Source of the DNA: Hydrogenophaga sp.
GTDB lineage: Bacteria; Pseudomonadota; Gammaproteobacteria; Burkholderiales; Burkholderiaceae_C
DNA length: 64,000 bases
Assembly: GCF_018780385.1 (NCBI RefSeq)
Contig: NZ_JADMJO010000055.1
Location: forward strand, 1 to 64,000
Reading direction: 5' to 3'
The notes under the pieces are model-generated. The model searched no databases. It was not told the DNA's origin and was given only the letters and a program-made list of their open reading frames with translations. The position numbers and the translations under genes are program-made. Below, piece after piece: positions 1 through 64,000 of this stretch; positions within the stretch are counted from its first letter, which is position 1; each line of letters begins with the position of its first letter.

Positions 1-3587
<3,587 letters not shown>

Positions 3588-3773
3588 GGCGCTTCCTTTT
3601 CGGTTCGGGGGCGTTGATTCAAAACGTGGGACTGCGGAGCATATTGCATTGCAACAACAATGCCAAGCAGATTAAATGGGGTCAGATTCCAATTTTTATC
3701 ACCAATTGATATGTGTGTATTAATTGGGGACGGATTAATATTGCATGCAATGTGCCCGGAGCCAGATTGGAGA

Positions 3774-4475
3774 TCAACCAGTTTTTAGAGCGAGGCCCGC
3801 CGGCCTTCCAGCCCGCGCTTTGCTGATTCGACGCGGCGTCTGCTTTTGAAGGGCTTCCACAAAACCGGCATCGCCCAGTGCCCAACCGTGCAACGTGGCC
3901 AGCGTGATGGCCTTTTGCTCATCACCAGCCAGCCCCGCGCGCACCAATTCGGTGTAAGCGGCTTCCCTTGCAAAGGGCGTGTTCCCCAGACTCCAGTACA
4001 AGGCATGGGGTGTGACGCGTCGGTCGTTGGTCTGACCAATAAAGTGATGGTGGCTGGACCAGGCGTATTGCCTCGGGTCACCAACGAGGCCGGCACGCAC
4101 CGGATTGAGGTCCAGATACGCCATGCAGGCCAACAGGTAACGATCGGACTGGATCAGCGTGGACTTGTACCGACCTTCCCAGAGCGTGCCGCTGCGCTGG
4201 TGCAAGTCGTTGAAATAACGCACGTAGCGCCTCCCCACCGCCTGCATCATCAACGGCACGCCCTCTGCCGTTTCGGGAGTAAGCAGCAGGTGGAAATGGT
4301 TGTCCATCAACACATAGGCGTTGATCGCCACCATGTGTTTTTTGGCGCTCTCGCCCAGCAATTCGAGCAGCACTTCGCGGTCGGCGTCGGTCTTGACGAT
4401 CGCCTGCCGGTTGTTGCCGCGTTGGATCACATGATGGGGATAACCGGCAACGGTGAGGCGGGGCAGACGGGCCAT
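3774..4475 (-). mobile_element. REP-associated tyrosine transposase (RAYT) / IS200-like Y1 transposase
   Basis: MARLPRLTVAGYPHHVIQRGNNRQ... and the HUH-type motif MDNHFHLLLTP; LDLNPVRAGLV is typical of RAYT proteins. Flanked by inverted GGGGTCAGATTCC-like motifs. Confidence 0.9.
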
Positions 4476-4541
4476 GGTGGTTGAGCGCGTTGAGGGCAGC
4501 GCGATGCTGCGACATCGGAATCCGACCCCGATTATCGATTA

Positions 4542-5741
4542 TCAGGCGCGACGGCGCATGGCCGCCTGAAGCCGCCCCGCTATCAGCAATCCCAACAAAG
4601 ACGAAGCGCCGGTGACCCACCAAGTGGACTGCCACCCATCGGCCTGGGTGGCCACCCAGGCCACCAGTGGTGGGCCAATGAACTGTCCCAACGCCGAGAA
4701 CTGCTGCATCCAGCCCACCGTGGTGGACACGGTGTCCTCACCTGGCGCCAGCACCACTGCCAGGCCGAACAAGGTGCCAGGAATCAAGCCACCCACGCCC
4801 GAGAAGGCCAGCACGGCCACGTATTGCCAGACGGGGTATCCCACCGCTGTGAACGTGATCACGGAGCCCAGCCCCATCGCGCAGAAGCCTGCGGCGAGCA
4901 ACACGCCGGGGCGCATACCCTGCGCCAGCAAGCGCCCAGCGCCGATGTTGCCGGTCATGTTGATGCCGGCTGCCAGTGCGCTCAAGGCACCGACCGCCAC
5001 CGCGCCGTAGCCGGCTTGCGCGTAGATGGTGGGCAAAAAACCGACCACGGCCAGCCATTGGCCCGAGTAGAGGAAGAACGCCAGCGCAACCCACCAGGGG
5101 CCGGGCGCCGTGAGGGTTCTCTTGAGCCGCGGGCGCCATGCAGTAGGGCTGCCCTGCCCACTCGACCGCAGGTCGACCGAGACGCAGCGCGCGAGTACCA
5201 CAGCCGCACATAGCGACAACAGCGCCAGCAATACCCAGGCCCAGCGCCAACCAACCGCACCCATGAGTGCTGCACCAAAAAACAAGGCCAACGCCGTGCC
5301 CAACGGCATGTAGGCACCCCACCAACCCAAGGCGCGCGACAGGGTGGGCGCATGGAGCACGCGTTGGCGCAACAGACCCGGCGCAGGCAGCACGGCGAGC
5401 AGGAAACCCATGCCCTCCACCACGCGGGAGAGCAGCAGCACACCCGTTCCTGGTGCCATCGCACCCAGCGCGCTGCCCAGCGCCAGCAACGCCAGCCCAG
5501 CCAACATCACGCGCCGTGGGCCCAAACGATCGGCCGTCAAGCCCACCACCAGCCCCAGGGTCATGCCGGCCAGCTGCACCAAGGACAGCAGGAAGCCAGC
5601 TTGGACAAGAGACAAACCCAAAGCCTCTCGCAACACAGGGATGGCAACCGGCAGCTTGCCCACATGCAGGGCGCAGGTGACGCCCACGGCGAACACGATG
5701 GCGGCTGTTCGCCGGGACACCGGATCGTCGCGAGCGGTCAT
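4542..5741 (-). CDS. MFS transporter
   Basis: 399 aa, about 12 hydrophobic segments, MFS-type loop motif LTADRLGPRRVMLAG. Confidence 0.85.
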   Translation of the reverse strand: MTARDDPVSRRTAAIVFAVGVTCALHVGKLPVAIPVLREALGLSLVQAGFLLSLVQLAGMTLGLVVGLTADRLGPRRVMLAGLALLALGSALGAMAPGTGVLLLSRVVEGMGFLLAVLPAPGLLRQRVLHAPTLSRALGWWGAYMPLGTALALFFGAALMGAVGWRWAWVLLALLSLCAAVVLARCVSVDLRSSGQGSPTAWRPRLKRTLTAPGPWWVALAFFLYSGQWLAVVGFLPTIYAQAGYGAVAVGALSALAAGINMTGNIGAGRLLAQGMRPGVLLAAGFCAMGLGSVITFTAVGYPVWQYVAVLAFSGVGGLIPGTLFGLAVVLAPGEDTVSTTVGWMQQFSALGQFIGPPLVAWVATQADGWQSTWWVTGASSLLGLLIAGRLQAAMRRRA

Positions 5742-5764
5742 GAAGGCAGGCGGTTCGGGTCAGC

Positions 5765-6949
5765 TCAAGGGAACGCCACCGTGCCGAACAGACGCTCGTG
5801 CTCGCGAATGGCGAAACGGTCGGTCATGCCGGCGATGTAGTCGGCCACCGCGCGAGCGTGATGCTGGCTGCGGCCATGCGCGTGGGGCAATTCTTCGGGA
5901 GCATTCATGTAGCGCTCGAACAAGTCACTCACCACACGGCGTGCACGGTTGGTGGTCTCCATCACCTGGGGGTGGCGGTAGAGGTTGCGCAGCAGAAAGG
6001 CCTTGAGTACCTGCGAGCGATCGCGCATGGCCGGGGAAAACGCCACCAGGGGCGGTAAGCCGCGCGCCGCATCGGCGTTGTCCAGCGCGTGTTCGGCAAT
6101 GCGCAGGCGCGTGTGGTCAATCACGTCGTACACCTGATCGCTGAGCATCAGCCGGATCGATTCGAACAAGAGGCGCCGGCCAGCCAATGTGGGATGGGCG
6201 TGCAGCGCTTGTTGCCGGTAGTGCTCGAACAAGGGCACCTCACCCAGCTGTTCCAGTGTCAACAGACCCGAGCGCACACCGTCATCGATGTCGTGCGCGT
6301 TGTAGGCGATCTCGTCAGCCAGGTTGCACAACTGCGCTTCCAGGCTGGGCGAACCACCACTGAGGAAGCGCGCGGCCACGCCGTGCGGCTCCTGCTGCTC
6401 CAAGCGCTTCGCGTTGTTCCGTGAACAATGTTTGAGGATGCCTTCGCGGGTCTCGAAGCACAGGTTCAAACCGTCAAAGGCCGGGTAACGCTCCTCCAGT
6501 TCGTCCACCACGCGCAAGCTCTGCAGGTTGTGCTCGAAGCCCCAGCCATCCACGGCATGTTCACTGGGTGTGAGCGACTGCATGCAGGCATTCAACGCGT
6601 CCTGGCCAGCATGGCCGAACGGCGTGTGGCCCAGGTCGTGCGCCAGGGCAATGGCTTCCACCAGATCCTCGTTGAGTTGCAAAGATCTGGCTATGCTGCG
6701 CCCGAGCTGCGCCACTTCCAGCGAGTGGGTCAGGCGCGTGCGGAAAAGATCGCCTTCGTGGTTCAGAAACACCTGGGTCTTGTAGACCAACCGGCGAAAC
6801 GCGGTGGAGTGAATCACACGATCCCGATCGCGCTGGAAGGCCGTGCGTGTGGGCGCCTCCGCTTCGGGGTAGCGGCGACCACGGCTCTGCGCGGGGTCAC
6901 TGGCATACGGCGCCAGCGTCTGGACGGTTCGTTCCGGCACTCGCTCCAT
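5765..6949 (-). CDS. dgt: deoxyguanosinetriphosphate triphosphohydrolase-like protein (HD domain)
   Basis: FQRDRDRVIHSTAFRRLVYKTQVF...TRLTHSLEVAQ...ALAHDLGHTPFGHAG, a typical Dgt HD signature. Confidence 0.93.
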   Translation of the reverse strand: MERVPERTVQTLAPYASDPAQSRGRRYPEAEAPTRTAFQRDRDRVIHSTAFRRLVYKTQVFLNHEGDLFRTRLTHSLEVAQLGRSIARSLQLNEDLVEAIALAHDLGHTPFGHAGQDALNACMQSLTPSEHAVDGWGFEHNLQSLRVVDELEERYPAFDGLNLCFETREGILKHCSRNNAKRLEQQEPHGVAARFLSGGSPSLEAQLCNLADEIAYNAHDIDDGVRSGLLTLEQLGEVPLFEHYRQQALHAHPTLAGRRLLFESIRLMLSDQVYDVIDHTRLRIAEHALDNADAARGLPPLVAFSPAMRDRSQVLKAFLLRNLYRHPQVMETTNRARRVVSDLFERYMNAPEELPHAHGRSQHHARAVADYIAGMTDRFAIREHERLFGTVAFP

Positions 6950-8079
6950 CAGGCGCGCACACTCGCCTCGATCACCTGGGCCACGAGCGCATCGGGCGCG
7001 GTGCGCACCACGGCACTGCCTGGACGATCGATCACCACAAACTTGATCTCACCCGCCTCCGATTTCTTGTCCACCCGCATCAGGGCGAGGTAGCGTCCGA
7101 CGTTGTCGTGCGCATCGATCACTGGCGCCACGGTGGGCAGACCCGCCGCCTGCACCAAACGCATGAGGCGTTCGACAAACGCCGCATCCACCCCACCCAG
7201 CAACTGCGAGAGACGCACCGCCATCACCAATCCGCAGCCCACGGCCTCGCCGTGCAGCCAGGCGCCATAGCCCATGCCCGCCTCGATGGCATGGCCAAAG
7301 GTGTGACCGAAGTTGAGGATGGCCCGCAAGCCAGACTCGCGCTCGTCCTGACCCACCACCCATGCCTTGATCTCACAACTGCGTTTGACCGCGTGGGCCA
7401 GTGCCTCGGGGTCACGTGCCATGAGCTGGTCCATGTGCTCCTCGATCCAGTCCAGAAACGCCATGTCGGCGATGGGGCCGTATTTGATGACCTCGGCCAA
7501 CCCGGCGCTGAGCTCGCGCGCGGGCAAAGTATTGAGCGTGTCGAGGTCACACACCACGCGCTGCGGCTGGTAGAAGGCCCCGATCATGTTCTTGCCCAAC
7601 GGATGGTTGATGGCCGTCTTGCCCCCGACCGACGAATCCACCTGTGCGAGCAAAGTGGTGGGCACCTGCACGAAAGGCACGCCACGCATGTAGCTTGCGG
7701 CAGCAAAGCCGGTCATATCACCCACCACACCCCCGCCCAATGCAAAGAGCACCGTCTTGCGGTCGCAGCCATGAGACAGCAATGCATCAAAGATCAGGTT
7801 CAGCGATTCCCAGGTCTTGTAGGACTCACCATCGGGCAGACTCACCGTGTGGACACGGGCATAGCGCGATGAGAGCGCGTGCTCCAGGCGCTTTCCGTAG
7901 ATCGGTGCCACGGTTTCATTGGTGATGATCATCGCGCTGTGCGCTGCCGGCAGGGAGCGGTAGCTTTCCTGCGCATCGAGCAAACCCGCGCCGATGTCGA
8001 TGGCGTAGCTGCGATCACCGAGATCGATCTCGACCTGTTGATGGAGGGAAGATGTGGCTTGAGGCGTCATGGGCCCCAA
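6949..8079 (-). CDS. aroB: 3-dehydroquinate synthase
   Basis: [71 protein letters not shown]. Confidence 0.97.
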
Positions 8080-8114
8080 GTTTATGCCCTGACCGGGTCG
8101 AGCCCCGGCTCAAC

Positions 8115-8693
8115 TCACTGGCGAGCTTGCGAAGAGCCGGTTGAATCGCCCGACCCGGGCGCGTCGGGCGGGACCACGCCGCTGAGTTCCAGTTGCATCA
8201 GGATCATGTTCACCAACATCGCCACCGAAGGCCTTCCGGTCTCTATCACGAAGTGGGAGATCTGGCGGTACAGCGGATCCCGCACGGCGTACAGATCTTT
8301 CAGCCGCTGCTGAGGGTCGGCCACCTGCAGCAAAGGTCGATTGCGGTCGTGCCGCAGCCGACGAAACACCTCCTCGGGCGTGGAGCGAAGATACACCACG
8401 GAACCGCGCTGATGCAACCGCTCCCGGTTTTCAGAACGCAGCACAGAACCGCCGCCGGTGGACACCACGCAGGCAGGTCCAGCGGTCAGTTCATCGATCA
8501 CGGACGCTTCGAGATCTCGAAACCGCTCCTCGCCCTCACGCTCGAAGAACTCTCGAATCGAACAACCCAACCGTTGTTCGATCACATGATCCGAGTCAAA
8601 GAAAGGAAGCGAAAGGCGGCGTGCCAACTGCCGACCAACCGTCGACTTGCCTGAGCCAGGCAAGCCGATCAAGAAACAGGAGGTGGCACTCAA
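8115..8693 (-). CDS. aroK: shikimate kinase
   Basis: Walker [46 protein letters not shown]; adjacent to aroB. Confidence 0.96.
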
Positions 8694-10813
8694 TTGATGG
8701 CAGATCGACCCAGCACGCGCGGTGTGATGAAGATGAGCAACTCTGACTTGTTGTTGGTCCGTTCGCGCGACTTGAACAAATTGCCCACGCCGGGCAGATC
8801 CCCCAGCAGTGGAACCTTGTTCACGGTGTCACGTTGCGTCTGCTCGAAGATGCCGCCAATCACCACGGTTCCACCATTTTCAACCAGCACCTGGGTCTGC
8901 ACGTGCTTGGTGTTGATGGCCACACCGTCGGGTGTGTCCACACCCCTGCTGTCCTTGTTGATGTCCAGGTCCAGAATGATGTTGCCTTCGGGCGTGATTT
9001 GAGGCGTCACCTCAAGCTTCAGATTGGCCTTGCGGAACGCGATGGCCGTGGCACCGCTGGACGTTGCTGTCTGGTACGGGAACTCCGTGCCTTGCTCGAT
9101 CAAGGCCTTGACGCCATCAGCGGTCACGACTCGTGGGCTGGCCACGATGCGGCCCTTGGAATCCGATTCCAGCGCGGAGATCTCAAGGCTCAGGAAACGC
9201 GACGCGTTGGGGCTGAAGAGCGACAGCGCATAGGAGGCTGCCAAGGCAGTACCCGGGTTGGCCGGCAAACTCACAAACGGCTGCGATGTTGTTGTTGGAC
9301 CAGTTGAGACGGCTCCATAGGTAGAGCCAAAGTTGCCCTGCACTTGATTCCCGTTGATGGAGCCTGCGCCGAAGCCGCGAACACCGCCACCCAACCTCAC
9401 ACCCAGCGATTTGCCGAAGGTATCGTCAGCCTCGACGATGCGTGCCTCGATGATCACCTGGCGAATCGGGATGTCCAACTTGGCGATCAAATCTTGAACT
9501 TGCTGCAATTTGGACGGGATGTCCGTGACGAACAGCTGGTTGGTCCGAGGCTCGGAGATGACACTGCCGCGCTCCGACAGAATGCGAGCGTTGCTGCCGC
9601 CTGCGGCGCCACCACCACTGCCGCTTGAGGTCAGTTGGGTCGCGATGTCGACCGCCTTGGCGTAGTTCATCTGGAAGCCCTGCGTGCGCAACGCCTCCAG
9701 GCTCTCCGTTGAGGCCCTTGCTTCAAGGTCCTGCTTCTCACGCGCAGCAATCTCGTCTTTCGGTGCGATCCAAAGCACGTTGCCCGACTTGCGCATGCCC
9801 AAGCCTTTGGCTTGAAGAATGATGTCCAAAGCTTGGTCCCAAGGTACATCCTTGAGGCGCAGCGTCACCGAGCCGGTCACAGAATCCGAGGTCACCACGT
9901 TGAAGTTGGTGAAGTCGGCGATCACCTGCAGCAGCGAGCGAACTTCAATGTTCTGGAAGTTCAACGAAAGCTTCTCACCGTTGTAGCCAGGCCCTTGCGT
10001 CAACTTGCTCGAATCGATCTTCTGCTCGCGAATTTCCAGAACGAACTGGTTGTCACTCTGGTAGGCGGAGTGTTCCCAGTTGCCAGTGGGCGCCACCACC
10101 ATGCGCACCCGGTCGCCGGTTTGCGAGGTTGTGACGCTCTGCACGGGCGTGCCGAAGTCACTCACATCCAGCCGGCGGCGCAATCCCTCAGGCAGGGAGG
10201 TCTTCAGAAACTCCACCACCAGGTTTTGCCCCTGCTGACGTATGTCAACACCGACCTGGTTGTTGGCCAGTTCCACCACCACACGCCCAGCGTTGCCCAC
10301 GCCGCGCCGGAAGTCGATGTCGCGAAGCGACGAAACATCGCGGTTGCGGTTCTCAGCAAAAGAAGATGGCGGCGCAGTCACGGCCGTCACAGCCTCGGAG
10401 CGCTGCAACACGACCAGAAGGGAGTTGCCTTCAATCTTGGTTTCGTAAGAAGCTGTCTGCTTCAAATTGATCACCACACGGGTCCGGTCGCCGGCCTGCA
10501 CCACATTGGCCGAGCGCAGATTACCTTCGTTGATTTCAACGGTGCTGCGGCCAATGGCGTTGGCAACACCAGGGAAATCCAGCGCAATGCGGGCAGGAGA
10601 CTGAATGGTGAACCCGGTTGGCACCGCGGTGAGCGGCTGGGCGGTGTTGATGCGAATGACCTCTACCCCACCCTGCACGCCTCCCGTCACCGACTGAATC
10701 GCGTTTTGAGCTTGCGCCCAGACGGAGGTGAATGCCATGCAGGCAAAGACTGCGCCCTTGACCACGCCCCATTGCACGGCTGAGACCACGGGAGCCTTGT
10801 TTGGCTTGTTCAT
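8690..10813 (-). CDS. pilQ: type IV pilus secretin PilQ
   Basis: AMIN-type N-terminus and a C-terminal secretin domain ([41 protein letters not shown]); last gene of pilMNOPQ. Confidence 0.96.
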
Positions 10814-11364
10814 TTAGAAGCTTCCTCTTGTAACTGCAGCGCTGCGGGGCGCTCCGTCCATTCGCCGCCGGAATCCTGCACGACCTCGCGCATGACCACC
10901 TCCGTCTCCGAAATCCGGGTCACGCGTCCATAGTTCTGCCCCAGGTAGTTACCCGGACGAACTTGATACAGCAGGTTGGCAACCTTGACGAGTGCAACCA
11001 GTTGCCCATCCCTGTTCATGCTGCCGACCATGGACATCGTGTCCAGTGGATAGGCTTCAAGTGGTTGCTTGCGCCGGTTGAGTTCAGGTTCGATCAAGGC
11101 CGCGTTGACCACCGGGGTGGATTGGCTTCCGCGCAACACGCTCGTGAGCTTTTCAACGCTGAAAGGTGGCGTCAACCGCTCCCCGGCATAGGCTTGCGGT
11201 TCAAACTTCGTGGGCGCCGGTATGGGCTTGACCGATGGCTTGATGCTGTTGCGCTCACTCTGCATCCAGGCTTGCAATTCGTCTTGTCCAGAAGAGGTGC
11301 AAGCTGACATCACCAAGCCAACTGCAAGCACAGCCAAGCGATTCAAATACGTTGAGGAAGTCAC
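10810..11364 (-). CDS. pilP: type IV pilus assembly lipoprotein PilP
   Basis: Lipobox-like VGLVMSAC; GNYLGQNYGRVTRISETEVVMREVVQDSGGEWTERPAAL; operon position. Confidence 0.93.
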   Translation of the reverse strand: MTSSTYLNRLAVLAVGLVMSACTSSGQDELQAWMQSERNSIKPSVKPIPAPTKFEPQAYAGERLTPPFSVEKLTSVLRGSQSTPVVNAALIEPELNRRKQPLEAYPLDTMSMVGSMNRDGQLVALVKVANLLYQVRPGNYLGQNYGRVTRISETEVVMREVVQDSGGEWTERPAALQLQEEASK

Positions 11365-12032
11365 TTCTTGGCTCCCTGTGCTTTTTGTTGAAGAGCGATT
11401 TCGTCCTGATCCAGGTACCGGAAGGTCTTGGCAATGCAGTCCATCGTCAGAACGCCTTCGCGATTGGCAACCGGCGTCAGTGTCAGGTTGTTCAGCGTCA
11501 CGATGCGGGAGAGGTTTGCGATGTCAGCGGCAAACAGTCCGATGTCATGGTAAGTCCCCGTCACCCGTACCGAGATCGGCAGTTCAGCGTAGTACTCCTT
11601 CACGCTGACAGCGCCCGGGCGAAACAACTCAAACTGCAAGCTGCGTCCCAAGCCCGCCTGGTTGATATCCGACAACAAGGCATCCATTTCTGCTTTGCTG
11701 GGCAGCTGCTTTTCAAGCTGGGTGACGTACTGCTGAACCTGTTCAAGTTGCTTGCGCAGTGCATCCAGGTTGACCGCTTGCACTGCCTTCTTCCTGTAGT
11801 CTTCGCGAAGCTGCTGCTCGCGGGCTTTCTCGGCAATCAACTCCTCGTCGGAGTCTTTCAACCAGGCAAACCACAGGCCGGCAATGACCGCCGCACACAC
11901 CGCCACAAACAACAGATTGCGCGGCAGGCCGGGCCACTGCGAAGGATCGTTGGGATCAAGCCCGGTGAACTGGCTTTTGAGTTTTTCCTGGACTCCTTTG
12001 AAGTCCACGTTGATGCTGGGCGATTTGGCCAT
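11361..12032 (-). CDS. pilO: type IV pilus assembly protein PilO
   Basis: Single TM, coiled-coil EQVQQYVTQLEKQLPSKAEMDALLSDINQAG; operon position. Confidence 0.93.
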   Translation of the reverse strand: MAKSPSINVDFKGVQEKLKSQFTGLDPNDPSQWPGLPRNLLFVAVCAAVIAGLWFAWLKDSDEELIAEKAREQQLREDYRKKAVQAVNLDALRKQLEQVQQYVTQLEKQLPSKAEMDALLSDINQAGLGRSLQFELFRPGAVSVKEYYAELPISVRVTGTYHDIGLFAADIANLSRIVTLNNLTLTPVANREGVLTMDCIAKTFRYLDQDEIALQQKAQGAKK

Positions 12033-12047
12033 GATGCGTTGCCTGTG

Positions 12048-12659
12048 TCAGACCTTGCCCGGAGCGGCAGGGGCGCCGGCGGGAGTGGTCCCTGCTTCGG
12101 CAGAGGGGCGTTTGAGTGATGCGCGGATGGAGAAGTTGAATACCCGCCTCTGTTGTGCAGCCAAAGCCACGCTTGAAGACACAATTTCGATCAGCTCTGG
12201 GCGCACCAACCATTGGCTGTTGTTGGCCAGATTGCGCAGCAGGTCGGACACCCGCTCCTGGGACTGGGCCACGCCATTGAGCAAGACGCTCTGGTTCTCG
12301 TGCTTCATGGACTTGAGGTAAACGCCGTCAGGCAACTGCGTCACCAACTCGTCCAGCAAATGCACCGGTGTGTTGCGGTCGCCCTGCAGATCCTCAACCG
12401 CGGTTTGCCTGGCCCGCAGGGATGCAATTTCCTTTTGCAGGCCCGCGATGTCCTTGATTTCGGCATCCAGGCGGGTTATCTCGGCCTGCAGGAACGCGTT
12501 GCGATCCTGTTGCGAGGCAATCTGCCCTTGATACCAGGTGAACACGGCGCCACAAACGATGCCGCCCAACAAGGCTGATAGACCCAGTTGGGTAAAAAAC
12601 TGATCCTTTTGTCGCTTGCGCGCCGCCTCTCGGTGGGGCAGCAGGTTGATCAAGATCAT
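12048..12659 (-). CDS. pilN: type IV pilus assembly protein PilN
   Basis: MILINLLPHREAARKRQKDQFF, the PilN N-terminus; operon position. Confidence 0.94.
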   Translation of the reverse strand: MILINLLPHREAARKRQKDQFFTQLGLSALLGGIVCGAVFTWYQGQIASQQDRNAFLQAEITRLDAEIKDIAGLQKEIASLRARQTAVEDLQGDRNTPVHLLDELVTQLPDGVYLKSMKHENQSVLLNGVAQSQERVSDLLRNLANNSQWLVRPELIEIVSSSVALAAQQRRVFNFSIRASLKRPSAEAGTTPAGAPAAPGKV

Positions 12660-13735
12660 TGGTAGAACCTCCGCAAGGCCAACCCGGTTGACGTCAAGTA
12701 CGAAGGCGCTTCGCGCGAGATCTTGCGAGCCTGTATGGAGGGCGCCATCTCCATGGCGTCGAAGGGATTGATGACCATGCAGGCAAACGAAGTCTGGTGG
12801 GTCACCGCCTCCGTCAGCCCGGGCAACGCTGCACTACCCCCCGCCAGCAAGATGTGGTCCACCTTGTTGTAGGGCGTGCTGGTGAAAAAGAACTGCAAAG
12901 CCCGGCCGACCTCTTGCGCCATGCTTTCAATGAAAGGATCCAGGACCGCCGCACGGTAGTCATCCGGCAAGTCACCGGAACGCTTCTTGGCCTCGGCCTC
13001 GTCAGCGGAAAAGCCGTACTGGCGAACAATCAACTGCGTCAGCTGTGCGCCGCCAAAGGCCTGATCCCGTTCATACAAAACGTCGTCGTTGCGCATCACC
13101 TGCATGCTGGTCGTCAGGGCGCCCACTTCAAACAGAGCCACCAAAGAATCAATGCCTTGGTTTGGCAGCGTCTCGATGACCCTTCCTGCGGCCATGCGGG
13201 AGGCGTAAGACTCGACATCCATGACCACCGGCTTGAGCCCGGCCGCCTCGGCCAGACCCTGACGGTCCGACACTTTTTCCTTGCGCGACGCAGCAATCAG
13301 GACCTCGACGTCGCCCACCGAATTGGTACTTGGACCAATGACACAGAAGTCCAAGCTCACTTCGTCGAGTGAAAAGGGAATGTACTGATTGGCTTCAGAT
13401 TCAACCTGCGCCTCCAGCTCCTTGTCGGACAACCCACCGGGCAGGATGATCTTTTTGGTGATCACGGCCGATGCAGGGAGCGCCAGGGCCACGTTTTTCG
13501 TCTTGCTGCCACTCTTGCGAACAACTCGGCGAACGGCTTCGGCCACCTCGTCAAACTTTTCGATGTTGCCGTCGGTGATCCAGCCACGTTCGAGCGGTTC
13601 CATGGCACAACGCTCCAGCACCAGATCACCAGATCGGTTGCGGGACAGTTCAACCAGTTTGACGCTCGACGAGCTCACGTCAATGCCCAACATGGGCGCC
13701 GGTTCCCGGCTGAATAACGACCCCAATGAGATCAA
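12656..13735 (-). CDS. pilM: type IV pilus assembly ATPase-like protein PilM
   Basis: MLGIDVSSSSVKLVELSR...YERDQAFGGAQLTQ, actin-like PilM; operon position. Confidence 0.95.
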   Translation of the reverse strand: MISLGSLFSREPAPMLGIDVSSSSVKLVELSRNRSGDLVLERCAMEPLERGWITDGNIEKFDEVAEAVRRVVRKSGSKTKNVALALPASAVITKKIILPGGLSDKELEAQVESEANQYIPFSLDEVSLDFCVIGPSTNSVGDVEVLIAASRKEKVSDRQGLAEAAGLKPVVMDVESYASRMAAGRVIETLPNQGIDSLVALFEVGALTTSMQVMRNDDVLYERDQAFGGAQLTQLIVRQYGFSADEAEAKKRSGDLPDDYRAAVLDPFIESMAQEVGRALQFFFTSTPYNKVDHILLAGGSAALPGLTEAVTHQTSFACMVINPFDAMEMAPSIQARKISREAPSYLTSTGLALRRFYQ

Positions 13736-13991
13736 GGTGACCCCCAGATATGATGACGCCAGTGGGCGCCAGACTTAAGACTTCACTTGAATGCTAGCAG
13801 CAAGGCCCTTGTCCAGCAAAGAAATTTTGCTTTTGCGACAAATCGAAACGTTGTCAAAATCCTACGTGTCGGTGCTGCGCTGCCAACCCTGTCATGCACC
13901 TTTGGTCAGCGAACTACACAACAACTCACAATATGCCGACAACGCTGGCTCAAGCCGCTTCGCGCCATTTTTATAATCAGGGTTTGAGGCC

Positions 13992-16421
13992 TTGATCGAC
14001 TGCATGCCTACCCAAGATACCCCCACACCTCCCGAATCTTCCAAGCCAGTATCTGCGGGGCACACTGCACTCATCTGGGTGGGACGCTTGGTGGTGGTTG
14101 TGGCCGGACTGGCGGCGGCAGGTGTTGTAAGCGTGTTGATGACCGTGGGCATTGCGTTGGCTGTGGCCTACCCGAATCTTCCCGATGTCACTGGGCTCGC
14201 TGACTACCGACCCAAGCTGCCATTGCGTGTGCTGACGGCGGAAGGACAACTGATCGGCGAGTTCGGCGAGGAGCGCCGCAACCTGCTCACGATCAACGAG
14301 ATTCCCGAGGTGATGAAGAATGCGGTGCTGGCCATTGAGGACGCGCGCTTTTTCCAGCACAGCGGCGTTGACTATCGAGGAATGATCCGCGCCGCGTTGG
14401 CAAACCTGCGTCAGGCCAAGAGCCAGGGTGCATCAACGATCACCATGCAGGTTGCACGCAACGTGTACCTGTCCGCCGAGAAGAGCTACACACGCAAGAT
14501 CTACGAGGTGCTGCTGACCTTCAAACTGGAGCACATGCTCACCAAGGAGCAGATTCTCGAGATCTACATGAACCAGATCTTCCTGGGTCAGCGAGCCTAT
14601 GGGTTCTCGTCGGCAGCCCAGGTCTATTTCGGCAAAGCGCTCAAGGACGTGACGATCGCCGAGGCCGCCATGCTGGCGGGCCTGCCTCAGGCGCCTTCAG
14701 CCTACAACCCGGTCAGGAATCCGCGCCGGGCCCGCGCTCGCCAGTTGCACATCATCGACCGCATGGTGGAAAACGGGTTCATCTCGGCCGAGCAGGCTGA
14801 GCAGGCCAAGTCCGAGGATCTGAGACTGCGTCCGGTGGGTAGCGCCACCCAGGTGCATGCCGAGTTCGTGGCCGAGATGGTTCGGCAATCTATCGTCACC
14901 CAGTACGGTGAAGAGGCTTACACCCGGGGATTGGTGGTCACGACTTCCCTCAAGCAGACGGAGCAGTTGGCGGCTTACCGGGCTGTGCGCCAGGGTGTGC
15001 TGGACTACGAACGGCGACAGATCTACCGGGGACCCGAGCTGTTCATCGACCTACCCACCGACAAGGCTGCCCTGGATGAAGCGGTGGACGACGCACTGAC
15101 CGAGAGGCCGGACAACGACGATTTGCTGTCGGCTGTGGTGCTTGAAGCGGGGCCCAAGCGTGTGCTCGCGGTGCGACAGGATGGAGAACCTTTCGAGATC
15201 ACGGGTGATGGTCTCAAGCCGGTGCAGTCCGGCTTGTCGGACAAGGCTGGGCCCAACATCAAGATCCGGCCTGGCGCGGTGGTCAGGGTGGTGCAGACCA
15301 CCACCAAGGCATGGCGCATCACGCAGTTGCCTGATGTGGAATCGGCTTTTGTGGCCATGGATCCCCGCACGGGCAAAGTGCTTGCGCTGGTGGGCGGCTT
15401 CGATTTTCAGAAGAGCAAGTTCAACCATGTGACCCAGGCCTGGCGCCAGCCCGGCTCCAGCTTCAAGCCCTTCATCTACTCCGCTGCGCTTGAAAAAGGG
15501 CTGACGCCGATGACTGTGGTCAACGACGCGCCGCTGTTCTACAGCGCGGACGCGACAGGGGGCAAGCCCTGGGAGCCCAAGAATTACGACGGGCAGTTCG
15601 AGGGACCGATGTCGGTGCGCCGCGCCCTGGCCAAGTCCAAGAACATGGTCTCGATCCGCGTGCTCCAGTTGGTGGGCACACAGAGCGCTCAGCAGTGGGT
15701 GGGGCGTTTTGGCTTCGACGTGGACAAGCACCCGCCCTACCTCACGATGGCTCTGGGCGCGGGTTCGGTCACGCCAATGCAGATGGCGGTCGGCTACGGC
15801 GTGTTCGCCAACGGTGGCTACCGCGTTGCCCCGACGCTGATCACCCGTGTTGCCGATCACAAAGGCAAGGTGATCTACGAGGCCCCTGAGCCCACGCTCA
15901 CCGACGCCCAACGGGCCATCGAGCCGCGCAACGCTTTCATCATGAACAGCCTGCTGCAGGAGATCACACGCTCGGGCACGGCTGCGCGCGCGCAGGCCAC
16001 CTTGAAGCGGACCGATCTTTTCGGAAAGACCGGCACCACCAACGATTCGGTCGACGCATGGTTCGTGGGCTACCAGCCGACGGTGGTGGCAGCCGCCTGG
16101 GTGGGCTACGACGCGCCGCGCAACCTGGGCAGCCGCGAAACCGGTGGAGGCTTGAGCCTGCCGATCTGGATCTCGTTCATGACACAGGCCCTCAAGGACG
16201 TGCCGGTCGCGGCGTACACGCCCCCTCCGGGCGTCATCAATGTGAACGGTGAGTGGTACTTTGAAGAATTTGGTCCCGGCCACGGCGTACATGGCCTGGG
16301 ACTGCAGGATGCCTGGCCAGGCGCCGCCCCACCGGCGCCGGACCCTGCAACAGCCCCCCCAGTTGCGCCTGCCGCCCAGGTGGAGGACCGGCGCGGCATC
16401 CTGGATCTGTTCAGGAACTGA
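13992..16421 (+). CDS. mrcA: penicillin-binding protein 1A (transglycosylase/transpeptidase); true start may be the ATG at 14004
   Basis: Transglycosylase motif [21 protein letters not shown]; transpeptidase motifs [15 protein letters not shown] and [18 protein letters not shown]; divergent from pilM. Confidence 0.95.
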
Positions 16422-16740
16422 AGTCCAGCGTCTGCCCGGATTGTTCCGAGGCGAAACGGGAGAGGTGGGCCAACAGCTCGCCCTGGCCTTTGGTATCCAT
16501 CCACGCCGCCCCGTCGTGGCGGTAGTGGAAGCCGCCAGCGCGCGCCGCCAGCCAGACTTCCTGCAACGGCTTTTGCAGGTTGACGATGATCTGGCTGCCA
16601 TTGGCAAACGTCATCGTGATCATGCCGCCCACTCGCTGGTTATCAACATCGGCATCGGTCTGATCGTTGATGCGATCACAGGCCAGCTCAATCGACCTCA
16701 GCAGCGATTCCGCCAGGTCTTGGTACTCGGTGTCGGTCAT
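16411..16740 (-). CDS. cyaY: iron donor protein CyaY (frataxin)
   Basis: [18 protein letters not shown]...[37 protein letters not shown]. Confidence 0.96.
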
Positions 16741-16752
16741 TACAATGGTTGC

Positions 16753-16947
16753 ATGTTGAAAACGTCACTCATTCTAGGCCGCGCCCCTTCACGCACTCGG
16801 GGTGTGGGGATGGTGATCAGCCTGTTGTTGCTGACGGCTTGCGGTCAAAAGGGCCCCCTGTATCTGCCCACGCCCGCACCCGCACCGGCCTCTGCAACCC
16901 CCACGCAGGCCACCCCGGCAACACCCGGCAGCACAGCCCCGCGCTGA
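16753..16947 (+). CDS. lptM: LptM-like small lipoprotein
   Basis: [39 protein letters not shown]: lipobox LLTAC followed by GQKGPLYLP; sits between cyaY and lysA. Confidence 0.9.
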
Positions 16948-17010
16948 CATGCCCAGCGGGTCCATCCGCCGGCATGCTCACCCGATTCATCCGCACCTCT
17001 CCCTCCCAGC

Positions 17011-18306
17011 ATGACCACCCTGCCCGGCCCGCCACCCATGAACCTGCCACCCTTCATCTCGTACCAAGCGGGTGATCTCGTGATGGAGGGCGTGTCGCTC
17101 AAACAATTGGCCAGTGAGCACGGAACCCCCCTGTTCGTGTACAGCCGCGCCGCCATGCTGAACGCGCTGGCGGCTTACCAGCGCGGACTGGCCGGGCGCT
17201 CGCACCAGATCTGCTACGCCATGAAGGCCAATTCCACGCTGGGCATCCTGCAGACGCTGGTGCGCGCTGGCTGCGGACTGGACATCGTTTCGGGGGGCGA
17301 ACTTGAACGTGCCCTGGCTGCGGGTGTCGAGCCCGGCCAGGTGATATTTTCCGGCGTGGGCAAGACGCGCGCCGAGATGCGACGCGCGCTGGAAGTCGGC
17401 ATCGGCTGCTTCAACGTCGAAAGCCGCGCCGAGCTGGACGTGCTCGACGAAGTGGCCCGTGGCATGGGCCTGCGCGCGCCGGTGAGCGTGCGCGTGAATC
17501 CCAACGTGGATGCGCAGACCCACCCCTACATTTCCACCGGTCTCAAAGGCAACAAGTTCGGCATCGCGCATGAAGACGTGGTGGCCACTTACCGGCATGC
17601 GGCTGGCTGCGCTGGCTTGCGCGTGGTCGGCATCGACTGCCACATCGGCTCCCAGATCACGCAGACCGGACCCTACCTCGATGCCATGGACCGGGTGATC
17701 GACTTGGTGGAGAGCATCGAAGCCGCGGGTGTTCCCATCGAACACATCGACTTCGGCGGCGGTCTGGGCATCGACTACCACGGCGATACGCCCCCCCAAG
17801 CCGATGCCCTGTGGCAACAGCTTCTGCATCGCCTGGACGCTCGTGGTTTTGGCGGCCGCAAGATTTTCATCGAACCCGGGCGCTCGCTGGTGGGCAACGC
17901 CGGGGTGTGTCTCACCGAGGTGCTCTACCAGAAGCCTGGCGAGCAGAAGAACTTCCTGATCGTGGACGCGGCCATGAACGACTTGCCGCGCCCGGCCATG
18001 TACCAAGCCTTCCACCGCATCGTGGAGGTCTCTCCCCGCGATGAAGCGCCGCTCACCTGGGACGTGGTTGGCCCGGTGTGCGAGAGCGGCGACTGGCTGG
18101 GCCGCGACCGCGCGCTGGCCGCGCAGGCGGGCGATCTGCTGGCAGTGCTCTCGGCTGGCGCGTATTGCATGAGCATGGCGAGCAACTACAACACGCGGGG
18201 TCGAGCTGCCGAAGTGCTGGTGGATGGGAGCACCGCCACGATGATCCGGGCACGCGAGTCAGCCGCCGATCAGTTGCGCCTGGAAACCTTGCTGCCACCA
18301 GCCTGA
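17011..18306 (+). CDS. lysA: diaminopimelate decarboxylase (start may be 17038)
   Basis: ICYAMKANSTLGILQTL (PLP lysine), GIDCHIGSQI, IEPGRSLVGNAG. Confidence 0.96.
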   Translation: MTTLPGPPPMNLPPFISYQAGDLVMEGVSLKQLASEHGTPLFVYSRAAMLNALAAYQRGLAGRSHQICYAMKANSTLGILQTLVRAGCGLDIVSGGELERALAAGVEPGQVIFSGVGKTRAEMRRALEVGIGCFNVESRAELDVLDEVARGMGLRAPVSVRVNPNVDAQTHPYISTGLKGNKFGIAHEDVVATYRHAAGCAGLRVVGIDCHIGSQITQTGPYLDAMDRVIDLVESIEAAGVPIEHIDFGGGLGIDYHGDTPPQADALWQQLLHRLDARGFGGRKIFIEPGRSLVGNAGVCLTEVLYQKPGEQKNFLIVDAAMNDLPRPAMYQAFHRIVEVSPRDEAPLTWDVVGPVCESGDWLGRDRALAAQAGDLLAVLSAGAYCMSMASNYNTRGRAAEVLVDGSTATMIRARESAADQLRLETLLPPA

Positions 18307-18315
18307 GCCCGCGCC

Positions 18316-18993
18316 TCAGGCGCTGCGCGGCTTTGAAAGTCGCCGCCAGAGGCGCCAACCGAGCAGCGCAGCAAAGATGGCGGCATAGACCGCGACCTCG
18401 GCAAAGTCGTTCTTGCCGCTGCGCATCCAGAAAAAATGCAGCACGGTCAGACCGGCGACGGCATAGACCGCGCGGTGCAGCATCTGCCAGCGTTGGGCAC
18501 CCATCGCACGGATGGCCCGGTTGAACGACGTGGCTGCCAGTGCGAGCAAGAGCAACCAGCTCAGGAAACCCACCAGGATGAACGGCCGCTTGATCACGTC
18601 GTCCACGATGCCGGGCACGCTGAATTCCATGTCGAACCAGGCATACGCCAGCAGGTGCATGCAGGCGTAGAAGAACACGAACAAACCCACCATGCGGCGC
18701 AACCGCGCCAGCGCCACCCAGCCCGTCACCGTGCGCAGCGGCGTGATGGCCAGCACCAGCACCAGGAAGCGGATGGTCCAGTCGCCCAGCGATCGGATCA
18801 GCGCTTCAGCCGGGTTGGCACCGAGTTGGTTGGCAACCGCCGCCCAGACAAGCCAGGCGAACGGCAGAAGGGCCAGCACGAAACCCATGGGCTTGGCCGC
18901 GCGGTGACCGAGCCAGCGGTTGATGCGCGAGCCTACCGGGCGAGTGGGACGGGTCGATGAGCCCGCGACGACTTGAGACACGGTGGATGTCAT
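18316..18993 (-). CDS. msrQ: protein-methionine-sulfoxide reductase heme-binding subunit MsrQ (YedZ)
   Basis: Ferric-reductase-like TM protein: RFLVLVLAITPLRTVTGWVALARLRRMVGLFVFFYACMHLLAYAWFD; adjacent to msrP. Confidence 0.94.
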   Translation of the reverse strand: MTSTVSQVVAGSSTRPTRPVGSRINRWLGHRAAKPMGFVLALLPFAWLVWAAVANQLGANPAEALIRSLGDWTIRFLVLVLAITPLRTVTGWVALARLRRMVGLFVFFYACMHLLAYAWFDMEFSVPGIVDDVIKRPFILVGFLSWLLLLALAATSFNRAIRAMGAQRWQMLHRAVYAVAGLTVLHFFWMRSGKNDFAEVAVYAAIFAALLGWRLWRRLSKPRSA

Positions 18994-19012
18994 GAGGCAC
19001 CTTGTTCAAGGA

Positions 19013-20029
19013 TCAAAAGAACTTGCGCAGGTCCATGCCCGCGTACATCTGGCCGACCTGGGGTTCGTAGCCGTTGAACATCTGTGTCTGACGGCGTTTG
19101 GCAAACAGCCCGCCTTCTTCGCCGATGCGGCGCTCGGTCGCCTGGCTCCACCGCGGGTGCGAGACCTGCGGGTTCACGTTCGAATAAAAGCCGTACTCTT
19201 GGGGCGCGGCGCGGTTCCAAGCCGTGCGCGGCTCCTTGTCGGTGAAGCGGATCTTCACGATCGACTTGCCACTCTTGAAACCGTACTTCCATGGCACGAC
19301 CAAGCGCACGGGTGCGCCGTTCTGGTTGGGCAAAACCTCGCCGTACATGCCGAAAGCCAGCAGCGTGAGTGGGTGCATGGCCTCATCGAGCCGCAGGCCT
19401 TCCACATACGGCCACTCCAGCACATTCGAGCTCAATCCCGGCATCTGCTTGTTGTCGGCCAGCGTCACGAACTCCACGAATTTCGCACTGCCCTGCGGCT
19501 GCACCTGCTTGATGAGTTCGGCCATCGAGTAGCCCACCCAGGGCACCACCATCGACCACCCTTCAACGCAACGCAGGCGGTAGATGCGCTCTTCCATCGG
19601 ACTCAGCTTGAGCAGCGTGTCCAGGTCGAAGGTGCCTGGTTTGTTCACCAGACCCTCGACAGCCACCGTCCACGGGCGTGGCTTGAGTGTCTTGGCGGTG
19701 ACAACCGGATCGGACTTGTCGGTTCCGAACTCGTAGTAGTTGTTGTAGCTGCTCGCGTCCTCGTACGAGGTCAGCTTCTCCACCGTGGCCGCACCCGGCA
19801 CGGCCGACGTTTTGCCAAGCAGTGCCGCCAGCTTGCCAGGCTTGGGGGTGGAGCCGGCCGATTGGGCCCAGACATCCTGCGAAGCCAGCGAAGCGACACC
19901 ACCACCGAGGGCGGCTGCGGTGAAAGCACTTCGCTGCAGCCACTGCCGACGGTTCTGGTAAGCCGCCTTGGACGTGATCTCGCTGGGGAATGGGTGGTTG
20001 AAGCCGTCTTGGGAAGTGCGTATGAGCAT
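19013..20029 (-). CDS. msrP: protein-methionine-sulfoxide reductase catalytic subunit MsrP (YedY), Tat substrate
   Basis: Twin-arginine leader [41 protein letters not shown] (molybdopterin site with Cys). Confidence 0.95.
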
Positions 20030-20165
20030 GTTGGCGATCCTGGCTGATGCAACGCCTTGCGCAGAGGATGCCGCGCAGGACTTGCCGTGAGTCGTCGGAC
20101 AGCCGCGATTCTTACAAAGTTCCGGTGCGGACCGCGTCAGCCCGCTCCATGCCCCGCCTGCGGGA

Positions 20166-21533
20166 TCAGAGTTCGCCGTAGCTGTGCAGGCCCGACAGGA
20201 ACATGTTCACCCCCAGGAAGGCGAAGGTCGTGACCGCCAGGCCCACCAGCGCCCACCAGGCCGCCACGGTGCCACGCAGGCCTTTCATGAGGCGCATGTG
20301 CAGCCAGGCCGCGTAGTTCAGCCAGACGATCAGCGCCCAGGTTTCCTTCGGGTCCCAACTCCAGTAGCCACCCCAGGCCTCGGCCGCCCACAGAGCACCG
20401 AGCACGGTGGCGATGGTGAAGAAGGCAAAGCCCACGGCGATGGCCTTGTACATCACGTCGTCCAGCACCTCGAAGCTGGGCAGACGCTCTGCAATGCGCT
20501 TGCGGCCAAACATGATGGTGGCCACGATGAGCGCCGACACGCCGAAATAAACGAACCAGTAGCTGCCGCCCTTTTCGGCTGCCGACTGACGGAACACGAT
20601 GGGCTCCAGGCACAGAACCAGGCCCAGGATCCACAACGGCGCAAGCTTGTACCAGCGTGTTTCGCTCGCGCTTTGTTTGATGAGGTAGGCAAAGGCCAAC
20701 ATGGCTGCGATGGCAAACGTGCCGTAGCCGATGAAGTTGGCCGGCACATGCAGCTTCATCCACCAGCTCTGCAAGGCAGGCACCAGCGGCTGGATCGCAT
20801 GCGCTTCGCGGATCACCGTGTACCAGAGCAAAAACCCCACAGCGGCGCTGACCACCAGCATCACGAACGCACCCATGCGGCGGGTCTTGTACTGGTCTTC
20901 GTAGTACAGGTAGAAGGCCGCCGTCATCCAGCAGAACAACACGAACACCTCGTACAGGTTGCTCACCGGGATGTGACCGATGTCGGGGCCGATCTGGTGG
21001 CTTTCGTACCAGCGCACCATGGTGCCGATGAGCGCCAGGGCCACGGCCACCCAGGCCAGACGCGAGCCCAGCAATTCGAAAGTGTCGCCCGCGCGGGTGA
21101 ACATGCCCGTCCAGTAAAACGCGGTGCTCATGAAGAACAGCATGCTCATCCACAGGATGGCCGACTGGCTGGAGATGAAGTACTTCAGCATGAACATCTG
21201 ATCGGCGCGCGCCAGATCGGCGGTGCCCGCGGGCGTCTGGTAGAGCCAGATCGCCAACAATGCAAATGCCGCCACGGCCACGGCCAGCGCGCGCAGCGGC
21301 CGCCAGAACCAGCCGAGCCAGATCAAGGAGGGCACCACACCCACGAGGATGGCCTTCTCGTAACCATCCATGGCCGAACCATAGAGCGCAAACGCGATCG
21401 CGGAGCCCGCCACGACCAGCGCGGCGAAGAGCCAGTCCCACACGTTGCGGCGAGCGAAGTAGCCCGGCTCCAGGCCTTGACCTCCTCGGTTTTTCTTCAG
21501 TTCGATCGTCTGGTTCGCGGTGGCGGTATTCAT
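20166..21533 (-). CDS. ccsB: c-type cytochrome biogenesis protein CcsB (CcsA/ResC type)
   Basis: [28 protein letters not shown], the WWD-type heme-handling motif. Confidence 0.94.
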
Positions 21534-23689
21534 GCTGGCACCTTCAACAACTGGGTCTTCAAGAGTTCAAATTCGCGATCGGCTTCCATCGTCTTGCGGT
21601 TCGACGACAGCGCCATGCTGGCCTGGGAAGCGTGCTCACCGGAGGGCGAGAGCCATACCCACAGGCGGCGTTCACGCACGTAGAGCATCGCAAACACGCC
21701 CACGATCAGCAACAGGCAACCGAGGTAGACGATGTTCTGGCCCGGCGCACGCGCCACCTGGAACACGCTGGCCTGCACGTGTGTGAAGTCCTTGAGCTGG
21801 AACGTCATGGGCGCAGGGTAGAAGAAGGTGTCGCTCAAGCTGATCACCGCCTGCGTCATGAACTGTTGGGTGGCGTCGTTGCGTTCCAGAGGCGGCACAC
21901 CGGCACGTTCGCGGCTGACCTGCAGCAGCTCGAACAAGGTGCCGTTCAGGATGCGCACCAGCACTTCGCTCGCGCGCTCGCGCTCGGCTTGCGGCACATT
22001 GGTTTCCAGAAAATTCGACACGGCCTGCAAGCCACCCTGCACCCGTGGCTTCGTGATCGCCACACCGTTCACCTCAGCCACCGGCGTGATCCGGGCAGCG
22101 GGTTCCGCACCGGCAAACAAGGCCAGCGCCCGCGTGGCCGAGGCCACCAGGGCTTCCGCCAGTTCCGGGCGCCCGTCTTCGACCGCCGTGACTGCGTAGC
22201 GGCGTACCGCGAGTTCGCGCATCTGCGGGTCGTCGAGCGCTGCACGCAATCGCACGAAGCCGTCCATGCTGTCGTTCTCGTCCACCGGGATGCGCAGGTA
22301 ACGGAACGGATCGGAAGGCGTTTCACGCAGACCCAGCAGGTACATGCGCGCGCCTTCAATATCCATGGGCAGCATGTAGTTGTGGTACTCCACCGCCTGG
22401 CCCGCCGCATCGCGCAGCTTGTAGGTGATGCTCGGACCCACGTTGCGCAGGGTCTTCTCGGTGGTGGTCTTGTGGCCACTGCCCAGGCGGCTTTCGATCG
22501 AGCTGCGCAGGTCGACCTTGCGCACGTCCACGCCAGCAGCCGGGTTCACGCCGGCAAAGTTCTCGACGTTGATCGTGCGCAGGCCGGTGTACTCCAGCAC
22601 CATCTTGTCGTCGCCGTTGCTCAAAGCACTCGAACTGCCGATGGTGCCTTCGATCTCGAACGGCCGGGTGGGCCGGTTCAGCGGCACGGCCTGCAACTTC
22701 ACGCGCGAACCCCCGTCGTCAAAGCTCGACTGGTAGATGTTGATGCCGCGGTGGCTGGCCGGGTGGTTCACCTCCACGCGCGCTTCCTTCTTCTCACCGG
22801 TCTCGAAGTCGGTGATCACGATGTCGCTGGCGAACAGCTTGGGCATGCCGGTCTCGTAGTACTCGACGATGAACTTTTTCAGCTCGACCGAGAAAGGCAG
22901 GTCTTGCAACAACACGCCATTGGGTTGCGCGAGGATGGCCGTGCTGGCGGTCGTGCCCTCGGTCACCAGCAAGTTGGCGCGAAAGGTCGGGTTGCTGGAG
23001 GAGAGGCGGTGCTGGGCAGGCACATCGGCAATGAGTCCACCGCCAGTGAACGCCGACTTGCCGTTGAACCAGGTCTGGGCCCGCACCATCAGGTCGCCAT
23101 CGAGCAAGCCACCAATGCACACCAGCACGATGGCGCTGTGCGCCGCGAGGTAGCCGATCTTGTTGGCCGCGCCGGTCTTGGCCGCCACCATCCAGCCCTG
23201 CCCTTGCGGCGTGTCGCGCGACTGCAGCTTGACCTTCCAGCCCGAGCCCAGCAACGTCTGACCGATGCGGTTGGCCGCGGTCTGCGGCGTTTCCACGAGC
23301 GTGCTCTCGGCGCGGTGCGGGAACGCCTTGAGACTTTGCTCGCGGATGTTTTCCTTGTAGGCCTTGAAGTCGGCGAGGATCTTGGGCGTGTTGCGGGCAA
23401 TGCACAGGCTGGTGCTGGTCACCAGAAACGCCAGGATCAGCAGGAACCACCACGCGCTGTACACCGAAAAGAGGTTGGCGCTGGCAAACACATCGGCCCA
23501 GAACGGGCCGAACTGGTTGACATAGTTGTTGACCGGCTCGTGCTGCTTGACCACGGTGCCGATCACCGAAGCGATGCAGATGACCGTGAGCAGCGAGATC
23601 GAGAACCGCATCGACGACAACAACTCCACCGTCTCGCTGACGATGCGCGAGCTGGTGCGGATGTGCAGGCCTTGGGTGGAAACGGTCAT
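21530..23689 (-). CDS. resB: cytochrome c biogenesis protein ResB (Ccs1)
   Basis: ELLSSMRFSISLLTVICIASVIGTVVKQHEP...NLFSVYSAWWFLLILAFLVTSTSLCIARNTPKI; overlaps ccsB. Confidence 0.94.
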   Translation of the reverse strand: MTVSTQGLHIRTSSRIVSETVELLSSMRFSISLLTVICIASVIGTVVKQHEPVNNYVNQFGPFWADVFASANLFSVYSAWWFLLILAFLVTSTSLCIARNTPKILADFKAYKENIREQSLKAFPHRAESTLVETPQTAANRIGQTLLGSGWKVKLQSRDTPQGQGWMVAAKTGAANKIGYLAAHSAIVLVCIGGLLDGDLMVRAQTWFNGKSAFTGGGLIADVPAQHRLSSSNPTFRANLLVTEGTTASTAILAQPNGVLLQDLPFSVELKKFIVEYYETGMPKLFASDIVITDFETGEKKEARVEVNHPASHRGINIYQSSFDDGGSRVKLQAVPLNRPTRPFEIEGTIGSSSALSNGDDKMVLEYTGLRTINVENFAGVNPAAGVDVRKVDLRSSIESRLGSGHKTTTEKTLRNVGPSITYKLRDAAGQAVEYHNYMLPMDIEGARMYLLGLRETPSDPFRYLRIPVDENDSMDGFVRLRAALDDPQMRELAVRRYAVTAVEDGRPELAEALVASATRALALFAGAEPAARITPVAEVNGVAITKPRVQGGLQAVSNFLETNVPQAERERASEVLVRILNGTLFELLQVSRERAGVPPLERNDATQQFMTQAVISLSDTFFYPAPMTFQLKDFTHVQASVFQVARAPGQNIVYLGCLLLIVGVFAMLYVRERRLWVWLSPSGEHASQASMALSSNRKTMEADREFELLKTQLLKVPA

Positions 23690-23712
23690 GGAGCAGTGGG
23701 GTACGGTTCAAC

Positions 23713-23747
23713 AAAAAGGGCGGTTCCAGTGATCCTGGAACGCGCCC
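23713..23747 (-). terminator. intrinsic terminator downstream of the cytochrome c4 gene
   Basis: Reverse strand: GGGCGcGTTCCAggatcacTGGAACCGCCCTTTTT. Confidence 0.75.
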
Positions 23748-23869
23748 TGTTGTGATGTTGTTTTTCGCTGGCGGTTCACCGCCGGAAGGCTTTATCGCAT
23801 TGCACCGGCAAATATTATCGTTTACTTATATCCCAGCAGCCGGTGAAGGGCAAGAGGCCAGGAGGAATC

Positions 23870-24484
23870 TCAGCGCAGACCGGCGATGTAGTCGGACACC
23901 GCCTTGATTTCGCGGTCGTTCATTTTCGCGGCCACACCCGCCATCTGGAGGTTGTTGGCACGGGTGCCGTCGCGGAAAAGCTTGAGCTGGGTAGCGGTGT
24001 AGTCGGCATGCTGACCGGACAGGCGGGGGTACTGCGCGGGAATGCCGGCACCGTTGGGGCTGTGGCAGCCGGCGCATGCGGCGATCTGGCGATCAGGGAT
24101 GCCGCCGCGGTAGATGCGCTCGCCCAGGGTCACCAGGTCCTTGTCGGTGGCAGCGCCCGGCGTGGCCTTTTGAGCCGCCAGCCAGAAGCCGATGTTGCGC
24201 ATGTCGTCGTCAGACAAGGCGGTTGCCATGCCCTTCATGATGGCGTTGTCACGCTTGCCCGATTTGTATTCCTGCAGTTGCTTCACCAGGTATTCCGGAT
24301 GTTGCTGAGCGAGTTTGGGATTGGCCGGCGTGGTGGAGTTGCCATCGGCCGCGTGGCAAGCCACACAGACCTGACCGAACGCCGCGGCGCCCTTGGCCAG
24401 ATCGGGTTTGACCGCCTGCGCCTGGACACTGAACGACAAAGCCGCAGCAGCGGCGGCGCAAAGAAAGGAAACAGGCAATTTCAT
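23870..24484 (-). CDS. cytochrome c4-type diheme protein (start at MKLPVSFLC, 24484, rather than the longer ORF)
   Basis: Two CxxCH motifs, CVACHA and CAGCHS; signal peptide MKLPVSFLCAAAAAALSFSVQAQA. Confidence 0.92.
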   Translation of the reverse strand: MKLPVSFLCAAAAAALSFSVQAQAVKPDLAKGAAAFGQVCVACHAADGNSTTPANPKLAQQHPEYLVKQLQEYKSGKRDNAIMKGMATALSDDDMRNIGFWLAAQKATPGAATDKDLVTLGERIYRGGIPDRQIAACAGCHSPNGAGIPAQYPRLSGQHADYTATQLKLFRDGTRANNLQMAGVAAKMNDREIKAVSDYIAGLR

Positions 24485-24563
24485 GACGGGACGGGCGTCG
24501 CGTGCGACGTGTTCAGGTTGAAGAATTTCGCGGGTTGTCTGGTTACAGCCAATCGATTTTACA

Positions 24564-25382
24564 ATGCCCACTCGGGAAACACCCCCAATGACCCAGAACC
24601 ACACTCCAGCCAACACCCCTGCTTCCCCGTCTGCGGACGCCAAGAGCCCCCAAGCCCGCAAACCCAACGCTGGAAAATCGCCCGATTCGCTGACCCCTGA
24701 CGTCAAGATCGCCCACGGCTGGTTGCACACCGCCCGTTTCCTCACCACCGCCCCCCAGCTTGAGCACTTGCCCGCGCTGGACGTGCCCGAGGTAGCCTTT
24801 GTCGGCCGCTCCAACGCCGGCAAATCCACCTGCATCAACACCCTGACGCAGCAGAAGCGTCTGGCATTCGCCTCCAAGACACCAGGGCGCACGCAGAGCA
24901 TCAACCTGTTCTCGCTGGGCAAGCAGGGCATCACCGACGCCGTGCTGGCCGACCTGCCCGGCTACGGCTACGCAGCCGTGCCGCGCGAAGCCAAGCTGCG
25001 CTGGCAACGCGTCATGGGCAACTACCTGCTGACGCGCGAGAACCTCAAGGGCGTGGTGCTGCTGATCGACCCGCGCCTGGGCCTGACCGAGCTCGACGAG
25101 ATCCTGCTGGAAGTGATCCGTCCACGGGTCGAGGAAGGCCTGAAGTTCCTGGTGTTGCTCACCAAGTCCGACAAGCTCAACCATGCCGAGGCGCAAAAAG
25201 CGCTGTCGATTGCGCGACTGCAATCTGGCGGCGGCGAAGCCAGACTCTTCTCCGCCCTGAAGAAAAAGGGCCTGGACGAGGTGGCACAGATGCTCTGGCG
25301 CTGGACGCATGAAGACGGCCCGGCCGTGGCCGCACCTGTCGCCGAACCCGAACCCGAAGACGAACCGCCCGCCCTCGATTGA
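24564..25382 (+). CDS. engB: ribosome biogenesis GTP-binding protein YihA/YsxC
   Basis: VAFVGRSNAGKSTCINTLTQQKRLAFASKTPGRTQSINLF...DLPGYGYAAV; divergent from cytochrome c4. Confidence 0.96.
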   Translation: MPTRETPPMTQNHTPANTPASPSADAKSPQARKPNAGKSPDSLTPDVKIAHGWLHTARFLTTAPQLEHLPALDVPEVAFVGRSNAGKSTCINTLTQQKRLAFASKTPGRTQSINLFSLGKQGITDAVLADLPGYGYAAVPREAKLRWQRVMGNYLLTRENLKGVVLLIDPRLGLTELDEILLEVIRPRVEEGLKFLVLLTKSDKLNHAEAQKALSIARLQSGGGEARLFSALKKKGLDEVAQMLWRWTHEDGPAVAAPVAEPEPEDEPPALD

Positions 25383-25412
25383 CGTTGCGCGGGCCCAAGG
25401 AGGCTGCGCGCG

Positions 25413-26333
25413 ATGATCGAGACGTTTCAACAAGCCCTGCCGCACGGCATCACGCTGAGCTGCCGGGCTGCGGGCCAGCCGGGCCGGCCGGTTCTCCTGT
25501 TTCTCCACGGCTTTCCCGAAGCCGCGTTCGTTTGGGACGAGCTGCTGGCACATTTCGCGCAACCCCAACACGGCGGTTACCGCTGCGTGGCGCCCAACCT
25601 GCGGGGCTACGAACACTCCAGCGCGCCCACAGAGATGGCGGCCTACCGCGCCAAGCCGCTGGTGCAGGACCTTGCCGCGCTGATCGATGTCATCACACAG
25701 GACAGCCCCACGCCAGGGCAACTCGCGTGTCTGGTGGCGCACGACTGGGGCGGAGCGCTGGCCTGGAGCGTGGCCGCGCAGATGCCGGCGACCATGCGCC
25801 AGCTCGCCATCGTGAATGCGCCCCACCCAGCCACCTTCCAGCGCGAACTGGCCAACTCGCCGACGCAACAGGCCTCGAGTGCGTACATGAACTTCCTCGC
25901 GCGACCCGACGCGCCAGCGCTGCTGGCAGAAAACGATTTCGCGCGACTGTGGCCCTTCTTCACCAACATGGCGGCCGACAGCGGCCCCATGGCCTGGCTC
26001 GATGACGCCACGCGCGAACGCTATCGCGAAGTCTGGAGCCTGGGTCTGCATGGCCCTTGTGCCTACTACGCGGCCTCACCGCTGCGCCCACCCACCACCA
26101 GCGATCCTGGCGCCGTGGCAGTGCAGCTGCCGCGCGAGCGCGTGGCGGTCAACGTGCGCACGCTGGTGATCTGGGGACTGGGCGACACCGCCTTGCCAGA
26201 AGCTTTGCTGGACGGGCTCGGCGGCTATGTGGCCGACCTGCGCATCGAGCGGGTGCCGGGCGCCACGCACTGGATCGTGCACGAACAGCCCCAGCAGGTG
26301 GCAGCACTGATCAGGGCTTTCCTGAAGAACTGA
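25413..26333 (+). CDS. alpha/beta-fold hydrolase (epoxide hydrolase-like)
   Basis: LLFLHGFPEAAFVWDELL (HGxP) and VAHDWGGALAW nucleophile elbow. Confidence 0.88.
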   Translation: MIETFQQALPHGITLSCRAAGQPGRPVLLFLHGFPEAAFVWDELLAHFAQPQHGGYRCVAPNLRGYEHSSAPTEMAAYRAKPLVQDLAALIDVITQDSPTPGQLACLVAHDWGGALAWSVAAQMPATMRQLAIVNAPHPATFQRELANSPTQQASSAYMNFLARPDAPALLAENDFARLWPFFTNMAADSGPMAWLDDATRERYREVWSLGLHGPCAYYAASPLRPPTTSDPGAVAVQLPRERVAVNVRTLVIWGLGDTALPEALLDGLGGYVADLRIERVPGATHWIVHEQPQQVAALIRAFLKN

Positions 26334-26345
26334 GCAGGGGGATGC

Positions 26346-27269
26346 TCAAAGGCCGGCGTAGAACGAAGGTTCGCCGTCAGGCCGGGTCTTGAAGCGCTTG
26401 TGCACCCAGTAGTACTGCTCGGGCGTGGCTCGGATGAAGCCTTCAAGGTGGGTGTTCATCATGGCCGTGTCGGCCTCCACGTCGCCCGTGGGGTAGTTCG
26501 GCCAGGGTGCATGCACCGTCACCTCGTACCCCTCCTTGGTCAAGCGGCTGACCACCGGCACCACGCGTGCCTTGGCCATGCGCGCAAACCGCGAGAGTGA
26601 GGTGATGGTGGCGGTCTGCACACCGAAGAAGGGAACGAAGACCGAGTCGCGCGTGCCGTAGTCCATATCGGGCAGCAGGTACAGCGGCAGGCCCTGGCGC
26701 AGCGCAGCCACGAGCGGCTTGAGCCCTTGGCGCATGGCCACGATGTGGGGCTCGCCAAAGCGCTGACGGCCTTTGGACATCCAGCGGTCCACGTCGGCGT
26801 TGAGCTGCTCGGCGTAGATGCCGCAAAAGCGGCGCTCCAGGTGGGCGGTCAGGGCGGTCCAGCCGGCATCCATGCCCACGAAGTGCGGCGCGAACATGAC
26901 CGTGGGCTCGTTGCCGGCCAACGCCTGCAGGTCGCCCGTGAGCTTCAGGCGCTGGCGGATGGTCGCATCGCTCGCCTCCCACAGCCAGCTGCGGTCCATC
27001 CAGGCTTGGGCGAAAAACACGAAATGCTGGCGCACCGCGCGATTGCGTTCAGCGGCGCTGTGCTCCGGAAAACACAAGGCCCAGTTGGTGCGGGCAATAC
27101 CGCGGCGGCGCGCCGCGACCGTGTGCAGCACCTGACCGAGCACCCATCCCAGCGCGCGCACCCACGACAAGGGCAGAGCGGCCAACACGCGCATGAAAAC
27201 CAGCCCCAGCCGATTGGCGATGCCGCCGGGCGGCAACTGGTGGGCGGAGACGGGAATGGGATCGGACAT
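26346..27269 (-). CDS. lysophospholipid/lipid A acyltransferase (LpxL/HtrB family)
   Basis: RRRGIARTNWALCFPEHSAAERNRAVRQHF...APHFVGMDAG...GLPLYLLPDMDYGTRDSVFVPFFGV. Confidence 0.9.
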   Translation of the reverse strand: MSDPIPVSAHQLPPGGIANRLGLVFMRVLAALPLSWVRALGWVLGQVLHTVAARRRGIARTNWALCFPEHSAAERNRAVRQHFVFFAQAWMDRSWLWEASDATIRQRLKLTGDLQALAGNEPTVMFAPHFVGMDAGWTALTAHLERRFCGIYAEQLNADVDRWMSKGRQRFGEPHIVAMRQGLKPLVAALRQGLPLYLLPDMDYGTRDSVFVPFFGVQTATITSLSRFARMAKARVVPVVSRLTKEGYEVTVHAPWPNYPTGDVEADTAMMNTHLEGFIRATPEQYYWVHKRFKTRPDGEPSFYAGL

Positions 27270-28138
27270 CAGCGCAAGGGCGGTGGGCTCTTGTAACGGT
27301 CATATGACCAGAGGTATTGGGCCGGGCATTCTCGCACCAGCGCTTCCATGGCCTGGTTGATCTGCCGCGCCGCCACCAAAGCGTCGCCGGCCAGGGGACC
27401 AAACGACCGCACGTGCACCCGGAAACCACGGCCCCAGCTCAGCCGCTCGCCCCAGCTCACCAGGATTTGCGTGTCAGCACTCTGCGCCAAGCGCGCCGAG
27501 AGCGTCATGGTGTAGGCGTCGCGCCCGAAAAACGGCGCCCAGACCCCCTGCCCCGCAGGCGGCACCTGATCGGGCAGCAGGCCCACCACATCGCCACCCT
27601 TGAGCGCCTTGATGAGTTGTTTCACGCCGGCCAGGTTGGTGGGTGCGGCCAGCAAGCCCGGGCGCTGACGCGCGCCCGCCACCAGATCGCGCAGCCAGGG
27701 CTGGCGCGCCGGGCGAAACAGCACCGTCATGGGATGCTGGGCGCCGAAGCGCTGCGCGTAGGCTTGGGCGGTGATCTCGAAGCAGCCCAGGTGCGGCGTC
27801 AGGAACAGCACCCCCGAGCCCTGCGCCTGCGCCAGCTCGATGAGCTCGGCACCGTCCCATTCCACCCGCACCGGGCGCCCCAGCCACAGACGGGGCAACT
27901 CGGCCACCAGCTTGCCCGCCTCGCCGACGGAAGCCCGCGCGACGTCCGAGGAAATCCCGGCCTGCTTCGCATGGGCGAGCAGGCGACGGCGGTAGCGGCC
28001 CGAGAGCAGAAAGCTCACCCAGCCCAGCACCCAGCCCAGCGCGTGCAGCACCGGCAGCGGCAGCAGACTCAAGGTACGAAAAAGGAATTGGATCAGCGAG
28101 GCCAAGGCGGTGGTGGGACGGGACGGGGCACGGACCAT
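27269..28138 (-). CDS. lysophospholipid/lipid A acyltransferase (LpxL/HtrB family), second copy
   Basis: LFLTPHLGCFEITAQAYAQRFGAQHPMTVLFRPARQPWLRDLV...VGLLPDQVPPAGQGVWAPFFG. Confidence 0.9.
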   Translation of the reverse strand: MVRAPSRPTTALASLIQFLFRTLSLLPLPVLHALGWVLGWVSFLLSGRYRRRLLAHAKQAGISSDVARASVGEAGKLVAELPRLWLGRPVRVEWDGAELIELAQAQGSGVLFLTPHLGCFEITAQAYAQRFGAQHPMTVLFRPARQPWLRDLVAGARQRPGLLAAPTNLAGVKQLIKALKGGDVVGLLPDQVPPAGQGVWAPFFGRDAYTMTLSARLAQSADTQILVSWGERLSWGRGFRVHVRSFGPLAGDALVAARQINQAMEALVRECPAQYLWSYDRYKSPPPLR

Positions 28139-28154
28139 GGTCTAGAATTCGCCC

Positions 28155-28211
28155 ATCGCCGAGTTACTGAACTAATTGCGGGGCGATTCATAAATTCCGC
28201 TAAAGCGTTCG
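28155..28211 (+). promoter_or_regulatory. candidate SAM-II (SAM_alpha)-type riboswitch in the metK leader
   Basis: P1 ATCGCC(28155-28160)/GGCGAT(28182-28187); pseudoknot TGAAC(28168-28172)/GTTCG(28207-28211) and GCGG(28178-28181)/CCGC(28197-28200); ATAAA-TTC-CGCTAAA core matches SAM-II sequences recalled from memory. -10-like TAGAAT at 28143-28148 puts a start near 28155. Confidence 0.75.
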
Positions 28212-28260
28212 CCGAACTCTGAAGACCGGCAACGCCGATCAACCAACTTGGAGTTTATAC

Positions 28261-29442
28261 ATGGCGAACGATTTCCTTTTCACCTCCGAATCCGTCTCTG
28301 AAGGCCACCCCGACAAGGTTGCCGACCAGATTTCCGACGCGATCCTTGACGCAATCTTCGAGCAGGACCCACGCAGCCGCGTGGCGGCCGAGACCTTGTG
28401 CAACACCGGCCTGGTGGTGCTGGCCGGCGAGATCACGACCAACGCGCACGTTGACTACATCCAGGTCGCGCGTGACACCTTGAAGCGCATTGGTTACGAC
28501 AACACCGATTACGGCATCGACTACAAGGGTTGTGCGGTGCTGGTCGCCTACGACAAGCAGAGCAACGACATCGCCCAAGGCGTGGACCACGCCAGCGACG
28601 ACCACTTGAACATCGGCGCGGGCGACCAGGGCCTGATGTTCGGCTACGCGTGCGACGAGACGCCCGAGCTGATGCCCGCGCCCATTTATTACGCCCACCG
28701 CCTGGTGGAGCGCCAGGCCCAGTTGCGCAAGGACGGCCGTCTGCCGTTCCTGCGGCCCGACGCCAAGAGCCAGGTGACGATGCGCTACGTGGACGGCAAG
28801 CCGCACAGCATCGACACCGTGGTGCTGTCCACCCAGCACAGCCCTGACCAGAGCGAAACCCCCACCAAGATGAAGGCCTCGTTCAATGAAGCCATCATCG
28901 AAGAGATCATCAAGCCGGTGCTGCCCAAGGAATGGCTGCAGAACACGCGTTACCTGATCAACCCCACCGGCCGTTTCGTCATCGGTGGTCCGCAAGGCGA
29001 TTGCGGCCTGACCGGACGCAAGATCATCGTGGATACCTACGGTGGCGCCTGCCCGCACGGGGGTGGTGCGTTTTCCGGCAAGGACCCGTCCAAGGTTGAC
29101 CGTTCGGCCGCCTATGCCGCGCGTTACGTGGCCAAGAACGTGGTGGCCGCCGGCTTGGCCAAGCAATGCCAGATCCAGGTCGCTTACGCCATCGGCGTGG
29201 CCCGCCCGATGAACGTGACCGTTTACACGGAAGGCACCGGTGTGATTTCCGACGAGCAGATCGCAGCCTTGGTGAATGAACACTTTGATCTGCGCCCCAA
29301 AGGCATCATCCAGATGCTGGACCTGCTGCGCCCGATCTACACCAAGACCGCCGCCTACGGCCACTTCGGCCGCGAAGAGCCTGAGTTCACCTGGGAGCGC
29401 ACCGACCGTGCTGCCGCCCTGCGCAAGGCTGCCGGCTTGTAA
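28261..29442 (+). CDS. metK: S-adenosylmethionine synthetase
   Basis: [32 protein letters not shown]...[12 protein letters not shown]. Confidence 0.98.
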
Positions 29443-29462
29443 GCAATCACTTACAAGTCACC

Positions 29463-29498
29463 AAAAAGCCCCGGTGCGCGAGCCCCGGGGCTTTTTTT
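29463..29498 (+). terminator. intrinsic terminator after metK
   Basis: AGCCCCGGtgcgcgagccCCGGGGCTTTTTTT; 8-bp GC-rich stem plus T tract. Confidence 0.85.
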
Positions 29499-29591
29499 CG
29501 TCAGAAATGGGCTGGATACACCTCCCATTCCAGCGCTTGCATCCGCTGAATTTTTGTCGCCAGCGTCCGATAAGGAAGTACGAGCAATTCC

Positions 29592-31673
29592 TTGCCCCGA
29601 TTCGAACCGACCTGGAGCCCTCCCATGGACACCTCTGCATCGACCACTGAGCAGCAGTTGGCACCCATCACCGACGAACTGCTGGCGGCCCTGAGCGCCG
29701 CGCGCGCGCTGTACGACAACGCGCCCTGCGGCCTGTTGGCGCTGGACGCCGATCTGCGCTGCGTGAACGTCAACCAGACCCTGCTGGACTGGCTCGGCAT
29801 GGACCGGGAAGAGGTGGTCATGTTCATGACGCTCGTGGACCTGGCCGCGCCAGAGTGCTGCAGCCTGGCGTCCACGCATGTGGAGCAACTGTTGATCAGC
29901 GGGCGCACCGAGCCGCTGTCGCTGACGTTGCGCCGCGCCAACGGCGACTTCCTGCAAGCCCGACTCACCTCCACTGCGGTCTATGACGCGGAGGGCCAGT
30001 TCCTGCACACCAGCACCATGGTGGCGGACCAGGGCAACGTACCGGTCAACCACGTCATCGACGCGCCCAAGGACGCCATCCTGCGCAGCATCACCAACCG
30101 CATCCCGGCGCGGCTGGCTTACTACGACAAGAACCTGATCTGCCGCTTTGCCAACAACGCGCACGCCCAGCGCTACGCCAAGGAACCTGAAGACATGGTG
30201 GGCTCACACCTGAGCGAGGTGGTGCGCCCCGAGGTGCTGCCTGAAATCATGTCGCGCGTGCTGGCCACGCTCGGGGGCCAGGCGCAAAACTTCGAAGCCG
30301 CACGCAAGGGAGCCGACGGCGAGCAGAACTACTTCGATATCCACTACATCCCCGATGTGCAGAATGGTTCGGTCGAGGGCCTGTTCATCGAGCTGCACGA
30401 CATCACCGAGCGTCGCCGCACCGAAGAATTCGTGTTGCACGCCAACCAGGATCTGGAAGAGCGGGTGCGGGAGCGCTCCGAAGAGCTGTTCGCCAGCGAG
30501 CAGCGCTACCGCCTCATGGTCGATGCCATCCAGGACTACTGCATCTATTTCGTGGACGAGACCGGCGCCGTGACCGAATGGACCGAGAGCGCCCAGCGCC
30601 TGCACGGCCACCAGCGCTCACAGATCGTCGGCCAGTCGTACGAGACGCTGATGTGCACCGACAACGCCGGCGAAGACGAGGTGGACCCCAGCCAGGTGTT
30701 GCGCCTGGCCAAGGACCACGGCCAATGGGAGTCTCGCGGCTGGCGCCTGCGCGAGGACGGCTCGCGCTTCTGGGCGCACACCGTGCTCACCGCGCTGCGA
30801 AACGAGGCCGGCGAACTGCAGGCTTTGTCGAGCATCACGCGCGACATGACCGCCGCCAAGAGCCTGGAGGACGTCATGAACGATCTCAACCGCGAGCTCG
30901 AAAAACGCGTGGCCGAACGCACACAGCAGCTTGTGGCGGCCAACAAGGATCTGGACGTGTTCTCGCACATGGTCTCGCACGACCTGCGCGCACCGCTGCG
31001 CCACATCGCCAGTTTTGTGAGTCTGCTGCAGGAGCAGACCGGTGAATCCACCGACAACCTCGCCCGTCAGTACCAGACCTCGATCGCCAAGGCATCCAAG
31101 CGCATGAGCCTGATGATCGAAGGCCTGCTGGAGTACGCGCGCCTGGGCCGTGTGACGATCGAGGCCCAGCCCGTGCCGCTCACGCCGCTGTTGCACGGCG
31201 TCGTCGCCCACCTCAAACAAGAAAACCCGCATCGCTCCATTGAATGGTCCATCGATCCGGATCTGCCGTTGGTTCGTGGCGACGCCATGCTGCTGGCTCA
31301 GGCCTGGGGCAACCTGCTCGACAACGCAGTGAAGTACACCAGCAAACGCACGGATGCCGTCATCAAGGTGGGCTGGAAGGTCAACCCCATGGGCGGACGC
31401 ACCTTCTACGTGAGCGACAACGGCGCCGGCTTCGACCTGGAGAAAGCGCACAACCTGTTCGTGATGTTCCAGCGCCAGCACCACTCGATGGACTTCGAGG
31501 GCACCGGCACGGGTCTGGCACTGGCGCAACGCATCATCGACCGGCACGGCGGTCGCATCTGGTCGGAAACCGCTCCGGGCGCGGGCTGCACCTTCTACTT
31601 CACGCTGCCGCTGGAGAGCATCGAGCCCGACCTGGCTTTCCCGGAACCATCAATGGTCGAACTCACGGCCTGA
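29592..31673 (+). CDS. multi-PAS sensor histidine kinase (alternative start near 29624)
   Basis: PAS-like repeats, H-box [28 protein letters not shown]-box [15 protein letters not shown]-boxes [11 protein letters not shown] and [21 protein letters not shown]. Confidence 0.93.
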
Positions 31674-31686
31674 GGCGCGTCGATCG

Positions 31687-32499
31687 GTGGGCATGATGCC
31701 CGTCGATAATTCGCGCGTGACGTCAACGCCCCTCTTCTCCTTGCAAGGCCGCGTGGCCCTGGTCACCGGCGCCAGCCGTGGCCTGGGCCTGGCCATGGCC
31801 CGTGCGCTCGCCGCCCACGGGGCCGAGGTCTGGCTCAATGGCCGTGATGCCGACAGCCTCCAGTTGGCCGTGGAACACACCCGCGCCGCCGGGCCAGCGG
31901 CTGGTGGTCTGGCCCACGCACTGCCGTTCGACGTGACCGACGAAGCTGCTGCCACCGCCGCCGTCGCCCGTGTGCTGGCTGAAAGCGGTCGCCTGGACAT
32001 CCTGATCAACAACGTGGGCCAACGCCGCCGCCAGCCGCTGGACGAGCTGCCCGCCCAGGCCCTGCGCGAGGTGCTGGAGGCCAATCTCGTGTCGGCCTGG
32101 CACCTGTGCCGGGAAGCCGCGCGCCCCATGCGCGAACAGGGGTTCGGTCGCATCATCAACGTGACCTCCATCGCCGGGCCGATCGCCCGTGGAGGAGACG
32201 CGGCCTACACCACCAGCAAAGGTGCGTTGGAAGCCCTCACCCGCGCCCTGGCGGCCGAACTGGGCCCGCATGGCATCAACGTCAACGCCATTGCCCCGGG
32301 CTTCTTTGCCACCGAAGCCAACACAGACATGGTCGAAAACGCCCAGACACTGGCTTGGCTGCAGCAACGCAGCTCGCTCGGCCGTTGGGGCCAACCGGAC
32401 GAGATCGCGGGGGCCGCCGTGTTTCTGGCCTCACCTGCGGCCAGCTACGTGACCGGGCAGACGCTGGTGGTCGACGGTGGCTATCTGGCCCATTTCTGA
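31687..32499 (+). CDS. SDR family oxidoreductase
   Basis: [19 protein letters not shown] (TGxxxGxG), [43 protein letters not shown]. Confidence 0.93.
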
Positions 32500-32500
32500 T

Positions 32501-34255
32501 TCAGGCGCCGACCGGCCCTGCGCCGTTTGGGGTCAGGTGCAACACGACCTTGCGCGGATCGTCAGCGAGCTGATCCAGCGCGCGATGCAGGCGCTCCATC
32601 AGGCGGGTGTCGTCGAGCGACTCGTCGTCTTCGTCGGGCAGCGCTGCAGAGACCAGGCGAAAACGCAGTGGCAGGTCGGTTGGCAGCAAGGGCACCCGCT
32701 CCAGTCCCTTGGCCACGATGTGCTGGCCCAGCAGCTTGAGATCCTCGGGCCCCTCGACCAGCATCGCAAAGCGCGTCTCCGTCATGCGGCTGACGGTGTC
32801 CACATCGCGCACCACAGCCGACAAGCGTGAGGCGGTCACCACCAGCGACCGGTCACCGGCCTCACGGCCCTCACGCTCGATGATGGCGGCGTGGTTGGAC
32901 AACTCCACCAGCACCACACCGCAGCGGTGGCCGTAACGGCGAGAACGGCGCAGCGCATCGCGCAGGCGCAGCATGAGCACCGGCGCAATCGTCAAGCCAG
33001 TCAGGGGGTCGGTGCTTTCGATCGCACGCAGGCGGGCCCGGTTTTCGCTGAAATCCTTGGCGCGGCGGTGCAGGATGTAGAGCAGGAGCGGGATCTCGAT
33101 CGCAGAGCCAATCAGCACGGCGTACTGCGTTGCCCAGCTGTCCGGCAGAACTCCGGCACTGCGCAGCGCCGGAAAGGGGTACGCCAGGTGCACCGGCAGG
33201 AAACCCAGCGCCATCCAGCCCGCGTAGGTTTCGCCCCGACGCCAGGTCCAGACGCAGAGGCCAAAGCTCAGCAGCACCGACAGCAAGCCATACAGGTTGA
33301 GCACGATGAAGGCCGGCCGGTTCAGCAGCAACAGGTAGAGCGCGGGGAACAGCAGGCCGAAAACCGACCACGCGAGCACGAATCGATCAACCCCGCGGTG
33401 GTGGCGCGAGACCACGCAAACCTCACGCACGAACCAGATGCCGGACGCCGTCAACCACAGCATGAACACGGCTGGTGCCGCGTCGTTCCATGCGGCATGG
33501 TCGGGCCAGAAAAACAAGCCTCCGATGCCGGTGAAGGCGGCCTGAAATCCCAGCATGGACGCCACATAGCAACAGTAGGCGATGAATGCCCTGTCGGCGT
33601 ACAGGCGCGCATGCACCCAGCCGATGAACAGCACCAGCAGCCCGAAGCCCAGGTAGCCACCCACCATCAGAAAGGTCCACTGGCGCTTCTCCTGCAACTG
33701 CCGCTCATCCAGCAAGATCAGGCGCGGGCTCAGTGGCGCGGGCCGGTTCTCCAGCCGCAGCCAGACGGGGCCGGTGGCCTGGGGGTCGAGCGCAAACACC
33801 GGCGTCTGGTCCGGGTGAGCCCACTGCGACACCGGCAGGTGATCCCCCGCCTGCTGGGCCGTCCACGCGCCCGACGAGCTCGCGGTGTACAGCGTGGCCT
33901 GATTCGTGAAGGCCGCAGCGCTCAGCATCAGGTACCAGCGGCGACCGGCGTCGCGCTGCGACAGATCCAGACGCAGCCACAGCGCTGCGCCATCGAGCTG
34001 GAAGCTTTGGTAGCCTTCCATGGTCATGAAATCGCCGGCTGGCCGGCGGGTCACCTCCTCGATGGGCAGGCCACCGGAAGTGTCGATCCAGTGGCGCGCC
34101 TGCAAGGTGATGTCGGTCTCGCCGGACGAAGCGCGGGCGAAGTCCGGCCACAGAGCCAACCAGAGACCGCATAACAGGACGGTCAATCCCGCCAGGCGGC
34201 GGAACAGGAAAGCAAAACAGGGGGCCGGATCGGGTGATGGGGTAAATCGATCCAT
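32501..34255 (-). CDS. 7TMR-DISM membrane sensor protein with degenerate GGDEF domain
   Basis: DISMED2-like periplasmic region, 7TM block, then ESTDPLTGL...DVDTVSRMTETRFAMLVEG, in which GGDEF is replaced by MTETRF. Confidence 0.85.
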   Translation of the reverse strand: MDRFTPSPDPAPCFAFLFRRLAGLTVLLCGLWLALWPDFARASSGETDITLQARHWIDTSGGLPIEEVTRRPAGDFMTMEGYQSFQLDGAALWLRLDLSQRDAGRRWYLMLSAAAFTNQATLYTASSSGAWTAQQAGDHLPVSQWAHPDQTPVFALDPQATGPVWLRLENRPAPLSPRLILLDERQLQEKRQWTFLMVGGYLGFGLLVLFIGWVHARLYADRAFIAYCCYVASMLGFQAAFTGIGGLFFWPDHAAWNDAAPAVFMLWLTASGIWFVREVCVVSRHHRGVDRFVLAWSVFGLLFPALYLLLLNRPAFIVLNLYGLLSVLLSFGLCVWTWRRGETYAGWMALGFLPVHLAYPFPALRSAGVLPDSWATQYAVLIGSAIEIPLLLYILHRRAKDFSENRARLRAIESTDPLTGLTIAPVLMLRLRDALRRSRRYGHRCGVVLVELSNHAAIIEREGREAGDRSLVVTASRLSAVVRDVDTVSRMTETRFAMLVEGPEDLKLLGQHIVAKGLERVPLLPTDLPLRFRLVSAALPDEDDESLDDTRLMERLHRALDQLADDPRKVVLHLTPNGAGPVGA

Positions 34256-34367
34256 CCCAGGATCGTAAATGTTCGCGCCACCCGTCCCGGGATGGCGCGG
34301 TCACTTGCTGGCTCACACCAGAAATAAAGCACGGCGGCCTTGAAATGGGTTGCCGTCGCCCTTATCA

Positions 34368-34394
34368 TTAGCACTCGCTGGGGTTGAGTGCTAA
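34368..34394. promoter_or_regulatory. CIRCE element (HrcA operator) upstream of groESL
   Basis: TTAGCACTC-N9-GAGTGCTAA, an exact match to the CIRCE consensus. Confidence 0.97.
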
Positions 34395-34491
34395 CAAGCT
34401 TTCCCCAAGTGATCGGCGGCATCCGCCCGGTTCCCAGCCGGCACCGCCGACCTGAGCCCCCTTCCCATCCGTTCCATATCCAGGAGATGCA

Positions 34492-34782
34492 ATGAACCTT
34501 CGTCCTCTCGGCGATCGCGTGATCGTCAAGCGCATTGACAGCGAAACCAAAACCGCTTCCGGCATCGTCATTCCTGACGCAGCCGCAGAGAAGCCTGACC
34601 AGGGCGAGATCCTGGCGGTCGGTCCTGGCAAGAAAAACGACAAGGGCGAACTGGCCGCCATGAACGTCAAGGTCGGTGACCGCGTTCTGTTCGGCAAATA
34701 CAGTGGCCAGACCGTCAAGGTCGACGGCAACGAACTGTTGGTGATGAAAGAAGACGACCTGTTTGCGGTTGTTGAGAAGTAA
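34492..34782 (+). CDS. groES: co-chaperonin GroES
   Basis: [47 protein letters not shown]. Confidence 0.98.
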
Positions 34783-34806
34783 TTCTTCTCTTTTCTTTCT
34801 TTTTAA

Positions 34807-36471
<1,665 letters not shown>

Positions 36472-36605
36472 TTGCTCCTTGCCTGAGGCGCCATGCCGGC
36501 GTTGCAAGGGCTTGCAGTGGCGCTGCCACTGTCTACGCCCTTGCGCCTTGGCCTGGTGCCTCATGCTGCGTCGTAGGTGCACCCCGGTGTGCCAAACGAC
36601 CCCAA

Positions 36606-36641
36606 GAAAAAACCCCGCGAGTTGCCTCGCGGGGTTTTTTT
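36606..36641 (+). terminator. intrinsic terminator after groEL
   Basis: AAAAACCCCGCGAgttgccTCGCGGGGTTTTTTT; symmetric, so possibly bidirectional (tal ends on the other side). Confidence 0.85.
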
Positions 36642-36771
36642 GTTTCTGCTGTTCGCTCACCCCAAGCATGGGTGCTCGGGCTGGCCGGATGGCGATTTGC
36701 TGACGCGAAGCGGCTGATGAGCCGTCCGGCCAGCCCGGGCGCCCATGCGCTCCAGGCCAAAGACAAGAAGC

Positions 36772-37713
36772 TCAGCGCATCAACGCTTCCAGCTTGATGG
36801 TGTCAGCCACAAACGCCCGGATGCCCTCAGCCAGTTTCTCGGTCGCCATCGCATCCTCATTGAGAGCAAAGCGGAAGCTGGCTTCATCGTGGGCTACGAA
36901 TGGGATGTCCATGGCTTTCGAAGCTTCGGCGTCGAGCGCGCGGCTCAAGGGCGCCTCGCTGGCAGCCAGTTGGGCCAGCAACTCCGGGCTGATGGTCAGC
37001 AGGTCGCAGCCGGCCAGCGCCGTGATCTGGCCCACGTTGCGAAAGCTCGCACCCATCACCTCGGTCAGGATGCCGTGCTTCTTGTAGAACTCATAGATGC
37101 TGCGCACCGAGCGCACGCCCGGGTCGTTGGGGCCTGCCATCGCGGCCTCATCCCAGCCCGCACCCGCCGACTTCTTGTACCAGTCGTAGATGCGGCCCAC
37201 GAACGGTGAGATCAGCTGCACCTTGGCCTGCCCGCAAGCCACCGCCTGGGCAAAAGAAAACAACAGGGTGAGATTGGTGCGGATGCCGTCGCGCTCCAAC
37301 TGTGCTGCCGCCTGGATGCCTTCCCATGTGGAGGCGACCTTGATCAGCACGCGCTCCGCAGACACACCCTCGCTCTGGTACAGCTCGATGATGCGGCGCC
37401 CACGGGCCACCGTGGCCTGGGTGTCAAAACTCAATCGGGCGTCCACTTCGGTCGACACGCGCCCCGGAATCAGCTGCAGGATCTCGCACCCGAAACGCAC
37501 CAGCAGCCGGTTCGTCACTTCGTCCAGCCCTTGTTCACCGTAGGTTGCCACAGCGTCTTTCAGCAAGTGCGCGTACTCGGGTTTTTGCACCGCCTTCAAG
37601 ATCAGCGATGGGTTCGTCGTGGCGTCGTGCGGGGCAAACGCGGCGATCTGTTTGAAGTCGCCGGTGTCGGCCACCACGGTGGTGAATTGTTTGAGGGCGT
37701 CGAGCTGGTTCAT
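36772..37713 (-). CDS. tal: transaldolase (start at [10 protein letters not shown])
   Basis: [41 protein letters not shown]...[16 protein letters not shown]. Confidence 0.97.
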
Positions 37714-37735
37714 GGAACGGATTATCCGACAAGCT

Positions 37736-37753
37736 TGGTAATAAAATTTCATT
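37736..37753. promoter_or_regulatory. candidate HexR-type operator between tal and the rpiR-family gene
   Basis: TGGTAATAAAATTTCATT, an imperfect palindrome around TAATAAAATTTCA in a 66-bp divergent spacer next to a HexR-like regulator. Confidence 0.55.
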
Positions 37754-37779
37754 CCTTGCTGTCACCAGGTACACCCCCC

Positions 37780-38628
37780 ATGCTCGACCGGATCAAAGCC
37801 TCCCTGCCTTCGCTGGCACCCGCCGAGCAACGCGTGGGCAAGCTCGTGCTGCTGGACCCCCGCACTTTTGCCAGCCTGCCCGTGACCGAGCTCGCCGAGC
37901 GCTCCCACGTGAGCAAGCCCACGGTGGTGCGCTTCTGCCGCAGCATGGGCTACGACGGCCTGTCCGACTTCAAGCTCAAGCTCGCCGGCACCGTGAGCGA
38001 GGGCGTGCCCTTCATCCACCGCAGCGTGGACGTGGACGACAAGACGAGCGACGTGCTGGTCAAGGTCATCGACAACACGGTGGCGGCGTTCCTGAAGTAC
38101 CGCAACGACGCGTCCAGCCACGCCATTGAAAAGGCGGTGGACGCGCTGGTGGCGACCTACAAGCACAAGGGCCGCATCGAGTTCTACGGCGCGGGCAACT
38201 CCGGCATCGTGGCGCAGGACGCACAGCACAAGTTCTTCCGCCTGGGCATCAACGCGATTGCCTACAGCGACGGCCACATGCAGGTGATGAGCGCCTCACT
38301 GCTCGGCCCGGGCGACTGCGTGGTGATCGTCTCCAACTCCGGCCGCACGCGCGACCTGATGGACGCCGCCGACATCGCGCGCAAGCACGGCGCCACCGTG
38401 ATCACCATCACCACCAGCGGCACACCGCTGGCCCAGGCCGGCCACATCCACCTGTCTGCCGACCACCCCGAGGGCTACGACCGTTACAGCCCCATGACCT
38501 CACGTCTGATGCACCTGATGGTGATCGACATCGTGGCCACCTGCCTGGCGCTTCGCATCGGCGGCACCAAGCTGCAGCCGCTGCTGAAGGAAATGAAGAA
38601 CAACCTGCGGAGTAAACGGTATGCGTGA
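37780..38628 (+). CDS. RpiR/HexR-family transcriptional regulator (HTH + SIS domain)
   Basis: MLDRIKASLPSLAPAEQRVGKLVLLDPRTFASLPVTELAERSHVSKPTVVRFCRSMGYDGLSDFKLKLA; SIS domain VVIVSNSGRTRDLMDAADIAR. Confidence 0.92.
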   Translation: MLDRIKASLPSLAPAEQRVGKLVLLDPRTFASLPVTELAERSHVSKPTVVRFCRSMGYDGLSDFKLKLAGTVSEGVPFIHRSVDVDDKTSDVLVKVIDNTVAAFLKYRNDASSHAIEKAVDALVATYKHKGRIEFYGAGNSGIVAQDAQHKFFRLGINAIAYSDGHMQVMSASLLGPGDCVVIVSNSGRTRDLMDAADIARKHGATVITITTSGTPLAQAGHIHLSADHPEGYDRYSPMTSRLMHLMVIDIVATCLALRIGGTKLQPLLKEMKNNLRSKRYA

Positions 38629-38649
38629 TGGTGCGCGTTGCGCACTCGT

Positions 38650-38851
38650 CACGCACCCCCTGCGCCGCTGACGCGTCTTCCCCCAGAGGGGGACGATGCC
38701 TGTGGTCCGGCGTAGCCGGTTCCACGGCATCCTCAGCCTCAAACACGTTGTGCCGGAGGGGAAGCTGGTTTCAGAACATCGCAGAACCGGCTTTGCCGGG
38801 CTGCAGATGTTGCCCCCTGGGGGGTGACGCCGCAGGCGGCGCGGGGGGCAC
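38650..38851. repeat. intergenic compound inverted-repeat element
   Basis: Nested hairpins: GATGCCtGTGGtCCGGC-gta-GCCGGttCCACgGCATC; AACATCgCAGaaCCGGC-ttt-GCCGGgCTGcAGATGTT; GCCCCCtgggg...gcGGGGGGC enclosing GCCGCaggCGGC. Confidence 0.6.
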
Positions 38852-39949
38852 CTAAATCCGTCCTTCCTCTACCGCGTGGCAGGCAATACGGATACCGCCC
38901 AGCGTCAGCAGGTTGGGTCGTTCGTTACGGCAGCGGTCGTTGGCGTGCGGGCAGCGCGGGTTGAAGGCGCAGCCGGTGGGTGGGTTGAGCGGGTTGGGCA
39001 CCTCACCTGACACTGGCGTGCGCGCTCTACCCGTGTCGTGCATCTTCGGAATCGCGTCGAGCAGCATGCGCGTGTAAGGGTGGCGCGGGCTGTCGAACAG
39101 CGTGTGCTTGGGCGCGAGCTCCACCAGCCGGCCCAGGTACATCACGCCCACCTGGTCGCTCACGTGGCGCACCACAGCAAGGTTGTGGCTGATGAAAAGA
39201 TACGTCAGGCCGCGCTCGCGCTGCAGGTCCTTCATGATGTTGAGCACCTGCGCCTGCACGCTCACGTCCAGCGCCGAGGTGGGCTCGTCGCACACGAGAA
39301 ACTCGGGCTGCGTGGCCAGGGCGCGTGCGATCGAGATGCGCTGGCGCTGGCCGCCAGAGAATTGGTGCGGGTACTTCACGCGGTCCAGTGGCGACAGACC
39401 GACCGACTTCAACAAGTCGTCGACCCGAGCACGCACGGCGTCCGGCTCGGTCTCGATCTCGTGTTCGCGCAGCGGCTCGGCAATGATGTCTTCCACGCGC
39501 CAGCGCGGGTTCAAGCTGGCATACGGGTCCTGGAAGATCATCTGAATGCGGCGGCGCAGCTTGCGCCCTTCGGGCGTCTTGAACGCCGCATGCGCGTCCT
39601 GCCCGTCGAACTCGAAACCGCCCCGCGTGGGCTCGTACAGCCCCACGAGCAAACGCGCCACGGTGCTCTTGCCGCAGCCCGATTCGCCCACCAGTGCCAG
39701 CGTCTGGCCGCGCGGGATGTCGAAGGACACGCCGTCGACCGCGCGCAGCAGTTGGCGCGGCTGACGTTCAATCACGCGGTTGAGCCAAGGTGCCGAAACG
39801 TCGAAGGTTTTGGCCAGGTCGGTGGCACGCACCAGCGGCGCACCGGTGGCCGCCTCGGTGGTGGCGGCGGACACCGCTGCGTGCGTCTGGGCTGTCTGCG
39901 ACCGGACCGCCTGAGCCTGCACGGCCCGCTCGAACATGTCGTCGCTCAT
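38852..39949 (-). CDS. dipeptide/oligopeptide ABC transporter ATP-binding protein (DppF type)
   Basis: Walker [17 protein letters not shown], signature [15 protein letters not shown]; oligo-HPY tail [22 protein letters not shown]. Confidence 0.94.
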
Positions 39950-40010
39950 TGGCTAACCTCCGTGCTGTGCACTGCGGTGCGAGCTGGCTTGGCGCGGCCC
40001 GGCGCGGCGC

Positions 40011-40985
40011 TCATGCAGCAACTCCGGTGGTGGCGTGCAGCCAGCAGGCCGCGCGCGTGGCGCCGGCCACCAGCAAATCGGGTCGATCCACATGGCAGCG
40101 GTCGAACACCCTTTCGCAACGCGGGTTGTAGGCACAGCCTGTTGGAATCGCATTGAGACGCGGCATCGCGCCGTCGATCTGGTGCAGTCGCTCGCGGTCC
40201 ATGCTCATGTCGGGAATGCAGGCCATCAGACCTGCGGTGTATGGATGGGCTGGGTGGTTGATGACCTCGTGCACCGGGCCGATTTCGGCAATGCGCCCGG
40301 CGTACATCACGGCCACGCGGTCGCAGGTTTCGGCGATCACACCCATGTCGTGGGTGATCAGCATCACCGCCGCGCCGCGCTGTTTGCAGATGGTCTTGAG
40401 CAGCGTGATGATCTGCGCCTGGATCGATACGTCGAGCGCTGTGGTGGGTTCATCGGCCACGATCAGCTGCGGCTCGGCCGCGAGCGCCAACGCGATCACC
40501 ACCCGCTGGCGCATGCCGCCACTGAACTGGTGGGGGAAATGGTCGATGCGCTGCTCAGCGGCCGGTATGCCGGTGTCCTTGAGCAGGTCGATGGCACGCT
40601 TGCGCGCCTCGGCCTGCGTAACAGGCAGGTGGGTGGTGATGGTCTCGATGAGCTGGCGGCCCACCGAGTAAAGGGGGTTGAGCGAGGTCAGCGGGTCCTG
40701 GAAGATCGCGCCGATCTTGCGCCCGCGCACCTTGCGCATCTCTTCGTGCGGCAGGTTGTCGATGCGCTGGCCATGCAGCAGGATCTCACCCGAGGCCACA
40801 CGGCCCGGTGGTTCGAGCAGGCCGATGATGGAGGCGCCCGTGAGCGACTTGCCCGCGCCGGACTCGCCCACCACACCGAGGATTTCACCCGGTGCGATGT
40901 CGAAGGAGATGTCGTCGAGGGCGCGCAGCGTGCCACGTCGGCCGGGGAACTCGACAACCAGGTTCTTGACTTGAAGGAGGCTCAT
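40011..40985 (-). CDS. dipeptide/oligopeptide ABC transporter ATP-binding protein (DppD type)
   Basis: GESGAGKSLTGASIIGLL, FSGGMRQRVVIALAL, IPTGCAYNPRCERVFDRC. Confidence 0.94.
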   Translation of the reverse strand: MSLLQVKNLVVEFPGRRGTLRALDDISFDIAPGEILGVVGESGAGKSLTGASIIGLLEPPGRVASGEILLHGQRIDNLPHEEMRKVRGRKIGAIFQDPLTSLNPLYSVGRQLIETITTHLPVTQAEARKRAIDLLKDTGIPAAEQRIDHFPHQFSGGMRQRVVIALALAAEPQLIVADEPTTALDVSIQAQIITLLKTICKQRGAAVMLITHDMGVIAETCDRVAVMYAGRIAEIGPVHEVINHPAHPYTAGLMACIPDMSMDRERLHQIDGAMPRLNAIPTGCAYNPRCERVFDRCHVDRPDLLVAGATRAACWLHATTGVAA

Positions 40986-40989
40986 GTTG

Positions 40990-41901
40990 TTATCGGAGTC
41001 GCGGATTCAAAGCATCGCGCAGCCAGTCGCCCAGCAGGTTCACGCTGAGTGCAATCAGCACCAGCATGGCGCCCGGGAAGATGGTGATCCACCACTCTCC
41101 GGAAAACAGGTAGTCGTTGCCCACGCGGATGAGCGTGCCCAGTGACGGCGAGGTGGGCGGCGCGCCCACGCCCAGGAACGACAGCGTGGCCTCGGTGATG
41201 ATGGCCGTGGCCACCTGAATGGTGGCGAGCACCAGCACCGGACCCATGACGTTGGGCAGCACGTGGCTGCGCATGATGCGCAACGGCGCCACGCCGGTCA
41301 CGCGGGCCGCCTGCACGTATTCCTTGTTACGCTCCACCAGCGTGGAGCCACGCACGGTGCGCGCGTACTGCACCCAGCCGGTGAGCGTGATCGAGATGAT
41401 GAGCACGCCGAAAGCCAGCGCTTCATGCGCATTGGGAAACAAGGCACGACCCACACCAGCAATCAACAGAGCCACCAGGATGGCGGGGAAGGACAACATC
41501 ACGTCGCACAGGCGCATGAGCAGGCTGTCGACCCATCCGCCCAGGAAACCGGCGGCCAGGCCAAACGACACGCCGATCACCACCGAGAGCACCACCGAGG
41601 CCAGCCCCACCGCCAGCGAGATGCGCGCGCCGTACATGAGGGCAGAGAGGATGTCGCGGCCCTGGTCGTCGGTGCCCAACAAGAAGTTGCGCGACCCCTC
41701 GGGGCTCCAGGCCGGCGGCAAGCGCGCATTGGAGAGCTCGAGCGTGGCGAGGTCGAACGGGTTGTGCGGCGCCACCCAGGGCGCAAACACGGCGCAGAAG
41801 ATGCAGATGAACGCGATCACCGCCGCCACGATGGCGGTCGGTGAATTGCGGAAGCTGTGGCCGACATCGCTGTCGAGCCCTCTTTTGATGAAACTGATCA
41901 C
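40990..41901 (-). CDS. peptide ABC transporter permease (DppC type)
   Basis: LLGTDDQGRDILSALMYGARISLAVGLASVVLSVVIGVSFGLAAGFLGGWVDSLLMRLCDVMLSFPAILVALLI. Confidence 0.93.
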   Translation of the reverse strand: MISFIKRGLDSDVGHSFRNSPTAIVAAVIAFICIFCAVFAPWVAPHNPFDLATLELSNARLPPAWSPEGSRNFLLGTDDQGRDILSALMYGARISLAVGLASVVLSVVIGVSFGLAAGFLGGWVDSLLMRLCDVMLSFPAILVALLIAGVGRALFPNAHEALAFGVLIISITLTGWVQYARTVRGSTLVERNKEYVQAARVTGVAPLRIMRSHVLPNVMGPVLVLATIQVATAIITEATLSFLGVGAPPTSPSLGTLIRVGNDYLFSGEWWITIFPGAMLVLIALSVNLLGDWLRDALNPRLR

Positions 41902-41924
41902 GTGGGGAACCTGTTTGGAATCAA

Positions 41925-41956
41925 TGCCGCCGCAAGACTGAGGGCTCGCGGCGGCA
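41925..41956. repeat. intercistronic stem-loop after SBP paralogue 1
   Basis: TGCCGCCGC(41925-41933)/GCGGCGGCA(41948-41956), perfect 9-bp inverted repeat, no T tract. Confidence 0.8.
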
Positions 41957-41964
41957 GGGCCGGC

Positions 41965-43551
41965 TCACTTCGCCGGACTCACCGACATGTAGCGGAAGGG
42001 CATGAAGTTGTCGGCCATCTGGACCAGCTCCACGTTGCTGGCCACACCCCAGGCCAGCGCCTGCTGGTGCAGTGGGAGGTGACCGATGTCGTCGGAGTGC
42101 AGCTTGAAAGCCTGCTTGATCAAGGCGTCGCGCTTGCCCTTGTCGGTTTCAGACTGGATCTGCACGGTCAATTCGTCGACCTTGGGATTGCAGTACGCCC
42201 CCAGATTGAACTGGCCACTGCCTTTGTCGTCGACGCAGCGCATCAGCGCGTTCAGCGCGTTGTGCGAGTCATAGGTGCCGGGGGTCCAGCCCAACATGTA
42301 GAAGCTGGTGTCGCGCCGGAGGATCTTGGGGAAGTAGGTGCCCTTGGTCTCGGCCTGCAGGTTGATCTTCACCCCGATGCGGGCGAGGTTGGCCGCCACC
42401 GCTTCGCAGATCGCACCGTCGTTCACGTAGCGGTCGTTGGGGCAGTTCATGGCCACTTCAAAGCCGTTCGGGTAACCGGCCTCGGCCAGCAGCTTCTTGG
42501 CCGCTTCCGTGTCATAAGGCAGGCGCGCATTCATCGCCTCGTCAAAGCCGTTGATGCCGGGGCCCACCAAAAGCGCGGTGGGCTTGGAAGCGCCGCGCAT
42601 CACGGTGCGCTGAATGCCGTTCATGTCGATCGCCTGGTAGAAGGCCTGGCGCACGCGCTTGTCTTTGAACGGGTTCTTGCCCTTGACGTTCGAATACAGC
42701 AGTTCGTCACGCTTCTGGTCCATGCCCAGGAAAATGGTGCGCAGCTCCGGGCCTTGCATCACCTTGCTCTTGCCGCTGGCGTTGATGCGCGCGATGTCCT
42801 GCAGCGGCACCGGTTCGATCACATCCACCTGACCCGAGAGCAAAGCCGCCACGCGGGTGGAGTCGTTGCCGACCGGGGTGTATTCCACGTTCACGACGTT
42901 GCCTTCGATCTTCCCCCAGTAGTTGCCGTTGCGCACGAAGCTGGTCTTGACGTTGGGCTGGCGCTCGCGCAGGCGAAACGGACCCGTGCCGTTGGCGCGA
43001 AACGAGGCCGCGTTCTCAATGCCCTTGCGGCGGTCCACCGGGCGCGTGGCCTGGTTCTCTTCGGACCACTTCTTGTTCATGATGAACAGCAGCGAGAGCA
43101 CGTCGGGCAGGATCGGGAATGGTCCCTTGGTTTCGATGTCGACCGTGAAGTCGTTGACCTTGCGGACTTCCTTCACATCGTTGGTGTAGCTCTTCATGTC
43201 CGAGCCTTCGCCCGAGGCACGCGCGAAGGTGAACAGCACGTCGTCAGCGGTGAACGGCGCACCGTCGTGAAACTTCACGCCCTTGCGCAGTTCGAAACGC
43301 CACACGCTGGGCGAGGCCTGCTTCCAGCTGGTGGCCAATGCCGGCACCAGCTTCAGGTTCCTGTCGCGGCCCACCAGCGGCTCGTAGACGTTGCTCGTCA
43401 CGCTGAGCTGCAGCGTTTCGTTGAGCGAATGCGGATCCATGGAGAGCGCATCGCCCTGGTTGCCGACGCGGACGGTCTGCGCGCTGGTTGAGCCCACGGC
43501 GAAGGCCGCAGACATCACCAGACCACTGACCAGTCTCTTGTTGAACTTCAT
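41965..43551 (-). CDS. extracellular solute-binding protein family 5 (paralogue 1)
   Basis: Signal peptide; RVGNQGDALSMDPHSLNETLQLSVTSNVYEPLVGRDRNLKLVPALATSW...LRKGVKFHDGAPFTADDVLFTF. Confidence 0.94.
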   Translation of the reverse strand: MKFNKRLVSGLVMSAAFAVGSTSAQTVRVGNQGDALSMDPHSLNETLQLSVTSNVYEPLVGRDRNLKLVPALATSWKQASPSVWRFELRKGVKFHDGAPFTADDVLFTFARASGEGSDMKSYTNDVKEVRKVNDFTVDIETKGPFPILPDVLSLLFIMNKKWSEENQATRPVDRRKGIENAASFRANGTGPFRLRERQPNVKTSFVRNGNYWGKIEGNVVNVEYTPVGNDSTRVAALLSGQVDVIEPVPLQDIARINASGKSKVMQGPELRTIFLGMDQKRDELLYSNVKGKNPFKDKRVRQAFYQAIDMNGIQRTVMRGASKPTALLVGPGINGFDEAMNARLPYDTEAAKKLLAEAGYPNGFEVAMNCPNDRYVNDGAICEAVAANLARIGVKINLQAETKGTYFPKILRRDTSFYMLGWTPGTYDSHNALNALMRCVDDKGSGQFNLGAYCNPKVDELTVQIQSETDKGKRDALIKQAFKLHSDDIGHLPLHQQALAWGVASNVELVQMADNFMPFRYMSVSPAK

Positions 43552-44852
43552 GCATCACTCCTTGCGTGGTTGGAAACTGTTGAATTCGATAGAGCGGGTT
43601 TGGCATGGCCATCGGCCAGCGGCATGCCATGCTCAATCAGGCCGGCGTGCAGCGCCGCGCCCAGAGGCAACACCTCGTCGTTGAAATCGTAGCGGCTGTT
43701 GTGCAGGTAGCACCCACCCATGCCGCTCTCCAGGCCTTGCCCCAGTCGCAGATAGGCACCGGGTTTGGCCTGCAGCATGAACGAAAAATCTTCAGCGCCC
43801 ATGCTCGGGTCCATGTTGCGGTCCACGTGGTCGTGGCCCAGCAGCTTCTGCGCCACGTCGGCCGCAAAGCGCGCCTCGGCGGCGCTGTTGATCGTGGCCG
43901 GGTAGATGCGCTCGTACTTGACATGGGCCGCAGCGCCCAGGCCCAGCGCCACGCCCGAACACACCTCTTGCAAGCGCTGCTCGATCATGTTCTGCACCTC
44001 GGCGTGGAAGGTGCGCACCGTGCCCACCAGCGTGGCCTTGCCCGGCATCACGCTGAAGGCACCCATGTCACCGGCCTGCATCGCGCAGATGCTGATGACC
44101 GCGCTGTCGATGGCGCGCACGTTGCGCGAAACGATGCTCTGCACCGCGGTGATGATGTGTGCGGAGACCAGCACCGGGTCCACCGTCTGGTAAGGGTGCG
44201 CGCCATGGCCGCCCTTGCCGGTGATCTCGATGGTGATGCGGTCGGCCGACGCCATCATGGGGCCGGGGTTCACACCCACGGTACCTGGTTTCATCTGCGG
44301 CCAGTTGTGCATGCCGTAGACCGACTGCACCGGGAAGCGCTCGAACAGGCCGTCTTCGATCATGGCCTTGGCGCCGGCAAAACCTTCTTCACCGGGCTGG
44401 AAGATCAACACGGCCGTGCCATCGAACTGCCTTGTTTCGGCCAGGTAGCGGGCGGCCCCCACCAGCATGGTGGTGTGGCCGTCATGACCGCAGCCGTGCA
44501 TCATCCCGGGCTTGGTGGACTTCCACGCAAAGTCGTTGTGTTCGGTCATGGGCAACGCGTCCATGTCGGCGCGCAGACCGATCATGCGGCCGCTCTCGCG
44601 GCGCTGGCCGTGAATGACCGCCACCACACCGGTCTTGCCGATGCCGGTGTGGATCTCGTCCACACCGCACACCTTGAGCGATTCAACGACGCGCTTCGCG
44701 GTGTAGTGCTCTTCGAAGCCGATCTCCGGGTGCGCGTGGAGATCACGACGCAGCGCGGTGAGCTCGGGATGGAATGCGACGATGTGCGCGAATGCGCGGC
44801 CGTGGGCCTTGATGCGAGAGGTCAACATGGCGGTGTGAAGCTCAATGTCCAC
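43548..44852 (-). CDS. M20-family amidohydrolase (hippurate hydrolase/aminoacylase-like)
   Basis: LHAHPEIGFEEHYTAKRVVESL, GLRADMDALPM, GMMHGCGHDGHTTMLVGAARYLAE, MGAEDFSFML. Confidence 0.94.
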   Translation of the reverse strand: MDIELHTAMLTSRIKAHGRAFAHIVAFHPELTALRRDLHAHPEIGFEEHYTAKRVVESLKVCGVDEIHTGIGKTGVVAVIHGQRRESGRMIGLRADMDALPMTEHNDFAWKSTKPGMMHGCGHDGHTTMLVGAARYLAETRQFDGTAVLIFQPGEEGFAGAKAMIEDGLFERFPVQSVYGMHNWPQMKPGTVGVNPGPMMASADRITIEITGKGGHGAHPYQTVDPVLVSAHIITAVQSIVSRNVRAIDSAVISICAMQAGDMGAFSVMPGKATLVGTVRTFHAEVQNMIEQRLQEVCSGVALGLGAAAHVKYERIYPATINSAAEARFAADVAQKLLGHDHVDRNMDPSMGAEDFSFMLQAKPGAYLRLGQGLESGMGGCYLHNSRYDFNDEVLPLGAALHAGLIEHGMPLADGHAKPALSNSTVSNHARSDA

Positions 44853-45822
44853 CCGATTTTTCGGCGCGCAAGCGTGGGTCGACAGCGAAGTACAACAAGT
44901 CCACGATCAGGTTGATCACGACGAAGATCAGCGCGATCAGGCAGAGGTAGGCGGCCATCACCGGGATGTCGGCAAAGGTGACCGCCTGGATGAACAGCAA
45001 GCCCATGCCTGGCCACTGAAACACCGTCTCGGTGATGATGGCAAACGCAATCAGACCGCCCAACTGCAGACCCGTGATGGTCATCACCGGCACCAGCGTG
45101 TTCTTCAGCGCGTGGCCGAAATGCACGGCGCGGTCGGTGAGGCCCCGGGCGCGGGCGAACTTGATGTAGTCGGTGCGCAGCACTTCCAGCATCTCGGCGC
45201 GCACCAGTCGCATGATCAGCGTGAGCTGGAAGATCGCCAGCGTGATGGCTGGCAGAGTGATGTGCAACCAGCCCTTGGCGGTGAGCAACCCGGTGGACCA
45301 CCAGCCGAGTTGCACAACGTCACCGCGACCGAAGCTGGGAAACCAACCCAGGTTCACGGCGAACACCAGGATCAGCAGGATGCCGATCAGGAACGTGGGC
45401 AGCGACACACCGAGCAAGGACACGGTCATGAAAAACTGGCTCATGAACGTGCCTCGCTTGAGCGCGGCGTAAACCCCCATCGGGATACCGACAGCCAGCG
45501 CGAGCACGGCGGCCACCATGGCCAACTCCAGCGTGGCCGGGAACCGCTCCGTGATCAGGCGTGACACCTTGGCTCCCTGGCGCAGACTCAGGCCGAATTC
45601 GCCCTGTACCGCGTTGGCGAGGAAATGCCAGAACTGCACGAAGAAGGGCTGATCCAGGCCGAGGTCGGCCCGCAACTCGCGGACCTGCTCGGCCGTGGCG
45701 TCCTGCCCCAGCAGGAACACAACAGGGTCGCCCACGTACTGGAACAGCATGAACGCGATCAGCGCTACGCTGATCATGACGATCACGGCTTGCGCCAGTC
45801 GCCGGAGAATGAATGCAAACAT
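44842..45822 (-). CDS. peptide ABC transporter permease (DppB type)
   Basis: MFAFILRRLAQAVIVMISVALIAFMLFQYVGDPV...DYIKFARARGLTDRAVHFGHALKNTLVPVMTITGLQLG. Confidence 0.94.
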   Translation of the reverse strand: MFAFILRRLAQAVIVMISVALIAFMLFQYVGDPVVFLLGQDATAEQVRELRADLGLDQPFFVQFWHFLANAVQGEFGLSLRQGAKVSRLITERFPATLELAMVAAVLALAVGIPMGVYAALKRGTFMSQFFMTVSLLGVSLPTFLIGILLILVFAVNLGWFPSFGRGDVVQLGWWSTGLLTAKGWLHITLPAITLAIFQLTLIMRLVRAEMLEVLRTDYIKFARARGLTDRAVHFGHALKNTLVPVMTITGLQLGGLIAFAIITETVFQWPGMGLLFIQAVTFADIPVMAAYLCLIALIFVVINLIVDLLYFAVDPRLRAEKSGGH

Positions 45823-45839
45823 CGTGGGTACAAATGAAG

Positions 45840-45871
45840 AGAGGGTCGCAACCCGAGGTGAGCGACCCTCT
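45840..45871. repeat. intercistronic stem-loop after SBP paralogue 2
   Basis: AGAGGGTCGC(45840-45849)/GCGACCCTCT(45862-45871), perfect 10-bp inverted repeat, no T tract. Confidence 0.8.
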
Positions 45872-45886
45872 GCAGATGGGCTGAAA

Positions 45887-47473
45887 TCAGTTTACCTTGA
45901 TCAGACGCCAGTCCAGCCGGTTGTCGGCGCGGTGCACCACGTCAATGTTCTTCTTCATCGCCCACGGAATCACCTGGTTGTGCAGCGGGATATGCGCGAC
46001 GTCCTCATTCTGGAGGGCCAGCGCCTTGGTCAGCAGTTCGGTGCGCAGCTTCAGGTCGGTTTCCTTCTTGGTGCGCTCCACCAGCGCATCCATCTGCGGG
46101 TTGCTGTAGCGTCCCACGTTGTAGTTGCCGTCACCGCCCGCGCCCACCGAGCGCACCAGCGACTGCAGGCTGTACAGCGCATCAAACGTCGGCACGCCCC
46201 ACCCCAGCATGTAGATGCTGGCTTCGTAGCGCTGAATCATCGGGAAGTAGGTCGACAGCGGCAGCGTGCGCAGCTTGGCTTTCACGCCGATGCGCGCCCA
46301 CATGGCCGTCACAGCCTGGCAAATCTGCTCGTCGTTGATGTAGCGGTTGTTCGGGCAAGCAAAGTCCACTTCGAAGCCGTCCTTGTAGCCGGCATCGGCC
46401 AACAGCTTTTGCGCCGCAGCCACGTCGAACGGATGGCGCTTGTGCACGGCGTCCGTCCAACCGTTCACCTGTGGCGCCACCAACGCACCAGTGGGTTGGC
46501 CCAGTCCGCGCAGCGTCACGCGGGCAATGGTGTCCATGTCGATCGCCTGGTAGAGCGCCCTGCGAACGCGCTGGTCCTTCAGCGGGTTTTTGCCTTTGAT
46601 GTTGCTACCGGGCAATTCGGTGCGGAACTGGTCCATGCCGAAAAAGATGGTGCGGTTCTCAATCCCGTCGATCACTTTCAAAGTGCCCTCGGAGCGCACC
46701 CGCGGCAGATCTTGCGGGCTGGGGTCGAGCACCAGATCCACCTCGCCGGACAACAGCGCGGCCATGCGCGTGGCCACCGCTTTCACCGGCGTGTAGATCA
46801 CCTCGGTCACGTTGCCTTCAGACTTGCCCCACCAGTTCGGGTTGCGCGTGAGCACCATCTTCTGGTCAGGCTGCCACTCTTTCAACACAAACGGACCAGT
46901 GCCGTTGGCATTGCGGTGGGCAAAGTTTTCGTCTTGCGTCTTGATGTCTTTGGGAGAGGTCGAGTTGTTCTTCTCGGCCCAGGCCTTGCTCATCATGCGC
47001 AGCTCGGTGAGCTGGTTCAGCAGCACCGGGTTGGGATCCTTGGTGAAGATGTCGATGGTGTTGGCATCCACCTTGACCACCTTGTCGATGCCTTGGGCGT
47101 AGATGCCGAAGTTCGACGTCTTGGTCATGGCTCGCTCGAGCGAGAACACCGCATCGTCGGCCGAGAACGTGGAACCATCGTGGAACTTCACGCCGGTGCG
47201 CAAATTGAGGCGCAGCTGCGTGGGCGTGACTTGCTTCCACGCCGTGGCCAAGATGGGCTCGGGCTTGAAGGTCTTGCTGTTGTAGTACACCAGCGACTCG
47301 TACACCGACGCGTGAATGCCATTGGCCAACGCGTTGTTCTGCGAGTGAATGTCCCAGGTCGGGATGTCGCTGGCGCTGGTCCACTTGAAGGTCTTGGCGT
47401 GTAGGCCACCCGCGGTCACCGAGAGCGCCACTGTCAATGCGGCCAAGCGGAAATAGGTAAAGGTTGAATGCAT
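45887..47473 (-). CDS. extracellular solute-binding protein family 5 (paralogue 2; start at MHSTFTYF)
   Basis: Signal peptide MHSTFTYFRLAALTVALSVTAGGLHA; LRTGVKFHDGSTFSADDAVFSLERAM; closely resembles the 41965-43551 product. Confidence 0.93.
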   Translation of the reverse strand: MHSTFTYFRLAALTVALSVTAGGLHAKTFKWTSASDIPTWDIHSQNNALANGIHASVYESLVYYNSKTFKPEPILATAWKQVTPTQLRLNLRTGVKFHDGSTFSADDAVFSLERAMTKTSNFGIYAQGIDKVVKVDANTIDIFTKDPNPVLLNQLTELRMMSKAWAEKNNSTSPKDIKTQDENFAHRNANGTGPFVLKEWQPDQKMVLTRNPNWWGKSEGNVTEVIYTPVKAVATRMAALLSGEVDLVLDPSPQDLPRVRSEGTLKVIDGIENRTIFFGMDQFRTELPGSNIKGKNPLKDQRVRRALYQAIDMDTIARVTLRGLGQPTGALVAPQVNGWTDAVHKRHPFDVAAAQKLLADAGYKDGFEVDFACPNNRYINDEQICQAVTAMWARIGVKAKLRTLPLSTYFPMIQRYEASIYMLGWGVPTFDALYSLQSLVRSVGAGGDGNYNVGRYSNPQMDALVERTKKETDLKLRTELLTKALALQNEDVAHIPLHNQVIPWAMKKNIDVVHRADNRLDWRLIKVN

Positions 47474-47573
47474 GGAAGTACCCTGGTCAGTAATAACGAA
47501 CAAGGACTATGCAACAAACGTTCCCGCCTCCGAACCGGGGTAACCCGCATCGAAGGTGCAAACAAGTCTCGGA

Positions 47574-48404
47574 TCAACGCGCGGGTGCCACGCTCTCCAG
47601 CGTCAGCGCACCGTACCAGGCCGTGAGGGTGCTGCCGGTGTTGTCGGTGTCGGTCATCAGGGCCACCAGACGCAGCGGCCCGGGCTCTTCGCCGAAGGCC
47701 TGTCGATAGTCCGCCTGCACGTCACGCACATGGTCGCGCCAGCGACCCAACTGGCTTGGACCGCTGTCGAGCACCAGTTTGCGTATTCGATCGGTGCGCG
47801 GATTCACCACCACGGTGCCTGGGGCCTCCTTGCTGCCCCACACATACATCAAGGTGGCATAAGGCAACTCCTCGCCCGTGAGCAGGCGACTCATTTCAGA
47901 GAGCCTGTGCATCTTGGGCGTCCAGCGCGTGCGGTCGCCCTCAAACCCCAAGACGATGCCCACCGGAGAGTCAGATGCGTCGGCCTTCGCCAGATCGGCC
48001 CCCAACGGCAATGCATCCACCTTCCACGAAAATGCCAAGCGCCCCGGCGCGAGCAAGCTGGGCTCAAACCGGCGTCGAAAAATGCTCACAGAGTTGTCCG
48101 CCTTGACGCGCAACGACGGCCGCGCCAACACATCCGCCGGCTCATACGCCACGTAGCGCTTGCCCGGCAAGGCAAACGGTTGCCACGCCTGCGTGCTGGG
48201 CGGTGTGGTCAACAGCCGCGTTGCTGCCCGGTTCAACGCCAGCTGGCGCCTTGAAGCAACCACCTCGGCGTCGCTGTCGCCCCGTTCGGGCGGTACCGCG
48301 CAGGCCGCCACACCCAGGGCGAGAAAAAGCGCTACCAACCAACGCCCATGCCTGGAAGCGCGAACAAAGGTGCGAGGACGTGAAAAAGGCAGGCGATGGC
48401 GCAT
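47574..48404 (-). CDS. DUF3047-like lipoprotein or secreted protein
   Basis: Lipobox-like LALGVAAC; FRRRFEPSLLAPGRLAFSWKVDALPLGADLAKADASDSPVGIVLGFEGD resembles DUF3047 proteins. Confidence 0.75.
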   Translation of the reverse strand: MRHRLPFSRPRTFVRASRHGRWLVALFLALGVAACAVPPERGDSDAEVVASRRQLALNRAATRLLTTPPSTQAWQPFALPGKRYVAYEPADVLARPSLRVKADNSVSIFRRRFEPSLLAPGRLAFSWKVDALPLGADLAKADASDSPVGIVLGFEGDRTRWTPKMHRLSEMSRLLTGEELPYATLMYVWGSKEAPGTVVVNPRTDRIRKLVLDSGPSQLGRWRDHVRDVQADYRQAFGEEPGPLRLVALMTDTDNTGSTLTAWYGALTLESVAPAR

Positions 48405-48578
48405 GTTGCAAACAGGTCAAAAAGGACTAATAAATTCTGTTCAAAGCGATGTTTTTGTAATTGTTTTGATTTAAATTTCAAACCCGAAGCCTGCCCTCAG
48501 GTTTCCGCGGCAGACCCGACATTGCAAACCAGCCGTTCGAGTCTGGCGCGTTCACACCACTTCAAAAACGGAGGACTC

Positions 48579-48905
48579 ATGTTCAAGAAATTTCTGGCCA
48601 GCTCGCTGGCATTGCTCGCAGCAGCCAGCTTCGCTGCCGTCGACATCAACAAGGCCACCCCGGCCGACCTCGACAGCATCAAAGGCATCGGCCCCAGCAC
48701 GTCCACCAAGATCCTCGACGCACGCAAGACGTCACCATTCAAAGACTGGGCCGATCTCATTCAGAGGGTACCCGGCATTGGTGACAAACGCGCAGCCAAG
48801 CTGTCCTCGGAAGGTCTGACCGTGAACGGTGACGCATTCAAGCCCTCGGACAAGCCCGCGGCTGAGAAAAAGGCCTCAGACAAGAAGCCCGCCGCCGCCA
48901 AGTGA
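48579..48905 (+). CDS. ComEA-like helix-hairpin-helix protein
   Basis: Signal peptide then VDINKATPADLDSIKGIGPSTSTKILDARKTSPFKDWADLIQRVPGIGDKRAAKL. Confidence 0.9.
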   Translation: MFKKFLASSLALLAAASFAAVDINKATPADLDSIKGIGPSTSTKILDARKTSPFKDWADLIQRVPGIGDKRAAKLSSEGLTVNGDAFKPSDKPAAEKKASDKKPAAAK

Positions 48906-48923
48906 TCGACATGTCACACCCAT

Positions 48924-48958
48924 AAAAAAAGCCACCCGGCATGCCGGGTGGCTTTTTT
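48924..48958. terminator. bidirectional intrinsic terminator (comEA-like + / porin -)
   Basis: AAAAAAAGCCACCCGGCatGCCGGGTGGCTTTTTT. Confidence 0.88.
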
Positions 48959-48986
48959 GGCTGATTACAGTTCCGAAGAACCGAGA

Positions 48987-49985
48987 TCAGAAGCGGTGCT
49001 GGATACCAACAGCGTACAGGCGGTTCTCGTCAGTCTTCACGCCAGCAGCATCTTCATCCTTGGTGCTGACCACGCCACCGTAGACCTTGGTGCGCTTGGA
49101 GAGCTTGTACTCAACAGCGATGCCGAAGCCTGCACGCTCGGAATCACCGGCTGCTGCGTTGTCATCAGACATGGCGTAGCTGGCCGACAGCGTCAGCGCT
49201 GGCGACAGAGGCACATCGACGCCGACTTGGTAGTCGTTGGTCTTGAAAGAACCGTACTTGGCGTTGCCGACGCTTGCCAGGATCTTGGCCACACCCAGAT
49301 CATAAGAACCGCCGAGGTGCGTCAGCTTGAGGTCGTTCACAAAACCAGGGACCACAACACCGTTCTGCACTTGGTAAGCAAGGTTCGCGGCGACCGGGCC
49401 AGCGGCGTACGACAAGCTGAAGTCGGTCACATCAGTGTTGGCCGTGGTGTTTTCGTCCAGGCCGTGCGTGAAGCCGGCGCTGAAACCACCAAAGTCGTTC
49501 GACTGGTACTTGATGGCATTGCGCGGACGGTCAACGTAGCTACCGTTCACAGCAGCAACATAACCGGCAGGCGAGAACACGGAGTCGAAAGCTGCGTTCG
49601 AAGCGCCGAGCACATCGTCCATGGACGACCACACGTTGCCGAAGGTCACGGTACCGAAACCACCAGCCAGACCAACATACGATTGGCGATTGAACGAAGT
49701 AGAAGCACCGTTGAAGGTGTTCGCAACACCCGTATCAGCTGAGAAGCCTTGTTCCAGCGCGAAAACGGCTTTCAAACCACCGCCCAGATCTTCAGAGCCT
49801 TTCAGGCCGAAACGGCTGCCATTGAAGCCACCAGAGTCCAGTCGGGTCACCGAAGACGCACCAATGCCGGACTTGGAAGAACCGAGGTACACATCAACAA
49901 TACCGTAGAGGGTCACGGAAGACTGTGCTTGTGCAACGCCAGCAACCGAACCGAGAACTGCCAGGGCAATCAGGGATTTTTTCAT
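48987..49985 (-). CDS. Gram-negative porin 1
   Basis: MKKSLIALAVLGSVAGVAQAQSSVTLYGIVDVYLG...GSRFGLKGSEDLGGGLKAVFALEQGF...LYAVGIQHRF. Confidence 0.95.
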   Translation of the reverse strand: MKKSLIALAVLGSVAGVAQAQSSVTLYGIVDVYLGSSKSGIGASSVTRLDSGGFNGSRFGLKGSEDLGGGLKAVFALEQGFSADTGVANTFNGASTSFNRQSYVGLAGGFGTVTFGNVWSSMDDVLGASNAAFDSVFSPAGYVAAVNGSYVDRPRNAIKYQSNDFGGFSAGFTHGLDENTTANTDVTDFSLSYAAGPVAANLAYQVQNGVVVPGFVNDLKLTHLGGSYDLGVAKILASVGNAKYGSFKTNDYQVGVDVPLSPALTLSASYAMSDDNAAAGDSERAGFGIAVEYKLSKRTKVYGGVVSTKDEDAAGVKTDENRLYAVGIQHRF

Positions 49986-50174
49986 GGAGATTTCCTTAAA
50001 AGTACCGCGGTGCAACACCACGAGTTAATAAAACCGACTTGTGGATGTTATGGGCGAACGGAGGTACAGGTAAGGGTAAGCCCTGAAAAACCGGGCGAAT
50101 CGGGCTCAGTTCGTTGTCGCCTTGCAACAGCACGGCTTCTGCAAGCCGACAACCCGAGCTTGAGCGCGACGGGC

Positions 50175-50210
50175 AAAAAAAAACCGCCTGTCATGAAGAC
50201 AGGCGGCTTT
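50175..50210 (-). terminator. intrinsic terminator after porin 2
   Basis: Reverse strand: AAAGCCGCCTGTCttcatGACAGGCGGTTTTTTTTT. Confidence 0.85.
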
Positions 50211-50248
50211 TGCCTCTGGATCAGCTGGCCCGAAGCCAGCTTGAAAGA

Positions 50249-51241
50249 TCAGAAGGTGTGGGTCAAACCAATGCCGTAACCCGTGCTGGACTCGGTGCCA
50301 GTGCCACCCGCAGCAGTCACAGCAGCGCCTTGCCATGCGGCATTGCGTCGCGCGACGTTGAAATAGGCGCTGGTGCGCTTGCTCAACAGGTACTTGTAGC
50401 CACCAATGATGGTGCGGCCATCCGACGCGGCTTGCTCGCGCACGTTGTACGAAACGTACAGGGAGCCAGGGCCCACAGGTGCCGTAGCGCCAATAGCGTA
50501 GCCGGTGTCGGCGTTGGAAGCCAAGCCGCTTTGATCGCGATACGTGAAGAACAGCTTTGCAACGCTAAAGTCGTAGGCGGCAGCCAGCTGAGTCACGGAC
50601 TTGGGGCTGAGGGTGGCAGGAGTGCCAACGGTGCCAGCGCCCGTGTAGCTGGTGATAGACGCGCTGAGAGGGCCACCGTCGTAACGAACAGCAATGCCGG
50701 TACCTGCATCTGCACCAGCGACCTCGGACGGTGCGTACTCCAACTGCACTTGGAAACCAGCGAAACGCGGCGTGTGGTACTGAAGCGCATTGGCCACGTA
50801 CACCGAGTTACCGGCGTTAGCCACGAGTCCAGACAGCACGGTGTTCGAGTCGTGCAATGAAACGCCTTTGGTGCCATTGGCGAACATGGCGTTGCCGAAC
50901 AGCGTATTGACCGGACGGCCAGCGCGCAGGGTACCGAAGCCGCCGGTCAGACCAACAAACATGCCGTTGTTACCCAAGCCGTTGGCCGTAGTGACGGTAC
51001 CGTCATCGGTATTAAACGAGGTCGAGACTTGGAACACGGCCTTCAGGCCGCCACCCAAGTCTTCAGCGCCAGACAAGGTCCAGTTGCTGGTGCCGTTGCG
51101 GTTGGAGGTCATGCGCATCGGGTCGCCAGAAAAGCGCTTCTCGAGGCCAGTATCCACAGTGCCCGACAGGGTCACGGTGGATTGTGCGAAGGAGGCGCTG
51201 GTGGCTGCCACGGCGGCCAGAGCGATCAGGGTCTTTTTCAT
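50249..51241 (-). CDS. Gram-negative porin 2
   Basis: MKKTLIALAAVAATSASFAQSTVTLSGTVDTGLEKRF...LSGAEDLGGGLKAVFQVSTSF...GIGLTHTF. Confidence 0.95.
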   Translation of the reverse strand: MKKTLIALAAVAATSASFAQSTVTLSGTVDTGLEKRFSGDPMRMTSNRNGTSNWTLSGAEDLGGGLKAVFQVSTSFNTDDGTVTTANGLGNNGMFVGLTGGFGTLRAGRPVNTLFGNAMFANGTKGVSLHDSNTVLSGLVANAGNSVYVANALQYHTPRFAGFQVQLEYAPSEVAGADAGTGIAVRYDGGPLSASITSYTGAGTVGTPATLSPKSVTQLAAAYDFSVAKLFFTYRDQSGLASNADTGYAIGATAPVGPGSLYVSYNVREQAASDGRTIIGGYKYLLSKRTSAYFNVARRNAAWQGAAVTAAGGTGTESSTGYGIGLTHTF

Positions 51242-51545
51242 GGAAGGGTTCTCCAAGGGTTGAATAAGGACTGGTGGTCTGTGCCGCCGAGCCGACCTCC
51301 ATCAGGAAGCTGAATGGATTGCATCAGAAAGTAATGGAGGGCGCCACGGTGGAATCCGCATTTCCGCCCTATGAAGGTGCTTCTGTTGCACCACTGCGAC
51401 GCACTTGGTAGTAACCCGTACGGGATTTGTTCACAGACTTCGTCCAGCCTCTCGCCAACGGTGATCTTCAAGCTTGTGCTTCGACAACTCCTTGGCTGAC
51501 AGAACGTGGCAGCATCTCTTCTTCGCCATCGATCACAAACCATCC

Positions 51546-52205
51546 ATGACCACCGCCACAGACGCCTTGATCAATGCCGCTGATTCGGCCTTGAGGACCT
51601 TGTTCGTGACCCCCAGGGCATCACGAGACTGTCCGACGGTGCCCGAGCGGGCCACCGACCACGATCTCAGCGAGGCCGACAAGCGCCTCTCTGGTGCCTT
51701 GATGCGGGTGAACCATGTGGGTGAGGTGTGCGCGCAAGCGCTGTACACGGCGCAGGCCCTCACGGCACGCTGGCCCACGAATTCAGGCCAACCGGATTTG
51801 GCCCTGGCGGCACAGATGGACGCGGCAGGCAAGGAAGAAACCGATCACCTGGCCTGGACCCAGACTCGGCTGGACGAACTGGGAGCGCGTGCTTCGCTGC
51901 TGAACCCGCTGTGGTACGCGGGGGCCTTCGGGCTGGGGCTGATTGCGGGGCGCCTGGGTCCTGCGGTGAGCCTTGGCTTCGTGGTGGAGACCGAGCGGCA
52001 GGTAGAGGCGCATCTGGCCGAACACATGGAGCGACTGCCAGTCGGAGACCACGCCTCGCGCGCCATCGTGGCGCAAATGAAGCTGGACGAAGCCCGACAT
52101 GCTCGCGAAGCCCAGGACGCGGGGGCGGTGGAGTTACCGGCGCCGGTGAAGGGACTGATGAAGCTGGCGGCCAAAGTCATGACGACGGTGGCGCACCGCA
52201 TCTGA
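51546..52205 (+). CDS. coq7: 3-demethoxyubiquinol 3-hydroxylase
   Basis: [52 protein letters not shown] (di-iron ligands). Confidence 0.95.
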
Positions 52206-52214
52206 AACCCTGGC

Positions 52215-52664
52215 TCAGGCTTCCAGAACTTCGAAGCTGGTGGTGATGGCCGCCGTCTTGCCCAGCATGATGCTGGCTGAGCAGTACTTGTCGTGGCTCA
52301 TGGCGATGGCGCGTTCCACCGCAACGGGCGGGATGGCCTTGCCGCTCACGGTGAAATGCATGTGGATCTTGGTGAAGACTTTCGGATCGGTTTCGGCGCG
52401 TTCGGTCTCAAGCTTCACGCTGCACCCGCGTACATCATGGCGTCCACGCTTGAGGATAAGCACCACGTCGTAGGCCGTGCAACCGCCGGTGCCGGCCAAC
52501 ACGGTTTCCATGGGGCGCGGTGCCATGTTGGCGCCGCCGTTTTCGGGCTTGGCGGCGTCGGGAGCACCGTCCATGGTGATCACATGTCCACTGCCGGTTT
52601 CTGCCACAAAACCCATGTGGGAACGGGTGCCGGCCGCGCCGGTCCAGGTGACGGTGCATTCCAT
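52215..52664 (-). CDS. OsmC family protein
   Basis: MECTVTWTG...MAPRPMETVLAGTGGCTAYDVVLILKRGRHDVRGCSVKLETERAETDPKVF; convergent with coq7. Confidence 0.93.
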   Translation of the reverse strand: MECTVTWTGAAGTRSHMGFVAETGSGHVITMDGAPDAAKPENGGANMAPRPMETVLAGTGGCTAYDVVLILKRGRHDVRGCSVKLETERAETDPKVFTKIHMHFTVSGKAIPPVAVERAIAMSHDKYCSASIMLGKTAAITTSFEVLEA

Positions 52665-52738
52665 GGAAGATGTCCAGTCGTGAAATAGCCAACAGAGTTG
52701 GGGGCGGCGCCCTAGAAAGCGCTAAAAAAACGACGGCA

Positions 52739-52770
52739 CATGTTGCGTCGCAACATGGCTTCGATATACT
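52739..52770 (+). promoter_or_regulatory. promoter with palindromic operator for the sRNA-like gene
   Basis: CATGTTGCG-T-CGCAACATG (52739-52757), perfect 9-1-9 palindrome; -35 TTGCGT (52743-52748), 16-nt spacer, -10 TATACT (52765-52770). Confidence 0.7.
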
Positions 52771-52776
52771 CGCGGC

Positions 52777-52855
52777 ATTGTATGTAAGGTTGTCTCCTCT
52801 ACCCTCCCTGGGTGGATTTAAGCCCGGACCGGTTCTGCCAGTCCGGGCTTTTTTT
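52777..52855 (+). ncRNA. candidate small RNA (about 79 nt) or attenuator leader upstream of ilvA
   Basis: Own sigma70-like promoter; hairpin UCUACCC(52798-52804)/GGGUGGA(52810-52816) with UCCCU loop preceded by GUCUCC; intrinsic terminator AGCCCGGAC(52821-52829)/GTCCGGGCT(52841-52849)+T7; no coding potential. Confidence 0.7.
52821..52855 (+). terminator. intrinsic terminator of the sRNA-like gene
   Basis: AGCCCGGAC-cggttctgcca-GTCCGGGCT followed by T's. Confidence 0.88.
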
Positions 52856-52887
52856 CGCCATCGATATGATGCGGTTGGAGAAAATTC

Positions 52888-54495
52888 ATGACCGCCCGCG
52901 CAGCCAAGACCCAAAAACCGCCTCAATCGACACCGTCGCCCGTCACCACCATGGGGCCGGCCGACTACCTTAAAAAGATCCTGACTGCTCGCGTGTATGA
53001 CGTGGCGGTGGAGTCTGCGCTGGAGCCGGCACGCAACTTGAGCGAGCGGCTGCACAACACGGTGCTGCTCAAGCGCGAAGACCAGCAACCGGTCTTCAGC
53101 TTCAAGCTGCGCGGCGCCTACAACAAGATGGCGCACCTGACGCCCGAGCAACTCAAGAAGGGCGTGATCTGCGCTTCGGCCGGCAACCACGCCCAGGGTG
53201 TGGCGCTGAGCGGGCGCAAGCTGGGCACACGGGCGGTGATCGTCATGCCGACCACCACGCCGCAGGTCAAGATCGACGCGGTGCGCGGCTTTGGTGGCGA
53301 GGTGGTGCTGCACGGTGAGAGCTACACGGACGCCTACAACCACGCGGTCGGGCTTCAAAAGAAGCAGGGACTCACTTTTGTGCACCCGTTCGACGATCCC
53401 GACGTGATCGCGGGCCAAGGCACGATCGCGATGGAAATCCTGCGGCAGCTGCAAAGCCTGGGGTCTGACCACTTGGACGCGGTGTTCGTGGCCATCGGCG
53501 GCGGTGGTCTCATTTCCGGCGTGGCCAACTACATCAAGGCGCTGCGCCCGGAGATCAAGGTGATCGGCGTGCAGATGAACGACTCGGACGCGATGATCCG
53601 TTCGGTGCGCGAGGGCGAACGCACCACGCTGGCCGACGTGGGCCTGTTCTCGGACGGCACGGCGGTCAAGCTGGTGGGCGAAGAGACTTTTCGCATCGCC
53701 CGCGGGCTGGTGGACGAATTCATCACGGTGGACACGGACGCGGTGTGCGCGGCCATCAAGGACGTGTTCGTGGACACGCGCAGCATCGTGGAGCCGGCCG
53801 GTGCGTTGTCGGTGGCGGCCGTCAAACAGTACGTGGCCACCCACAAGACACGAGGCCAGACCTACGCGGCCATCCTGTGCGGCGCCAACATGAACTTCGA
53901 CCGCCTGCGTTTCGTGGCCGAGCGCGCGGAGGTTGGCGAAGAACGCGAAGCGTTGTTTGCGGTGACGATTCCCGAGGAACGCGGCAGCTTCCGGCGTTTC
54001 TGCGAACTCATTGGCGACTTGCCGGGCGGCGCGCGCAACGTGACCGAGTTCAACTACCGCATCCACGACGGCAGCAAGGCCCACGTGTTCGTGGGGCTGA
54101 CCACACAGGGCAAGGGTGAGTCGACCAAGATCGCGAAAAACCTGATCAAGCACGGGTTCCAGACGCTGGACCTGACCCATGATGACCTGGCCAAGGAACA
54201 CATCCGTCACATGGTGGGTGGGCATTCGCCCCTGGCGCATGACGAGCGGCTGTTGCGCTTCGTGTTTCCGGAGCGTCCGGGGGCGCTGCTCAAGTTTCTC
54301 AGCCTGATGCGACCGGGCTGGAACATCAGCCTGTTTCACTACCGCAACCAGGGCGCCGACTACGGGCGCATCCTCGTGGGCCTGCAGGTGCCGGCCAAGG
54401 ACCACAAGGCCTTCGACAAGTTTCTGGAAACCCTCGGCTACCCCTGCGTGGAAGAGACCAACAATCCGGTCTACCGCTTGTTCCTGCAGAGTTGA
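52888..54495 (+). CDS. ilvA: threonine ammonia-lyase, biosynthetic
   Basis: VLLKREDQQPVFSFKLRGAYNKM (PLP lysine), ASAGNHAQGVALSG, two C-terminal ACT-like regions. Confidence 0.96.
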   Translation: MTARAAKTQKPPQSTPSPVTTMGPADYLKKILTARVYDVAVESALEPARNLSERLHNTVLLKREDQQPVFSFKLRGAYNKMAHLTPEQLKKGVICASAGNHAQGVALSGRKLGTRAVIVMPTTTPQVKIDAVRGFGGEVVLHGESYTDAYNHAVGLQKKQGLTFVHPFDDPDVIAGQGTIAMEILRQLQSLGSDHLDAVFVAIGGGGLISGVANYIKALRPEIKVIGVQMNDSDAMIRSVREGERTTLADVGLFSDGTAVKLVGEETFRIARGLVDEFITVDTDAVCAAIKDVFVDTRSIVEPAGALSVAAVKQYVATHKTRGQTYAAILCGANMNFDRLRFVAERAEVGEEREALFAVTIPEERGSFRRFCELIGDLPGGARNVTEFNYRIHDGSKAHVFVGLTTQGKGESTKIAKNLIKHGFQTLDLTHDDLAKEHIRHMVGGHSPLAHDERLLRFVFPERPGALLKFLSLMRPGWNISLFHYRNQGADYGRILVGLQVPAKDHKAFDKFLETLGYPCVEETNNPVYRLFLQS

Positions 54496-54512
54496 GAGAG
54501 ACGGAGCGCACC

Positions 54513-55610
54513 ATGGCACTGGACCCCATCTTTGCACCCCTCTCCAAGCGCTCGGCGGCATTGCCCGAGGCGCTGCGGTTGCCAGTGGTGGCGGGCACGA
54601 CAGACACCATGCTGGAGTTCGCACTGCGCCAGCGCCTGACACCCGAAGGCCTGCCCGAGCACTCCCTGGGTCGCATGGAGTCGTTGGTGCTTCAGCTGGC
54701 GCGCGCGCAGAACGGCATGTCCATCGAGTTCGATTTGCTGGCCTTCGACTCGCCACAGCTGGTGGTGTTTGCCGCCGACCACGGCATCGCCGATGAAGGC
54801 ATGTCGTCGATGGGTGCGTCCATGACGGAGCAGATGGTCATGCAGCTGTTGCGCGGCCAGGCGCCGGTGAATGCACTCGCCGCGCTGCATGGTTTTGATC
54901 TCACCGTGGTTGACGCCGGCATGGCCAAGCCGATTTCGCCGCCCAACGACTCCAGGCTGCGCGGCTCCTTGCTGCTGCGCAAGATCGCCTATGGCACGCG
55001 CAACGTGTTGCTCGGTCCGGCCATGTCCACCGCGCAGGCGGTGTCGGCAGTGCATGCCGGCATGGATGTGGTGCGACACCTGCCGGGCAATGTGATTGCA
55101 CTGGGTGACGTGGGGGTGGCCAATACGGTGAGCGCGGCCTTGCTGCTGTCGCGTTTGTGTGGCGTGCCGCTGGTGGATGCATTCAGCCGCGACGATACCG
55201 AGACCGGCAACCTGGACGACACCAAGCATGTGCAGCGTGTGGAGAAGCTCTCTGCGGCGGCCGCGCGGCACCGCAACGCCATTGGCCCTTTTGAGGCTTT
55301 GGCGGCGCTCGGCGGATTCGAGATTGCCATGATGACCGGCGCCATGCTGCAGGCCGCGAGCGAACGCCGTGTGGTGCTGGTGGACGGCTACGTGGCCGGG
55401 GCCGCGGCCCTGGTGGCGCGTGGCCTCTGTCCGGATGTGGTGGACTACCTGGTGTTCACCCACCGCGCAGCCGATGCCGGACACCGCCTGCTGCTCATCC
55501 ACATGCAGACACAACCGCTGCTCGACATGGGTTTGCGCATCGGTCAGGGCACGGGTGCCTTGATGGCCTGGCCGATGCTGTTGGCCGCGCAGAGTCTGCT
55601 GGAACGCTAG
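54513..55610 (+). CDS. CobT-like (nicotinate-nucleotide--dimethylbenzimidazole phosphoribosyltransferase family) protein with substituted catalytic residues
   Basis: SLGRMESLVLQLA, VVFAADHGIADEG, ALGGFEIAMMTGAML, LRIGQGTGALMAWP; family GEGxGA is GQGTGA here and GELGMANTT is GDVGVANTV. Confidence 0.85.
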   Translation: MALDPIFAPLSKRSAALPEALRLPVVAGTTDTMLEFALRQRLTPEGLPEHSLGRMESLVLQLARAQNGMSIEFDLLAFDSPQLVVFAADHGIADEGMSSMGASMTEQMVMQLLRGQAPVNALAALHGFDLTVVDAGMAKPISPPNDSRLRGSLLLRKIAYGTRNVLLGPAMSTAQAVSAVHAGMDVVRHLPGNVIALGDVGVANTVSAALLLSRLCGVPLVDAFSRDDTETGNLDDTKHVQRVEKLSAAAARHRNAIGPFEALAALGGFEIAMMTGAMLQAASERRVVLVDGYVAGAAALVARGLCPDVVDYLVFTHRAADAGHRLLLIHMQTQPLLDMGLRIGQGTGALMAWPMLLAAQSLLER

Positions 55611-55638
55611 GTCTCCACGCGACGCTCAGGCGTTGAAA

Positions 55639-56148
55639 TCAGGAGGGGGCGAGATTGGCCTCGGGCAAGGTCAGCTCGAGGGTGACCGGCCCGTTGATCG
55701 ACGCACCCAACCGAGCACCCCGGCGCGACACGGCTTGCAGGACCAGCCCGCCTTCCAGCGAGGCGCCCACCCGGTAGGGCCTGGGCGGTTGGCCATTCAC
55801 GGCAATGAGGGCCGCGCCATCGGGTGCGTTGGCGGCCACCACCCCCAAGAGGCTGTATTCGGTGCCCGTGGCCACGGGCGTGGCAGGCGACTGAGTTGCC
55901 TCGGGCAATGCCCCCAGCACGCGCGCCACCGCGGCAGTGTCCACCTGGGTGGTCGACGACGCTGCAACGCTGAGCGGCGTGAGCGGTGAACGCCCCGCGG
56001 CGAGCAAGATCCAATAACCTGCGCTGAGGCCTGCGGCCAACCACAACAGACCCGCCACCCACGCCGGCGCACGGCGGCTGGTGCTTTGCAGCGCCGCCGG
56101 GCTCTCCATCAGAAATCCGGAATGACCGAACGTGGGGTGCTTGTTCAT
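55639..56148 (-). CDS. gspC: type II secretion system protein GspC (short form)
   Basis: 169 aa; N-terminal TM, homology-region-like YSLLGVVAANAPDGAALIAVNGQPPRPYRVGASLEGGLVLQAVSRRGARLG; divergent from gspG. Confidence 0.85.
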   Translation of the reverse strand: MNKHPTFGHSGFLMESPAALQSTSRRAPAWVAGLLWLAAGLSAGYWILLAAGRSPLTPLSVAASSTTQVDTAAVARVLGALPEATQSPATPVATGTEYSLLGVVAANAPDGAALIAVNGQPPRPYRVGASLEGGLVLQAVSRRGARLGASINGPVTLELTLPEANLAPS

Positions 56149-56159
56149 AGGACCGGATT

Positions 56160-56723
56160 ATGATCTTTTGGCCCTTGCCGACCAGGCGAGGCACCCAGCC
56201 TGCAGATTCCCTTTTGCGGCCATGCCCAGATGCCAGTTACCGGGAGTTCGATTTGACAAGCCACAGCCAACACACGTCCCTGGGCAGCTCGCGCCTTCAA
56301 CCTGTCTCGCGTGCGCTCCAGCGTGGCTTCACCCTGATCGAACTCATGGTGGTGCTGGTCATCATTGGGGTGCTGGCCGCGCTGATCGTGCCCAACGTGC
56401 TCGACCGCGCCGACGATGCGCGGGTCACCGCCGCCAAGACCGATGTGAACAACCTGATGCAGGCGCTCAAGCTCTACCGGCTGGACAACCAGCGCTACCC
56501 CACGGGCGAACAAGGTCTCAACGCGCTGGTGGTCAAGCCAACCGCCGGCCCGGTGCCGCCCAACTGGCGCCCGTACCTCGACAAGCTGCCTGCCGACCCC
56601 TGGAGCCGCCCGTACCAGTACCTCAACCCGGGCCTCAAAGGCGAGGTGGACGTGCTCTCGCTGGGTGCCGACGGTCAACCAGGCGGCGAGAACCGTGATG
56701 CCGATGTAGGCAGTTGGCAATGA
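56160..56723 (+). CDS. gspG: type II secretion system major pseudopilin GspG (start uncertain; TTG at about 56253 plausible)
   Basis: RGFTLIELMVVLVIIGVLAALIVPNVLDRADDARVTAAKTDVNNLMQALKLYRLDNQRYPTGEQGLNALV. Confidence 0.95.
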   Translation: MIFWPLPTRRGTQPADSLLRPCPDASYREFDLTSHSQHTSLGSSRLQPVSRALQRGFTLIELMVVLVIIGVLAALIVPNVLDRADDARVTAAKTDVNNLMQALKLYRLDNQRYPTGEQGLNALVVKPTAGPVPPNWRPYLDKLPADPWSRPYQYLNPGLKGEVDVLSLGADGQPGGENRDADVGSWQ

Positions 56724-56730
56724 AGACCCC

Positions 56731-57195
56731 ATGCAGCGCAGCCACGGCTTCACCCTGATCGAACTCATGGTGGTAATGGCGCTGGTGGCGCTGGCCACCG
56801 CGGGCGTGACGCTTTCCCTGCGCGACGACGGCTCGACGCGGTTGGAACGTGAGGCGCTGCGCCTGTCGGCGCTCATCGAGTCGGCCCGCGCGCAATCGCG
56901 CACCAGCGGACTGCCGGTGGTGTGGCGCAGTTTGCCGCAGGGCTTCGAGTTCGTCGGACTGCCTCCCCCGCGCAACGGCGCAAACGCCAACTCCGACAGC
57001 CTCGACAAGCCGCGCAGTTGGCTCAGCACGGACACCCGGTCGCAGGTGATCCAGCCCCCGGGGGCGTTGACCCTGGTGCTCGGACCCGAGCCGCTCATTG
57101 CCGCGCAGCGCGTGGTGCTGCAACAGGGGGATCGGCGCTTGACCCTGGCCACCGATGGCCTCTCGCCCTTTGCCGTCGTGCCCGAAACGCCATGA
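56731..57195 (+). CDS. gspH: type II secretion minor pseudopilin GspH
   Basis: HGFTLIELMVVMALVALATAGVTLSL; cluster position. Confidence 0.9.
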   Translation: MQRSHGFTLIELMVVMALVALATAGVTLSLRDDGSTRLEREALRLSALIESARAQSRTSGLPVVWRSLPQGFEFVGLPPPRNGANANSDSLDKPRSWLSTDTRSQVIQPPGALTLVLGPEPLIAAQRVVLQQGDRRLTLATDGLSPFAVVPETP

Positions 57196-57560
57196 GGGCG
57201 CAGCGGGGATTCACACTGATCGAGGTGCTGGTGGCGCTCGCCGTGATCGCCATCACCCTGGCCGCCGGACTGCAGGCCACCGGCGCACTCACGCGGGCAG
57301 CGACCCGGCAGAGCGACCAATGGCTGGCCCAGATCTGCGCTGAAAACGAACTCACCCGGCTGCGCCTGCTGCGCCAGTTGCCGGGCACGGGCGACAGCGA
57401 GGTACCTTGCTCGCAAGCCGGTCGGGCGATGCTGGTTCGCGTGGCGGTGCTGCCCACACCCAACCCCAACTTCCGGCGCATCGATGCGGTCGTGCAAGGC
57501 GATGTGGACGGCAACACCGTGAGATTGCTGTCCCTCTCGACCATTCTGGGGCGCTACTGA
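57192..57560 (+). CDS. gspI: type II secretion minor pseudopilin GspI
   Basis: MRAQRGFTLIEVLVALAVIAITLAAGLQATGALT; overlaps gspH stop. Confidence 0.92.
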   Translation: MRAQRGFTLIEVLVALAVIAITLAAGLQATGALTRAATRQSDQWLAQICAENELTRLRLLRQLPGTGDSEVPCSQAGRAMLVRVAVLPTPNPNFRRIDAVVQGDVDGNTVRLLSLSTILGRY

Positions 57561-57561
57561 C

Positions 57562-58275
57562 ATGGACTGCCCCCACGCTCCACCGCCTCGTCGTCCCCAC
57601 GGTTTCACCCTCATCGAACTGCTGGTCGCGATCGCGGTCATGGCCATGCTCGCGCTGCTGAGTTGGCGCTCCATCGACGGCATGACCCGCACGCAAACGA
57701 TCACACAGGAGCGCTCCGACGGTCTGCTGCGACTGCAATCGACGGTGGGCCAATGGGTTGCCGATCTCGATGCGGTGTTCGACACGGGGGAGATCACGCC
57801 GGTGGATTTCAACGGACAGACACTGCGCATCACCCGGCGCGACAGCGCCGAAACAGGCCTGGACAGCCGGGGTGTGCGGGTGGTGGCCTGGGCGCTGCAG
57901 CCCACGGCGGCGGGCAGGCAATGGTCGCGCTGGCAATCGGGGCCGCTGCTGCAGCGCGATGAGCTGGCACGGGCCTGGCAGCGGGCAGCCGACTGGGGAC
58001 GTGGCGCCGGGTCGTCGAGGCCCACCGCCTCAGTCAATGCTGTTGACACGGGGGCCGACAGTTCGCTGGCCTTGATCGCCATTGATCAATGGCAGGTCTT
58101 CTACCACCGGGGCGAGACCTGGGGCAATCCGCTCTCGTCCGTGGGCACCGAGGCTGCAGGCGTCGGCAGCATGCCCAACGGCGTGCGGCTGCAGCTCACG
58201 ATCGCCAGTGGCCAGGCTCTAAGCGGTGGTCTGATCCGGGATTGGGTTCGCCCCACGCTGGAGGCGGGCCGATGA
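57562..58275 (+). CDS. gspJ: type II secretion minor pseudopilin GspJ
   Basis: HGFTLIELLVAIAVMAMLALLSWRSIDGMTRTQ; cluster position. Confidence 0.92.
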   Translation: MDCPHAPPPRRPHGFTLIELLVAIAVMAMLALLSWRSIDGMTRTQTITQERSDGLLRLQSTVGQWVADLDAVFDTGEITPVDFNGQTLRITRRDSAETGLDSRGVRVVAWALQPTAAGRQWSRWQSGPLLQRDELARAWQRAADWGRGAGSSRPTASVNAVDTGADSSLALIAIDQWQVFYHRGETWGNPLSSVGTEAAGVGSMPNGVRLQLTIASGQALSGGLIRDWVRPTLEAGR

Positions 58276-59246
58276 GGTCAAGGAACCAACGCGGCGCGGC
58301 GCTGCTGCTGGCGATGCTCACCGTCACGCTGGTGGCCACGCTGGCCTCGGCGGCGCTCTGGCAGCAGTGGCGTTCCACCGAGATCGAGCAGGCCGAGCGC
58401 CAGCGCGTGCAGGCCGGCTGGATCCTGACCGGCGCACTCGACTGGGCCCGACTGATCCTGCGCGAAGACGCGCGCGGCAACCAGAGCAGCGGCAACGCCG
58501 ACCACCTGGGCGAGCCCTGGGCGCTGCCGCTGGAGGAAGCGCGCCTCTCCAGTTTTCTGGCCGCCGACAAGGCCAACAACGCCGACGACGACACCCTGCA
58601 GGCCTTTCTCTCCGGTGAAATCCTTGACATGCAGTCGCGTCTGAACTTCAACAACCTCGTGCGCACCACGGGAGGTGGCGCGACGGCCAAAGTGGAGACC
58701 TCCGAAGCCGATCTGCTCGCGTTCACGCGGCTCTTCGAGCAACTCGGCCTTCCGCTGAGCGAGCTCATCAACGCCTCCGAGGAGCTGCGCAACACCACAC
58801 AGCTCGCGCTCACCGACCCCCTTCCCTCGCGGACCGCGCTGGTGCCGCACAAGCTGTCGCAGCTGGGCTGGCTGGGCATCAGCCGCGCCAGCCTGGCCGC
58901 GCTGGAGCCGCATGTCACCGTGTTGCCCGAACGGACCGCCCTCAACTTGAACACCGCCAGCCCCGAGGCCATCCTTGCCAGCGTTCCCGGGCTGGACCTG
59001 GCCCAGGCCCGCCAGGTGGTGGCCGCGCGTGAGCGCAATCCGTTCAAGGCATTGGGCGACGTGCTCACGGCCGTGCCGGGCACCGCAGGCAACCTCACCG
59101 ATCAGACCCACGGCACCCGCAGCCGCTACTTCGAGGTGCGGGGGCGCCTGCGGCTGGAGAACGCGGTGATCGAGGAGCGGTCGCTGGTCGTGCGCAACAA
59201 CCTGGATGTGCGTGTGCGCTGGCGCGAACGTTTTGCCCGCCCGTGA
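58272..59246 (+). CDS. gspK: type II secretion minor pseudopilin GspK
   Basis: RNQRGAALLLAMLTVTLVATLASAALWQQWRSTEIEQAERQR...LNLNTASPEAILASVPGLDLAQARQVV. Confidence 0.93.
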   Translation: MRSRNQRGAALLLAMLTVTLVATLASAALWQQWRSTEIEQAERQRVQAGWILTGALDWARLILREDARGNQSSGNADHLGEPWALPLEEARLSSFLAADKANNADDDTLQAFLSGEILDMQSRLNFNNLVRTTGGGATAKVETSEADLLAFTRLFEQLGLPLSELINASEELRNTTQLALTDPLPSRTALVPHKLSQLGWLGISRASLAALEPHVTVLPERTALNLNTASPEAILASVPGLDLAQARQVVAARERNPFKALGDVLTAVPGTAGNLTDQTHGTRSRYFEVRGRLRLENAVIEERSLVVRNNLDVRVRWRERFARP

Positions 59247-59291
59247 TGCCTGTAGCCAACAACCTCACACCGCCTTCCGCTATATGAGCAC

Positions 59292-60665
59292 TTGTCGCGC
59301 AGGCTCTCTAGAATGGTCCGCTCTGTGGCCCTGCGCCACGCCAGCCGAGTCACTGTGCTGATCGTCACCCCGTCGGACTTTTCTGTTGCCACACCCGCGC
59401 CCGCGTCGGCCCTGTTCGACTGGGCCGAGTCGGCCAATGGCCAGCAGATCAACAACAGCGGCCAATGCGGCGCATCGCTGCTCCCCCGCGATGACGATGT
59501 GGTTCTGGTCTTGCCCCCTCGCGCACTGTCGTGGCACCGGGTCGCTCTGCCCAAGGTCGCCTCCAACCGCTTGCGAGCCGCGCTCGAGGGACTGCTGGAA
59601 GACCGCCTGCTCACCGAGGTGACCGAACTGCATTTCGCGCTGGAGGCGGGCGGCAAGTCGGGCCAGACGGTGTGGGTGGCCGCCTGCAACAAGATCTGGC
59701 TGCGCAGCTGGCTTCAGATCCTGGAAGGCGCGGGCAGACCCGTCACGCGCATCGTGCCGGCGATGTGGCCGCTGACCCAAGCCGAAGCACCGCTGGCCCA
59801 GCCTGGCGCTTCACGCAGCTTCGAACTCGACGTGCCCGCCCCCATTCACTGGGCGCACAACGAAGGCGACCAAGCCTGGCTGGGCAGTGCCAGTCTGCTG
59901 GGCGTGAGCTGCACTCCGCTGCTCGAGGCCAGCAGCAGCCTGGGTGGCAGCACCAGTGCGGCCGCCGTCAAAGCCTTGATGCCCTCCTCACCAGACCTCC
60001 CCGGTGAGGCCGGGGAGCACGACATCTGGCTCGCAGACCCCGGCGCGGCGGCCGTTGCCGAGCGGGTGCTGAACCAACGCTTCGAGCTCGTGGCGCTGCC
60101 GCAGTGGCTGCTGCGCTGCGCCCAGTCCGACTGGAATCTGGCGCAGTTCGACCTGAGCCTGTCCGCCGGCGCGCGGCGCGGTCAGCGCTGGCGACGCAGC
60201 CTCCGGCAATGGCTCAGCGCACCCGAATGGCGGCCAGCTCGCTGGGGTGCGGCCGCGCTTGTGGCTGTGCATCTGGTGGGGCTCAACACCGCCGCCTGGC
60301 ACGAGCGCAGCATGCTCGCAGCCAAACAACAAGCGGTGCGCCAGGCGCTGCAGCAGGCCTTTCCACAGGTCACGCTGGTGCTCGACGCACCGGTGCAGAT
60401 GCAGCGCGAGCTGGCGCGCTTGCAGCAGGCCAGCGGGGCCTTGTCGTCGGGCGACCTGGAAACGCTGCTGGGCGCGATCGACCAGGCCTCCGGCGGCCAG
60501 GGCTTGCTGCCGGCCACGATCGCCTACACACCGGGCGACGGGCGCTTCTCGGGTTGGCGCGCCACCGAAGAACAGTTGCGCGCCCTGCAGCAGGCGCTGC
60601 AGGGCGGTGGCTGGCGCGTGCGCCTGGACGGCAACGAGCTGTCCATCAACCCACCGGCACCCTGA
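59292..60665 (+). CDS. gspL: type II secretion system protein GspL (start uncertain)
   Basis: Actin-like cytoplasmic domain, TM at PARWGAAALVAVHLVGLNTAAW; cluster position. Confidence 0.88.
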   Translation: MSRRLSRMVRSVALRHASRVTVLIVTPSDFSVATPAPASALFDWAESANGQQINNSGQCGASLLPRDDDVVLVLPPRALSWHRVALPKVASNRLRAALEGLLEDRLLTEVTELHFALEAGGKSGQTVWVAACNKIWLRSWLQILEGAGRPVTRIVPAMWPLTQAEAPLAQPGASRSFELDVPAPIHWAHNEGDQAWLGSASLLGVSCTPLLEASSSLGGSTSAAAVKALMPSSPDLPGEAGEHDIWLADPGAAAVAERVLNQRFELVALPQWLLRCAQSDWNLAQFDLSLSAGARRGQRWRRSLRQWLSAPEWRPARWGAAALVAVHLVGLNTAAWHERSMLAAKQQAVRQALQQAFPQVTLVLDAPVQMQRELARLQQASGALSSGDLETLLGAIDQASGGQGLLPATIAYTPGDGRFSGWRATEEQLRALQQALQGGGWRVRLDGNELSINPPAP

Positions 60666-60671
60666 ATCCCC

Positions 60672-61217
60672 ATGGTCACACGTTCACGAACCACTTTCGC
60701 CGCGCCGCCTCTGGCCAGCTTCGCTGCGCCGCTGTCGGCCGCGCTGGATCGCCTGTCGCCCCGCGAGCGCAAGGCCGTGCTGATCGCCGGATGGGTCGTG
60801 GGTCTGGGTCTGGTGTGGTGGCTGGTGGTGGCACCGGCTCTCGCCACACTGCGCGAAGCCCCCGAGCGACACGCCCGGCTGGACGCCCAGCTGAGCCAGA
60901 TGCAGCGCATGGCAGCCACTGCCAACGCGCTGCGCTCGGGAAGCGATGCCCAGCCACCGGGACGCGACGCGGTGCTGCGCGCGCTCGAAGCGGCCACCGC
61001 TTCGCTGGGGACCACGGCCCAACTCACGGTGCTGGGCGACCGCGCCACCGCCACCCTGCGTGGCACAGCGCCGGCAGCGCTGGCGCAGTGGCTGGCTCAG
61101 GTGCGCATCAACGCCCGGCTGCTCCCGCTGGAGACGCAGCTCACACGAGACGTCGCCACCGGCGGCTGGAACGGCACCGTGGTGCTCACCGGGCCCGGTT
61201 TGGCCGGCGGCCCATGA
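60672..61217 (+). CDS. gspM: type II secretion system protein GspM
   Basis: RLSPRERKAVLIAGWVVGLGLVWWLVVAPALATL; cluster position. Confidence 0.9.
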   Translation: MVTRSRTTFAAPPLASFAAPLSAALDRLSPRERKAVLIAGWVVGLGLVWWLVVAPALATLREAPERHARLDAQLSQMQRMAATANALRSGSDAQPPGRDAVLRALEAATASLGTTAQLTVLGDRATATLRGTAPAALAQWLAQVRINARLLPLETQLTRDVATGGWNGTVVLTGPGLAGGP

Positions 61218-62008
61218 ACCCGCGCTGGCCCACCCGCCTGGCCTGGCTGGGCGCCCTGCTCGGGCTCGTCACGGCCCAGCTGCTGTTCGCGCCCGCGCGC
61301 TGGCTGGCGCACGCCATCACCTCGGCCACGGGTGGGCAGCTCCAGCTGGTCAATGCGCGGGGCACGGTGTGGCGCGGTCAGGCCGATGTGCTGCTCACCG
61401 GCGGCCAGGGCAGCCAGACGCAGGCATCACTGCCGCAAGGCGTGCAGTGGCGCTTGTCTCCCGCGCTGTGGGCCGGGGTGCCTGCGCTGGCGCTGCAGCT
61501 GAGCGCGCCGTGCTGCACACCACAGCCCATGGCTCTCACCTTCCGGCCTCGCTTCGGCGGCGCGGAAATTCACCTGGCCGCCTTCAGCAGCCGCTGGCCC
61601 GCCGACCTGCTGACCGGTCTGGGCACGCCGTGGAACACCCTGCGCATGGAAGGCCTGCTGAGCCTGCAGACCGAGGGGCTGACGCTGCGCTGGCACGGCA
61701 GTGGGAGTCGCCTGCAAGGCGCCCTGGTACTGGAGGCGCAAGACATCGCGTCGCGCCTGTCCACGCTGCGCCCGCTGGGCAGCTACCGCATGGACCTGCG
61801 CACAGACGCCGATGGCAGCAACACCGCCCTGTCGCTGCACACCCTCAGCGGGCGCCTGCAACTGCAGGGCCAGGGCCATTGGGTGGGTGGACGCCTGCGC
61901 TTTCAAGGGGTGGCTGAGGCCGCGCCCGACAGCGAGGCCGCCCTGGCCAACCTGCTCAACATCATCGGGCGGCGGCAGGGCCTGCGCTCGCTGCTCAACA
62001 TTGGCTGA
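61214..62008 (+). CDS. gspN: type II secretion system protein GspN
   Basis: MNPRWPTRLAWLGALLGLVTAQLLFAPARWLAHAITSATGGQLQLVNARGTVWRGQADVLL; overlaps gspM stop. Confidence 0.9.
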   Translation: MNPRWPTRLAWLGALLGLVTAQLLFAPARWLAHAITSATGGQLQLVNARGTVWRGQADVLLTGGQGSQTQASLPQGVQWRLSPALWAGVPALALQLSAPCCTPQPMALTFRPRFGGAEIHLAAFSSRWPADLLTGLGTPWNTLRMEGLLSLQTEGLTLRWHGSGSRLQGALVLEAQDIASRLSTLRPLGSYRMDLRTDADGSNTALSLHTLSGRLQLQGQGHWVGGRLRFQGVAEAAPDSEAALANLLNIIGRRQGLRSLLNIG

Positions 62009-62052
62009 CATCTCCGATGTTTCAGCACCCCACTTACCCTTACGATCGCGCC

Positions 62053-64000
62053 ATGAAACCGAGCTCCACCGCTGCCACCCCCGGCAAGACCGTGACGACC
62101 ATGGCCCTGGCCACGCTGCTGGTGCTCGGGCTCTCCACCGTGTCGACCGTGCGGGCACAAAACCGCAACGGCGAGCCCGTCACGCTGAACTTTGTGGCGG
62201 CCGAAATCGAATCGGTGGCACGCACCATGGCCACCATCACGGGCCGCAACGTGGTGGTCGATCCACGCGTCAAAGGCACCATCACCCTGGCCACGGAACG
62301 CCCGGTGTCACCCACCGCCGCGCTCAACCAGTTCGCCGCTGTGCTGCGCTTGCAGGGCTTCTCGATCGTGGACACCGGAGGTCTCTACAAGATCGTGCCC
62401 GAGGCCGACGCCAAGCTGCAGGGCAATGTGGTGAACGCAGGCTCGGTGAACGCGTTGCCCACCTCCAACCAGGTCGTCACGCAGATCTTCCGCCTCAACC
62501 ACGAGTCGGCCAACAACCTCGTGCCGGTGCTGCGGCCCTTGATCGGGCCCAACAACACCATCAACGTCAATCCCGGCAACAACTCGCTGGTGATCACCGA
62601 CTACGCCGACAACCTGCAACGCATTGGCCGCATCATCACGGCACTGGACGTGTCGGGCGCGACCGATGTGGAGGTGATTCCGCTGCAGCATGCCGTGGCG
62701 GCCGATCTGGTGGCCCTCGTGACGCGGCTGATCGACCCGGCCGTGGCCGCTGGCGGCGCCGGGCAGCCCGAGGCCACGTACAAAACCACGCTGATCGCCG
62801 AGCCGCGCAGCAACAGCCTGGTGCTGCGCGCGGCCAACCCTGCCCGGCTGGCGCTGGTGCGCTCTCTGGTGGCCCGACTCGACCAGCCTTCATCGGCCAA
62901 TGTCAGCGGCAACATCCACGTGGTCTACCTCAAGAACGCGGACGCGGTGGCGCTGGCCTCCACCTTGCGGGCGGCCCTGGCGGGCGAGTCGTCGGCAACG
63001 GGCAGCAACGGTGGCAATGGTGGCAACGGCAGCAGCACCCGCGCGTTCACCACCGTGGCCAGCTCAGGTTCCGCCAACCCGGCCACCAGCCCGGCCAGCA
63101 CACCGGTGGCTGCCAGCGCGCAACCGTCCACCGGCGGCCAGATCCAGGCCGACCCGGCGACCAATTCGCTCATCATCACCGCGCCCGAGCCGCAATACCG
63201 CCAACTGCGCGCGGTGATCGACCAGCTCGATTCGCGCCGCGCACAGGTGTACGTGGAGAGCCTGATCGCCGAGGTCAATGCCGACAAGGCGGCGGAGTTC
63301 GGCATCCAGTGGCAAGGCGCGCTGGGCAAATCGGGCGACTCGCTCATCGGCCTGCTGGGCACCAACTTCGGTACCGGCGGGCAGAACATCATCGACCTGG
63401 CCAGTGGCAACGCCACGCCCACGCCGGGCCTGAACGTGGGTGTGGCCCGGCGCACCAATGGTGTCTACGTGCTGGGCTTCCTCGCGCGATTCCTGCAGCA
63501 GAACGGCGAGGGCAACATCCTCTCGACCCCCAACCTGCTCACGCTGGACAACGAAGAAGCCAAGATCGTGATCGGTCAGAACGTACCCTTCGTCACCGGC
63601 CAGTTCACCAACACCGGCAGCAACAACGGCTCGGTCAACCCGTTCCAGACCATCGAGCGCAAAGACGTGGGCCTGACCCTGCGCGTGAAGCCGCAGATCA
63701 GCGAGAACGGCACCATCAAGCTGACCATCTTCCAGGAGGTCAGCAGCGTGCAGGCCTCGTCGATCAACTCGGCCTCGGGCCTCATCACCAACAAGCGCTC
63801 CATCGAGTCCACCGTGCTGGTGGACGACGGCGCCATCGTGGTGCTCGGTGGTTTGCTGCAAGACGAATTTTCTGCCAACCAGGACAAGGTGCCCGGTCTG
63901 GGCGATGTGCCTGTGTTCGGCAACCTCTTCAGAAGCGAAACCCGCTCGCGCCGCAAGACCAACCTGATGGTGTTCCTGCGGCCCGTGGTGGTGCGCGACG
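62053..64000 (+). CDS. gspD: type II secretion secretin GspD, truncated at the right window edge
   Basis: ATG at 62053; VTLNFVAAEIESVARTMATITGRNVVVDPRVKGTITL...VLGGLLQDEFSANQDKVPGLGDVPVFGNLFRSETRSRRKTNLMVFLRPVV; frame open to 64000, absent from the ORF track. Confidence 0.96.
   Translation, partial: MKPSSTAATPGKTVTTMALATLLVLGLSTVSTVRAQNRNGEPVTLNFVAAEIESVARTMATITGRNVVVDPRVKGTITLATERPVSPTAALNQFAAVLRLQGFSIVDTGGLYKIVPEADAKLQGNVVNAGSVNALPTSNQVVTQIFRLNHESANNLVPVLRPLIGPNNTINVNPGNNSLVITDYADNLQRIGRIITALDVSGATDVEVIPLQHAVAADLVALVTRLIDPAVAAGGAGQPEATYKTTLIAEPRSNSLVLRAANPARLALVRSLVARLDQPSSANVSGNIHVVYLKNADAVALASTLRAALAGESSATGSNGGNGGNGSSTRAFTTVASSGSANPATSPASTPVAASAQPSTGGQIQADPATNSLIITAPEPQYRQLRAVIDQLDSRRAQVYVESLIAEVNADKAAEFGIQWQGALGKSGDSLIGLLGTNFGTGGQNIIDLASGNATPTPGLNVGVARRTNGVYVLGFLARFLQQNGEGNILSTPNLLTLDNEEAKIVIGQNVPFVTGQFTNTGSNNGSVNPFQTIERKDVGLTLRVKPQISENGTIKLTIFQEVSSVQASSINSASGLITNKRSIESTVLVDDGAIVVLGGLLQDEFSANQDKVPGLGDVPVFGNLFRSETRSRRKTNLMVFLRPVVVRD

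Follow-up and report, generated by a model that had tools for sequence, protein, structure and literature searches.

The locus between osmC and ilvA in Hydrogenophaga sp. is best read as an independent sRNA gene with its own transcription unit, and its RNA is a new member of the already known family RF02278. The encoded RNA probably acts in trans, being repressed by PhaR, a sensor of the storage polymer PHB, derepressed by PHB and directed at the silencing of mRNAs for the uptake and oxidation of carbon sources. This computational reading draws on the family match, a covarying RNA structure, the conservation of a palindromic operator, the agreement of this operator with three published motifs, its co-occurrence with PhaR, a phasin-linked sibling element and an enrichment of solute-binding-protein genes among the seed-matched genes. 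On balance, and with less assurance, the arrangement seems to extend to the Burkholderiales, where PhaR would repress both an RF02278 sRNA and a phasin transcript with a 3'-derived sibling, and the filling of the store would silence the mRNAs for carbon uptake and oxidation.

Organization of the sRNA locus

Within the window, the whole 64,000-nucleotide stretch that was analysed, coq7 (51543–52205, plus strand, PF03232) and an OsmC family gene (52215–52664, minus strand, PF02566) lie upstream of the sRNA unit as conserved neighbours, the former being found also beside S17 of Bordetella pertussis. The threonine dehydratase gene ilvA (52888–54495, plus strand, PF00291 and PF00585) lies downstream and outside the unit. 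The promoter is composed of the -35 element TTGCGT (52743–52748, plus strand) and the -10 element TATACT (52765–52770, plus strand), separated by a spacer of 16 nt. The -10 element is invariant or nearly so across 30 genus loci; the -35 element is weak, with 3/6 consensus bases, and a strict sigma-70 scan reported no promoter at the sRNA locus. The -35 element is situated within CATGTTGCGTCGCAACATG (52739–52757, no strand assigned), a perfect 9-1-9 palindrome on direct reading and, by comparison with published motifs, a predicted PhaR/PhbF operator.

The primary transcript is predicted from the -10 element and the fold to span 52777–52857 on the plus strand, with a length of about 81 nt. On the same strand, the homologue alignment delimits a seed (Site 1), UGUCUCCUC (52791–52799), which is complementary to GAGGAGACA ribosome-binding sites. 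The seed is followed by hairpin 1 (52799–52815), supported by fold and covariation and exposing the loop UCCCU (Site 2) at 52805–52809, and by an intrinsic terminator formed by a stem-loop and a U run (52820–52855), supported by the fold and many compensatory changes. The terminator ends 32 nt before the ilvA ATG (52888). The palindrome, the promoter elements with their spacing, the GTCTCC stretch, the UCCCU hairpin, the terminator and the 32-nt gap are thus all present as the original prediction had described them.

Family membership and RNA structure

Positions 52791–52856 (plus strand) match the core of RF02278 (Betaproteobacteria_toxic_sRNA, 'Betaproteobacteria toxic sRNA') in Rfam with 54.1 bits against a gathering cut-off of 50, so that the RNA itself is not new. 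RF02278 is the only RNA family reaching the gathering level in the whole window, and the original prediction, which could name no family and proposed an Rfam search, is corrected on this point. The family traits are present in the form of an unpaired UGUCUCC 5' seed, a hairpin, and a terminator hairpin with a U run. At E <= 0.001, matches occur in 58/60 genomes of the same genus, 87/101 of the family and 101/150 of the order; two genomes from one family (f7), G165 and G213, carry 8–9 RF02278 copies each, some of them close together. Membership in MmgR/suhB (RF00519; 26.0 bits, cut-off 41), in anti-hemB (RF02837; 30.4 bits, cut-off 49.5) and in Pseudomon-1/ErsA (below cut-off) was rejected for the window RNA.

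Members of RF02278 have been detected as transcripts in Burkholderia cenocepacia (PMC4603805, PMC5688073) and in Herbaspirillum (PMC7011215), the relatives being ncS03, ncS05, ncS27 and ncS62 in the former and Hsnc059/063/086/107 in the latter. In addition, S17 of B. pertussis is counted as a relative by its anatomy and coq7 synteny.

The RNA folds with -34.3 kcal/mol (z = -4.74), and none of 200 shuffled sequences is equally stable. The seed UGUCUCCUC does not vary across the 68 aligned homologues, and RNAalifold predicts 14 base pairs from these sequences, 10 of which show changes on both sides, mostly in the terminator stem together with two pairs of hairpin 1. Compensatory changes, whose absence had been named beforehand as evidence against an sRNA gene, are therefore found in 10/14 pairs. 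The conserved synteny that was to be checked alongside the covariation is likewise borne out, the order coq7 > osmC < sRNA > ilvA > being kept in nearly all 60 genus and family loci.

Conservation of the palindromic operator

A 9-1-9 palindrome alone is not rare enough to carry weight, the window containing two; the second perfect one, CAAAGCGGTTACCGCTTTG, is located at 35190–35208. The operator is counted as significant because it is conserved in all 30 Hydrogenophaga loci while most upstream columns vary. The core TGTTGCRWYGCARCA is present in 30/30 of these loci with varying flanking positions, and TGTTGC-RWY-GCARCA occurs in 30/30 at a nearly fixed position before the -10 element, the loci having been picked by sRNA score and not by operator. 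Across them, the TGTTGC and GCA/CA columns are invariant at 2.0 bits, against less than 1 bit for most upstream columns. The middle three bases occur in eight types, always purine-W-pyrimidine, as a palindrome requires.

Beyond the genus, the relaxed core is found in 26/30 other family loci and in 18/40 order-level loci, where 0.19 are expected from shuffles and 1/40 is found downstream. The strict 15-mer lies upstream in 41/61 loci compared with 2/61 in the downstream control. With <=2 mismatches allowed, the exact 17-mer recurs at just one more site in the genome, and many of the other TGnTGCnnnGCAnCA sites of the genome fall inside genes. An operator private to this locus and read by its own regulator was nevertheless rejected, as looser PhaR-type sites are common to phasin and other promoters. 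The original idea of one dedicated regulator thus gives way to a site that fits PhaR, a pleiotropic PHB-sensing repressor whose operators also precede phasin genes.

PhaR/PhbF as the predicted regulator

The palindrome looks like a binding site of PhaR/PhbF, as judged by motif matching. Three motifs are available for comparison: the Herbaspirillum PhbF motif TG[N]TGC[N]3GCAA, which footprint and repression data have established (PMC3206438); the R. eutropha PhaR motif YTKNTGCRNYGCANMAR, consisting of palindromes with one central base (PMC12849132); and the S. meliloti PhaR core motif YGCRNYGCR (PMC12542648). By eye, the window site differs from YTKNTGCRNYGCANMAR only at the two outermost positions, and the operator lying over the promoter agrees with the published PhaR/PhbF consensus, as expected for a member of the PhaR/PhbF regulon.

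The genome has a single gene for PhaR, whose product contains both PHB_acc domains (PF07879 and PF05233). Since almost every genome of the family encodes PhaR (99/101), co-occurrence of operator and PhaR is uninformative there; the family-level test was dropped and the order level used instead. Among 36 sRNA-bearing genomes of the order, the operator is present in 18/24 with PhaR and in 0/12 without it (P = 3e-5). Counted by family, the figures are 11/12 and 0/7 (P = 1.6e-4). Both P values assume independent genomes or families, an assumption that holds only partly.

The main competing explanation is that the same RF02278 sRNA is under another regulator recognizing TGC-GCA palindromes, with PhaR uninvolved. 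Such a regulator is unlikely, although the PhaR site here is a motif-based prediction, 6/24 PhaR-bearing genomes have no strict operator before the sampled sRNA, and expression of S17 is BvgAS-dependent in B. pertussis. The site agrees with three PhaR motifs from independent publications, down to the R-N-Y centre and the one-base spacer, and this argues against another regulator, as do the co-occurrence of the operator with PhaR and the presence of the same motif before phasin genes, the classical targets of PhaR. As S17 is reported to be Bvg-enhanced, other regulators do act on relatives of the sRNA.

Two further observations concern the promoters. In several PhaR-less lineages the sRNA is preceded by a different promoter-like stretch, TATTAGATAAT, that they have in common (L267–L270, L272, L275, L277, L279 and L285). 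Meanwhile, PhaR-type palindromes precede genes for an AhpC-type peroxiredoxin, a PTS EIIA (PtsN-like) protein and a patatin-like phospholipase and, by the look of the encoded sequences, for a Kup-like transporter and an OmpW-like protein. These five palindromes (L081:1294, L085:1609, L082:1209, L084:1749 and L086:1397) make a wider PhaR regulon possible.

A phasin-linked sibling element

The genome contains a second RF02278-like element, scoring 30 bits and thus below the cut-off, with the same seed as the sRNA beside ilvA. This sRNA-like element, composed of the seed UUGUCUCCU and a terminator (L091:2826–2902, plus strand), follows a phasin gene (PF09361; L091:2158–2700) at a distance of 126 nt, and the phasin gene is itself preceded by two PhaR-type operators. 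The arrangement recurs in 19/20 further genomes, including one from a distant family, with a weak hit 84–171 nt downstream of a phasin gene bearing one or two such operators. UUGUCUCCU is found in nearly all phasin-linked elements, which end in a terminator (also in L317–L335). The element is apparently uncatalogued, and an sRNA element downstream of a phasin gene was not found as an arrangement in the published literature searched.

A third RF02278-like hit (L004, contig C97, 30.6 bits) was rejected in favour of anti-hemB (RF02837), which it matches with 64.4 bits against a cut-off of 49.5. An anti-hemB sRNA is thereby located in a Hydrogenophaga genome at L004:1501–1587 (minus strand), RF02837 being annotated as a Burkholderia RNA.

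Relation of the sRNA to ilvA

In almost all 60 loci the element lies immediately before ilvA and in the same orientation, and in the window just 32 nt separate terminator and ATG. This position raises the question of a cis-acting ilvA leader or attenuator, in which transcripts from the palindrome promoter would cross the terminator into ilvA in a regulated manner. The retained gene order leaves some room for a cis role, but as the main reading an attenuator or leader was rejected and is very improbable. First, 49/60 loci have a hexamer of the TATGAT type beyond the terminator, where shuffled sequences lead one to expect 1.5; in the window it lies at 52865–52870 (plus strand) as the predicted -10 of a separate ilvA promoter. 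With this conserved -10 of its own, ilvA does not simply have the RNA as its leader, and the original view of a self-contained sRNA gene is upheld. Second, the synteny has exceptions: L064 has no ilvA downstream, and in L060 the gene lies at a distance of 809 nt. Furthermore, order-level relatives often keep osmC or coq7 on one side, while ilvA was not detected in the approximately 700 nt read downstream.

Moreover, a leader peptide rich in Ile/Val/Leu was not found among the ORFs upstream of ilvA, in line with the earlier remark that the missing run of Ile/Val/Leu codons speaks against classical ilv attenuation. Neither mark of an ilv attenuator leader, such a peptide or the lack of a separate ilvA promoter, was thus found. 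The TATGAT-like -10 in the window and in homologues (L006–L064) is very near the ilvA start, and given this closeness the ilvA mRNA may be leaderless in some species.

Predicted targets and proposed circuit

The trans-acting reading directs attention to ribosome-binding sites matching the seed. AGGAGACA followed by an ATG within 2–9 nt occurs at 128 sites in the genome, compared with 36 for the permuted AGGAGAAC. Genes for solute-binding proteins (Pfam) account for 11/30 of the first seed-matched genes and 1/25 of the controls (P = 0.004), in a comparison of about 55 genes by motif matching alone; as the genes were chosen by seed match, the set comprises genes that could be hit and is not proof of targeting. 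Further seed-matched genes encode molybdopterin-type dehydrogenase subunits, a PQQ dehydrogenase, a GMC oxidoreductase and an acyl-CoA ligase. These classes agree with the published target classes of ncS27 and S17. According to a review, ncS27 curbs the use of carbon sources. S17 represses through ribosome-binding sites (PMC11722255). Shine–Dalgarno pairing, suggested originally from the C-rich tracts, is thus a mode of action already published for the family and accords with the invariant seed. Predicted pairing with the starts of ilvA and the phasin gene is no better than the control mean.

In the proposed circuit, PhaR/PhbF would occupy the palindrome over the -35 element and block the sRNA promoter as long as PHB is absent. 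Under carbon excess, PHB granules would form and draw PhaR to their surface, a movement described in R. eutropha (PMC12849132) and, in vitro, in H. seropedicae (PMC3206438). With PhaR titrated by the granules, the sRNA would be derepressed and made together with the phasin mRNA, downstream of which the second element with the same seed may be co-transcribed. The seed UGUCUCCUC and the UCCCU loop would then base-pair with ribosome-binding sites of the GAGGAGACA type and so halt translation, many of the mRNAs silenced in this organism presumably serving the uptake and oxidation of carbon sources; the transcript may also be processed to a shorter form. Binding, repression and derepression at the sRNA promoter are here inferred from motif and co-occurrence. 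In B. cenocepacia, ncS03/05/27 rise 4- to 8-fold in glucose medium, which the PHB–PhaR model fits, and 2.6- to 3.9-fold in starvation. A toxin-like RNA serving growth arrest or a toxin–antitoxin role is the least probable reading of all, for although RF02278 owes its name to toxicity upon cloning in E. coli and overexpression of ncS27 slows growth, no antitoxin partner is seen, overexpression of S17S barely affects E. coli (PMC11722255), and both the synteny kept on the chromosome and the target data in the literature speak for metabolic regulation.

Comparison with known systems

Across the Burkholderiales, RF02278 sRNAs are common and act as repressors of numerous transporter and catabolic genes. 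Apart from the Bvg enhancement of S17, the literature covered names no signal that controls them. Published members resemble the window RNA in sequence, in their two hairpins, in a seed and loop that are rich in C and U and complement ribosome-binding sites, and in the terminator, whereas hairpin 1 is shorter in the window RNA, with a 5-nt loop. Three Burkholderia members share an upstream motif, left unnamed in the main text of the report (PMC5688073).

In the case of S17 and S17S, the seed, the terminator and the coq7 neighbourhood are shared with the window. S17, which has a near-identical 5' part, is made beside coq7 as a Bvg-enhanced 190-nt precursor that is cut by RNase E (PMC11722255). 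Its seed is located further from the promoter, whereas the window seed lies about 14 nt after the predicted start. The S17-type neighbourhood takes the form coq7-osmC-sRNA in the genus and family loci, and coq7 is adjacent in L254, L256 and L282. Two candidate relatives beside coq7 (L254 and L256) carry a TCTTGCATCGCACAA site directly before the -10 element.

The PhbF/PhaR operators of Herbaspirillum and of R. eutropha phasin promoters resemble the window site in their TGC/GCA triplets, R-N-Y centre and position over promoter elements; the known betaproteobacterial sites concern protein genes, whereas the window site precedes an sRNA gene. Neither the PhaR link nor the phasin sibling is mentioned in the main texts on ncS27, S17 and Herbaspirillum, the 2019 ncS27 work being covered through a review, or in two papers on R. 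eutropha and a review of PHA regulation, in a search covering few subscription journals. If true, the PhaR operator would tie RF02278 sRNAs to PHB storage, supply the 'toxic sRNA' with a physiological signal and carry PHB-granule status into post-transcriptional control in Burkholderiales. For bioplastic engineering, altered PhaR or PHB flux would then change carbon uptake through RF02278 RNAs.

A PhaR-repressed sRNA as such has a proven precedent in MmgR (RF00519) of S. meliloti, a short CU-rich sRNA that is linked to PHB and directly repressed by PhaR/AniA, as demonstrated by EMSA (PMC12542648), and the same control is proposed here. MmgR belongs to another RNA family and limits phasins, whereas no strong pairing to the phasin start was found for the window sRNA. 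The Burkholderiales system, if true, would thus be a counterpart of the alphaproteobacterial PhaR–MmgR circuit, built with a different RNA family.
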